Assembly (NCBI RefSeq): GCF_000003815.2
Contig: NC_049996.1
Coordinates: 18,452,968-18,516,967 of the forward strand
Origin: Branchiostoma floridae
Lineage: Eukaryota; Chordata; Leptocardii; Amphioxiformes; Branchiostomatidae
DNA length: 64,000 bases
Reading direction: 5' to 3'
Shown here: positions 1-64,000 of the stretch, in pieces
Layout of the letters: each line of letters starts with the position of its first letter
Numbering within the stretch: position 1 is the first letter of the stretch
The notes under the pieces: generated by a model
Seen by the model: the letters and a program-made list of their open reading frames with translations, nothing else
Told to the model about the DNA's origin: nothing
The model's database searches: none
Position numbers and translations under genes: made by a program

Positions 1-84
1 CCCGGCTGACTCCCCTAGCGTAGTATTTACTCTATTTGACCAATTTCTACAATTAGACCACCAAACCACGAAGCCTGGTAGAGG

Positions 85-275
85 CTAGTGTTACTCTAAA
101 CCAGGTCTGGTACCAGTAACAATCTACGGTCCCTTAGAGATAATATCAAAGTTGGCCAAGGAGTATAGCCGGCCAAAGGGAGTCAAACGGGCCCGGTGCC
201 GCCAATGCTCCTTGGTCGGCTTTGATACTATCTCACCGTAAGGCACCCTAGGGTCTGCTTGGAGACTATGAATGA
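85..275 (+). repeat. Imperfect inverted repeat at the window start
   Basis: AGATAATATCAAAGTTGGCC (138 on) pairs with GGTCGGCTTTGATACTATCT (214 on). A related sequence lies at 14060-14200 (GAGATAGTATCATAAAGCTG, CTCCTTGGTC). Confidence 0.55.
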
Positions 276-687
276 TATAACTTTAAAAAGGAATGACGTC
301 ACAGCTCAACTGCCCTGATATAACTGCTCTTAACCTGCAGCGCGCATGCGCATCAGAGGAACGTCAATAGAGTACGTACATGTATAAAACACGCAAATAG
401 AGAGCATATTTGCATAATCAATAAGAAAATAATATAACAATACCATAGTACTATTATAATTGTGGTGAATGATGGGAAGTCCATACTTGCAACGTCATCA
501 GAGCCTCGTTTTCAGAATGCTAAAATTAGACTCTCATTTTGGAAAAATTTGTGACATTTCATAGAGGAAAACATTGAATTATATAATTTGCAAAAGTGGA
601 CCTTTTCTTCCAGACAACAACAAAAAGGTAAAATGTCAGATATAAATAATCTCAGGGGAATGAAAAAATAGCATAATGGATGAACGT

Positions 688-800
688 ATTATTACATTTA
701 TTGTACATTTTTGCCCAAACGAGCTAATTACAGATGGTCACATACACAACATACACAAAAAATACATAATAGTATCGTAGACCAAGTCTAACATAGAAGT
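688..800 (-). repeat. LINE-like 3' end repeat
   Basis: ACATTTATTGTACATTTTTGCCC, given here in two parts (ACATTTATTGTAC, ATTTTTGCCC), followed by GAGCTAATTACAG. Same family as the three copies in DDAH introns 2. Confidence 0.5.
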
Positions 801-884
801 TCGGCCACCAAGAAGTGTCAAGCCGAAGAGAACAAACATTCCATCATGTGTTTGTGGCCAGGATTGTCTGATTTTCTAGGTCTA

Positions 885-1462
885 CGAGGGGCGTGCAATA
901 AGTAATGGTCCTGACCCACTTCCAGTTGTCTGATCTAAATGAAATTTTGTATGTGTAATAATTCATATCTCTATGGGTTATGTTGCAAAAGACAGCTCTG
1001 AACTAATTGTGGTTTCTGATTTACTGGTGTTTGAACTTAGTCAGGTGCGAAATGGACCAGGTGTGAAATGGAACCAGTTGAGTGTCGCGCAGTGATCCGG
1101 TTTTTGTATTTGAAAGGACGCACACCAAAGAAGACTTTTGATGAAATAAATGAAACTTATGGTGATGATGCCCCATCATATGACCTTGTAAAACGCTGGC
1201 ATCCTGAATTCAAACGTGGCTGGAAGTCTGTGGAAACAGCTCCCAGACCTGGTCGTCCCTCTTGTGCCATTGATGAGGCATCAGTTGGAGGACCAACCTG
1301 GGGTGTCCTACAAAATCGGTGTCCAGAGCTGCATCAAACGATGGGAGAAATGCATAACTCTGGGTGATTTCTATGAAGAGAAAGACTAATAACTGTGCCA
1401 AGTTTCATTAATCTCCTGCTATGGGAAATGGGTCAGGACCATTACTAATTGCACGCCCCTCG
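885..1462 (+). mobile_element. Internally deleted mariner element (578 bp), copy 1
   Basis: Ends are inverted repeats starting CGAGGGGCGTGCAATA, flanked by TA at 883-884 and 1463-1464, as for Tc1/mariner. An internal open stretch (1068-1305) encodes the N-terminal HTH part of a mariner transposase (IRFLYLKGRTPKKTF, GDDAPSYDLVKRW, GRPS). The catalytic core is missing; remains of the C-terminal end follow. Non-autonomous. Confidence 0.88.
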
Positions 1463-1464
1463 TA

Positions 1465-3090
1465 TGTAGACCCTTAAGCTATGGGCGGTTCCACACATCT
1501 AAATACCTGACACCATTCTATTGTTTGGTAGGATTGTCTACGCAACAGACAACCATCGCAGAACAAGATTCCGAGACAACTCGGCACCTGGGACGACTGG
1601 GCCCCTGAACAATCAGGACAACTCGGCACCCAGCGCAGGTCAACTCGGCACCTTAGTTTTGGACATGTCCGAGCAACAAAATATAGATAATATACAGCCA
1701 TGAAAGAACGGTGGACACTTTCATAATTTTTATTCTTCAATTCGACTTTATGTCCACGAACAGGACCGGAAGCTTTACTTTCAACTTTAACCTTTCTGTG
1801 ACCTGGCGTTGTTTCAGTCCTTGATTTCAGGAAGCCTCTAAATGTCTCAATATCGGCTATCATAGAAGCTCATCTGTGTTTGTAGTACTCATAGCTATAG
1901 TTCAATACTAAATTTTCTTCCAACACAGAGGTATACACTCCGGGATGAAATTTTTAACGACCACTGACATCTCCTTCTTCGGGGTCAAACTAAAATGATC
2001 GTATTAAAAACGTTTGGAAGTACGTGATTGAACATTATTGATCCTAAAGAAGGCAGCAGTGGTTGCTGAAGTGAAAAGTTGATCCGTACGTTGTTGCATA
2101 CTTTTGTGTTTGGAGAAAGTTTAGTATTGTTTGAAAACGGCTATCACGTATTGTTTGACTTGATGGCTTTGGTTCTTTTCAGCAGTCTTTTGCGTCCCGC
2201 TACTAGTCCATGGTCTTACATGGATCACAACAGATCACAAACAAACCAGCCCACTCATTTGTCTGGAGATTGACTCTAAGAAAAGCATATCTTCAACTCA
2301 AACAACAGTAGACGAGTTTGTGTCGTTTTCAAATCAAAGAGACCCAAAAACAAGTTGCCAGCCTTAAAAAAAGCACCCGAGGAACTGGTTTGAATATAAG
2401 TCAACTTTTAAGCACCTCTGTACCAGTGACCACTACTAGGGTTGCTTTCGATCGTTCTTTTTTGTCTTGGAGACATGTTTTGCACTGTGTTGATTTTCGA
2501 AATGTTTAAGTTCTCAAACGGATCATATTTTTGTTCAGTTTGTGACGTATTTAAAAAATATCACTGGCAGGGGTGCGTGTGATGTATCATTGTAGCCCAG
2601 AGTGAAAATTGGACAGACGTACCTGAATACGGGCTTCGGAAGGAAGGCAGCTTCAGGCCTGTAGAATCCCTGTCTTCACTCTTGCAGTTATTACGTGATG
2701 TGCTTCTTATTCTCTCAATCATTGATATGCAGAAAACGTCACGATTTTCTATCAGACAGTGAATCATGATTGGCTAAAGGTGACAGCGAAGCTTGATCTG
2801 CAATGATTGTCTGTTGAGTAGACAATTTATTGAAAATCAACGCTTCGGTGTCAGGTATGAGGAACCGCCCCAATTTTAAGAAACAAGAAGTCTGCACAGA
2901 AAATCAGACAACTTTTAGTCATAAATACATAATTGCCCGCTTGCTGCATGCAGTATGTGTATGATATGTATCAAGACATGCTCAATAAAGACATGGACAG
3001 ACAATCCCGAGATGAAAAGAATCTGAGTGATTCAGGAGCTTCCAAACCCGTCTGACAACTTTTGAATCTTTATAAATCGGAGAGACTCCC
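1465..3090. other. No gene seen upstream of DDAH
   Basis: Holds three short CAACTCGGCACC repeats (1578-1653) and at 1859-1930 a small element (GAAGCTCATCTGTGTT...CCAACACAG) that recurs near 22518 and 23864. No coding exon could be supported. Confidence 0.5.
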
Positions 3091-3095
3091 CGCCC

Positions 3096-3102
3096 TATAT
3101 AA
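3096..3102 (+). promoter_or_regulatory. TATA box of the DDAH gene
   Basis: TATATAA lies 57 bases before the DDAH start codon, which would place transcription start near 3126 and leave a short leader of about 30 bases. A second weaker match (TTTATAAAT) lies at 3069. Position and context support it; not tested by transcript data. Confidence 0.5.
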
Positions 3103-3158
3103 CAGAGGCGCCTGCAGTCATATACAGGGGGCCATCAGAGTATTTCAATACTAGAAAC

Positions 3159-6100
3159 ATGGCGGACATCTGGAACTTTCCCGAGTTCACACGGGCAGTC
3201 GTGCGAGAGGTTTCAGATAACGTCAACAACGCAACGCGAAGCCCGATTTCCACGGAAGACATTGACCTGGACAAGTGCCGGGCTGAGTGGGAACTCTACG
3301 TGCAGGTATAGCAACAAACAATCGGTGTTCTGTCTACAATGTTGTTGATTAGGTTGAACACTTTTTATGTTACAGAAGGGAACATATTGTTTTTGCTTTG
3401 TTTCTTCTTCTTTTCCGCACAAATAAGGTCAACGACCTGGACCAGACGGCTGTCACCATGGTAACAGGTAAAGTAGCAGGCACCATGTGGTGTTCGGTTA
3501 CATAATGTAGCAAATGTCAGATCTAGAGGGGCTCGGGTCACTACATTTAGAAATGTGTTCAAATAAGAATGAACAAAACAGTTGCCAGTGTTAGACTACA
3601 ACATGTGAAGGTAACATTCTGTATTTGCTTGCAAATATTACCTTTCTAGTTCTTTGATTGTGTAACTGTAAAGCCTTTGTGGGCAGAAGTCGAAGATACT
3701 CATTATCATTGACAATACAAGATGTCATTCATTCTGGGGTACCATATTTGTAATATAAAACAGTTCCAATACATTAACGAAATGATATTGCTGGGGAAAT
3801 TCACCATTGGTAAGTTTAAATATGGAAACACTCATATGGACTTAGTTACATTGTTCAAATCTGAATGTTCTTTAAGAAATCTATGAAGAATTGATTGTAT
3901 ACACATGTCCCATACAGAATGAGCAATAAAGTTTTATCATTAAAAAAAAAACCTCTACGTGCAGACGCTACGGGACCTGGGTCTGGACGTGACGGTGATT
4001 CCGCAAGACCCCAGCCTGCCCGACTGCATGTTCGTGGAAGATTCATGCATCGTGGTTGGAGACACGGCGCTCATCACGAGGCCCGCATGCGGACCCAGGC
4101 AGGGGGAGGTCAGTGATGTCATGTTAACTGTTTCAATATTGATTGAATGAATGAAGACATTTATTGCACATTTTTGCCACACTGGGCTAAGTACAGGTCA
4201 CAACAAGACATGTTGAAAAGATACAGTAAACAGGTACAAAATGAGACTATTGCTGGATAAATTCAACTTCTCCTCGCTTTTCTGTTATAGTGGAGATAAA
4301 AGAGCAGATATGTTTTATGATCGATGGTTTGTCTAGTTGCATTAGGAATATGAATTTTTCCACAGAACTTAATAGGTGTATGAAATATTACTCACCACTC
4401 TGAAGAAATCATTACTCGTCACTCTGAAAATGCTGTATGTTGTCTATTCCTTCGACTATAATTGTTAAGACAACACGTTGTTGTTCGTCCATCGGAAGTT
4501 GATGAGGACAACACAGAGTTGTTCGATTTCAACCTCTGAGGTTTTTGTTTTTTTGAAATCGAAAATATTCTGAGTTTATCGGTGAAATATTCATTTAGAT
4601 TTCCTTGTACTGTGAGCTATTTTCATTACTCGCCACTCGTGTCATGTTATTGTAAAAATGCTGTTTATTGTTGTCTATCGGTAGACAACACGATTTCAAC
4701 CTTTGAAGAGCAGATGCAAAGGACAGCATGTTCAAATACATGTACACTGACCTTATCTGTTCCTGCTATCCCCCCCCCCCCAAAGTATTCAGATCCAAAA
4801 AAGGAATGAATATGAAGTTAATGAATGAATGAAGACCTTTATTGTACAGTTTTGCCCAACCGAGCTAAGTACAGGTCACAACAAGCCAAAACATATATAC
4901 AATCATATAAAAGTATCACAAATCTAGTCTAACACAGCAGTTCGGCTTCTTCTCGCTTCTTGGTAATGGTGAAAATGTAGGACTGTATGGGTTTAGCTAT
5001 GGTCGGTTTGTCAAAACGCATGAGGAATCAGTTCTTCTCATGTGTCTAAAATGAGGTAATCTACGTTCTATGTAATTAAATAGAGTATTATTAATATTCA
5101 ATGACTCAATCAACCCTTCTTTGTCCACTATCTGTTTAAGAGAATTTAATTAATGAATGAAGACCTTTATTGTACATACATACCCACTGGGTTCAGTACA
5201 GGTCACAATAAATGATACGACATGATATAATGATACAATGAATTTACACTACTCAAGAATCGTATTCTACTGCGTACATTCGGCTTCTTCTCGTTTCTTT
5301 GTGATATTAAAAATGTAAGAACAGATATGCTTTATAAGTAAAGGTTTGTCTAGATTCATAAGGAATATAAATTTGTCTATATTACCAAGGACGTTACATC
5401 AGAAGTAACGTCCTTGATATTACTTAGTGGTATGAAATGGGGGAACATGGATTCTATTAGTCTGTATAGTTCAGCTCTTTCTTTCTTGTACAAACTACAT
5501 TCTACTACAAAATGATGTTAGTCTTCTAACTTATCTAGATTGCAGTATCTATTTTCGTTGTATCTATATTCGTTGTATGTATCTTATCTTCATTTCTTTC
5601 AGACAGCGATAATGGAAGAGATCATGGCGAATCTCGGGCTAAAAGTAAAAGTGGTAGAAAGTGATACAGCCACCCTGGAAGGCGGTGACGTCATTTTTAC
5701 AGGTTGGTAGATTTCAGGATGTCCTTAAAGATGTCTTATTCTGTGCTGTTTCTTATTGATTAACGAAGTTACTGTATATAGAAGGCAGATTGGAATCAAA
5801 AGAGTGTCTCTTTTCCGAAGCATCGAAAGTTCCAAGGAAAGAAAACCGTCTTTGCTCAGATGCAACATTGATATGCAAATTCAATCCTGATTTTAAACCT
5901 GACTTTTTTTGTTATGTTTCCTGTGTTATCTCATGTTAAGGTTAAACTTTTGATTCATTCGTTTGGCAGTATGATTTTACGTTATCTAAGTTAATCTAGT
6001 TTTGTACAGTATTTATGTTACCTAAGTAATTTGGTTTCGTAGAACTTTTTTGTACGATTATGTTATTGAAGTTAATTAGTTGAACTTTATGTATGACTTA

Positions 6101-8974
6101 TGTTCGGGGTTCTCCCTACAGGGGGCTTTGAAAAACGCCGTCAGGCGATATGCTTTCACCCTGGTTGAATAAAGAATAAACAAACAAACAAATGCAAGAT
6201 ATGTATATTTTCCTGGCCACTTGTTTTCAATAAATTCAAAAGAATGAACTTGTGCAAACAAATATTAATACAACTTTATTTTTTTGTTGTTATGTTTTTG
6301 TAGGCAAGGAGATATTCTGCGGCGATTCGGTGTTGAGTAACGAGGAGGGGTTCGCCATCTTGCAGGAGACTTTCCCTGACTACCCGTGCCACTCCATCTT
6401 TGTGGAGTATCCGGAGTTCCATCTGAAGGGGTACATGGCGCTGGCTGCTCCGGGGGTGATCGCCACGTGTGATAATGAGTGGGGGCATCCTGGCTGGAAG
6501 GTCAGCTGTTGTACTTGTTATTACCTTCGCCAAGAAGGTTATGTCTTTTGGGGTAGCCATCCTTCTACTTGGGGACATCCAACGGCGAAACCGCCTGTCT
6601 GGATGTACCTAATCTCCAAGCAGATCCCACGGTAGCATATGCATAAGGTAGTATCAAAAGCTGACAGAGGAGTGAAGCCGGCTTTAGGAGTATGTTTCGC
6701 TACTACATTGCAAATAGACACCATTTAGCTGACTACACTCCATGGCCAGTTTGATCTTATGCCATTGTAGGATCTGCTTTGAGATTAGATGTACCCTGCT
6801 TTCCTGACCACCCTGCTCATAAATATTAATGAGCTTTCTCTTATATATGCGAGATCCCTTTTGAAAACTGAAAATCCTATTCTCTGATTGGCTGACAGCT
6901 GGTTTGTGGCAACGCCCACAGGAACCAAGAGTGACGGTTGAGAAAGCAGGGTACATCCAGACAGGCGGTTTCGCCGTTGGATGTGTCTGCGTAAGAGGAT
7001 GGAACGGAAGTAGCGTTCATTGTATGTATGTTTGTATGTTTTGTTGAAGACCAGCACAACTCGAGAACGCTTGGATGGATTGTATTGATATTCGGTATGT
7101 GGGTAGGGCTAGCTTGGTGACCTAAAAACGACAAGATTTTGCCCCCCTCCCCCACCCCAGCGACTTGTTATGTTTACATTTACCGAAGCTTAACATCATA
7201 AACGCTTTTGATCCGTTTATTCGTCCACTTTAATCCAAGCAAATAAGGGCAATGACCAAGACCAGGTGGCTGTTACCATGGTCACTGGTCAAGGAATAGG
7301 CACCCTGTGGTGTTGGATTACATAATGTAGCAAATGGCAGGACAAAGTTAGAGGGGCTGGTCAACATATACATGTATAAAAGTGTTTGAGTGATGAAAAT
7401 AGTAGTAATTTGTATTTACAAATGTCACCTTTACTAGTTTGTTACCTACTTGAAAACTAGCCTGTGTTTACACAAGCTCTCGCTGGCTGGAGTTAATTAT
7501 GGTGGCGGCAATTGTAGGGCCGGCCGCTAGGGGCGCGATTTTAGTCAGGCTATTTGAAAACCTGGCGTATTGTTTTCAGTCTGTGTGTGTGTGTGTTTGT
7601 TCGTTTGTACTGATGTATATCCATAGAAATCTGTTACAGAAGGAATCATTACATTTTCCCTAATTTTTCTACAACTTCACTGTACAATCAACACTTGTGT
7701 ATAAAGACTCACGAAAATATGCCGTAATACCCCTGTCACATTTGGCGAAAATCGATCGAACGACGATTCTGCGGCAATCGCCCGAGCCTCGCTTATAATA
7801 ATAACTTTATTGCACGACAATTGTACAAGGTACAAAGTATGGCTTATATGTGACAGGGACGGTTTTCAGATGAAAAATATGCGCAACCCTCTGTCGATCT
7901 TAAATATGACCGATCTTCCATCGATACGCCCGAAGATCGTGGATAATGTGACAGGGGTATAACTGCAACTGAAAGAAAACACCACCAACAACAACAGATT
8001 GTCGTGGTAATCTATTTCTGCTCTTGTCGAGTTCCTTTTGTGATTTTATCATCTTGTCCAACCTTGACAGGACATCTGCGACACCTCCAACTACACTTAC
8101 AAGCCCCTTTGGATTCCTGACGACTTTGGTAACAACTGCATGTTCATCAACGGCAACATCATACACACTACAGATGACCAGAAGCCGGACACTTATGCGG
8201 TATGTTCCCTCCACACTATAGTTTTGTTCCTCTCTACTGGGCTGATGTAATCGTACTTTTCATTGGTCACCATTCCTGCTTATCTCATTCTGATTGGCCA
8301 GAGTCCTGTGTGTCTGTCCTTCTGATTGGTTCAAACTTTCAAAAGTCATTAATGCACGTGTGTGTCAGTGAAACTATTAATGCACGGCTGTTAATGATTT
8401 TCCATCCCACGGCATCTGTTACGGCGTCATAGCCAACATGAATTGGGGCCTTCTGATTGGTCTACGTCCCCTGGCGATATGATAATATAGTTTATGGACT
8501 GGTTCAGTTGTTCATGGGTACACAGACAGGGCTTATCCGACTGTACTGGTCAGTGGCTTCAATAAATGACAATAAAAGACAAGATAGATGACAAGACACA
8601 AGACTTCATTTTTCTAACATGGAACATAACATATATATATACCAGTTCAATGATTTAAGTAATTCAACAATATTTACAGTACTACGTGTTCCTCAAATTA
8701 AAAAAAAGTCAATCAATCAATCAATCGTTCGCTGGCATCATAAGTTAATGCATGGCGGCTACAGACAATTTATCATATAATATGATAATAAATCGTAAAA
8801 GAGATAAATGAAAGATATATTTCTGTTGAGTTTGTACTACTGGCGCTAACTTATAGATATTTATTTCTGTAGGTGTTCAAGAAACAGATGGCTGACTACA
8901 ACCTGATCGCCATGCCGACGGAGGAGGTCAGCAAGGTTGACGCAGCCCTGACGTGCCAGTCTATCCTGTTCTGA
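3159..8974 (+). CDS. DDAH: Dimethylarginine dimethylaminohydrolase (DDAH), six exons
   Basis: Hydrolyses asymmetric methylarginines to citrulline and methylamine in the cytosol, relieving inhibition of nitric oxide synthase (family knowledge). Exons: 3159-3305, 3965-4108, 5603-5702, 6304-6500, 8071-8199, 8873-8974; all introns GT-AG and phases agree, giving 272 aa (about 285 in vertebrates). Seen: the LPDCMFVEDS substrate-binding motif (Glu74, Asp75), LEGGD (Asp126), the FHLKG histidine (His170) and the C-terminal KVDAALTCQS motif with catalytic Cys267. These match the Glu/Asp, Asp, His and Cys active-site set of DDAH. The second Cys of the vertebrate TCCS is Gln here. Start chosen at 3159: a TATA box lies 63 bases upstream and the exon runs in frame to a clean donor. 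Exon 1 is the least conserved part. AATAAA signals occur near 9352 and 9382. Intron 1 looks like a recent insertion (see findings). Identity is secure; DDAH1 versus DDAH2 orthology is not decided. Confidence 0.93.
3306..3964 (+). mobile_element. DDAH intron 1: polyadenylated insertion with 12-bp target duplication
   Basis: Exon 1 ends with CTCTACGTGCAG (3294-3305) and intron 1 ends with the same 12 bases (3953-3964). Just before the second copy are AATAAA (3925-3930), eleven bases, then ten A (3942-3951). This is the form of a retroposed RNA: insert 3306-3952, poly(A) tail, target-site duplication. The insert's first bases supply the GT donor and the duplicated target supplies the CAG acceptor, so splicing removes exactly the insert plus one target copy. 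Bases about 3425-3650 resemble 7243-7445 in intron 4, so part of the insert is a dispersed sequence. Confidence 0.7.
4143..4370 (-). repeat. LINE-like 3' end repeat, DDAH intron 2, copy 1
   Basis: GAATGAATGAAGACATTTAT, then TTGCCACACTGGGCTAAGTA, CAGGTCACAAC and a conserved inner part (CAGATATGTTTTATGATCG). On the minus strand it ends in a (TTCA)n tail, as LINE 3' ends do. Confidence 0.65.
4825..5030 (-). repeat. LINE-like 3' end repeat, DDAH intron 2, copy 2
   Basis: AATGAATGAATGAAGACCTT opening, then GCCCAACCGAGCTAAGTAC and TTCGGCTTCTTCTCGCTTCT. Confidence 0.65.
5151..5400 (-). repeat. LINE-like 3' end repeat, DDAH intron 2, copy 3
   Basis: AATGAATGAAGACCTTTATT, CACTGGGTTCAGTACAGGTC, TTCGGCTTCTTCTCG. 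Three copies in one orientation within 1.3 kb of a single intron. Confidence 0.65.
6558..7002 (+). mobile_element. TIR element in DDAH intron 4 (CATCC-TACG family)
   Basis: About 50-bp inverted ends: ACATCCAACGGCGAAACCGC on the left and GCGGTTTCGCCGTTGGATGT on the right. The interior resembles that of 45633-45882 in reverse order (CTGATTGGCTGACAGCTGG). Begins 58 bases after exon 4. Confidence 0.8.
7243..7445 (+). repeat. Second copy of the sequence found in DDAH intron 1
   Basis: Lies in DDAH intron 4 and aligns by eye to about 3425-3650: shared runs include ACCATGGT, GTGGTGTT, GATTACATAATGTAGCAAAT versus GTTACATAATGTAGCAAAT, and AGAGGGGCT. No poly(A) tail is visible at this copy. It shows that part of the intron 1 insert belongs to a repeated family. 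Confidence 0.6.
7727..7960 (+). mobile_element. MITE with 15-bp TIRs carrying a nested insert
   Basis: ATACCCCTGTCACATT at the left and AATGTGACAGGGGTAT at the right. Inside, 7798-7850 is a shorter insert (ATAATAATAACTTTATTGCA) flanked by GCTTAT on both sides, i.e. a LINE or SINE 3' end read on the minus strand. Confidence 0.75.
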
Positions 8975-11806
8975 GCACAGGCCATACGTACCCGGAAGGA
9001 TTTGGTTATGTGGATGCCATCAAGTTTCGGCCGTTTAAAAAAGTCTAGATCGTCCACCATGCCGTATATTGTTGAATCCAGCTAAAATGAGCAAGTGTAT
9101 GCCGTGTATCAATCAAATATACCACAAAATATACTAATATTATAGAATGCCAACGTCAATTCCAAGGTCTAACGAGAAGATGTGAAAGAACAAAATGAAA
9201 CAATTGTTCAGTATTCCATACTCTGTTTGTTTGATCACTTGTTCATCAGTTTTCATTTTGTTTGCCAGACTTTTTTATTTGCACACTCACGTCAGTTTTG
9301 GGGTTCCCAGAGGATGGCATCCATATAATCAACGTGGTTTCAAGACATGATAAATAAAAATGGTGGTTTCAAGACATGATAAATAAAAATCTTTTGCACA
9401 GCAATTGTCATAGGTACAATGAAAGGCCTTGCTTAAGTCAACTGGTTATATGGTAACGTTAATTGAATTTGACCGTAAGGTATAAATGGTGTTTCAACAT
9501 TTAAAATTTAGCTTCATATTGAAGTGCATCTATTTCGTCATTAAAAAGAATGAACTGTGTGGCCTCGAGCCTTTCTCGTAGATTCTGAATTAACTCAAAC
9601 TACAGTAGTACAATATGATGATGTAATCATATCAAATATGAACGAGAGATGTATCGCAATTACATGTCTGAGGGCTAATTGCAACCTATTCGGAGCTACA
9701 TCCGATGTTACATTCTAACTGGTGCAAGTTTTGTGTGGGTTTGACTTTTTCTTTTGATGCAGTTGAAGACCGATTCTGCAACTAATATGTGGATTCGTTG
9801 ACTTGAATCATGCATAGAATTATTTTCACATGGTGAGAAATTAAGTATGTATTATGTATTTTGGATAATCTGGTAATAAATAACTGAATTCTTATATGTA
9901 GAATACAACACAGTGTGTGTTTTCCCTCTTTCAACCTCCTTGGTATTCCAGCCCGACCGCGGATAGGATCGCCCGACGTCCGGAGGGCGATTCGACCGAA
10001 TCCGGCATTCGAATTTTCGCGTGCGTTCGATTTATTCGATGGAAGCCCGTGTGAGATATATAGAATACAACATGGTGTTTTCCGTATCATCCGAGGTACC
10101 AGCCCGACTGTGGGTCGGATCGCCCGTATACAAACCTTATACATGTACATACAACAAATGTACCTTCATACCGTATATTCCCAGCATGCAAGCGTGACAC
10201 ACATCAACATGAATGAGTCATGGCGGCGCCCATGAGCGCCAGCGAAACCAATACAGATTTTTGCTAATGGAAAAACCTGTCAGAAGTCTACGTTCTTACA
10301 AGGAGGCTAAAATATTTTAACATCCTTGGTTCCGAAGTTACGAGCAAACGCTACCTTCGCCGTACATTGATTGTCGGGGGTATTCGGTCTTTTCCCGAAA
10401 TGCTCCGACAATTGCCGAAGATGACGTCAACGTCGTGGGGTCAGAGGTCAAGCGAAATAATGTTGCTAAGGTTAGCTGCTTCCCGGCGTGATGCGGAATT
10501 TCCTCCATTTTAAGGTAAATTCTGGTCTTTTTTTCGAACATTTTAGATTCCAACTTTGCCACGAATCACCAATAGATAAAACTAGTACAGAATGTTTTGG
10601 TATTTTGTCCTATAATGACGTTTAAAACGAACCTTGCCGTTTTTTTACCAGCCTCTCTGAAGTGTAACCATATACCGAGGTAATCATAACGGTCTCCTTT
10701 CAATATCTGTCTTTTAGAATATCAAAGAGTAAAGTCACGAAATATTTCTTTGTCAGAATTTGAACTAGAACTGTAATGTTGGCTAACCTTGCCGACAGAA
10801 TTTATCAAAAACACCACTTTCCTACCTAACGTTATATGTTTTGGTTCAGAACTGTGGTAACGTTAATTTCCGTAGTTTAATTTCCGCATTGTTGTTTTCC
10901 TTCCTCAAATGACGTCCTTCATGTTCTGAATGTTGAATTTCCTTCGTGAATATTATCAGTAAAAAACCACAGTTATTAGAGGATTATACAGTAGTTGCTG
11001 TATTCAAGGAGGTTATATATCTAACGTTGTATCTAAATGTTGGTTAAAATTTCAATGCAGTAGTTCCCTTGGGAAAGGCGCAACAGCAATTTCCTCACTT
11101 CACTCAGGTGAAAATGAGTACCTAGCTTTGGAGCAAAAAATTGAAACCACAGATGATCGAAAACATGAGGTACCAAAACTGCACGTTCCACTGCAATGAT
11201 GTAGAATGCCGCCAGGGGGCCCCCAAACTATTTTTTTCCAGTTTTTGTCCGTCACAAACTAGCGACATTCCAAATATGAAACCGATCCACCCTACTTTTT
11301 TTATCTGAGCATTAAAGTTTCATAGGATCTTTTATGGAATGTTGTTGTTTGGGGAGTGGCTGTCTCAGGTAAGCCATTGAAGATTACTCCACAACCTAAA
11401 TTGTTAGCCTTTTCAGGCTTTTATAATTAGTTTTGGAAAGGTTGGCAAGGAGTTACTAAGTTACCATAACATAAGCTACCGGTTATTATAATATAAGCTG
11501 GACGTGTTACGTCGAAGAGCAGTTATACCGGTACCACACAGAATTATAGTATTTATAGTGTATACAGATACTGACTGACTTCAACACGGTAAGTTCCATT
11601 TTGGGTATTTACAGGAACTTGAATATACCGGTATACACTTCAAGAGGGATGAAATTTACAGAAACGTGTAATATTCTTTGATGGCCCCCACGTTTGTTAT
11701 CATGTCCTGATCACAGTGTTTGTTAAGCAAGGATTGAGTAATCAGACCAGTCCAAAGTACTACTACAAGTACTTGGACAACCTCTAGATATACATGTATA
11801 TGTATG

Positions 11807-11960
11807 CAGGGCTTTGAAATACTTTTGTCTGCATACTAGTACCTGCACTGACATTGTACTCAATTTTATGTTGTGCAAGTTTGTTTCTGTGCACTTAAAC
11901 TTTAAAGATTTTTTACCAGGTATCAGTGTGTACCTATTCCCAAACATGAGTTTTGCGCCC
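11807..11960 (+). mobile_element. Diverged GTGCACCC-type MITE
   Basis: Ends CAGGGCTTTGAAATAC and GAGTTTTGCGCCC with an internal GTGTACCTATTCCCAAA resembling the right end of the copy at 25407. Short and degraded. Confidence 0.5.
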
Positions 11961-12150
11961 AGAAATCAGGACACATGCTTGACACGGGAAGTTACACTTA
12001 CAGGTTGACTCAACCTGTTGAACAGGACTGAGGAGGAATTTCTGCCACTTCACACAGCAGCGCTAACCTACACTCTCTGATTCTTTGAACTTAGTTCAGG
12101 CATGGCTAGCCATGGTACCATCCGAATAGTAGTTTACTCGACACGTCGAT

Positions 12151-12418
12151 GAAGGTTAGACATCCAGGTAATAAGATATGCCAAAAAGCAGTTGAAGATT
12201 TGACATCCAGGTACTAATAAGATATGCCAAAAAGCAGTTGAAGATTTGACATCCAGGTACTAATAAGATGCCAAAAAGCAGTTGAAGATTTGACATCCAG
12301 GTACTAATAAGATATGCCAAAAAGCAGTTGAAGATTTGACATCCAGGTAATAAGATATGCCAAAAAGCATATGAAGATTTGACATACAGGCACTAATAAG
12401 ATATGCCAAAAAGCAGTT
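12151..12418 (+). repeat. Short tandem array, six copies of a 43-46 bp unit
   Basis: Unit GAAGATTTGACATCCAGGTA, CTAATAAGATATGCC, AAAAAGCAGTT; lengths 43, 46, 44, 46, 43, 46 sum to the span. Differences are 2-3 bp deletions (CTA, AT) and point changes. Confidence 0.95.
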
Positions 12419-13004
12419 ACTCTAAAAGTCAGTTTGCTCTGATGTTTATCATACACTATACAATTGCTTCTCTAGCTATTCCGAACTTCAATGTCTCTAA
12501 CACCTGGAATAATTGATTCTTGTCAAAATTCTGGATGAAGGCGCTGATTGGTCCCTAGACCATCTGAAGCCACAATAGAACACAAGCTCCCCACCAGTCG
12601 CATGAAACTTGAAATGGTTATTATACTGATCGCTGTATTCAAACAGGTGTTGGATTAGTACGCCAGTTTGAATGAGCACTCCAGAAAATACCTTGATTTG
12701 CTCATTAACTGACGTCACCAACGAAAGATTTGAATATGCAATGTACAGTTGCCTAGGCGGTAGCAAAAGCAACTACATATACCATCTGGATGGTACCCAG
12801 GCTAATGCAAGGTCATTCTCATAGATAAGTACCGTACATTCCATTCTAATTTCTAGATCTGTTCTGTTTTATTCTAATTTATTCTAGATGATAACCATGA
12901 CAGCTAAATCTTAAAATGTTTGTGACAGATTCATTTTTCATGGCGACGCCTCCCTTGCAAATCCAATTTTAAGTAGTACATTACTTTAATTGTCTGTACC
13001 ACAG

Positions 13005-13173
13005 AATGGACCAATCCTGTCGAACGCCATATCGAACAAATAGAACCCCCTATTCTATTTCGAACACCTCTGTCAAAAACTGCCACAGCGGGACAGAAAT
13101 GGCTGTTTTTGACGGAGGTGTTCGAAACAGAACCATGTTCGAACAGGAGGCGGGGTTTGGGGATCGGTCCATT
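13005..13173 (+). mobile_element. Fold-back MITE, 169 bp
   Basis: Ends AATGGACCAATCC and GGATCGGTCCATT; arms continue inward (GTCAAAAACTGCCA pairs with TGGCTGTTTTTGAC). The small open frame across it is not a gene. Confidence 0.8.
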
Positions 13174-13798
13174 GTTTCAACTAGTGAGTGATTTTTTCAA
13201 TGTACTTTTATGTTCACGGTTTTCACGGTGATGAATGTAACGTGAACTGATAAAAAATAATAAACAAGACTTTTTCACCCCCACCTGCCACCACAGTGAA
13301 CATTTAGTTCCGAGAACAAGTTAAATTTTCTCAGACCCTGAAAGTTTGGTACCGAGAAGACAAAGTGAATTACAGTATCAATAACTTCATTTTCCCTTGT
13401 ACAGCAAAATAAACTCCTTGTGTAAAGCAATGAATTCAACAGTGCGGTTTTTGCTGTACCATGTGGTAGCTTGAACACTGCAGCAAAGACAACAGTTAAG
13501 ACTGGCAAGAGCCCTTCCTATGAATAATAATACCTTGTACATTTGTATAATCCATGCATGTAATTAAAAAAGCTGCAGTGCCTTACTCATTGAATAGCCC
13601 CAACCTGAGACTAATCAAACACTGTAATATAAACAAAAATGTGTTTGAGGAGAGCCACTCCTCGAGCACATTAAAGATCAAACCACACTTATCGAAAATC
13701 TAAGGAAAATACATTGGATTGTGTTACAGTAGCACTTCAAGTAGAGAAATACTAGTACAGTCTACCATGGCCTCACATGTACAGTCACACAGCTTATC

Positions 13799-14016
13799 CC
13801 TTAAACCGCCAGAGAGTTTCAGCCCTATAAAACGCTCTCAGTACCTCCAAAAAAGAAACCCCTGAACAAGGCCGAAGTCCCTAACTTCCGGGGTTCGTGC
13901 GCTACATGCACGCACAGCTGCTACTTCGGGGGAATATGCTATCCCGGATAAATCCGGGCGCGGCACACAGGGCATGTATATGTGTGCCGGATATATCCGG
14001 GCTTGGCAGTTTAAGG
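13799..14016 (+). mobile_element. MITE with CCGGATATATCCGG hairpins, copy 1
   Basis: TTAAACCGCCAG at the left against CTTGGCAGTTTAAG at the right; interior runs such as AAACCCCTGAACAAGG and GGTTCGTGCGCTACATGC are shared with 42985-43215. Confidence 0.75.
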
Positions 14017-15051
14017 CTTAAACTAGTAGTATGTAGCTCCCTGTACTAGTAATCAACTAGAGCAGATCTAGTCCTACGGTGGTATGAGATAGTATCATAA
14101 AGCTGGCCACGGACTCGGCAAGGAGTTAAGATGGCTAAGGGGTGTGCGGCAGATCCTTAGTAATGGTTGGTAAATAAAAACTCCTTGGTCTTTCCTAGAG
14201 CTTTCTGTACTTAAGTGACAAGTATATATATATAAAAGGCAGTTTACCATCCAAACCAAACAGTCCACCTGTTAGTGTTACACGTTTCAAGTGGGTCTAA
14301 CAAAATAAATGGATCAGACGTGGGTACTTTTTGTTTGTTTGTTTTAATATTGATATATTTATGTTCCCGTGACTACCTACCCCCTCACACTGGACCTCTG
14401 GGAAGAGCCGACAAGGCCATCCAGGTAAGATATTTTTATGTGATGCATGCCTAAGGATGGCTGTGACAGCACGTCTGACCCAGGTACACAATTTTCCTCT
14501 TGTCAGTGTCAAACTGTGCCACAGGGCATGCTTGCATTGGTTCACAGCACCACACCCTCTTTTGTGTTTTGTCCCCCAAAGACATACCAGAAGGCTAATA
14601 AGTGTGTCACAGAAATACTGTCGACATTCACCTATCCTGTTAGTGTTACAAAATGGCTGAGGTTTGTATGAAATTCTATGACTATACTCAAATTTTCTAA
14701 CCAATCTTGAAAGTTATTTTCTAATTTTTTCAGACACATTAATGTTAAGAAAATGCTGTATACAATGTACTCTAGCTTGTACAATAGTACCTAAATACGA
14801 GCATAACCCTACAAAACTTAAAATCTACATGTAGGTGTACTCAGGTGCACCCACACTCAAACTTTCAGAGATCTTTGTGCACAGCTCCAGTTTGTGTGGG
14901 GATAACAGTGCATATACATGTACCCAAGGGACCGACAAAAAGTGGCCACTATGGGCAGGTGGCCCCTCTGTAGAGGTGGCCCCTAATACAGGTTTGACTG
15001 TATTCAAATGGTTTTGGAGCCTTAGTTCATGTTGTACTCCTACAAATGAAG

Positions 15052-15252
15052 TGTGTAGAATACTGTATAAATGCAGAAATGTTCGCGGTGGTTTCATGTT
15101 CGCGGTTTTCGCGGTGGCCACTCCACCGCAAACTTAGAACCACGTGCACCGCGAACATTTTTCCACGGCAGGAAGAGACTACAGTGCATGGTGCTACCAC
15201 CACCGCAAAAATTCCCTTTTCCCGCTACCACGAAATTAAATGCATTTACAGT
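15052..15252 (+). repeat. CGCGGT-rich inverted-repeat element, copy 1
   Basis: ACTGTATAAATGCAGAAATG at the left and AATGCATTTACAGTA at the right enclose TTCGCGGTGG and CCACCGCGAA type arms. Same family at 35638-35832. Confidence 0.65.
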
Positions 15253-16260
15253 AGTGCAAAATATGTCAGATGCTGTCTGGATGCAGCTTCTCAATCCTTC
15301 ACTCTTCATTGTGAATAACTATTTGTCTAATTCTACGTGTTCAGTTAGTAACCCTACACCTATCTCACAGTCAAAAGTATAAATATAGAAGAAGTTTATT
15401 TGCAAGTTCGTGCCCGGGGGCTAATTGCAAGTACATGGTAAAAACATAGTAGATATACAAGTGACAATGGATAGTTATGAACAATATTCTACAGTAATAC
15501 TAGAGTTGGCTATTTCTAAACAGGTTGGGTTTGATTTTTTTTTGGAAGCAGAGGGAGACGAAAAGCCCCACCTGTTCTAAAATTTGTGGGTTCTGCAGCA
15601 ATTTCAAGAGAAAAGTGGCTTTCTGTATAAATGCACAGCTCCAGTTTTGGGCACACAGAAACATTGTATCTTGAGACCTGTTTCTGGTGGATCCCCCGCC
15701 TACCCGTTTATCCATTATCACTGATATATCTAGGTGTCAGATGCTAATGACTTCCTAAAGCCTTAACACCAGTCAGTGCACTGCAGTAAATAATTTATTG
15801 CACTGTTGTGTCCTGACCTGCATATTTTGCCAAAGCCCGATAATCTATCATGTATACTATTGTGGACTCGGGCAAATGTTTGGAACTAACCGCGGCTGCA
15901 GTGTTCAAAATGACAATTTTTTGAGATAGGTGTACATAACAAATGTACCTGGCTGTGTAAATGGTTACTTGTAACTTAGTGTTTATATTATAACATCGAT
16001 GACACCAAAGTGTGTCTGCATAGTTTGCCAAAGCCTGATAATCTATTATGTATTCTATTCTAGACTCAGGCAAAGTTTTGGCACCAACATGCATCAGTAG
16101 TGCTCGAAATTCATTTCTGGAGATACATGTATGTGCACTGGTGTACGTAATAATACCTGGCATTTTGACTAGGCTAGAGCCTTCCTTTGAATTGCAACAG
16201 AATTTACAGTTTTTCTACCTTGAGATCGCGACCAATTACTGCTTATCCTGTACATCCTGT

Positions 16261-19076
16261 GAAGCTGGTGTGTTACACCGAAGGGCGGTTATACTGGCTA
16301 TATAGATACAGATACAGAAGCTGGTGTGTTATGCAGAAGGGTGGTTATACCGGCTATATAAATACAGATACAGAAGCTGGTGTGTTACGCCAAAGGGTGG
16401 TTATACCAGCTGTATAGATACAGATACAGAAGCTGGTGTGTTACGCCGAAGGGCGGTTATACTGGCTATATAGATACAGATACAGAAGCTGGTGTGTTAT
16501 GCTGAAGGGGGTTATACCGGCTATATAGATACAGGTACAGAAGCTGGTGTGTTACGCCGAAGGGCGGTTATACCGGCTATATAGATACAGAATCTGGTGT
16601 GTTACACTGAAGGGCGATTATACCGGCTATATAGATACAGATACAGATACAGAAGCTGGTGTGTTACGCTGAAGGGCGGTTATACCGGCTATATAGATAC
16701 AGATACAGATACAGAAGCTGGTGTGTTACGCTGAAGGGCGGTTATACCGGCTATATAGATACAGATACAGAAGCTGGTGTGTTACGCTGAAAGGCGGTTA
16801 TACCGGCTATATAGATACAGATACAGATACAGAAGCTGGTGTGTTACGCTGAAGGGCGGTTATACCGGCTATATAGATACAGATACAGAAGCTGGTGTGT
16901 TACGCCGAAGGGTGGTTATACCGGCTATATAGATACAGATACAGAAGCTGGTGTGTTACGCCGAAGAGTGGTTATACCGGCTATATAGATACAGATACAG
17001 AAGCTGGTGTGTTACGCCGGAGGGCGGTTATACCAGCTATATAGATACAATACAGAAGCTGGTGTGTTACACCAAAGGGCGGTTATACTGGATACAGATA
17101 CAGAAGCTGGTGTGTTACACCGAAGGACGGTTATAGTTATACCGGCTATATAGATACAGATCCAGAAGCTGGTGTGTTACGCCGAAGGGCGGTTATACCG
17201 GCTATATATAGATACAGATACAGAAGCTGGTGTGTTATGCTAAAGGGTGGTTATACCGGCTATATAGATACAGATACAGAAGCTGGTGTGTTACGCTGAA
17301 GGGTGGTTATACCGGCTATATATAGATACAGATACAGAAGCTGGTGTGTTACGCTGAAGGGCGGTTATACCGGCTATATAGATACAGATACAGAAGCTGG
17401 TGTGTTACGCTGAAGGCTGGTTATACCGGCTATGTAGATACAGATACAGAAGCTGGTGTGTTACGCCGAAGGGCGGTTATACTGGATACAGATACAGAAG
17501 CTGGTGTGTTACGCCGAAGGACGGTTATAGTTATACCGGCTATATAGATACAGATACAGAAGCTGGTGTGTTACGCCGAAGGGCGATTATACCGGCTATA
17601 TAGATACAGATACAGAAGCTGGTGTGTTACGCCGAAGGCTGGTTATAGTTATACCGGCTATATAGATACAGATACAGAAGCTGGTGTGTTATGCCAAAGG
17701 GCGGTTATACCGGATACAGATACAGAAGCTGGTGTGTTACACCGAAGGACGGTTATAGTTATACCGGCTATATAGATACAGATACAGAAGCTGGTGTGTT
17801 ACGCCGAAGGCTGGTTATACCGGCTATATAGTTACAGATACAGAAGCTGGTGTGTTACGCTGAAGGACGGTTATACCGGCTATGTAGATACAGATACAGA
17901 TACAGAAGCTGGTGTGTTACGCTGAAGGGCGGTTATACCGGCTATATAGATACAGATACAGAAGCTGGTGTGTTACGCCGAAGGGCGGTTATACCGGCTA
18001 CATAGATACAGATACAGAAGCTGGTGTGTTACGCCGAAGGGCGGTTATACCGGCTATATAGATACAGATACAGAAGCTGGTGTGTTACGCCGAAGGGTGG
18101 TTATACCGGCTATATAGATACAGATACAAAAGCTGGTGTGTTACGCCGAAAGGCAGTTATACCGGCTATATAGATACAGATACAGAAGCTGGTGTGTTAC
18201 GCTGAAGGACGGTTATACCGGCTATATAGATACAGATACAGAAGCTGGTGTGTTACGCCGAAGGGTGGTTATACCGGCTATATAGATACAGATACAGAAG
18301 CTGGTGTGTTACGCCGAAGGGCGGTTATACCGGCTACATAGATACATAGACAGAAGCTGGTGTGTTACGCCGAAGGGCGGTTATACCAGCTATATAGATA
18401 CAGATACAGAAGCTGGTGTGTTACGCTGAAGGGCGGTTATACCGGCTATATAGATACAGATACAGAAGCTGGTGTGTTACGCCGAAGGGTGGTTATACCG
18501 GCTATATAGATACAGATACAGAAGCTGGTGTGTTACGCTGAAGGATGGTTATACCGGCTATATAGATACAGATACAGAAGCTGGACCAGGTGTGTTACGC
18601 CAAAGGACGGTTATACCGGCTATACAGATACAGATACAGAAGCTGGTGTGTTACGCCAAAGGGCGGTTATACCGGCTATATACAGATACAGAAGCTGGTG
18701 TGTTACGCAGAAGGGGGGTTATACCGGCTATATAGATACAGATACAGAAGCTGGTGTGTTACGCCGAAGGGTGGTTATACCGGCTATATAGATACAGATA
18801 CAGAAGCTGGTGTGTTACGCCGAAGGGTGGTTATACCGGCTATATAGATACAGATACAGAAGCTGGTGTGTTACGCTGAAGGATGGTTATACCGGCTATA
18901 TAGATACAGATACAGAAGCTGGACCAGGTGTGTTACGCCAAAGGACGGTTATACCGGCTATACAGATACAGATACAGAAGCTGGTGTGTTACGCCAAAGG
19001 GCGGTTATACCGGATACAGATACAGAAGCTGGTGTGTTATGCCGAAGGGTGGTTATACCGGCTATATAGATACAGA
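16261..19076 (+). repeat. Minisatellite A, about 50 copies of a ~56-bp unit
   Basis: Unit contains GAAGCTGGTGTGTTACGCC, GAAGGGCGGTTATACCGGC and TATATAGATACAGATACA. Copies vary by 6-bp GATACA steps and by loss of the TATATA part. A block of about 338 bp is duplicated (18472 and 18810 onward, each with GGACCAGG). The open frames across it are repeat artefacts. It ends about 440 bases before the MGAT5 start codon. Confidence 0.97.
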
Positions 19077-19176
19077 TAGTTATAGTTAACCACAGATAAG
19101 ATAAGTACTGTACATCCTTGTCATGTCAACAGGTACCAGGATGTACATGTGTAATAACTTCCCTCTTTTGTTCCAG

Positions 19177-19517
19177 ATCCGGCACAGCAGACACCCGACC
19201 ATGGAAGGCACTTGATTTGCCCCTGGGGGGGAGCTGAGGTTGCACGCCGGTTGTGACAGCTGTTTAAGTTATAGTACGCAGAAACACTCTCTATTTTGTA
19301 TATAGTAGAGTGTATTAATTCCTCAAGCTACCGACATCTTGCACACTGGAGTTGTCCCTCAGTAAAACGCATAGTTCAAGTTTTGAACTTTTATTCGCCC
19401 TGTCGGCCAAACTGGTTTCGCCATGTGCAGCGTCTTCAGTGGATAGAGGCAGACACTTTCCATTTTGCGGGGGACAAAAATTCAAACAAAGTCTCTGCTA
19501 CATACGCTCCAGCCACG
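19177..19517 (+). promoter_or_regulatory. Probable MGAT5 5' untranslated exon segment
   Basis: A pyrimidine-rich tract followed by TTCCAG (19159-19176) looks like a splice acceptor 341 bases before the MGAT5 start codon. The stretch 19177-19517 would then be 5'UTR spliced to an upstream noncoding exon that I could not place. Alternatively transcription starts inside this stretch. Confidence 0.35.
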
Positions 19518-22500
19518 ATGCAACGCCCCTGGCTGAAGCTGACGTCACGACGGATTGGCATGCTCCTAGTTCTGTTAGGGTTTGCGTGGGGCTGCACCCT
19601 GATACACCTCACCCTGACGAGGGACAGGACTGATGGGAGCGAAGCTCTGAGGAAACAAATCCTCTCCATGAGTAGGGACTACGTGAAGGAGATGGCGAAG
19701 AAAGCGGAAAGCTCGCCGGACGGGCTTTTGGAAGATCCAGACGAACCTGCAGCAGCTGGGTACAGATTTGGTAAGCCATTTTATTTTCCTTCACCAAGAA
19801 GCAGGCTTTTAGCCAATGTACGGCCTTTTAAAAAATAACTCGATTTGTACGCCCTTAGACTGGGGAGCACATCCTCTGACAAGCATGAAATTCTGATTGA
19901 CCAGGGATGCTACAGGTCACATGTGGCCTGTCTGACAGTAAATTTGCTTCATTCCCACAAATTTGCACCTCAAAATGTGGGAAATGGAGATTTTTTTTCT
20001 GAGGGAGGATGTCCCCAGACCCCCTGCAATACTCGCCACGATGGTCTAAAAGGCCCTGAAAATCCTATCTTGTCAATCAATGTCAATCAACCATTTCACT
20101 AATGGCAACAATAGCTGATTGGTTCACACCTTTGAGGGCGGGAACTAGAAATGTTTTGGTCGCACCTAGACTAGCAGAATTTTTCCCGCGAACTTCCCCA
20201 TTCAAATGCACGCCTGTCTCCGCCCCAATTGTTCCCCTGTTTGCATAGTAAACAATAACCAAGCTTTCAAACCGGTCATTCCCACGATGATGCGTCTTAC
20301 TGACACAGCCCACTCAGTCCTTCTTTGCTACATTTTCGCCTATTCTGCCACCAATATTTATAAAATACCGAAACTAAGGTCATGCAAGGAAATATCAGTT
20401 TCCGACATTCCCCGGGGCCTTCACCGCGCGGTCGCAGGGGACGCGCGGAACCCGTCGCCATTTGTAAACAAAATCCGTTCTTGAACTTCTTCCCTACGTA
20501 AATTATATCTGCGCTACGCTAAACACACACGAAATTAACCGACAGAGTACGGATAGTTTGTCGATGAAGTCGACTTTCTATATATATTTTGTTTTCAAAA
20601 CATATCCATGGAAGCAACACTTCCCTTGCTACATATTTGCGCCCTTGGTTGAGAAATGTACAAATTAAATTACCGGCTTGACTCTGGCCCTGTCCTGTTC
20701 TATTACTTTTTCAACAATCAACGCCTCGGAAATATCAACCTTCGCTTTCCGATTCAATAACGTATTCTTTCTAATAATTCATTACACCCATGTATTTCTA
20801 TAATGAACTACAGTTCGTGATTCAATACGGGCGGTAACAGACTATGCATGCACAAGCCGCTGTTTGATGTGTCGGCTTGTGTTCGACATGCATGCTTTTT
20901 GCCAGTTCTGGCGTCCTTGATAGGAAAATTGAAATAAAAAAATCCACATCTCTGTAAATATAAATGCAACTTGTAATAAAGCACACAATGAAAATCAAAG
21001 CCTGGGGAAGAAAGGGGATTATTTGACGAGGGAGCTGGATTAGACCGGTCGGCCCTCCAGTTTGTTTACAAACCCACGCCATGTATGAATCAATGTGCTG
21101 AATGTATTCGGCTTTTAATACGTGGTAAACTTCTGGAGTCCTTTTGCTTGAAATGGTACATTACAGAAAAGATTTGAATTTTATTAAAACACACAGAAGT
21201 AAATCAATTTAGTTAAATGTGAAGGAGGGTGGGGGCGTGGGGTAAAGAGAGTGTTGTTGTTTGATAGCAGACCGGGTTCCTTTGTCTTGTATAAAACCGA
21301 CGCCATTTTCCCGTTTGTCTCCTTGTTCAAGTTTGTCACATTACTTTACCGGCATGCATGTATTTCTAATCACAAGAGGTACAGCCCAGACGTATGTTAT
21401 TCAAGCATCTTTCAACATTTCTAACTGTACAAATTCTCCCGGCCCGTGAAGCAAAGTTTTCGTGAAATTTTGTGAGAGTCTCCTAACGATCATAGGTAAG
21501 CCGGGAGATTGCATAATGCCCTACGACTGTACAAGCTGGACGGTGGTGCCCATATACAAAAAAACTTGAAAACTACAGCAGTTTCTGAATCTCGTTTCCG
21601 AGGATTGGATAAGAAATTTACTACAGAACTCGTTCAGTTAAAAATCGCGGGCAATTATCTGGCTTGAGGCGCTCAGCGAATACAATAGAAGTATTTCTCA
21701 CTTATTTGCATCTTGTATATCTTGTCTGCTTTGATTGAGGCCGACACAGCTCATTATAAGTCCCAAACAAACCCTTACAGCCATGTGCACTGTTTGAAAT
21801 AAGCACAAGCTTCATATTTTGGCCTATATCTTTTGATCTTCGTGGGATTTTTCGGCGAAAACAACATGGGCCTGGAGAGCGAAACTTCGCCGCCATTTTG
21901 ATGACGTCGTCTGTTCGCTCCAATCAGGCTCACGGGAAATACGGAAGGAAAATGTGAGGAAATGTGGCCCAAAATTTGGAAAATAATCTTTAATGTCACA
22001 GACATCGGCGGAAAAGGATTGTAACTAAAAAATTATCGCTATGAACATTGACTACAACTTCAACAAATGTTTAGTGCGTAAATTAGAAAAATATCCCTTG
22101 AGGAAAATTTGCAAAGTTCAAAGTTCGGTCACCTATAGTAACCTTTCTCACGTTCGTCTGATTTGATCGGGTATTTTGAACGCAGAGTATAAGTGTCACT
22201 TTTGTACTTGTATGAATTTGAAAATTCAACATATCCTCTCTTTAAGTGATTTTTGCTGTTTCTTGACATGACCACCAAACATGCGTTATTTTGAGAAATA
22301 TTTAGCAATATGTATCAGTGTGTAGACATGGACACAGGGCCGCGGTTGGCACCCCGCGGTGCCTTGGGCGGGGCAAATTACCCTGACAACGCGGACAAAA
22401 GCATAGCAACCGGACCACCGTGCGCACCTGCAGCGCTCGCCAAACGGCAAGAAATCTGGACACCCTATGATAAAATCTAAGCTAAAAGCCTGCCAAGAAG

Positions 22501-25500
22501 GTTCTAAAATCTTTATCATGGAAGCTCATCTGTGTTGGTAGTAATCATAGGAAGTACACTCCAACACAAACATCATTATGCATGCAACAGTTATGGCACC
22601 TGTGGACAGTAAATATAGTATAAGGTCTCATTGATGTATTACTCCGAGTGGGTACCCTTAAAGAGATCCGAGCCAAAAAATAAACGGCTGCACGGACGCA
22701 TGTATTTAGCGGTGAGAAATTCCTTTTTAGCCAGCGGAACTGATCTCAAAAGTTAGATTGGTGAAATCTTGTTTGTAACTGAAGAAATTAGCAGGTAAAT
22801 TTTTGCAGCCGCGCGCTAGGTCGGAGGTACACAGTCGTGGGTTCTGAGTGATACGGTTGTACACTAGCAGGGAAAAAGTGCCTTTTGTGGGGATTGACTA
22901 ATCGTAGTTTTTAATTGCTATAAAAAAAAGTTGCTATGTATAGTTTACGTTGGCAATTTTTCCCCACGATATAGGGTAAATGTGCTCGACATACGAGGGG
23001 TGTTCAATAAGTTATGCCCCTGACTCACTTCCAGTTGTTTGATCTAGATGAAATTTTGCATTTGTAATGATTTATATCTCTATGAATTATGTTGCAAAAA
23101 ACAGCTCTGAACTAATTGAGGTTTCTGATGTACTGGTGTTTGAATAGAGTCAGGTGTGAAATGGAACAGGTGTGAAATGGAGCCAGTTGAGTGTCACACA
23201 GTGATCCGGTTTTTGTATTTGAAAGGACGCAAACCAAAGAAGACTTTTGATGAAATGAAAGAAACTTATGGTGATGATGCCCCATCATATGACCTTGTAA
23301 AACGCTGGCATCGTGAATTTAAACATGGCCGTAAGTCTGTGGAAACAGCTCCCAAACCTGGTCGTCCCTCTTCTGCCATCGATGAGGCATCTGTTGGAGG
23401 ACCAACCTGGGGTCTTCTATAAAAACGGTGTCCAGAGTTGCATCAAACGATGGAAGAAATGCATAACTTTGGGTGGTTCCTATATAGAGAACGACTAATA
23501 ACTGTGCCAAGTTTCATTAATCTCCTGCTATGGGAAATGGGTCGGTGGCATTACTTATTGAACGCCCCTCGTAGAATGAAAAATCTGCTGAAATTTCAGG
23601 TAGCTTCATTATGAACGCGCCCATTTAAACCACGAATTATAACATAGAAGTCTATGGGAAGAAGAAACTCATCAATGAGACCATAATACAGTAGAATCCT
23701 GTTCATCACATGACCTATTTGTCAGTGAATTTTATGCAGCTATCAGGTTTAGTCCATTAAACCTTGTAGACCAAACGAGAGGCACTCGTTAACAACTCGT
23801 TAAGTTTACAATTTTGTTCCCATACCGGTTTCCCTTTGTGGTGCAGGCATCAGAAGATTTATCATTGAAGCTCATCTGTATTGGTAGTAATCATACGTGT
23901 AGCAGAATGCTAAACTTTCCTCCAGCACAAAATCCAATCATTATACAAAACGTGGGACAATTCATTAACCACTGCCTTCAAAGAAGATGTTAAACATTCA
24001 TATTGTATCATTGATTAGATCAAAGTGTTATGTATCACACTATTTTCTACACATTACTAATTTTGGACTGTACTACAATCAATTGCGTATATATAGCCTT
24101 CAGGCATGATTTTGCAAATAAAACAATTTATGCAGGTTTAGGCCATTAACCCTACGTAGGAGACCAAACAAATAGCTGACAACTTGTTAATGTTCACAGT
24201 TTTGTTCCTATACCAGTGTTCCCTTTGTGGTACGGACGTCAGCCTGTACATAATCCCTTAACATAATTTTTACTAGGAACTACAAAATAATTATGTATAT
24301 TTTTCCAAAACCATTCAGAGACAATTTCAAAACTTTTGGCTGTTTGATGTCTTTGCATAGACCCTTGTCCGCTTCTTTTGGTTGTTTTTGTGATTTTTAT
24401 CATGCATTTCCAGGTCAGTATCTGCTATGTGCCGTGACATCTTTCTCTTTATAACTATGCCAATACCAGGTTTACGCCATAATGATTTATGATACTCCCT
24501 TTGTCTCCCAATACACTCGAGCTTGTCGATCAATACCAAGACTGTTGCAGATGTCATTGAAGGTCGCGGACATGAAACAGCTTTGTGCGAAGCCTGGAGG
24601 AAAATTTATTGATCTTTTAAAGTACACGTATGTGTCACCAATGACACTAAAATACAACTATATTGATTACTCTCAAGTATCTTTATACAATAAATTCTTT
24701 AGTTTGTACAAAATATACACCCTTCTGATAGTAGTGAACATCCAACATGAGGGTTACAGTCTATGTCGTAACTCTGCACACCTGTTAACATAAGTAAAGG
24801 CATTGTTTCAACAAATACGGTATACAGTAACTAACTGTAAATGCATTCATGTTTGCAGTTGTTTCTATTTTGCAAGAGGAGGAAAAAGATCTTTTTAAAG
24901 TTCACAATTCTGATATACAGTCAGTAGATTATCAGTACAATCTCAGTATTTTTTTCATTTTATTTATGTTATGAAGTATATTCTTAGACAAGTGTTATGA
25001 TTTTGCTGGCATTGCAACAACTGCAAAAGTGAAAATGCAGTAATTTCACAAGACAGTCGACGTCTCAATTACTTTCCATTTATTGAATTTGATTGATTGA
25101 TACTGATAGACACAAAAATTGCACACTTGTATTTTTCCCTGTTATTACTAGTACTTAAATATGAACTGAAGTATGATTAATGAGTCCTCCTCAGGGATTT
25201 AACTTGAATTAAGATGGATGATACTTTCCTTAATGATATCTTTGCACAGAAACTGCAGGGAGTTACTTAATTACAGTAGCTGCATGTGGATTCAATTTGA
25301 CCTTGAGGATATGGGTGTTGATTTATCTTGACCTTGAAAATTTGACAGATGATTCATCAATGTCAATATTGTTCCGTACATCAATCTGGGCTTGAAATTC
25401 CCAAATCAGGGCTTGAAATACTGGGTGTGCACCCAGGTGCACCCAAGATTGGAGCTGTGCACCCAATTATTTTCTGTAGGTGCACAGGGTGCACCCAAAT

Positions 25501-28500
25501 ATTTTCATAAGTTTATGTATGTCAAGATATCAAAGTATACTAGAATACATCATTTTCTTGACATCTAAGTGTAAAAAAAGATAATAAAAATGTCTGTAAT
25601 GGTGCTTGTTTAAGAATTTGATAGCTTGTAACTAAGTTTTATTATTAGGTTATATTTTATTTTAGTTATAAAATTTTTTGGTGCACCCAATTTCTTAAGC
25701 TGGTTGCACCAGTGCACCTAATCCCAAAAATGAATTTTGAGCCCTGCAAATATACCAGAGTTTTCACCAGGTCAGTTGAGCATAGGGGGCCCCTGTATGG
25801 GACTTGGATGCCCTGCGCTGTCATTTGGGCCCTTATGCTGTGTTTTAACCAGTAACTTTGACATTTTCATGCCAAAGGTCTCATTTTTCTAATGGCAATT
25901 ACATGTAAAGAATATATTGTACAACTTAGAAGCCGCTTAACTGCACGGCCTATTTGCCAGTGAATTTCGTGCAATTATCCGGATGGTGCAATAATGCGAA
26001 GCTATTAAGCTTGACCGCACCAGTTTGGGATTTTGGGATGCCGTGCAGTTAACAGAAGTGTGCGATTATCCTTTGTGCAATTAACTGGCTTCTACTGTAT
26101 ACTAATGTTCAATTATAGTACTTGAAAGAAGACCACCTGGTCTTAGATAGCTGGCACATTCAAGTAAAGAAGGCAAAACAGTCTAGCCACATACATGTAC
26201 ATAAAGTGCAATTCGGCTCTGGCTTACATTTTCTGCTCAGTGCCCTGGTCACCCCTACTGTTGTCGTTAAACATGTTAGGTTATGTTGTATATGCAAAGG
26301 TTTGATGCTTGAGGATTACACCTGAAGTCTACATTAGTACATGAGGCGGTAGGCCTAAATATGTCACCATTCAAAATGTCTGTATCTGTATCGATGTAAC
26401 ACTTTTGTTATTGGGAAAGATATCCCTGTCCTTGATGCTGATTGGACAATCTGTTGCAAGCAAAAGGTTTCCCTGTCCTTGATGCTGATTGGACAATCTG
26501 TTGTAAGCAAAAGGTTTCCCTATCCTTGATGCTGATTGGATGATTGGTTCTGGGCAAAAGGCTTCCTTGTCCTTGGTGCTGATTGGATAATCTGTTGAAA
26601 GCAAAAGGTTTCCCTATCCTTAATGCTGATTGGATAATTGGTTCTGGGCAAAAGGCTTCCCTGTCCTTGATGCTGATTGGACAATCTGTTGTAAACAAAG
26701 GTTTCCCTACTATCCTCGATGCTGATTGGATAATTGGGTCTGGATGAAAGGCTTCCCTGTCCTTGGTGCTGATTGGATAATCTGTTGTAAGCAAAAGGTT
26801 TCCCTATCCTTAATGCTGATTGGATATTTGGTTCTGGACAAAAGGCTTCCTTGTCCTTGGTGCTGATTGGACAATCTGTTGTAAGCAAAAGGTTTCCCTA
26901 TCCTTAATGCTGATTGGATAATTGCTTCTGGGCAAAAGGCTTCCCTGTCCTTGGTGCTGATTGGACAATGATTTGATTGATTGATTTATTGGAATTGCAA
27001 ACAATACAATACACGTTGGACACAGGCAGCGATATGCTGGTGTCGTGGCCCACACATGAATACATACATACATATCAATTTGTACAATTGTTAAAATACA
27101 ATCATTGCATACAATTTAAAATTACAATACAAAACTGTTGAAATCTGTTGAAAGCAAAAGGTTTCCCTATCCTTAATGCTGATTGGATAATTGCTTCTGG
27201 GCAAAAGGCTTCCCTGTCCTTGATGCTGATTGGACAATCCATTGTAAGCAAAAGGTTTCCCTATCCTCGATGCTGATTGGATAATTGGGTCTGGGCAAAA
27301 GGCTTCCTTGTCATTAGTGCTGATTGGACAATCTCAGTATCTATATAGCTGGTAAAGCCAGCACGTCGGTAGAACGTACTGTGTCTGCGCGAATCCTGGT
27401 GGTTTGGTCAACGTTGCATTGAAATCCCGCTTGTTGCACAGTATATTTTACAGACATGGTTTCATGGTAAAACATACACGGGATTTTACCCTTATATACG
27501 CACGTACATTTTCAAATGCTGTCCTTTAGTAAACCGGGAGTTTAGCATGTCTATATTTTTGCGCAGGCGCAGTACGTTCTACCGACGTGCTGGTAAAGCC
27601 GCCCTTTGGCATGAAACATTAACTTTGCAGGTATGCGGCGTGACAGGAGCTGTTTAGATTATACTGAACCTTTGAACATCTGAATGCAAGTGTTGCTTGA
27701 AGCTATCTAGCACTTACTGTACTTGATGGCAACAAATTCCACTCAGTGGTAGTTCTAGGGAAGATTGAGTATTTGAAGACATCAATCCTTGGCTGTTAAC
27801 CTTGATACTTGAAGGCATGAAGTCATTGAACTTCGTAACTCTTTCCTTTACAGATATGACGAAGGGATTTGCCGTCTTGCTAAACGACATTCTCAAACGG
27901 CTGGACAGTTTAGAAGAGCTCTCCAACAAACTCGACGCTCACAACGAAACCCTTGGTGCTGATTGGACAATTCAAATTTGTTCTGGGCAAAATGCTTCCC
28001 TGTCCTTGGTGCTGATTGGACAATTTTAATTTGTTCTGGGCAAAATGCTTCCCTGTCCTTGGTGCTGATTGGACAATTTTAATTTGTTCTGGGCAAAAGG
28101 TTTCCCTGTCCTTGGTGCCGGTTGGACAATTTAAATTTGTTCTGGGCAAAAGGTTTCCCTGTCCTTGGTGCTGATTGGACAATCTTAATTTATTCTGGGC
28201 AAAAGGTTTCCCTGTCCTTGGTGCTGATTGGACAATCTTAATTTATTCTGGGCAAAGGGCTTCCATGTCCTTGGTGCTGGTTGGACAATTTTAGTTTGTT
28301 CTGGGAAAAAGGCTTCTCTGTTCTTTGTGCATATTGACCATTCTTTGCTCTTAGGAAAGACTTTCCTGTCCTTGGTGCTGATTGGACAATTTCTGTATCT
28401 GTAATTCGGTATAGATATGGCCGGTATAACTGCCCTTCGGCGTAACTCAACAGTTTTGTAGGCATGTGGTGCGGCAGCAGCTGGTTATATTACACTGACT

Positions 28501-31500
28501 TGTTGTTACAGCAAACCTTTGCATATCTGACTGCAAATGCTGTTTGAAGCTATCTAGTAAGGGTGCGGGGTGCGCCTACTGTACTTGGTGGTAACAAATT
28601 CTCTCAATGATAGTTGTAGGAAAGAATGAATAATATTTGAATTAAACACATCAATCCTTGGTCGAAAACTTTGGTACTTGTAGGCATGATGTCACTGAAC
28701 TTTGTAACTCTTTTCTTTACAGATATGAAGAAGGGCTTTGCCGTCTTGCTGAATGACATGCTGAAACGCCTGGACAGTTTGGAAGAGCGCTTCAACAAAC
28801 TCGACGCTCACAGCAAAAACCAAGACGTCAAGGACGCGCCCTTGAACATCAAGAGCAACTTGGAAGGCGTGGTTCACCCGGAGAGCTGTGAGATTCCGAG
28901 CGCGCCGGAATTTCCGCACTGTGGTGGGAAGGTGGAGTGGATGAAAGTAAGAAAGAGTTATTTTCGCAGATTTATTCTATTTTATTTTATTCACATTTAT
29001 TTAAGGAGCATAGGACAAAAAGCATATCTACTTATGTGTGAGTCTTCTGTTCCATAAACATAAAAACAAGTCAAAGTCAACGGGAACTTATAAATACAAC
29101 AAATATCAAAGGTTGACATTGGATAAGCTAACTCAGCATCAACGGAAGAAAAAGTTAAAGTAATACTAGTAATTGCAAAGTTACAATAAAATGAACTAAA
29201 AACAAGATAACGGCAGTACAGACACAAGGCTGGCTTAACAATCAAATTGGAGGATGAAGGAGAATTCTTGTTACACAACCAGCAGGTTCTTACATTGCTT
29301 ACGTTTCGATGTCTCTCAGACACCTTCGTCAGAGCTTCTAACTGGAGTTCTGCTTCTCACTGCTATATGTAGCCGATGTAGGTGGCGCTTTTGCTCTGAC
29401 GAAGGTGTCTGAGAGACATCGAAACGTAAACTACTAAGTATTCTACCAACCTGATGAAACTATTTTCGGAATCAAATTGAACTAAATGAAGAGTATGATC
29501 GCAGATTGAGTATGAACTCTACAGTTAATTAATTGGGAATGTTGATGATGATCATCAGATTAATGCACTTATTGCAGGATATTACTTTAGACTCTCAAGC
29601 ACCTTTCTGTATTTGTTTACGAGGCAATTTAGTCTTTGGACTCATCATCGTCATCAGTCACTGTGTTCTGCATCTATAGTCTTTGGAAAGTCCTATAGCT
29701 GCATTCAGTCTTTCTTCATCCTTTTCCATTGTGCTTTGCATCCTGCAAGCTTCCTCAAGCTCCTGGAGTTTCTTTGCTGTTGTAGGAAAAGCTCGACCTC
29801 TGTGCTTTAGGTCTGCTTTCAGCAGGCTGAGCAGGTTGATACAATGTCTTCCCTTGCGTGCCTTGAATCTGTTGGAACCTAGAATGGCGAATTCAAGGGC
29901 TTTTTGTGCAGGTGTGTCTTGTGGCATGCTGAGGATGTGTCCAAACATAGACCACTAGATTGCTCGGCTTTTTCGGAGAGAGGTATGGTGTTACAGATGC
30001 GGCACAGGCTGTTGTTGGATACCATGCTTTTGGGCCATTGGAGACCTTCCAGTCTTTGGACTACTATCTTGTATTTCGAATTGTGTGTTTGAATAACCAG
30101 TTCTCTCTCTCTCATGAAGGGGTTCTGGACGACGGACCCGTGTTATGCGGATTACGGCGTGGACGGATCCATGTGTTCATTCCTGGTTTATCTGAGTGAG
30201 GTGAGCGCTACAGGAATCATACTTTATTTACTCCTGGAAAGGATAATTTGTTTTTGGTTGTACACAATGTGTTTACACCAGGGCTTTAGCCAGCTCGATT
30301 TTTTTTCCCGTCAGCCAATTCCAATCGTCGTGAAAATCGCGAAAATTAATTTTCCCTATGACACTACAAAGTAGTAAATGTTGCCATTGAGACCTTGAAA
30401 AAACGGTTTTAATGAGATTATCGTATGCGAAAGGGCGCCGACACACATTGTCAACAATCATAACAATAGCAAAACAAACAGTGTGTGGCTTTTACAGCCG
30501 TGGACGGCGTCCCCAAGCCGCCTGTAGCTTCCACCTAGGATTTTTGTCCGTCAAGGTTGACGGATTGCTTTTAAAATTTTTCCGTCAGACGCAGTAAATT
30601 TCCGTCAATTGACGGAAAAACGAACGCTGGCTAGAGCCCTGGTTTACACCTATAAAGTATCACATAAGATCCTTTCTATGGATTTCTATGAATTTTAGTA
30701 TCGGTACTCACTGAGTTTTATTATTTTTTGCATATGACATGTAGGTTGAACAGTGGTGCCCTCCTCTCATATGGCGCAAGAATTTCACATCAACTGCATC
30801 GGAAGAGCCTGCTGAAATGGTGAGAAACTAGCGCTTTTACTATTAGATGGAGTCCTTACGAAAAGAAGGAATCTGTTTACATAACAAAAAGTGATCTCAG
30901 GGTTGGACAAGTTTTCTAAAATTGACTTGTCCTATCGGGCAAGTACTTAAAAAATTTACTTGCCCGAACCAACTTTTCACTTGCCCGAATCCCCCATCTA
31001 AATGACATTTTTCTATGTATATTCATGGCCTTCAATGGAATTTTTGTTATTGGCTCTATTTTCTGTGTTAATCAATGCTTGATGTCATGACTTTGAAAAG
31101 TAGCAAGTACATCAAAATCTCACTCAATGGAGAAAAGCTAACTTGTCCGATCGGGCAAGTGGAGAAGCCACATGCACTTGCCCGATTGGCATTTTCACTT
31201 GCCCGGGACTATAGGGCTAGTGGACTTGTTTATCCCTGGATCTCAAATCAGTTAATCAGTCGGAAGTTTGCCACTGAATAAGTCCAAAGTTTTGTGTTCT
31301 AATGGCAGCTAAAGTTTGTGTACAATTTTGTATGCTCTAGAAGACTATCAGAAAGAGTGTCATCTGAACAGCTCAATAGGTGTAGGTTAGGTTTACACAG
31401 CCTCCATGACATTGTGTGCTACGACAGACTCCGATGGTATGGCCACTTGCAAAGAATGATCCACGACAACAGGCCAAGAAAGGTCTTGAACTTGTCTGTA

Positions 31501-34500
31501 GTGGGCCAGAACCCGCATGGGCGCCCCAAGAGAAGATGGGTAGACAATGACAAGGAAGATATTCAGAAACTGAACTTGCAGAAACAGGGCTCAAATTACT
31601 GGGTGCATGTGCACCCAGGTGCACCCAAAATTGGAGCAGTGCACCCAATTTTTTTCAGTGGGTGCACAGGGTGCACCTAAATATTTTCTTAGGTTTATGT
31701 ATGGAAAGATATCAAGTATACTAGTATACATCATATTCTTGATCTAAGTGTTAGAAAGATAATAAAAATGTCTGTTATGTTACTTGTTTAAGTATTTGAT
31801 AGCTTGTAATTAAGTTTTGTTATTAGGTTTTTTTGACATTCTACTTAGATTTAAGTGGTGCACCCAAAAATTTTTTGGTGCACCCAATCTTTTAAGTTGG
31901 GTGCACCAGTGCACCTAATCCAAAAATTGAATTTCGAGCCCATTAGAAAGCTAACCCCCTTGACAGAGGCAGCTGGAGATCTGCAATCATTCCTGAACAA
32001 CATCCCGCAACGTCCATCCCTTGCAAGATGGCACAATGGAAAACGGTAAACCAGATGGTGAGTGAGTGAGTTTGATAGAGATGATTGTAATTTTTCAGGC
32101 CAGTCTTCAGGAGGATGGAGAGCCGTTGCTGAGGATGCTGAGTTCAGACAAGAGTCTCCTGTGGATCAAGATGCGGGTGGAGCGCATGTGGCCCCAGTGG
32201 GTAGAGGCTGCTAACAGTCTCGCAGGCAGTCTGGCAAACAGGAAAAGGAAAAGGGTAAGACCATGCAGTTAAATGGTATAATGTTGATTAATAACATGCC
32301 CCAAGGTTGTCGTATGGCATGGTCAAAGCAGTTACTATGAATACCAAATAAATCCCAGAGTGAGCGAAGTGCATGGAGAGACAGTGTATGGATGCTGCAA
32401 GCAGTCTGGCAAACAGGAAAAGGGTAAGCATATAGGGTTAATGACATGCCCTGATGTGTATTAAGTGTCATAAGGCATGGTTGGTACCTATAGCCACCAA
32501 ATAAAGCACCGAGTGAGCGAATGTGGCCCCAGAGGCCAGAGTCAACTACATTGTAACAGCCAGTGAAGTAGTCTGGCAAACAGGAAGAAGAAAAGGGTAA
32601 ATAAAATGTATGCACATAGTTAGATGATATAGGGTTAATTAATAACATACTTGAGGTGAATACAGCGTCATGGTTAGCTTCTACAACCAATAAATAATCA
32701 GTTCCTATAACTACCAAATGAACCACTGAGTGAGTGAAGCCCATGGATAGAATAGCCCCAGTGTGGGTTGATGCAGCAAACACTCTGGCAAACAAGGAAA
32801 AGAAAAGGGAATTAGATAATGAATTTATCTAATGTAATCTTAACATTCATGCATAGTGTGTAGTTCAGTGGTTATAGCGACACTGCCTTTGAACCAAGAG
32901 GTTTGGAGTTCAAATCCCGCTGTTGTTGCCCATCTGACATTGAATATACATATAAACTGTAGGTTCCGAAGGATGATCCGAATGGCCAGCTAAACATCAC
33001 AACCGTCTCCGATGCCAGGCAACTATAAAGTTTTCTTTGGTCGAGTACTAATGATGTGACTAACAAGTGGTGTATGGAAGACAGGGAAGCACTCCTTGTG
33101 CTCTGTTACCAACAAATCGCTGAGCAACCAAAATCAAAATTTGGGGCACCCCTCTACATTTTGCAATTGGAATATGATTCTTGATGCCAAAGAGTGATCA
33201 AAAAGACTACGAAACACGCAAAACAGTAAAAAAATTGTTCCATGTAAACCTAATCTTTTATGAAATTCACTGCGAGCGAAATACTTTAATTTACTGAATT
33301 TTGGTTGTTCAGCTTATTTTGTTCAAGGGTTACAGCCTCTTGTGGAATGTAGGGGACTGTTATAAGTGTTACTACTTGAATGGTTAAGTTGGTGCCTTTC
33401 ACTAATCAGGACTGGTACTGAGTTTGAAGGCTGAAGGATCTGTTACTATCCACACAATACATGTCATGATAAGGGGGTGGGTACCGGTATGGTGTACCGA
33501 TATACAACGTTTTTTCTTGTTGGACCGGTACTGAAAAACCGGAACTGAAAAATCTTTGGACCCGATCTTGGACCGATTGGAAAATGAACAGATTATGTCA
33601 GCAGTCGTTCACGTGTTCTGTGGCTTACCGGCCCAAGAAATAACAAGAGCGAAGTAAAAGAGACCTGAATTTTCTGTACCGATGATTCTTCAAGATTACA
33701 ATCTCTATCCTGACTCATGTATTAAATGTACCTAACCACATGATTGTATATTTGATATTTATGTCATAACCTTGGCTGCGATAACGTTCCATACGGGTGG
33801 TCTGGACCGGGTGTTAGTATTCTGTATCATACAGGCTTCCATTGATTAAGTAGAACACACTCCACTGTAAGTGAATGGAGTTCTTTTGTTTGAATATTTC
33901 TTGAAATTTTCTTTCTGCCGGCCCAGATTTGATTCTGGGTGTCGACATGTTGTTTCTTTCTGTTTCTACTCCCTAGTTGTTTCACTGGTTCCCACACCGG
34001 GAATCAAACCCGGGCCTAGACCATAGGGAGTAAAGACAGAAAGAAACAACATGCCTTCACCCCGGGATCGACCCTGGGCCAGCAGATCACAAATCCAACG
34101 TGCAAACCGTTCGGCCAAAAGGCTTAAGCCATTTGGCGTCTTCAGTTTAGCAGTCCTTGAACCCCACTGTTACATGTGTTCAATTACATGCCCCTTGTAA
34201 AAATATATAAACTTCTATTTTGCCACTCCCCTTTGCTCTAGATCCTGATTCACCTGGGACTCTTGTCCAAAGAGTCTGAGTGGCATTTCGGGGAGAAGGC
34301 TTTCGACGGAGGTCCGCTAGGAGAGCTTGTCCAATGGAGTGACATCATCGCGAGTGTCTACGTCCTTGGGCATGACCTTGATTTGTCCTTCACAAAAGAA
34401 AGTCTGAAGAGGTAAGTTCATGACTGTCTAGTTTCTGTTGCCATTAAATCAATGTACCACGCTATAATCAATTTTTCAATCTTTAGTCATTAAATCAACA

Positions 34501-37500
34501 TTACTGAGTTGCCCCTTAGCAGTAGTACCTCTGAATACCATTGATCTTACAGTGTGGAGCAGGCCTCTAGCCAGCTCGAAATTTTTTTCTGTCAGCCAAT
34601 TCCCATTGTCTCGAAAACCGCGAAAATTAAGTTAGAAAGACGGAACTGAGACCTTGAAAAACTGGTTTTTAATGAGATTATCGTATGCGAAAGGGCGCCG
34701 ACACACTAAGTCAACAATCATAACAATAGCAAAACAAACAGTGTGTGGCTTTACGGCTGTGGACAGCATCCCCAAGCCGCCTGTAGCTTCCACCAAGGAT
34801 TTTTGTCTGTCAAGGTTGATGGATTGGTTTTAAAAAATTTCCGTCGCACGCAGCAAATTTCCGTCAATTGACGGAAAAACGGACGCTGGCTAGAGCCCTG
34901 GTGTGGAGTAAATTATTGCAACAACTAGACACAGCAGGCATGACATAAACATTACAAAGACAAAAAAAAATACTAAAGCATCATTCAATGCATTGTTATT
35001 CTGGAATTATGCCATTTGGTTATTTTGTTTTAAAAGTGAAACTCATACAAAGTTTAATTTCAGTGCATTGTGATTAAAGAAATACAAAATTAATGATTAT
35101 TATTATCATTAAATCAACACACTTCTCTGTAAGCCTTTTTATTGTAGAACTATGCCATTTGGTATTTTGTTTTAAAAGTGAAACTCTGGTACAAAGTTAA
35201 ATTTCTGTGCACTGTCCTTAGAAAAATCATGATAGTAAACTTATATGTGCCAAATTAGAAGGAAAAGAAAGGAAGGAAGAAGGAGTTCCATGCATTTTGA
35301 AATTGTGATAGCTAAGGCCTATTTAAGATTGTTAAGGTAATAAGAAGCTACCACAAGACTTTATCCTTCGTAAAATTGTCAAATTCAAACTTAGTGACAT
35401 AATCATATAGTAATGTTTAGAATGAATAGTTCTGAGATACAGTTGGAACTTTCTTGGCTTCCTTAGACTGCAAGAGTTTGTCAATTTGAAACTCAGGAAA
35501 CTGGCAGTATCATGCATGTGTAGAATCAGTGTTCAAAAAGTTATGTTTTCAGAAGCAGCAAAAAAATGAAAATTATAGACTGAAAGATATCCAATCATTG
35601 TATTCTTTTTGGTAGATAATATATGTAAATGTTTTTAAGTTCGCGGGGATTTAATTTCGCGGTAGCGGGAAAAGGATTTTTCGCTGTGGATTTAAGTTCG
35701 CGGTAACACCATGGTAGACTGCAATCTGATATCATAGTAGAAAAATGTTTGCGGTGGTTTTAAATTCGCGGTGAAGTGGTCACCGCGAAAACCGCGAACA
35801 TTAATCCACCGCGAACATTTCTGCATTTACAGTACAATGTCAGGTCCAGAATCTGTAGATTTTGGCCACACACAGAGAAAATGTGACTTGATTTATCAGT
35901 TCTCATAGTCATTCCATACTGTACTTTTAATACTACAGTGCAGAAGTCAGCTCTTCACATACAATGTATGTTTTGCATTATTCCAAAGGTTTTGCACTCC
36001 ATTTTGTTCTGCTTTAAATATCAAATCAAAGTACATGTACAGTGTCTCATACAAATGTAGATAGTTTCCCAGCTTACTCCGAGATGTGTTATATCCACAG
36101 ATGGTTAAACCCACGTGGGTCGCGTAGTACCCACGCTCGAGAAACACACCACAGACCCGGGTAAGGGATCAGGTTACATGTGGTGTTGTACCGTCACGTA
36201 CAAAAAAACCCACTCGGTTCTGACCACACTTTGATTTGCATGACTGTTATTGTCTTGGATCCTGGGAAGAGTTTGTTTGTTGTTGGCATGGTTACGGTTT
36301 GCGGTATTGATAACGTTGTTGTTTGTGATGTTGTTCACCTGCATGGTTCTGTTTTTTGCACCTGAAGGTTTTTCAGTCTTTCAAGTTCACCACTTTTCTT
36401 GTACACATGTACGTGTGTTACCCAAGCAAGAAATGCACATGTTAGAGTTCAGGCTCTCTCCAGGTCTAACTTTGGTTCCCTTTGAATCTCCTGTACGAAC
36501 CTGTCTTTTTGTCAAACTGATCATAAGCTAGCACATGGTTTGAAATGCACCATGCACAGTCAGATGCATTGTGGATGATATGTCAAAGTTGAAGGCTCCT
36601 GAGACATAACCAAAGTACTTGGAAGTTCATGTGTGTAGAAGTCATTCTGAAAAAGATGAACTGTAATTTCCAACACAAAAATTGGACTTACTGGTCAGGT
36701 GCTGTTCAGTCGAAAATTTGATACGTCCAGTTTTTGTTTTGGAAATTACAGTTCAACTTTCCAGAATAAACAAAACACTTAAAATGTCATATATAAAGCA
36801 TGGTCAAGACAAGGACTGTTATTGTGTTAACATGTTGTCAGGGGCCCTCACCTTTGACCTTGCAAATGTGCAGTCTAACCACTGAGCAAGCTTATTTTGA
36901 TGCATCTTACTATACTGTTTTGTTTGTAATTAGCTAGTACAGTACATATTTATTTTGATATGACTGTACTGAATAGAATGGTTTAATACTAGTTGAGTGA
37001 CTTAGGGCAGAGGAAATTTAAAGTTACTAACTACTGTACATTTACAGGGTGTTATTTTGTGTTAGTTTTCTTCTGTTGAAAATAACTCTGTTGATTTAGT
37101 TTATTGAAGAACTATTGCTAACATTTATGGTGATTAAGATTTAACATCATTACATTGATAGTAATATTTGTCATTCAAACTCAGAGATCAGATTTGACAA
37201 TACTGTATATTGTTATCAAGACTGTACTCGGATATGTGCAAGTACTAGACCAAGTTACTAAGCAAACTAGATTCTGAAGTTTAAATCACAAACATACTAA
37301 GTCAAAATAGGATTTTGCTGTCTTTATGAATATTAAATCATCTCTGCATACAAATGTATACAATCATGTAGCAATTGATAATTACAGGACAACTGTACTT
37401 GTTGGTCTGTAGTTTTAAGAACATGCAATTCCTTTCTTTATCATAAAGTTTGCCATTTTGTTAGATTACAAAATATTCTCAATTGATGAGCAGTAAGGTT

Positions 37501-40500
37501 GGACCAGGAAAAAGCAGTGACTTTCATATTTTCAGTATGACATGTATGACTGTAAGGTGTACACAAGATATTGGAGTTTTTTTAAATCTACACATTCAAC
37601 CAGTTTAGTCTTACCTGGTTGCCTTTAGATGCCTATTGGACACCTTCAGGGAATCATTTAAGATGTAACATGTACACTGATTGGTTTGTGGGATTCTTAT
37701 CTTCCTCAGCAAGCTGGCGTTTGATTCGCAGAGGAACAAGGGCGGCTGTCCAATCAAAGGCAAGCCCCCCGCTGACATCATCTACATCGATATCCTGGGG
37801 CTGGCTCAGATCAAGAAGACTTTAGGCATGGCAGGGATCCAGCACTATGCGTATGTATCATCTATATAGCATTGGTACACTAGGGGTGCCAGTACAAAAA
37901 CGTTTTTTCTTATTGGACCGGAAAAAACAGACCTGAAAAAATTCTGTGGACTGGATGTTGGACCTATTAGAAAATAAACAGATTATATGATCAGGAATTC
38001 ACACGTTTTGGGGCTTAGCCTTTCGAATAGAATAACTAGAGCGAAGCATAGTAGAGCTTATAGTCATTTCTACCAAGTCAATTGTACAGACTCTGACTCT
38101 GAGGCAGTTAGTCTTGCAGGATTTTAGAATGCCAGTGGGAGTCAAATACTCCACAAAACATACTTCTTTGTAGCGAAATGGTCCATTGTTCTGAGTATCG
38201 TCCATTCACATTTTTCACATTCTGAATCAGGTCCAGCTTCAGATCCAGACCTGGTCCTGAATTTTCTGTACTGGTACCCACCCCTATAGTGTACACCAGC
38301 ATTGCAGGCATACATACCAAGGCACTGTGTACGGTAAAATGAAGATTTAAAAAAAGATTAAACGGTTCTTGGTGGATGTCAGTGGATGTTGGCACATTGG
38401 CGCACCAAATCTGTAGTGTGTTTTTGGGCACACATTTAGACACATTAGCTGAAGAGGCTCAGTGGGCGTCACCCCACTATAAGGGGCATAATGTAGGTGT
38501 GGAGGCATGGTGGGTATCAAACTCAAGACCTCTTGATTCATAGCCCAACGCGCTACCAGTTACACCACAAAAATGAGTGTCTGAGTTTAAAAAAAAACTT
38601 AGTGATGACACTATTGTGTAACAACTTTGTTTGGCCTGGAGTCTTGAAGCACTTTTATTTAGAGGTTCTTGATTTGGAATATCCAAAAAAATATATCTGA
38701 AAGATTTCCTCATCACCAAAAGAGACTGTGATTCCAATGCGCTTTTTTTGTGGTACCTCAGTGGAAATCAATCAAATCCTAGGAGAAAAGCATATTATAT
38801 TTATCAAACAGCAGACTGGCAGGTCCTTGTGTTTCTGTGGGTGGAGTAGTTGGTCACTGATATTAGCTATGATTCCATTGGGTTTCACATGACTGTGTAT
38901 CCTTCAGCATGGAACAGGGTTGAAGCCAACCAGAAATCATTTTCCGTCCCCTAGATATGAATGGCTTTGGCGTTCCTGGGGGGGTCCGGGGACATGCTCC
39001 CAATGAAAATTTTGAAACGCTATTTCCTGCAATTTGAGGGTTAGATTTTGCTTACAGAGAACAGAATGGGCAAACATTTTTCCGTCCCCAGCTGCAAAAT
39101 TCCGTCAAAGGACAGAAGGACGGATGCTGGCTACAACCCTGCATTGGAATCACAATAGAAAATTGCTCCAGTATGTGTCTACTGCATGAGTGTTAATGTT
39201 TGTATAGTAACAATTTAAGCATTCAAAATTCCCTGTCATTCTTGCAGGTGCTACTTCCGGGTCGTGGATAGTTTTGGCACCAAGCCAGAGTTTATACCAA
39301 AGTTTCACATGTGTATCCTTCAGTCATGCATTGGACTCACAATAGAAAATTGTTCCAGTATGTGTCTACTGTTTGAGTCTTAATGTTTGTGTGGTAACAA
39401 TTTAAGCATTCAAAATTCCCTGTCATTCTTGCAGGTGCTATTTCTGGGTCGTGGATAGTTTTGGCACCAAGCCAGAGTTCATACCAAAGTTTCACATGTG
39501 TATCGTTCAGTCATACATTGGAATCACAATAGAAAATTGTTCCAGTATGTGTCTACTGTTTGAGTCTTAATGTTTGTATAGTAACAATTTAAGCATTCAA
39601 AATTCCCTGTCATTCTTGCAGGTGCTACTTCCGGGTGGTGGATAGTTTCGGCACCGAGCCAGAGTTCAACTTCCAGCCGTACGCCAAGCAGCGCAGCCGG
39701 AAGTCTCCCTGGGGTGGATGGAACTTCAACCCTCGTCAGTTCTTCACCATGTTCCCTCACTCCCCTGACAACTCCTTCATGGGTTTTGTGGTGGAGCAGC
39801 ACCTCAACAAGACAGAGATACAGGACATCCAGAGAATAAAGAAACAGAACCAAGCGTTGGTGTACGGGAAGAATGACTACATGTGGGCGGGATCCGGGAA
39901 ACTCATGAACGAGCTCGCGCAACATTTTCAGATCCACGCTACGGTCGCGAAGAACAATGACGACCAGAAGCAGCTAGAAAACGTGCCAAGTTTTGTGAAC
40001 AATCACGGAGTGTTGCCAAGCGAGCAGTTATACGATCTCCTAAAAAGGACCAAACTTTTCGTTGGGCTGGGCTTTCCGTACGAGGGCCCTGCCCCACTCG
40101 AAGCAATAGCAAGCGGCTGCGTGTTTCTAAACCCTAAGTTTACGCAGCCGAAGAGTAGACTGAACACTAAGTTTTTCGAGGGGAAGCCGACGTTTCGAGA
40201 GCTGACGTCGCAGCACCCCTATGTGGAGGTTTTCGTTGGGAAGCCTCATGTTTACACTGTAGACATAGATGACAGGGACAGTCTCGAGGCTGCGCTAACT
40301 GAGATTAAAAATTTGAAGGTGAGCAATTTTGGCTTTTATACTATATTTTTCAGTGTCTGTGCTGATGTGATGTGTGTTCATAGTTATTTGAATACCTTGG
40401 CAGTTGAGTGGCAGGAAGCCAGTGAGTAGGATGACCCCAGAGGTCAGACTTGTCCAGAATGGCAGGAAGTTGAGGTCAGAGGTGGTAGAACTTGTTGGTA

Positions 40501-42962
40501 ATCTGACCTGACAGTCCAGGTTGTGGGGTCAATGGAAGAGGCCACTTCTTTATGGGGAGGCATTACTTTTGGTCTCTGTTTCCTTGTTGGTGTTTTGCAG
40601 TAGTTTTCCTTATGGTTATGTTATGTTTTTGCAATTTTCTTTTTTATATTATATTTTCAATTTACCAGTAATATTTACGGTAGACTGACAGCAAGTGATC
40701 AATGGATACATTACTTGTGTGGTGTGTTAATCAAATCCCTCTTTGCATGATAAATGAACTACAATCAAATAAGACAAATGAGAAATTCTAAATATTTTAC
40801 AATGTCGTGACAGCTTCAAGCACTTAATTCTTTTTTGACATTTCTAATGAGCCAAACAATCAGACAAACCTTATAAATAATATAATGTAGTCCTGGTATT
40901 TCTAAGACTAAGAGCATTGTTTTTTCTGTAACAGTTGTTTATTTATTCATTTATTGGGATTTAACACATTTGTGGAAGGATTGACATAACAGGTGACTAT
41001 CACCTTTACAAGATGTCAACCCAAAGACCAGTCTGTAGGTTTGAGCCACTCACACCGGGAAGGACCTTTACTCTTTTCGATAAGTGTGATGGGTTCTTTC
41101 ATGTGTGTGGGGTGTGAGCTGTCCCCAAACACATTGTCATCTTTCTTTTTTCTTTTTCCCCCCAGGTTGACCCGTACCTGCCTTATGAGTTTACAGCGGA
41201 GGGAATGTTGCAGAGAGTTAGCACATACATACAGAAACATGTGAGTACTGTGCAGCAGAGCCACCTGTTGGATTAGTGTAGCATTGCAGCTATAACACTA
41301 TTGGTAGCAGGTTACAATACATAAGCATAATCTGTACTTATTTTTATGTTCCATCCTTAACAGTTCATTATAGGCTCCATATTGTTACAGAAAGTTACTT
41401 AGCACGTACATAAAGAAACATGTGAGTACTGTGCAGCAGAGCCACCTGTTGGATTAGTATAATATTGCACCTATTGCACACTTTTGGCATTGTTACCATA
41501 CATAAGAAAAGACCTCCACAACAGACCCGAGTCAGTTTACATCCTGTGGCGTAAACTGTCATTGTCATGTAAGACTGTTTAGCCATAGTCAAAGCTGTAG
41601 GGCTGATACAACAGTAGCTAATATCTAATCTAAGCTCTGATTGGCTACTGACAGATTAGAAGAAAGAAAAGGACAAAAAATAACACCAGCAAAATATGTT
41701 TTTCTCAACCGAGGAAAACACATCCATATCCAAAGGCTAATTGCTGGCAAAGCAAAAATACCAGAAGGAATAATTGATAGACATTGAATATGTTAGATGA
41801 ATTGAAGGTGAAGTAACAGCTGCTCTAAATCTATTTGGCCACAGCAAGTAAATTTTATGGATGACATCCTCTACATACTCCAAATTTATTGTGAGAGGGC
41901 AAAAATAAAACAAAGTGGGTAAAAAAAAAATGCATTAATTTTAGATATAGACAGTCTTCAGAAATGTTGTAACAGCGTACTGATGTCAAAATTTACTTGC
42001 TTTGGCCCTAGGCTATTCAAAGGGTTTGATAACTAGTACATGTATGTTCTTTGTACGCCTGCAGAATTTCTGTCAGTCGCCCCATGCGTGGCCTCCGGAG
42101 AGTGCCTTGCAGGCCCGGCTAGCTGGGAAGGGCCAGTCCTGTAAACAAGCCTGCCAGGACCAGGGGCTCATCTGTGAACCCTCCTACTTCCCTCTACTCA
42201 ACAACAAGGACGCCATGGAGAAGTACGGCTCAGATTGTTTTAGCGGATTTATTTGTTATCTATCTGTCTATCTAAGAATCTTCAGGGTCCTCCCTTTCAA
42301 AGTTAACATGACTAATTTCCAAGGGAGCCCTTACAAGAAAAACATAACAAATCAAGATACAAGAAAATCATTACTGACATAGGATCATAAAATTAATACA
42401 CATTAATACAACGTAAAGTAGTAAGCATCCTTCAGGGTCAATAAATCCTACAGGGAACTCAGGCAAACTCAAAAGAATTGTTTGTTCAAAGCTTCAGATT
42501 ACACCTTTACTACTAGTAGTTAAGAATGTCTGGGGTTAGGTCTGCACTCTACAGTGGCAATCAGCACCATGGACAGCATCTCTCCACAGCATTAAAGATG
42601 CTTTCTTTCCTCCCCACAGTCACAATGATTAGTGATTCCTTCTCCTTTTTTTTTCCTTTTCCAGCCTTAGTTATACATCCCTTTCAATGTTGAAACAAGA
42701 CAAACTTGCTGCCTGTCACGCTTCTAAAGAACGAACATCTCTTTTTCCCTTCCGTTACCATAGAAACGGGCTGAAGTGCGACTCCGTGGACGACATGATG
42801 GAGGTTTACGCTCCCAGCAAGAACGAGGGAACGGGCACCTGCTCGGTCCAGTCGGAGAGGCTGCTGTTCAGCTGTGTGGGACAGGACCCGGACTACCAGC
42901 GCGTCTGTCCATGCAGGGACTTCATACATGGGCAGGTGGCGCTGTGTCACGACTGTCTATGA
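19518..42962 (+). CDS. MGAT5: Alpha-1,6-mannosylglycoprotein beta-1,6-N-acetylglucosaminyltransferase (MGAT5 / GnT-V), eleven exons
   Basis: Golgi type II enzyme that adds the beta-1,6 GlcNAc branch to N-glycans (family knowledge). Exons: 19518-19770, 28723-28946, 30120-30200, 30745-30819, 32099-32254, 34242-34411, 37710-37850, 39622-40318, 41166-41240, 42065-42222, 42764-42962. All phases join, giving 742 aa with a human-like layout from end to end. Seen: short cytoplasmic tail, membrane anchor at about residues 13-33, stem, DPCYADYGVDGS, GGPLGELVQWSD (Glu291, aligning by eye with the human catalytic Glu, which I recall as Glu297), FVGLGFPYEGPAPLEAIA in the donor-binding half, and a Cys-rich C-terminus ending ALCHDCL. 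The start is set by the family: an in-frame ATG at 19296 would add 74 unrelated residues. A splice acceptor ending at 19176 suggests a noncoding first exon upstream, which would put the 16-19 kb minisatellite in a 5'UTR intron. The exon 3 acceptor (AAG) and exon 10 donor (GTACGG) are non-ideal but fit phase and alignment. Identity certain; those two edges less so. Confidence 0.95.
22994..23571 (+). mobile_element. Internally deleted mariner element (578 bp), copy 2
   Basis: Same length and structure as the copy at 885-1462, with TA at 22992-22993 and 23572-23573. N-terminal HTH coding from 23174; after the deletion junction (about 23395-23405) a different frame reads the transposase C-terminal tail (RWKKCITLGGSYIEND). 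Lies in MGAT5 intron 1. The shared deletion means the deleted form itself was mobilised. Confidence 0.88.
25407..25746 (+). mobile_element. MITE with GTGCACCC-rich ends, copy in MGAT5 intron 1
   Basis: Ends CAGGGCTTGAAATACTGGGTG and AAATGAATTTTGAGCCCTG, rich in GGTGCACC palindromes. Other copies at 31585-31941 and 11807-11960. Target duplication not clear. Confidence 0.7.
25927..26094 (+). mobile_element. TIR element (TAGAAGCC ends)
   Basis: TAGAAGCCGCTTAACTGCAC at the left and GTGCAATTAACTGGCTTCTA at the right. In MGAT5 intron 1. Confidence 0.6.
26404..27345 (+). repeat. Minisatellite B1, ~47-bp unit, in MGAT5 intron 1
   Basis: Unit has the form GGTTTCCCTGTCCTTG, GTGCTGATTGGACAATC, TGTTGTAAGCAAAA, alternating with a variant ending TTGGTTCTGGGCAAAA. 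Interrupted at about 26969-27140 by an unrelated insert. Each unit carries CTGATTGG, the reverse of the CCAATCAG box bound by NF-Y. Confidence 0.93.
26969..27140 (-). mobile_element. Short insert inside minisatellite B1
   Basis: A unique stretch opening with GATTGATTGATTTATTGGAA breaks the array and is followed by a resumed unit (AAATCTGTTGAAAGC). Read on the minus strand it ends in TAAATCAATCAATC, like a LINE or SINE tail. Family unknown. Confidence 0.5.
27360..27591 (+). mobile_element. Mutator-like MITE, 232 bp, 22-bp perfect TIRs, 9-bp TSD
   Basis: Ends AGCACGTCGGTAGAACGTAC and its exact inverted complement (22 bases match). Flanked by GGTAAAGCC at 27351-27359 and 27592-27600. A 9-bp duplication fits Mutator-like elements. 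Removal restores the flank of minisatellite B1. Confidence 0.85.
27600..27949 (+). pseudogene. Truncated upstream copy of MGAT5 exon 2 and its 3' intron end
   Basis: 27600-27949 and 28430-28814 are diverged copies of the same intron end plus exon start. The upstream copy keeps a CAG acceptor (27851-27853) and 96 bases of exon 2 in frame, with changes such as MKKG to MTKG. It then runs straight into a minisatellite unit at 27950 with no proper donor, so it cannot give a full exon 2. Open reading continues to a stop at 28027. The downstream copy is the one that joins exon 3. Confidence 0.75.
27950..28393 (+). repeat. Minisatellite B2, ~60-bp unit, MGAT5 intron 1
   Basis: About eight units of the B1 type with a longer linker (AATTTTAATTTGTTCTGGGC), starting directly after the truncated exon 2 copy. 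Together with B1 it shows that array plus exon were duplicated as a block. Confidence 0.9.
28394..28490 (-). repeat. Single copy of the element that seeds minisatellite A
   Basis: On the minus strand this reads AACCAGCTGCTGCCGC, then TTACGCCGAAGGGCAGTTAT, ACCGGCC, ATACAGAAA, i.e. one unit of minisatellite A with unique flanks. It abuts minisatellite B2. A more diverged version is split at 27340-27351 and 27592-27650 by the Mutator-like MITE. Confidence 0.75.
29299..29429 (+). mobile_element. Fold-back element with perfect 37-bp arms
   Basis: Arms 29299-29335 and 29393-29429 are exact inverted complements (TTACGTTTCGATGTCTCTCA at the outer left), separated by 57 bases. In MGAT5 intron 2; the RNA would form a long hairpin. 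Confidence 0.9.
29640..30110 (-). mobile_element. LINE reverse transcriptase C-terminal fragment
   Basis: Minus-strand translation shows FGHILSMPQDTPAQKALEFA, the GH-x-x-R-M-like tail of LINE polymerases, and an upstream CRICNTIPLS stretch in another frame. Broken by frame changes; in MGAT5 intron 2. Confidence 0.6.
30279..30641 (+). mobile_element. hAT-like MITE (363 bp), 8-bp TSD
   Basis: Starts CAGGGCTTTAGCCAGC and ends GCTGGCTAGAGCCCTG; flanked by GTTTACAC on both sides (30271-30278, 30642-30649). In MGAT5 intron 3. No coding sequence. Confidence 0.88.
30898..31238 (+). mobile_element. hAT-like MITE with repeated CTTGCCCG motifs
   Basis: Ends CAGGGTTGGACAAGTTT and GGACTTGTTTATCCCTG; GATCTCA occurs at both flanks. 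Several inverted CTTGCCCGA/TCGGGCAAG motifs give strong fold-back. In MGAT5 intron 4. Confidence 0.65.
31330..32075 (+). mobile_element. LINE 3' end (reverse transcriptase C-terminal region), nested insertion
   Basis: 31336-31584 encodes a LINE-type tail (RLRWYGHLQRM, GRPKRRWVDN); the frame is split by the MITE at 31585-31941 and sequence resumes to GGTGAGTGAGTGAG (32057-32070), a typical microsatellite tail. In MGAT5 intron 4, ending just before exon 5. Defective fragment. Confidence 0.7.
31585..31941 (+). mobile_element. GTGCACCC-type MITE inserted in a LINE fragment
   Basis: Same family as 25407-25746 (CAGGGCTCAAATTACTGGGTG at the left, ATTTCGAGCCC at the right). It interrupts the LINE end at 31330-32075. 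Confidence 0.7.
32360..32809 (+). pseudogene. Three tandem copies of the MGAT5 exon 5 donor end
   Basis: The end of exon 5 (CTGGCAAACAGG at 32231, donor 32255) recurs at 32405, 32573 and 32784, each with flanking exon and intron sequence. Two copies keep a GGGTAA donor (GT at 32424 and 32597); the fourth reads GGGAAT and has lost it. The copies sit in intron 5, spaced about 170 to 210 bases, and are diverged. Real exon 5 is the first copy, as it alone has the full open reading frame and acceptor. Confidence 0.75.
32855..33080 (+). mobile_element. tRNA-derived SINE in MGAT5 intron 5
   Basis: A box TAGTTCAGTGG at 32861 and B box GAGTTCAAATCC at about 32906, followed by a unique body. The acceptor stem is not paired, so it is not a tRNA gene. 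End uncertain. Confidence 0.65.
33474..33690 (+). repeat. Dispersed repeat with GGGTACCGGTA end, copy 1
   Basis: Shares GTTTTTTCTTGTTGGACCGG, ACAGATTATGT and GAGCGAAG with 37883-38288. Right end not clear here. Confidence 0.5.
33947..34130 (-). repeat. Inverted repeat with two tRNA-like B boxes
   Basis: CATGTTGTTTCTTTCTG (33947) and CAGAAAGAAACAACATG (ending 34053) form about 30-bp arms around a segment whose minus strand has GGGTTTGATTCCCGG. A second tRNA-like unit (GGGTCGATCCCGG on the minus strand) follows. Probably SINE pieces in opposite orientations. Confidence 0.55.
34560..34900 (+). mobile_element. hAT-like MITE (341 bp), same family, 8-bp TSD
   Basis: Highly similar to 30279-30641; flanked by GTGTGGAG at 34552-34559 and 34901-34908. 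In MGAT5 intron 6. Confidence 0.88.
35638..35832 (-). repeat. CGCGGT-rich inverted-repeat element, copy 2
   Basis: Opposite orientation to 15052-15252 (ends ACATTTCTGCATTTACAGTA). In MGAT5 intron 6. Confidence 0.65.
36656..36755 (+). mobile_element. Fold-back MITE (TGAACTGTAATTTCC ends), copy 1
   Basis: TGAACTGTAATTTCCAACAC at the left, GGAAATTACAGTTCA at the right. In MGAT5 intron 6. Confidence 0.7.
37883..38288 (+). repeat. Dispersed repeat with GGTACCCACCCCT end, copy 2
   Basis: AGGGGTGCCAGTAC at the left and TACTGGTACCCACCCCT at the right. Starts 33 bases after MGAT5 exon 7. Confidence 0.55.
38380..38570 (-). mobile_element. tRNA-derived SINE fragment in MGAT5 intron 7
   Basis: Minus strand: GTAACTGGTAGCGCGTTGGG (A-box-like) and GAGTTTGATACCCACC (B-box-like). 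Degraded. Confidence 0.5.
38915..39141 (+). mobile_element. Diverged member of the same hAT-like family
   Basis: Starts CAGGGTTGAAGCCAAC and ends GCTGGCTACAACCCTG with internal TTCCGTC motifs shared with the copies at 30279 and 34560. Flanks (GCATGGAA, CATTGGAA) are an imperfect duplication. Lies next to the exon 8 decoy array. Confidence 0.6.
39131..39504 (+). pseudogene. Two decoy copies of the MGAT5 exon 8 acceptor and first ~60 coding bases
   Basis: CATTCTTGCAG followed by the start of exon 8 occurs three times with exact 187-base spacing: acceptor ends at 39247, 39434 and 39621. The third is the real exon (697 bases). The first two carry exon-like sequence up to about CCAGAGTT, then diverge into ATACCAAAGTTTCACATG and the next repeat unit. 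They keep reading frame but have no good donor; inclusion would lead to a stop within the repeat. Confidence 0.8.
41389..41480 (+). pseudogene. Copy of the MGAT5 exon 9 donor end
   Basis: Bases 41209-41300 (end of exon 9, donor at 41241 and following intron) recur about 180 bases downstream with a few changes; both have AAACATGTGAGTACTGTG. The copy lies in intron 9 and lacks the acceptor half of the exon. Confidence 0.7.
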
Positions 42963-42984
42963 CAACTGTTTAATGTAACACAAG

Positions 42985-43215
42985 TTAACTCTTAAAGTGT
43001 CAGCCCTATAAAATGCTATCAGTGCCAGGGTTGGCCGCTGACCTCCAAAAAGAAACCCCTGAACAAGGCAGAAGTCCCTAACATCCGGGGTTCGTGCGCT
43101 ACATGCGTGCAAAGCTGCTACTTCGGGGTAATACGCTATCTCGTATATATCCGGGTGCAGCACACAGGACATTTATATGTGTGCCGGATATATCCGGGCT
43201 TGGCAGTTTATGGGT
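42985..43215 (+). mobile_element. MITE with CCGGATATATCCGG hairpins, copy 2
   Basis: Same family as 13799-14016, inserted 23 bases after the MGAT5 stop codon, between the true C-terminal end and the first extra copy. Confidence 0.75.
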
Positions 43216-43319
43216 TTTAAGATCCCACATCTTTCTATGACAGTGTTGTATTACATTAGTATTAGTTCTTTCTTCACAACCAAGGAGTTCAATCAAACAA
43301 CAGTCAACATTTGTGTCTC

Positions 43320-43370
43320 TGCAGTGATTTTATCCATGGGCAGGTGGCGCTCTGTCACGACTGTCTATGA
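43320..43370 (+). pseudogene. MGAT5 terminal coding end, extra copy 1
   Basis: Reads C-S-D-F-I-H-G-Q-V-A-L-C-H-D-C-L-stop, the C-terminus of MGAT5, preceded by a pyrimidine-rich tract and CTGCAG that resembles a splice acceptor. Differs from the true end mostly at silent positions. Lies 358 bases past the true stop. Could be an alternative last exon or a dead duplicate; no upstream donor in the right place was identified. Confidence 0.7.
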
Positions 43371-43460
43371 CAACTGTTTAACGTAACACAAGTTAAAATG
43401 TTTCTATGACTAGTGTTGTATGACATTGATATCAATCACACAACAGCCGACTCTCTGTCT

Positions 43461-43512
43461 CTGCAGTGATTTCATCCATGGACAGGTGGCGCTGTGTCAC
43501 GACTGTCTATGA
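43461..43512 (+). pseudogene. MGAT5 terminal coding end, extra copy 2
   Basis: Same C-terminal coding end (DFIHGQVALCHDCL then TGA) after CTCTCTGTCTCTGCAG. The region around copies 2 and 3 is a tandem repeat of about 142 bases that includes flanking sequence, so these two arose together and recently. Confidence 0.7.
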
Positions 43513-43602
43513 CAACTGTTTAACGTAACACAAGTTAAAATGTTTCTATGACTAGTGTTGTATGACATTGATATCAATCACACAACAGCCGACTCTCTGT
43601 CT

Positions 43603-43654
43603 CTGCAGTGATTTCATCCATGGACAGGTGGCGCTCTGTCACGACTGTCTATGA
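43603..43654 (+). pseudogene. MGAT5 terminal coding end, extra copy 3
   Basis: Nearly identical to copy 2, with CTC for CTG at one Leu codon (silent). The acceptor-like tract is intact, and the sequence after TGA diverges from copy 2. Confidence 0.7.
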
Positions 43655-43744
43655 CCGTGACGTACCACTGTTGACATCAAGAGTAGAGTAGAGTATAATT
43701 TGTTATCAGCAATTACAACAGGGGCATCTTTGCGTGTCTGTCCC

Positions 43745-43795
43745 TGCAGAGACTTTGTATATGGGCAGGTGGCGCTCTGTCACGACTGTTTATGA
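43745..43795 (+). pseudogene. MGAT5 terminal coding end, extra copy 4
   Basis: Reads C-R-D-F-V-Y-G-Q-V-A-L-C-H-D-C-L-stop: keeps the Arg of the true gene but has Val-Tyr for Ile-His. Further decayed pieces of the same unit follow near 44210 and 44360. Confidence 0.65.
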
Positions 43796-43814
43796 CAGTG
43801 TCATACCACTGTTT

Positions 43815-44105
43815 AACGTTAAGTTAAAGTTGCCCGTACGTCTGAGCAGATGCGTAGGGACGTGGTGTCCATCTCCATTTCTGTAGCCCTTTGGCCACAC
43901 ATTTGTGCAAGTCACTACAGCAGGGGGCTGGTCCGCTGGTAGTGATGTGTGTTTAACTCCCATACTCTTTCCCAATTGCTGAGTGCTAAGCAGAGAAAGC
44001 AGCATGTACCATTTTTAAAGTCTTTGGTATGACTCGGCTAGGGATCAAACTCACGACCTTCCGAATGCAAGGCGAACACTCTACCCACTTGGCCATTGCA
44101 CCAGT
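43815..44105 (-). mobile_element. tRNA-derived SINE within the MGAT5 terminal-exon repeat region
   Basis: On the minus strand starts GGTGCAATGGCCAAGTGGG with an A box (TGGCCAAGTGG) and a B-like box (GAGTTTGATCC), then a body to about 43815. It interrupts the repeated MGAT5 3' units. Confidence 0.65.
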
Positions 44106-44504
44106 TTAATGTAACACAAGTTAAAATCCCACATCTTTCTATGACTAGTGTTGTATGACATTAGTAGTATCAAGTCCTTTCTTCAGTTTAATCATACAAC
44201 AGCCGACTTTCTGTTCTGCTCCACTGTTTAACGTAACACACACAAGTTAAAATCCCACATGATTCTATGGCAGTGTTGTATGGCATTAGTATTACTAAGT
44301 ATCAAATTCTTTCTTCACAAGAAAGGAGTTTAATCACACAACAGCCAACTTTCTGGTCAAGACTGTCCATGACAGTGTCATACCACTGTTGAAATTATGA
44401 GTAGAGTAGAGCAAAATTTGTTATTACCAAACACAGCAGGGGCATCTTCGCTGGATAAGTTTAAAGGAACACTTGCAGATAGATGCGCAAAAGTGTAATA
44501 TAAC

Positions 44505-44610
44505 CAGCTGCTGCTGTACTGCGTGCCTGCGAAGCTGGTGTGTTACGCCGAAGGGTGGCTATACCGGCTACATGTATGTAGAATCCGATATAGGTACAGA
44601 ATCTGATGCA
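44505..44610 (+). repeat. Single copy of the minisatellite-seeding element
   Basis: Reads ATAACCAGCTGCTGC, GCCTGCGAAGCTGGTGTG, TTACGCCGAAGGGTGGCTAT, ACCGGCTACATG. The left flank matches that of the 28394-28490 copy and the centre matches minisatellite A. No tandem expansion here. Confidence 0.8.
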
Positions 44611-45632
44611 AAAGAAGTTAAAACCACACACTTTTCTATGACAGTGTCATACAACATTAGTATTACTAAGTATCATACTTAACACACAACCAAGGAGTTG
44701 ACCAGGGATGTTACTGTACCCTCTCTGCCATGGCAGTTATTTTGCCCTCAGGATACATTAGAATTTACCATTTTAACTGCACCATGGAATTTGGATGTTT
44801 AAAGTAACAAGTTAAAGTCACACATCGTTTAATATGCATTAGGCCTCACAGCTGCAAGTTAAAAGCTGTGACTACTTCTAAATGCGTAACCTACACAAAA
44901 AACATAATCATCTATAGCTGCACCTACAACCACTGTCAAAAATTAGGCACATAGCTCCAATAATAATTCTGTTGCAAGAATATGCATATGCTTTAACAGC
45001 CTATAGATGGAACCCTGCTCGTAGTATTCGGTATGACCTTGCCATAACTATGACATTGTGGATGCTATGTATCACAGCCTATATGGGGAGGGGGCCAGAG
45101 ACGAGTTTGTTTAATGTCCTTTTTCTTGTTTAAGAGAAAGAGAATTAAGCTGTTTGCTTCATGTCCTAAATGCAGAATCACTCTGCAAGGGAAGTTATTT
45201 TTAAACCCACCAAATGGCCATTCAACACATTTTATTTATTGTCCGACAATACTTTTCTTGAATGTGTTCGGTTGTGTTAGCAAGTCTCTTTTTGGAACGA
45301 GTTGTTTTTTATGGAGTCAGATTTTGAAGACTTTAGAGATGTTTTGCACAAGCATGCTGCATTGTTTATAATTTTTTTTATTATATTTAAAAAACATCGT
45401 TAGATTAGTAAATACTTGGTTTGTGGCACCAAGGAGATTTGATACCGTATGTAAAACTCTTCATTGCAATTTTAGACAATATGTAACAAGACTATTGCCA
45501 TAATAATTTTGAAGACTAGTCCATGATGAAAAGCACAATTTTACAAAATTTCACCAGAAACATTCCACATGCATGTAGTACATGTACTGCACAAGCAGCA
45601 GAATCAGAAAACAAGTTAGTTTGAAACTGTGC

Positions 45633-45882
45633 CATCCTCCTACGCAGGGACAGCAAATGTCACAGCAACTGTCACTCTTAGTTCCTGTGTACGTCCCCCC
45701 CAAACCAGCTGTCAGCCAATCAGAGAATAGCCTTTCAGATTTCAAAAGGGATCTCGCATATATAAGGGTAACCTCATTAATATTTATAAGCAGGGCGGTC
45801 AGGAACTAAGGGTGATGGTTGAGAAAGCAGGGTACATCCAGACAGGCGGTTTGGCTGTTGGATGTCCCTGCGTAGGAGGATG
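45633..45882 (+). mobile_element. TIR element, same family as 6558-7002
   Basis: CATCCTCCTACGCAGGGA at the left matches TCCCTGCGTAGGAGGATG at the right exactly over 18 bp. Interior shares CAGCTGTCAGCCAATCAGAG and TAATATTTATAA with the DDAH intron copy. Confidence 0.85.
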
Positions 45883-46327
45883 AACTGTGCATGCGCCACA
45901 AGTTATATTGTGGGTTATATGTCCCCAGGCATATGTGGGTTATAACTTCATATATGAGGCCCCCAAGTTGTAATCAGGAACTTCTCATGTAGGAATTCTA
46001 CATGTAAAGACAGAGGAAATCTTACATGTAAAAAGAGAGAGTAATATCTGATGAAGAACCCACCTCACTTTTCTAAAAGAGAAGAATGCGAAACTTTGTG
46101 CATTGTCGAAATGATATTACTTAAGCAAACATATACGTCATGTACATGTATATGAACTGTAAGTAGCACTTCTGTCTTACAACTTTCTGAAACTTCTTGT
46201 TCAATTCTGTTGCGATATGTTAGTTCAGAAGTTGTGTTATGTAGGATATAGGAGAATTATTTACACAACAACAATAAATGTACTACCTACCTGATGAAAT
46301 TTCAAGTAGCCACTGTCTGCATTAAAG

Positions 46328-46532
46328 TTGAACTGTAATTTCCAACACAAAAAATTATACTTAGCTAAAGTTTCTACCGTAAAACTCCAGTCTTCGTCGA
46401 AGAATGAACAATCCACTGTTTCTGTGACATCATGTTATGCAGATAGACCATGTGGCTTGGTGAGCAGTGGATCATAAGTTGCAGGAAGAGTTGTTTTGAA
46501 CATTTTGTGTAAGTTAGAAATTACAGTTCAAC
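46328..46532 (+). mobile_element. Fold-back MITE (TGAACTGTAATTTCC ends), copy 2
   Basis: TTGAACTGTAATTTCCAACA against GAAATTACAGTTCAA; interior differs in length from the copy at 36656. Confidence 0.7.
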
Positions 46533-48149
46533 TTTGATTTGCAGACATCTCTACCAACAGATAAACTTGCGAGTAAAAAAGCCACTCTAACAGTGCAATA
46601 ACAAACACTACTGCAGTTTACATTCTACTGTGTCTAAGCCATACGTGTATGCTACTTCTGATAAAAACGATCGCCGGTCAGGACCGTAAAAAAATGCAGT
46701 TGATATGTAGAAGCACTGTAAGGTCAAATGTGATGCTTATAGTTCAACTGGGTACCCCAAAAATTCGCATCGTTGTTTCAAAACACATGACTTCATAATT
46801 AATGATGTCCACTAAATACAGCATCAGTAATTCAGATTCTGTTTAAGACATTCATGATGAGAAGGCCTTGATAACATTTTTTCTTATAACATTGGTGTTG
46901 ACTTAAGGTACCCAGCTACATCATAAGAGTTACAGATGATGGAACATTGTATTTGTTGAAATCTACTCTTGAAAGTTCTGTTATATATATCTATATATAT
47001 ATATATTTACGCACATGCATTCAATACTTCATATGATATATGACTGTATACGTGTTACAAGTTTGTTGAATATTGCAGTGCTAGTGGAAAATGTTTTGTA
47101 AAAAGACTTTGCACTTGTAACAAATAGTGTTACAAATTTTTGGCTACACCCCAGGGGCGGTGCCAATAGTACATGTTATCTTGCTGTAGTTGTTTTTACC
47201 GGTTATGTAATGATTGTGTTGAAAAGGCACGTAAATTTATAACATTATATCTAAGATGTTAAACTATGTTATAGTTGGTCCTGAAAAGCAGTTAATAGCA
47301 AAGATTGAATATGCTGATACTGTTAATGTTGAAGTGTTTTTGTTACCAAGAAATTGAGATTGTAAAGAGTGATTTTACCTAAAATTGTATATCTTGCTAC
47401 AATGATAATAGAGATAGTCGGAACTTCAGTTTGTGTCTACGTCTTTCTCTAAATATTTCTGAATATTCATGATTATAATGTTCATGGTAATGTAATATTG
47501 GTGGTTGTGTTCAACCTACTATCAACCACTCTGACTTTTGACTTACATGTATGTTTGGTGCCTCTCTAGCTCACCAAAACCGCCAAGAACCCTCTGTCTT
47601 GTATGGCATTCCCCATGCCGTCAGCCTCTAACTCAGTATCTTTCTTCAGCACATCCTGTTTCCTTTGTTAAACACAAACCATTTCCCACTGTACAGAAGT
47701 GGTCACAGCACAATGCATGGACCTGTGTATGCTAGTACACAGACTCTTTTATCTCTGCCACCCAAACCACCATGGCCGCCAAGAAGCCTCTGTCTTGTAT
47801 GGCCTTCCCCATGTAGTCTAGTTTGGATTCCAGACCCCCAGCCCAATGCCAATAGTAGCTACGAGGTTCTAGCTCAGCTGGTGTGTGTAGGCCCTGGAAA
47901 CAGTCATGCATCCAGGCTACATTCCACCAGCTTCTAGCCCTGTATATTTATTCAGCACGTCCAGGTACTCAGCGAGGGGCGGTCTTCCCGGCCTCCTTCT
48001 CTATTATGTGCTAGTGTCCATAGCACCAAGCTGGACACTTCTTGTTTCAGTAACTAGCAGTAGTAAAGGCGCTCGTCGGTCTCGCAGGACCATGAGTAGT
48101 CCTACATGTAAATTCTACACAATGTACTTATTGTTTGTTTTTACGTTTT

Positions 48150-48480
48150 GATCGTCTGTGTTCTGCTGCAAGTCTCTGCTTTTCTTCCCCCCGTTTTAGT
48201 CCCTCCTTGACTTCCTGTCTCCAAAGAGTTCTGTTTGCTGCAAGTGACTCCCATGTGTTGATGCTCATGTCAAGGGCCTTCAAGTCCCGTTTGATACCGA
48301 GTCCTTAAAACGTAGTTGGGGACGGCCACGTGTTCTTGTCCCAGTAGCTAGATCACTGTACAGATACAGATACAATATACAGTGTCCAGAAAATATCAGC
48401 CGTCTAGCTTGTATTACATCAGATAGTTTGGGGAGTCCAGCATACAGATATTTTTGTACAGTGTTGCTCATCATGATGCA
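48150..48480 (-). mobile_element. LINE reverse transcriptase C-terminal fragment
   Basis: Minus strand reads ARRLIFSGHC, RGRPQLRF and, in another frame, KRDLKALDMSINTWESLAAN with WRQEVKEG, a common LINE ORF2 tail. A short GATACAGATACA-bearing segment sits inside it. Confidence 0.65.
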
Positions 48481-48514
48481 CATCTAAGCATCCTTTTGTA
48501 GCAACCATGATGAT

Positions 48515-48517
<3 letters not shown>

Positions 48518-48553
<36 letters not shown>
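48518..48553 (+). repeat. (CA)n microsatellite
   Basis: About 18 CA units just before minisatellite C. Confidence 0.95.
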
Positions 48554-48554
<1 letters not shown>

Positions 48555-48600
48555 AATATAGTCAGGCTATTATTAGGGGGCGAGCAATTAAATCTGTCCG

Positions 48601-50187
48601 GATATGCAGGTTGTACTCAGTACAAACCTGAAGCGTTACGCCTTAAGGCGGTTTACCTGGTATGCAGCTTGTACTGTTCAGTACAGACCTGGTGTGTTAC
48701 ACCATGAGGCGGTTAACCGGGTATGCAGCTTGTAGTGTTCAGTACAAACCTTGTGTGTTACGCCTTAAGGCGGTTTACCTGGTATGCAGCTTGTATTGTT
48801 CAGTACAAACCTGGTGTGTTACACCATGAGACGGTACCGGGTATGCAGCTTGTACTGTTCAGTACAAACCTGGTGTGTTACACCATGAGGCGGTTTACCG
48901 GGTATGCAGCTTGTACTGTTCAGTACAAACCTGGTGTGTTACGCCTTAAGGCGGTTTACCTGGTATGCAGCTTGTATTGTTCAGTACAAACCTGGTGTGT
49001 TATGCCATGAGGCGGTTTACCGGATATGCAGCTTGTACTGTTCAGCACAAACCTGGTGTGTTACACCATGAGGCTGTTTACCGGGTATGCAGCTTGTACT
49101 GTTCAGTACAAACCTTGTGTGTTACACCATAAGGCGGTTTACCTGGTATGCAGCTTGTACTGTTCAGCACAAACCTTGTGTGTTACACCATGGGGCGGTT
49201 TACCGGGTATGCAGCTTGTACTGTTCAGTACAAACCTTGTGTGTTACACCATAAGGCGGTTTACCGGGTATGCAGCTTGTACTGTTCAGCACAAACCTTG
49301 TGTGTTACACCATGGGGCGGTTTACCGGGTATGCAGCTTGTACTGTTCAGTACAAACCTTGTGTGTTACACCATAAGGCGGTTTACCTGGTATGCAGCTT
49401 GTACTGTTCAGCACAAACCTGGTGTGTTACACCATGGGGCGGTTTACCGGGTATGCAGCTTGTACTGTTCAGTACAAACCTTGTGTGTTACACCATAAGG
49501 CGGTTTACCTGGTATGCAGCTTGTACTGTTCAGCACAAACCTGGTGTGTTACGACATACGGCGGTTTACCTGGTATGCAGCTTGTATTGTTCAGTACAAA
49601 CCTGGTGTGTTACGCCTTAAGGCTGTTTACCGGGTATGCAGCTTGTACTGTTCAGTACAAACCTTGTGTGTTACACCATGAGGCGGTTTACCGGGTATGC
49701 AGCTTGTACTGTTCAGTACAAACCTGGTGTGTTACGCCTTAAGGCTGTTTACCGGGTATGCAGCTTGTACTGTTCAGTACAAACCTGGTGTGTTACGCCA
49801 TGAGACGGTTTACCGGGTATGCAGCTTGTACTGTTCAGTACAAACCTGGTGTGTTACGCCTTAAGGCTGTTTACCGGGTATGCAGCTTGTACTGTTCAGT
49901 ACAAACCTGGTGTGTTACACCATGAGGCGGTTTACCGGGTATGCAGCTTGTACTGTTCAGTACAAACCTGGTGTGTTACGCCTTAAGGCTGTTTACCGGG
50001 TATGCAGCTTGTACTGTTCAGTACAAACCTGGTGTGTTACACCATGAGGCGGTTTACCGGGTATGCAGCTTGTACTGTTCAGTACAAACCTGGTGTGTTA
50101 CGCCTTAAGGCGATTTACCTGGTATGCAGCTTGTGCTGTTCAGTACAAACCTGATGTATTACCCTCAAGGCAGTTTACCGGGTATGC
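48601..50187 (+). repeat. Minisatellite C, about 26 copies of a 61-bp unit
   Basis: Unit: GGTGTGTTACGCCTTAAGG, CGGTTTACCGGGTATGCAGC, TTGTACTGTTCAGTACAAACC. In 49026-49742 two unit types alternate (CAGCAC with CCATGG, CAGTAC with CCATAAGG), a 122-bp higher-order repeat. Ends about 280 bases before the receptor kinase start codon. Open frames in it are repeat artefacts. Confidence 0.97.
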
Positions 50188-50463
50188 AATACAATAACGT
50201 TGTTGTTCGTGCCGCCACTTCCTTCAAGATATCAGATATCGATAGATACTTCCCTTTTAACTATCTATTGTCAGAAAAAAGGTGACTCAAAACAATGTGA
50301 TGTTCCTTAAAATTCCTTCGCATAGGTTTCACTTCCTCAAAAGGATCTTATCATATCGTCAAGCAGAGACAGTAGTCAGAAGATGTCCGTGGCAGTATTC
50401 TTCCAACTCTAAACTGTGCGTCGGTTTTACGCTATCGCGATCTGTAGTACGGACGCAGCAAAT

Positions 50464-53313
50464 ATGATGCAGTTGTCGTCTCAGTTGTTTTGGAGCGTTC
50501 TGTTCGTTTGCGGCTTGCTGAATATGGGTGGAAGCGCGCCCACCGGTATAAAGCTACGGCGACAGGTAACTATACCTGAAAATCTCCCGATCGGTTCACT
50601 CGTGGCTGACCTCAATATTTTGTGGAATGACAACGGTAAAAACGACAACAGCAACAACGAGTATGAAGTCTTGTCTGGGGACGACTTCAACAGATTTGAC
50701 ATCGGCGACTCAAACGGCAAGCTTCGAGTGAAAAATCCGCTGGAATTCAAGCTTCAATCAAGGTATGAACTTGAGATTCGACTCACGGATATGTCAGAAA
50801 CACTTCCCCCTGTCAGAAAGTACCTAAACTTGACCGTGAACGTGGATGATGTACCCGACTATCCGCCGGTGTACAACTCCGCGTGTGTAACGCCCGTGAG
50901 AAAGGATTCAGAACAACTGTTCGGCATTTATGTCCACAGCGCTACAAGCGTGGGCAACTGGCACGTAGATCTACCGGGAAATGTGTCAAGCAGTGACTAT
51001 CAAAGTACCCTTATCTCTGCAGACAACAGCAGATGTACGGTCCAGGTGACGTGGGGATCGGAGATGAATAAATTGGAATGGACGGCCGTGTTTTCGATCC
51101 TAAAGATGCACGGAATTGGTAACATTACCTGCCCTTCTAACCGCGATGGCATAGAAGGTACGTTCTACTTCATACGCAGAAACAGCGACACAAAAAATCA
51201 AGCTGCAACCACGTTTCGAGACCTTGAACAGAACAACCTACTCAAGTCGTCTTGGGTAAACGATACTGCTATGGAATATTTTCTGTATTTTGACACAACC
51301 GTTGTCCATTCCTCCATGGCCTACGACTGTACTGTTAGTGATCTTCTTCGTGTTGATGGCACGGTATTAAGTTTCTCCATTCGGTTCTCGGTGAATATCG
51401 TAGGGTGTGGATTCGGTCGGTATGGTCCTCTATGTGATCAGGTCTGTATCTGTAAAAATGGCGCGAGTTGCCATGGATACAATGGAGCATGCTTGTGTAA
51501 ACCTGGGTGGGTGGGTGTCGCCTGCGACATACCTGTATCTACAGTAATCATCACAACCTCAAAACCGGACCAAAATATCAAGATTGGAGACAACGTTAGC
51601 TTGTCCTGTACAGCCATTCACGTCAACGTAGTATCTTTAACATGGGAACAGAAACCGCTAACAGGAAACAGCATGAAAAGCGGAAGACACGCATTGCTAC
51701 AGAGTGGGGAAAGTTCCGTATTGTCTATACCAGCCGTCGTTGACGAGGAAAACGGATTGTATTACTGTATCGTGAACACAACCGATGGACGAACGCTGGA
51801 GACGGAGTTTTTGCTGAACGCGAGTCAATGTTCCTCTAACCACCACGGGAAGTTCTGCAACGAGACATGTGATTGCCACAATGGTGGGCGATGTGACCGG
51901 CTGAGGGGGTGTGTTTGTCCTCCGGGTTGGATGGGTGCTAACTGTCAGTCCCCATGCCCCCATGGTTATTTCGGACAAGACTGTGCCACACGGTGTACCT
52001 GTGAGAACGCGGCCAACACGTGCGACCATATCAATGGCACGTGTAGTTGTATTGCGGGCTGGTACGGTTCTAACTGCGAGCGACCATGCCCGCTTGGTCG
52101 GTACGGCCCTAGCTGTTCATACGGGTGCAAATGTGAACAGAATACGACTTGCAATGTCTTCAACGGCACCTGTGACGACGACATTACGAAAAGCACAAGT
52201 TTTAGTCCAGCATGGTTCACAGTACCAGTTGTAGCCCTGATACTTCTAGTGTCTGTAGCCATTTTTTGCCGCCATAACGTCTGCAGGAAGACCAACGGGC
52301 ATGTGCAAATGATGGAAAATATCGACGAGGAAGAACAAACGCAGATGCTGTTACCATGGGAACGGGACGAGAAACATCTAAGGGTTATCAGGATGATTGG
52401 ACAAGTTACGTTTGGTCACGTGGTTCTCGCACAATTAAAAAGACCCGGTAAGCAAAACGTTCTTGTAGCCGCGAAGACTCTTCGAGGTGAATCACACAGC
52501 GCAATGTGCCACAAGGACTTTTACCGTGAGGCGGACATTCTGACAGCCTTGTACAATAGTTCGGAGTACACGGTGGATAACAAGAAAGCCATGCATCCCA
52601 ATATTGTCGGACTGTACGGTATCATCACGCAGACTGAACCCAAGCGTATCATACTCGAGTACGCTCCGAGGGGAGATCTTCTTCAATACCTTCGGCGAAA
52701 TCGTGCCAACCCGGGGGCGTCTTCGCTCGACTTCCTCGGCCTGGCAGTCCACGTGGCCCGAGGGTTACAAGAACTGGAGCGCGTTAAAATCGTCCATCGC
52801 GACGTGGCTGCCCGGAATGTGTTAGTCACCGAGAAGAACATAGCCAAAATCGCCGACTTCGGGCTCGCTCGCGACGTGTACACCAACACTGAATACGTGC
52901 ATGTTAAACAGGAGGGTAGGGTGGCGGACCGTTTACCCTTAAAGTAGATGTCCTTAGAGTCGATACGGGACGGAGTCTACACAAGTTACAGCGATGTCTG
53001 GTCCTTTGGGGTGCTGCTGTGGGAGATCGTTACCTTTGGCGAGGAGCCCCACTACCCAGACATGCTGCACCCGGACTGCCGTCGGCTTCTCCACCTGCAT
53101 AAGCTCGGCACGCGTCTGGAGAAACCGGAAAACTGCCCCGTAATGCTGTACCGTTTGATGGCCAGGTGTTGGGACGCAGAGGCTTCACAGCGTCCCCTAG
53201 CGGAAGAGTTGGAGGCTGCATTGATGGCGATCGTTCCACAGGAAGAGAATGGTCCGAATAGTAGAACATTTCACGGACGTAATGACAACGTAGAGAGAGA
53301 AACAACACTCTGA
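50464..53313 (+). pseudogene. Intronless receptor tyrosine kinase (cadherin-like, EGF, Ig, EGF, TM, kinase) interrupted by an in-frame TAG
   Basis: Cell-surface receptor kinase by domain content. From Met at 50464: signal peptide 1-25; cadherin-like repeat about 30-136; unrecognised segment 137-315; EGF-like about 316-356; Ig-like about 357-453; TIE-like EGF repeats about 457-572; TM about 581-602; kinase from about 638. Kinase residues seen: Lys671 (VAAK), Glu689, HRDVAARN (Asp780), DFG (798-800), loop Tyr806 and Tyr811. The glycine loop is odd (GQVTFG, Val for the middle Gly). TAG at 52945-52947 stops the frame after residue 827, where tyrosine kinases normally have Trp (one base from TGG); the rest of the kinase lobe (DVWSFGVLLWEI, ARCWDAEASQRP) continues in the same frame to TGA at 53311-53313. 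No introns in 2.85 kb, unlike neighbours: retrocopy or an intron-poor family. AATAAA at 53682. Could be a pseudogene, an allele, a read error, or a truncated receptor. Confidence 0.8.
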
Positions 53314-54189
53314 TGATCTATTGGTGATACTGCCAATAACATTAGCCTAAGTATGCAAACTACACTTTAATCACTTTGATTTTAAGTCCATCCACTGTTA
53401 GATTTTTTGCCTTGCCGCCAGGCAAGGCTTTACGCCAGCTTTTTTCCATGGATCAATGGACGGACCTTTTAACCCAGCCCTTCCAAAGCCCCTTCCAAAG
53501 GCCCTTCTTTCCTTGCCGAGTTTCATGGCTTAGTTAGACAATAGTACATTCCAGGCGAGTATTAAAACGCTCTTCTAGACGCATGTTACTGTATGTGGTC
53601 CAGCGTAATAAATCTACGCTTTAACTCACCATGTTTATATAAATATATATCACAAATTGCATCAGAAGGAACTTAGTTTGTAATAAAAAATAATGCATAT
53701 TCATTGTGGGTCAAAAAGTTTTACAAAACCTGTTTAATGTGCCAATAATTCATCTGACATAAATTATGATAATGAGGGGGAGGGGGGCGACATGTGGAAC
53801 TCGGGATTTTTAAGCGTAGAATCTAGTCTATCTTACCAAAATAACATAAAATACGCGGCAAGGCACAGCTTTTTTAAAAAGATTTCTTGTTTGGTCATGG
53901 TCTGGTGTTTGAACGTGCATACTTAGTACTATTATCAATTCCTGCTATATCAAGTTATCTTGAGTTATTTGTGTTGTTAGTAGTTAACGATTTCTACTTA
54001 TGAACATTTATTTATCTTAACTGACACGCCTGTATGAAAATCAAAATGATTGATATTACTGTCTACGGTGAAACAAGTTCATTTCCATCATCAATAGTTC
54101 GATAATGCTCATTTCCAGTCCTGTACTACGCAGGCATTGCAGGTTCGTTATGTATAATCATTTTATTTCCTTATTTCAACCGCGGCATC

Positions 54190-54430
54190 AATATGACAGC
54201 GTAGAGAGAGAAACAACAGTCTGATGATTTCTTGGTACTCTTATAGTTCCGCTAATAAGACTAAATGCACACTAAGTATGTTGTGGTGTATGTTGCTCAT
54301 ACATGCGTATATTCACGGTATGCCATGTACAATTTTCATATTGATTTATTTTGTATTTCGTTATGTTTCAGACTCGACTCACGGACATATTTACACTGTG
54401 AGGAAGTACCTAAACTTGACCGTTTTACTT
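54190..54430 (+). pseudogene. Fragments of a second copy of the receptor kinase gene
   Basis: 54194-54285 resembles the 3' end of the kinase gene (53284-53360: GTAGAGAGAGAAACAAC, CTGATGAT, CTAAGTATG). 54372-54423 resembles part of the cadherin-like coding region (50776-50835), with the shared run AAGTACCTAAACTTGACCGT. The two pieces are out of their original order, so this is the remnant of a rearranged neighbouring copy rather than a gene. Confidence 0.6.
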
Positions 54431-55130
54431 CATTTTTTCACTGCGGCAAAACAGCATGCAATTGTTGTGTAACTACTAAAGTGGAAAATGGCACAGAGCA
54501 GACTCTTGCTATCGGCGCAGACATATTTTTCTCTACCTTATTCAAACGTTTTGTCTTTTTTTTCGCAAATTGCAATCTATTGTAATACAAAACTTAAGTT
54601 AAGTTCTATGAGACGTTCATATGATGGCGACTATTGTTTAACCCATACAGAGGACGGTACATGTAGATGATGGAGCACAGGAAATATTACATGGAATCAT
54701 ACTAAGATATGTAAGGACGACTTGTTTAAATAATGTACAATAAATGCCTTGGTGCATGATGGCTCTTTGACAAATGTTATTCTCAATTACATTTTGTTCA
54801 GAATCGCTCCAAAAGTTCCAGCGCCATTTATGCACCTCAGCTGATTCAAAAGAGATACTCTAAGATCTAATAACCCTAATATGATATAGCATATTATAAT
54901 GCTCATTTTATTACCATAAAAATTCCTATATATTCCAATTACTATGTTCCTTAACTTAACTTCCTTAACAGTTATTGGACTGTTGTCAGCGACACAATCT
55001 CATCTCAATCAGGCATTTCCAAAATTCACAGAAATCAGTGAGTTGAACACTCAGCTCGGCTCTGGCGGTAGAATGACGTCATGGCCGTATAGCCGATCTG
55101 ATTGGCCGAATCTGGACAAAAACTGAACTG

Positions 55131-58100
55131 TCAGATAGTGTCCTCGTATTCGAAGTCGTTCTCGTAGTCCGAGTCGTCTGTGCGGACGCGGTTGGTTGTC
55201 TGGTTCGACAGCTCCAGATATTCGTGGCTGTTCTCGTAGTCTGGGTGGGCGCGGTTGGTTGTCAGGCTGGTGTATTCACTGTCAGTGTTTCCCATGGTGC
55301 TGGGGTCCAGCGCCTGGTAGTCAGCAGAGTCAGACCGGGCTCCATACGCTCCAGGAGGAGGGGGAAATGCTGCCGGGGCTTGGGGACCCCTGGCCGGGGG
55401 GCGAGAGTCACGTGTGTCGACCATCTCATACTCATCGTTGTCGTCGGTTCCTGGGTCGACCATGTCGTAATCGTGGGTGGAGGTTCCTGGCTCTTTCGCA
55501 GCCCTGTTATGTGAAATACCCAAATTAGAACGTAACGTGGAATGCAGTCGTTTTGTACAAGGTAAAATGTAAATGCATAGCGCGCCTCATGCGTCGCACG
55601 ACGTGGGGGCTTCTAAGTAATAGCGCACCTGAACAACATACGATGTATATAGCGAGGCGTATACCACTCCCAGATCCTTCTAGAAAACCTACGTATACCC
55701 ACCCCTTAGATCGTCTCTAAGAAAGGTACAAGCGGATTCCTTTTTCTAGAAATGCGTGGACTTGAAATGCTGTTACTAGATGTAATCTGCATCTCTGTTG
55801 TATTTTATCTGACCCTTACCCCTTCCCTCATGACCTCAATGAAAAGTGGCCTGCAGGCCGATTTGAGCTTTCATTAATAAGTTAAGTTTCAAACGAGTAA
55901 GAATATTGGCACAGTTACCTCCTACGTTTGACGATGAAGATAGCAAAGACCCCGATTGACACAAGTAGAACGGCCCCCAGGACGGAAACTGGGGCTGCCC
56001 ACGCCACAGCATCCTGTCCACGGTCCGTTGTCGTCTCTGAAGAATCAATTAGTTTATTGCATAACAATTGTCACCTGTAGAATGTAAGGCAAGGTGCTGT
56101 ACATTGGATAAGTCAACATTAACAGTAACATTAATCTAATACAGTGCATGCAGATTCTTGGCTATACAACATTGAAAGAAGACAACAATGTACATGTAAT
56201 GTAAGGCGAAGCGTTACATATTACTACTTGCCACTAATACATCAGTCTAGTGCAATTATGATAGCAAAGAATAACACGGTGCGTTCTTTATTATAGTTTT
56301 AACACGGTTTCCACGACAGTATAGGTCGTGTACAACCACATTGCAAATCAGAATGTTTTCTTGAAGTGGACACCCAGAAGCTTTGGAGGTGGAATTGATA
56401 AATAAACCGCGATCCCGTTTATTGGTAATACAGGTCGGCAATGGCCAACGAGCATCAAATATCACTAAAGACGACCCAAATGTATAGGCGGACTTAATAA
56501 AAGAATAGTGTCATTATTACACGAACGTACCTGAACAATAAGGCGTAGGGATGTCGAAGGTCCCGTTCTTCTGACACAGTACTGTAACATTTTGCCCGTT
56601 TTTGCAAGTGATCGTCACGCGTTGGCCAATAGCGACGTTTCCTCCATGGTTAGGGGAAACGGAAATGACGTCATCACTCACTGTGACAGGTACACAATGG
56701 CCAACCCCTGGAAAAGATATGGAAGTCTTTATTAGTAAGTGTTTATTTTTTGTATTGTTTCATTATGTGTTAAGCCAACATGTGTCACACGACCAGGCAG
56801 TATTTAAGTCTGTATTCATTCCAACTCACCTTCATAACGCAGAATGAATCCGTTCGTTTGCTGCGCTCTTCGCGGCCCTGCTAGGAACTGCAGACGGACA
56901 TAGCTGCTGAAACTGACGTATTCTGACGTACCGTTTAGAAAGGTAACAATCGATCGCGAAGAGTTGCCCTCTACAATCGTCAGGCTGTCTTCTGCGGTGA
57001 TGTCTAAGAGTTCTAACTTGACCCTTATGACCTTTTCAGGGGCTACTTGTATGTTCCATACACAGTTCTGATCTAGTGGGTACGGTCCGGGGAAGTCAGG
57101 GGAGTAGATGATCCCTTCATTTGCCTTCAGATCGCCACCACATGCTCCAATAGACGCTACAGATGGAAAACAAACTTTTAGCATTCATTCAACGCAGTGT
57201 TAAAGGATTATTAGTCGGCCTCATTACATTAGAGGTCACAACCTCTTGCGCTTGTCCGCCATCTTTGTTCTTTACATGTTAGTTGAATATTCTGCTTGGT
57301 TCCACGTAGCTGCGTTTCAATAAGCGCAAGCTATCACCTCTCATAATTTCATACAACGTTGTATAGAGTACTTGAGACACGGAAAGAAAGACGCCGAAAA
57401 GAAGATATTACATGTACCATCGGAAAGTATTAAGTGCTTGCCATGGATAAAAAGAAGGAAGCATGACAAGTTTTTGATCCACAAGTTCTTTGATATGTTT
57501 AGAATGAGGTTTTGGGGCCATTACGTGATAGTTGAATCAGCACCAATGACAGATCCGACAGTTTTAAAAGTTTTGAAAATGAAGGAGTTTCTTACCTTCA
57601 AACACTTCTACTCTCTGTGACGTGCTGGGACCTCCACAGAACTGGAACTGGTCTCCCCCACACGGTGCAGTGCACTCGTTGACCGGTAGTCGGCGGGAGG
57701 CAGAGTCTTGTTGTAATTGGTTCCCGCAACGACAGCCAAATCTGTTGGCAACTCCAGCGTACCGATAGCTTTGGGCTCGACAATATTTCAGACACTTTTG
57801 AATGGTGGTGTTGACATGAGAGACAGAGGGACCAGTCAGTAGAGGTTTATTAACTGGTTCGTCCTGGTAGCAACCTAGGGACAACGGAACTGGGGGGAAG
57901 GGATATCAGGAAATGTAACAGTTAGATATTATAACATCCAGTGTTATACAGAACTCAAGCACCAAAAGCAACTTTCAGACGAAAAGTCTGAAAATTGCTT
58001 TTTTCTCAATGACCCGCCTCTTAACTGCAAAACGTACAGCTATACTAAGGTACGGAAGATGAACCTTAATGTCGAGGGTACTCACCATTTATACACCTGT

Positions 58101-59650
58101 GTTCCACTCTCAGGTACGTGTCCACATCCCCCTCGATATGGTCACACGGGTTCCCTCCGAACATCTCGTCTGACGGTTCTAGGATACAGCTTCCCGGGGC
58201 ACGGGTGCAGCGGTCCATAACTCTTGTTATGACGTCATTTTTGCTCAGCCAATTACAAGCCACACAGCCCCCCTCTCTCTCTGTACATCCTGACAGCTTG
58301 CACGCCCAGTCCTGTCCGTACGCGGCACGAACGATCAAGAGTTGCTGAAAGTCCGGTCGGGGACACCGTATGGTTTTCTTGTCGTCCTTGCAGATGTACG
58401 TTATGTCTGTGTGGAGAGAAGTATCTGCATAATGAATGTATAGTTGCGACTCACAAATAAAAAGCAAACATCAGACTAGCAACAAATGTAGACAATGCAT
58501 TTCAAATGAGATACCATCTATATCTTAAATTAAGAACAGTCGTAAAATTCTGCAAAAACAGACAAGAACAGCATTATCTAACTAGCAACATTGCTGAACA
58601 CTAATTAGGTATTGCTGAAAATTCACAAACCTGCACAACTAAAGTGTGCTTTCGTGTCCAGCACAAATTCTCCTTCATCGCTGTCCCAGATCTCAAAGGT
58701 GCCGGTTATGTCTTCAAGATATAAGCTGGAGTCTCTCACACGGAAACGATTTCTATTTTCAATATGCCAATAGTCTTCATCGAAAAACACCGGTGCTTTG
58801 GTCTCATCGTTTCTGTATTCAGGTCGAGTCCCAGGTGTAGCCGGACTGGTCATGCTGTATGTACTAACCAATAGTTGTGGTGGATATAGACTAGCGGACC
58901 CAAACAGACGGACAGTCGGACAACCTGTACAGATAAAACAGCCACTGTTATTGTTTTCCTTTCATTAAGACAACAAAGGACAGCAGTGTACAATACAGAA
59001 ACAACAACAGTGCATGGCGTGTGTGTGCGTGTGTGTGTGTGTGGTGTGTTGATGACACCCCGTACAGTTTTCCAGCTTCCAGAGTTGGTATTGTGTAACC
59101 TGAGTTTTTCATACGTCATCTGTATCTAAAAATATAACACTTGGCAAAGCATGACAGTATTTAAAATATGTCCATAGAATATATGTTATTTTCTTGAAGC
59201 GTACTTGGGAGCAAGGAGTGTGCGATATCATTCAACCAGGTTGCAAATATTTTTGCAGTCGATAATTATGTGTGAGATAGTTTGTTCTTATGAATAAAGG
59301 GACACGGGTCAGACTCTTTTACATATACTGTTATGACAGTCCGAATCAGCAGCATCACCATTTAATATCACAAAGCAGCGACGTTTTAAAGACGGACATA
59401 TATAAACCCTTCTCCTACGCAGAGACATCCAACGGCAAACTTCCTCTTGTCTGTAAGGCAGTTTGCCGTTGGATATCTATGCGTAGGAGAATGATATAAA
59501 CGTACTGAATTGAAAGGAGGAAGTACCTTTACTTCCTCAAAAGTGAAAGCACGACATGAACTTACCGGCCTGTGCGTTCGTAGGAAGACTAGTCAGAATG
59601 ACTAAACACAGCGCGCCCAACGTCACTGTACGAACGGCCCCTGGCTCCAT
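55131..59650 (-). CDS. Single-pass receptor: unnamed module, SUEL lectin, WSC, CUB, sushi-like, TM, tyrosine-rich tail
   Basis: Eight exons on the minus strand: 59650-59566, 58924-58631, 58406-58086, 57874-57596, 57156-56830, 56707-56531, 56036-55919, 55503-55131; 657 aa. Exon 1 encodes a signal peptide (MEPGAVRT..., 28 aa). Then one module per exon, all phase 1-1: 29-126 unnamed (RPEY, YWHI, FEIWD, SCA pattern); 127-233 SUEL/galactose-binding lectin (AYGQ, NPCD, YLRVEHRC); 234-326 WSC (GCYQD, RCGN, CGGDQFQFCGG); 327-435 CUB (CGGDL, SPDFPGPYP, FILRYE); 436-494 sushi-like (ITC, CQKNGTF, PYC). TM about 506-528 followed by KRRRR. Tail carries YDMV, YEMV, YQAL, YTSL, YLEL and two YEN motifs. WSC followed by CUB recalls Kremen, but a lectin module replaces the kringle. 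Ligand unknown; glycan binding is inferred. AATAAA on this strand at 54911-54906. Exon structure is secure by phase; function is not. Confidence 0.88.
59410..59491 (+). mobile_element. Short fold-back relative of the same family
   Basis: TTCTCCTACGCAGAGACATC paired with GATATCTATGCGTAGGAGAA; CCAACGGCAAACT pairs with AGTTTGCCGTTGG. Nearly all stem. In the first intron of the minus-strand receptor. Confidence 0.8.
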
Positions 59651-60637
59651 AGTCGATAAGATTCGATACTGTTGTCGTTTGTCAGTCACTGTGGTTTGTT
59701 GCGAACGTAAACCGTTACAAATGATACAGTTTGACAGAAAACTTGTCGATGGGTACTTTTCTCGGCGGTTACCCTCTCACGGAAACCTTCCTGGTTGTCC
59801 CGCTGATATGTCAATCACGACGAGGTGGCCAGGCTCCAACTCCCGACTACCTCCGACGTTCCTACTTTGTCAGTTCAGAGTTGGGTCTACCAAACGGAAA
59901 TCTAACCGTGTGGAGAGTTCATGACTTCGCCGTAAACTTGTGGTTTAACTTCCGTGTAAACCGGAAATACGTCACAGTGTCACTGTGGCACGAGTTTGCT
60001 TTTCCGGTTTACACTTAAACCATGGTAAACATCATGTCACCGGGTATTTGACCTTCAAGTCGCATATGGGTGTACAAATGAATACTGTTGACATCATAAT
60101 ATAGACACAATTTAAAGGGATTGACGTTTTATTACAAATGTAGACTTTTTTCTCTAAGTGTTGCTTGTAAATTGAGTCCGCTGAGGGCAAAGGTCAATAA
60201 TACACACCTGTACAGTTTTTATCCAGTGTAAGACTTGTAGAAGGCCTATTCTTGTAGAATGTAAGAGATATTTTATATTGATAAGATAGTGCAGGGTGTA
60301 GATTGTCAAATTTGTTTTCAACAAGATTTTGGTTCATTTTGCAGACCCCTAGCTGGAAGTGGTTAGTCCCGAAATTGACGTCATCAGAAACGGCGCGAGA
60401 CATCGTCTGAAATGGCGAAATCATTCAGTAAACGACTTTTTGGAGACTTAAGATAGCTGGCTACTGTGTGTGGTGAGTTTCTATGATCTGGAAGCTTGAC
60501 GGATGAGATTATGACACGCTGAACTTGCCTATCTTTCCATCATTACATGATTTCCGTTGTTTTTAACTAGCTTAGTGATGATGACTGTAGTGTGAGAAAG
60601 AAACACTAACTTATGAACATCTGTCTAGTTTGGTAGT

Positions 60638-60940
60638 TCGGTAGCGCGCGTAGTCCAGCGGTTAGCGGCCTTGCCTCTGGAACTAGAAGCCGTGGGTTCG
60701 ATCCCGGCTGTGTCGCTCACCCGACATGCACGCTACCGGTAAGGGTTGCAGTCCTTTAATATGACGGGACGTTAAGCCGTGGTCCACTGTTCATTATGCT
60801 TGTCGTAAAGAGCTAGGGGAATTTCCCCTGTACAATGAACCTGTAAATACTGTACATAGCACCTGCCCTCTCTGTCACGACCAGTGGAAGATAAGCTCTT
60901 CAGTGAGCTAAAACTGGTTCGAGATCACTTTCACTTTCAC
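60638..60940 (+). mobile_element. tRNA-derived SINE with 9-bp TSD
   Basis: A box TAGTCCAGCGG (60651-60661) and B box GGTTCGATCC (60695-60704) in tRNA spacing, a long non-tRNA body, and a (TTTCAC)n tail. Flanked by TTTGGTAGT at 60629-60637 and 60941-60949. Confidence 0.88.
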
Positions 60941-61611
60941 TTTGGTAGTGAATGAGGACAACAGCAACAGAAGTGGTTGTTTCATGTTTATAATTTCCCA
61001 AGTGCACACTGAGAAATACCGCGCAGTAAACATCTGTCCTTAAAATGCTGCCACCAGAGATTCTATACAAATTGTTTCTTACTTTACAACATTCAGGTTT
61101 CAGACCGGGGGCACAGAGACAGGCAATAGGCAGCGATTCTCACAATCTCATTGCATTAACAACGATATGAAGACGATCAGAATATCAACAAAGGTAATAG
61201 CAGAGTCACCACATGCATATACGGTATATGAAATAAAATCTTGTAAAATCAGCAATGTACATGAAACCATTTCTGCAAAACTGGGGTAGCCATGTTGGCG
61301 GCACTCAACTGTCTATGGAAGATATACTGCAGAATGGTAACTTGTAGGCGAATTTGAATAATACACCGTTTTCACGTATACATACGCATATACTTTAAAT
61401 GGTTGGATAAAAGTATTTCAACGAAGACCGAGATAGATAGATATATGTACAGAGAATTATCAATTTCGTGGTGTGTATGATACATCGTATTGTGTAAGGT
61501 TTAAGTTCAAAAGTTAGCCACAGCACACGCATATAGTACAAACCACTGACCCAATCCAAATGTAGATACACACATCACAATCTCAATGATGTGGTGTACA
61601 CCACTCTTATA

Positions 61612-61631
61612 ATATATATATATATATATAT
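61612..61631 (+). repeat. (TA)n microsatellite
   Basis: About ten TA units in gene-free sequence. Confidence 0.9.
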
Positions 61632-63698
61632 ACTAACAACAGATGAAAAATGACAAACTGAACGACTCGTGGATACAAAGATTATGTAGGTATAACAGTT
61701 TTAAATTATTCTCTCGGCGATTGTTCCTATCTCTTGCAAATAGTATCATGTATAAACATACGTACAAGAAGTATACGTATATTTCGTTCGCGTCCTATCG
61801 GATCTCGCTTTTGTAAAAGATGAACAGTGTCAGCGCATTGAAAATAGTGCGCTGCATTTTTCGTTTTTCAGTCTTCATTAAAACTTAAAGCACGCTTACG
61901 TTTGCCAGTGTTAGTCCACTGCGCCAGCCGCATCTATACTTATAGTTCCCAAGAAAATAGACATTTTATGTGTGGCGTTATTATTAAAATCCATTTCACA
62001 ACAAACGTTAACGTTTTCCTGATATAGCCTTCTCGGTTTACAAATGCATAGCACTGTTCTTTCACCCATCAAAATTCTCATATACCACAGCAAAGATGTA
62101 CAACTGTATTTGATGCAGTACCGTAAACTACACTAGACTTAACTAACGTTACACATTTGTCATTTCCAATGATGCAAACTTGGATAGTAATGATATCTTT
62201 GAGAACTCTCACTGAGTGACCGTTACAGCCATGGATCGCACGCAACAAGCACGACCACGTTTTGGTTGCACATGGTCTTGCCACAAGTTTCCAGATGTGA
62301 AACATCGTTTTGATAGCCTATCAGCGTCCGGAATCCCGTCAATGTCACGTAGAACTGCAGACGACAAACTTTTAATACCCAAGATGGCGACGTAAACAAA
62401 ATCACGTGACACGTGACGTCATATGCAAATCATCCCTTTTTCTTACCACTTCTGGAAACCATGCGCTGCCGCTTTAAATTTCTGCGGATGTCGTACAAAA
62501 ATGTCCGTGCATTTGATACAAACATCGATTCCATATACAAAGTTGTGGCCTATGCAGAGCCTTGCTTGATTACGGCTTATACAATATACCTTGGGGAGTC
62601 TCTGCCAAATCGAGCGGAGATATCCAATTTCGTGGTCATGGCGTCTAACTAACTATCAGCCAATCAGAGCTTTCTGTAAGTAAATCCGATCCTCTCATTG
62701 GCTGACAAGTTGTTAGAGGCCACGCCCACAAAAGTGGAAACCTCTGCCCGGTCTACCAGTAGTATATTGTATAGTTTTGGACTAGGCTCTGCCTAGGAGA
62801 AATGGTTGTACAAAATTCATTGCATACTCTCACGTTCCAGTATCTCAAACCACTACAAAAATGTATGTGTACATAAAGCCAACAATCACACGTAGTGAAC
62901 TCGATATCATATTTGCATTTGACTTGTACAATACGTCCAAGTTGTAACAGCGACACGTTGTTTACAGTATCTGTTACATGTACAAGGGCACGAGCGAGGC
63001 ATGGTTTGGTATGGTGAAATTTCCCATTGAGATTCCATGATGACAAGCACATATATAACGTTATATACATTGGAAGGATATTGTATACGTACAATTTTTA
63101 ACATGGGTAGAAACTCTCTTACAAAGCTTAATGTTTATACGACGAAGGAAGTACATATCGGACATACATAACAATAACAACACCATATTATGCATTATCA
63201 TATTAGGCTCCATATTTTAAAAGGTTTCTTAAAGCAGAGCTTTTTAATTACTTAACAAAGACGATAATACTAAAAAATCTCCCTCAGCCTGGCATAGAAT
63301 TCCCTGCTCTTTCTGTCCGTGTTTTGATGCACTTTATGTAGTAAACATGGATTTGATGTTTGCATACAATGATAGAAAATCTAAAATTAAGCTACTTCTT
63401 CTCTGTGACCATAACGACGTTGAAGAACAGAAAACCTCATTCGGAACTAGTAAATGACGTATTTTGACGTATTTCAGCTTTAGGCGACATATTGTGCCTT
63501 CTATCAGACAATGCTATTCAATGATATCATGTTTAACCCTGCACCTCAAGAGAGAGAGAGATTTTCAATTTCTGACTGATTGACAGACAGTTACATCACA
63601 CGCAAAAAGACTGAGCGATAAGGTCCATCTCCAAGAAGGAATTTTCTAGAATCTGTGTGCTTCAAAACACGACTTTTTCTGGCGCAGGGATGGCTTGG

Positions 63699-63722
63699 TG
63701 GTGATGATGATGATGATGATGA
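63699..63722 (+). repeat. (GAT)n microsatellite
   Basis: About eight trinucleotide units. Confidence 0.9.
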
Positions 63723-64000
63723 ATATGTTCAGTGCTGAACTCATCTAAATGTCTTAGATTCCAGTATCAAGACCCAGAGTTATACTGTCAGCAGAGAAAG
63801 TTTAGGTGTGACCTCAGGAACACTACGATTTGATTCGGACCCAAAACATTTTTTTTCACACTTGACTTCATAAGGAGGTTCACAATTCTAAGTACGTTTG
63901 CGCAGAGAAATATATTATAGGTAATATGCCAAATGATACACAAAACACGTCTGGACATTGTTACGAAAACTGAAACAATGAGTGAGACCTGACTTGTTTA

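Follow-up and report, generated by a model that had tools for sequence, protein, structure and literature searches.

A truncated L1-type LINE as the probable source of an intron in an amphioxus DDAH gene

The first intron of a DDAH-like gene in Branchiostoma floridae probably began as a truncated LINE that entered a coding exon by target-primed reverse transcription (TPRT), is removable as a GT-AG intron, grew by a nested insertion, and lies at a CAG site that was probably used twice. The gene lies near the start of the 64,000-nucleotide stretch of DNA analysed here (the window). In the proposed sequence of events, a 5'-truncated L1-type LINE would have been inserted by TPRT into an uninterrupted DDAH exon, duplicating 12 bp of target, a step whose traces can be read directly in the DNA. 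By chance, truncation would have left GTATAG right after the first target copy, and the duplication would have ended in CAG. The insert would then be removable as a GT-AG intron with exact restoration of the protein; this geometry is plainly visible, and from it we infer splicing. The later insertion of a 288-bp element into the LINE copy, again legible as such, nearly doubled the intron. Since an older intron interrupts a paralog (L079) at this very codon and in the same phase, the same CAG proto-splice site was most likely used on two occasions.

Results

The DDAH gene and its family

The gene was assigned by a Pfam match to DDAH_eukar over the first 130 amino acids (28.6 bits, cutoff 23). 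Its model joins six exons into an open coding sequence (CDS) of 819 nt, equal to 272 codons plus a stop (Table 1). All genome searches were carried out in one assembly of 513 Mb in 431 contigs, in which 22 protein-search matches were grouped into at least 16 DDAH-family loci, the window gene included. The family looks greatly expanded in this one genome, with several loci on C14, C8 and C6. The window gene is also conserved: comparison with its sister on C17 over 272 codons gave dN/dS values of 0.18/1.37 (NG86). Intron 2 of the window gene contains three repeat copies (window positions 4146, 4824 and 5152) that start AATGAATGAAGAC and extend to GTACAGGTCACAA.

Table 1. Positions in the window of the DDAH exons and of the parts of intron 1.
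Feature	Position	Strand	Remarks
DDAH exon 1	3159..3305	+	49 codons, ATG to CAG; gene model and Pfam DDAH_eukar
Target-site duplication, first copy, CTCTACGTGCAG	3294..3305	+	12 bases that close exon 1
LINE fragment A, ORF2 zinc-finger region, 5'-truncation point	3306..3362	+	82-86% to L044, L045, L046
Nested high-copy interspersed element, 288 bp	3363..3650	+	edges +/- 3 owing to T runs
LINE fragment B, ORF2 C-terminus and stop codon followed by 3' UTR	3651..3941	+	L038 87%, L039 85%, L040/L041 80%
AATAAA polyadenylation signal of LINE	3925..3930	+	common to relatives
Poly(A) tail remnant, A10	3942..3951	+	followed by one extra C at 3952
Target-site duplication, second copy, CTCTACGTGCAG	3953..3964	+	closes intron 1; its CAG is the putative acceptor
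DDAH exon 2	3965..4108	+	48 codons; gene model
DDAH exon 3	5603..5702	+	gene model
DDAH exon 4	6304..6500	+	gene model
DDAH exon 5	8071..8199	+	gene model
DDAH exon 6, with stop codon	8873..8974	+	gene model

Target-site duplication, tail and junctions

Intron 1 (3306-3964) is flanked by perfect 12-bp direct repeats (12/12), and the initial annotation was right that one closes exon 1 and the other the intron. It had also placed AATAAA and a run of ten A directly before the second copy; both are present, but the signal lies 11 bases before the A-run, and an extra C follows the run. Exon 1 ends CAG/GTATAG, the second repeat ends CAG/ACG, and excision of 3306-3964 restores the frame exactly, in agreement with the proposal that the insert provides the donor (GTATAG) and the duplicated target the acceptor (CAG), both of which are putative sites.

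Thirteen A-runs of at least 8 bases occur in the window on the two strands, and two of these have near their 3' end an 11-mer that recurs within 4 kb upstream. One is the run of intron 1; the other belongs to the pair at 35387/38589, where 3 of the 11 letters come from the A-run itself. Random pairings of + strand A-runs gave no such 11-mer repeat (0/204). The second pair, two identical 11-bp stretches about 3.2 kb apart in direct orientation and accompanied by nine A, is possibly another retroposed copy or a product of chance.

L1-type TPRT insertions carry target-site duplications of roughly 7-20 bp, a size range that accommodates the 12 bp found here. The insert also has the poly(A) stretch after a polyadenylation signal and the 5'-truncated LINE 3' end that are expected of TPRT. 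The mammalian L1 endonuclease site resembles TTTT/AA; a site of this kind was not found at the intron 1 target, which reads GGGAA/CTCTACG and so offers only two T at the junction in the strand that is nicked. The insertion may thus be filed as L1-type in the sense of ORF2-related, not of a mammalian-style L1 site, and L1-type elements outside mammals may differ in this respect.

The LINE layer and its relatives

A single polyadenylated RNA of about 647 bases had been envisaged as the inserted sequence. Retroposition into an uninterrupted CDS stands, but the single RNA was rejected: the insert consists of two layers, a LINE of about 350 bp (348 bases and the tail) split by a 288-bp high-copy element (about 3363-3650) that arrived later. 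The suggestion that a source be sought within the genome proved fruitful, leading to the 3' end of an L1-type LINE. The 3' part of the insert detected ten other related places; the first 66 bases of the insert match one of these, and two more match locally.

Fragment A begins with GTATAG, the putative donor, and the corresponding region of L046 has a reading that resembles zf-RVT (18.3 bits, under the cutoff of 27.5). In fragment B, substitutions amount to 10.0% against L038 and 12.2% against L039, the two closest relatives of the window copy. The 3' end GAGCAATAAAGTT is common, by alignment and scan, to six of the ten relatives (L038-L042 and L047); an A-rich tail follows it in L038 to L041 and a T-rich stretch in L042 and L047. 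Exact flanking repeats measure 17 bp in L038, 16 bp in L039, and 9 bp in both L040 and L041. Scans of L042, L044 and L047 found no flanking repeats, and a scan of L075 found no polyadenylation signal. In L039 a short upstream piece matches in the opposite orientation. Inversions at the 5' end are known from L1 insertions, and the L039 arrangement resembles them.

Of the four relatives with both ends located, three, on different chromosomes (L038, L040 and L041), begin almost together, about 3 bases apart at most and some 254 bases before the polyadenylation signal. Such a near-common start suggests that copying tends to stop there or that these are copies of a short non-autonomous derivative. 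The window copy and L039 begin at other points.

Translated, the LINE stretch of the insert is about 40-44% identical to the C-terminal ends of long LINE open frames at other places. In one distant relative, L072, which has a frame of 1174 codons, identity is 43% over the 63 C-terminal residues compared. L072 matches RVT_1 (4.8e-29) and zf-RVT, while its endonuclease match is weak and below the Pfam cutoff. Its best relatives of solved structure are L1 ORF2 proteins (4.7e-79 for human L1 ORF2p vs 4e-17 for R2). Judged by these matches, the inserted element is of L1 type, and the insert is the 3' end of such a LINE that has lost its 5' part by truncation.

Two kinds of change distinguish the window copy. 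Three indels (a 22-bp deletion, a 4-bp duplication and a further 22-bp deletion) are absent from the relatives that cover those places. In a five-copy comparison there were 7 strictly private substitutions in 255 columns, a value from which the true age may deviate in either direction.

The nested element

The 288-bp element occurs in at least 40 other places at 95-99% identity, and in one weaker piece, among the best candidates scored. Comparison of 14 copies shows that 13 start TTATGTTACC and 12 finish CTAGT, in T-rich surroundings. The window copy departs from the majority of 16 copies by 3 substitutions over 287 positions, and two of the three adjoin a small deletion. Since it splits the LINE copy, the nested element must be the younger of the two. 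It contains a strong pyrimidine tract and an AG ending at 3427, with AACAG/GTAAAG 40 bases further on, which together could delimit a cryptic exon (3428-3467). A second, more diverged relative of the element (77%) lies in DDAH intron 4 (window positions 7240-7386).

The empty site and an intron in a paralog

Fourteen of the 16 family loci, including the C17 sister, are uninterrupted at codon 49/50, although L080 is slightly irregular there. The sister reads GGGCTCCTGGTGCAG-ACCATGCGC without a break and represents the empty site. It shares introns 2-5 with the window gene and has a first intron of its own at codon 34/35, which the window gene lacks. That intron is 396 nt long (L076, G000:C17:17415500-17420000, minus strand, 3061-3456) and is possibly a second independent gain. 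In a search for an element origin, only its middle (about 129-332 of 396) proved to be interspersed repeat.

The position of intron 1 is not unique to the window gene: on C18, L079 is likewise interrupted between codons 49 and 50, in phase 0 (AACTACGTACAG/GTACCT ... CACCACAG/GTGCTG). The L079 intron is 4786 bases long, of which 3729 are N. The readable part gave no match to the LINE or to the nested element, and the intron ends have no LINE features, tail or repeat. A search for the last exon of L079 did not find it. That the two introns are one and the same LINE-born intron was rejected, given the lack of such matches in the readable part and a gene split near saturation. As a recent gain would predict, the C17 sister and 13 other loci are uninterrupted; L079, the next closest, has a different intron at this codon.

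In a protein tree built from 9 of the 16 loci, the grouping was (L079,(window,C17)), with support of 100/98 and 96/92. An earlier tree of 10 loci, in which one input residue was in error, gave the same grouping (95/99 and 97/93). Synonymous changes among the three genes are near saturation (NG86 dS 1.29-1.39), the L079 split standing at 1.39 over 196 codons (exons 1-4). The LINE must have arrived long after these gene duplications, because its flanking repeat is still identical at 12 of 12 positions and its private substitutions number 7 in 255, against a dS near saturation. Moreover, the second target copy directly adjoins exon 2; the site was therefore contiguous at the time of target duplication, unless an earlier intron has since been lost with single-base precision.

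Chance re-use of a single site is not very improbable: with 6 CAG, 11 MAG and 18 AG in the stretch formed by exons 1 and 2, the odds of hitting the same one lie between about 1 in 6 and 1 in 18. If the scars of insertion are ignored, a single ancestral gain followed by loss in C17 is equally short in steps. The likeliest history appears to be that one CAG proto-splice site was used twice, by parallel gain or by loss and re-gain, because the site was contiguous at duplication and the LINE postdates the gene duplications. The initial annotation had named orthologous introns lacking both the poly(A) stretch and the repeat as evidence against its reading. The L079 intron comes close to this description, though in a paralog; in our judgement it leaves the insertion unrefuted, since the second target copy borders directly on exon 2 and arose far more recently than the split from L079.

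Evidence on splicing

Intron 1 conforms to GT-AG geometry, with GT at its 5' end, AG at its 3' end and the frame kept. A random insertion would have GT and AG exactly at both junctions in about 1 case in 256, assuming equal base frequencies. The 819-nt CDS is free of frame breaks while the LINE copy has three indels; that all three fall in the LINE has a rough probability of 0.03 if all of them postdate the insertion and both stretches are neutral, but some or all of the indels could predate it. Splicing is putative and rests on the exact restoration of the frame, the intact 272-codon gene and the confinement of decay to the LINE. Since the insertion is young (7/255 private substitutions), the intact CDS by itself is no proof of function since that event.

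Both splice sites look weaker than most in the family. Between -20 and -4 the acceptor has 7 pyrimidines in 17 positions, fewer than any of the 13 other family acceptors examined (9-15); it is pyrimidine-poor because the A-tail occupies the place of the polypyrimidine tract. The donor, GTATAG, has no G at +5; the window gene and the C17 sister together contain 9 other introns, and 8 of these have that base.

Discussion

Alternative explanations

The main rival to the favoured reading, unlikely in our estimate but serious, accepts the LINE insertion and takes it for a recent null allele: the assembly would carry a broken allele of a redundant family member in which the insert is not spliced, or not efficiently, and has GT and AG at its ends by coincidence. 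The weakness of both splice sites and the existence of at least 15 other DDAH-family loci fit this account. So does the apparent age. The heterozygosity stated for sequenced amphioxus species is 3.2-4.2% (PMC12500494); the divergence private to the LINE copy (7/255) and that of the nested copy (3/287) are below or near this range, and it is this proximity that makes a recent broken allele a serious rival. It must, however, put down to chance the two correctly placed dinucleotides (about 1 in 256), and the three LINE indels, the unbroken 819-nt CDS and a second insertion on top of the first point to a period in which the insert was tolerated. Another possibility, which we regard as quite unlikely, is that the intron is ancestral and homologous with that of L079, and was rebuilt, for example by a LINE inserted at the end of exon 1 and subsequent precise deletion of the intron that had been there before. 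L079 agrees in both codon and phase, as this history would lead one to expect, and on presence and absence alone the tree (L079,(window,C17)) allows such a history with equal parsimony. Against it stand the direct junction of the second target copy with exon 2, the contiguous site in the C17 sister, the contrast between a 12/12 duplication and an L079 split near saturation (dS 1.39), and the chance that one site is hit twice (about 1 in 6 to 1 in 18). This explanation overlaps the others, so that the probabilities attached to them need not sum to one.

Two further accounts concern the nature of the insert. A retroposed host mRNA of the processed-pseudogene type, in place of the LINE's own RNA, would have left AATAAA, tail and duplication of the same appearance. 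Yet the relatives read as the C-terminus of LINE ORF2 running into the 3' UTR, and L072 adds reverse transcriptase and zinc-finger matches and the sub-threshold endonuclease match; a host mRNA is very improbable as the source and was rejected, the relatives being LINE ORF2 ends. It is hardly conceivable that the structure owes nothing to retroposition and represents a chance repeat, a tandem exon duplication or the filler of a double-strand break. Staggered breaks do also produce direct repeats at the ends of new introns, as described for Daphnia in the passages cited (PMC4202315), but the filler in intron 1 can be identified as the 3' end of a LINE, terminating at its own poly(A), and relatives have the same 3' end and flanking repeats.

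Comparison with known systems

Introns made from mobile elements are known, and the SINE intron of rice catalase is reportedly one of them; a LINE-made intron with all its scars visible, on an already used position, would be unusual. With L1-type TPRT copies, the family of the intron 1 insert has in common 5' truncation, a poly(A) tail, flanking repeats and, in one relative, a 5' inversion. The window copy differs from the usual L1-type copies in that it sits in a coding exon and has GT-AG intron geometry.

Transposon insertion is among the proposed routes of intron gain and has indirect evidence in its favour according to the sections cited of a review (Yenerall and Zhou 2012, PMC3443670), in which a table gives 35 such gains in Oryza, Drosophila, Oikopleura and Zea. 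As described there, and as in intron 1, an element enters an exon, the target is duplicated, and removal leaves the protein unchanged. The case illustrated in those sections (PMC3443670) duplicates AGGT, whereas in intron 1 the donor would come from LINE ORF2 codons and the acceptor from a 12-bp TPRT duplication. Introners, as portrayed in the part cited of Gozashti et al. 2022 (PMC9860276), are likewise mobile-element introns, some of which take one splice site from the target duplication. They differ from intron 1, a single truncated LINE copy, in that they are families, most of them with a DNA-transposon signature, in which many copies each form an intron (PMC9860276). Shared ends of the Introner kind were not found here: both ends were located in 4 of the 10 LINE relatives, and none of these shares the 5' end of the window copy.

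The new introns of Daphnia pulex, in the portion of the report considered (PMC4202315), resemble intron 1 in being recent and in having short direct repeats (4-12 bp) that the intron end shares with the exon; independent gains at one and the same site are described there as frequent among them. They are ascribed in the same portion to double-strand breaks (PMC4202315), unlike intron 1, for which the inserted sequence and the machinery are identified. A search of open-licence titles and abstracts found, among the matches listed, none on a LINE-made amphioxus intron, on amphioxus DDAH genes or on a comparable case.

Implications

The origin of new spliceosomal introns is debated, and thousands of novel introns are said, in the cited sections of the review (PMC3443670), to defy the proposed explanations. 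In intron 1, the source family, the chemistry of insertion, the target, the donor, the acceptor, the later growth and the empty-site sister are legible in one genome, and, because its position coincides with that of the L079 intron, it offers an opportunity to test the idea of parallel gain at proto-splice sites. The fuller claim, that in an animal a LINE has recently made an intron, possibly still polymorphic, at a codon where a paralog has an unrelated one, we regard as evenly balanced. If the reading is true, a mobile element would have provided the donor and its target duplication the acceptor, and the gene would offer a fully legible parallel gain (or loss and re-gain), which would show that homology does not follow from a shared intron position in paralogs. 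Should the insertion prove to be polymorphic, the empty allele could serve as the reference for measuring how efficiently a new intron is spliced and how it affects fitness.
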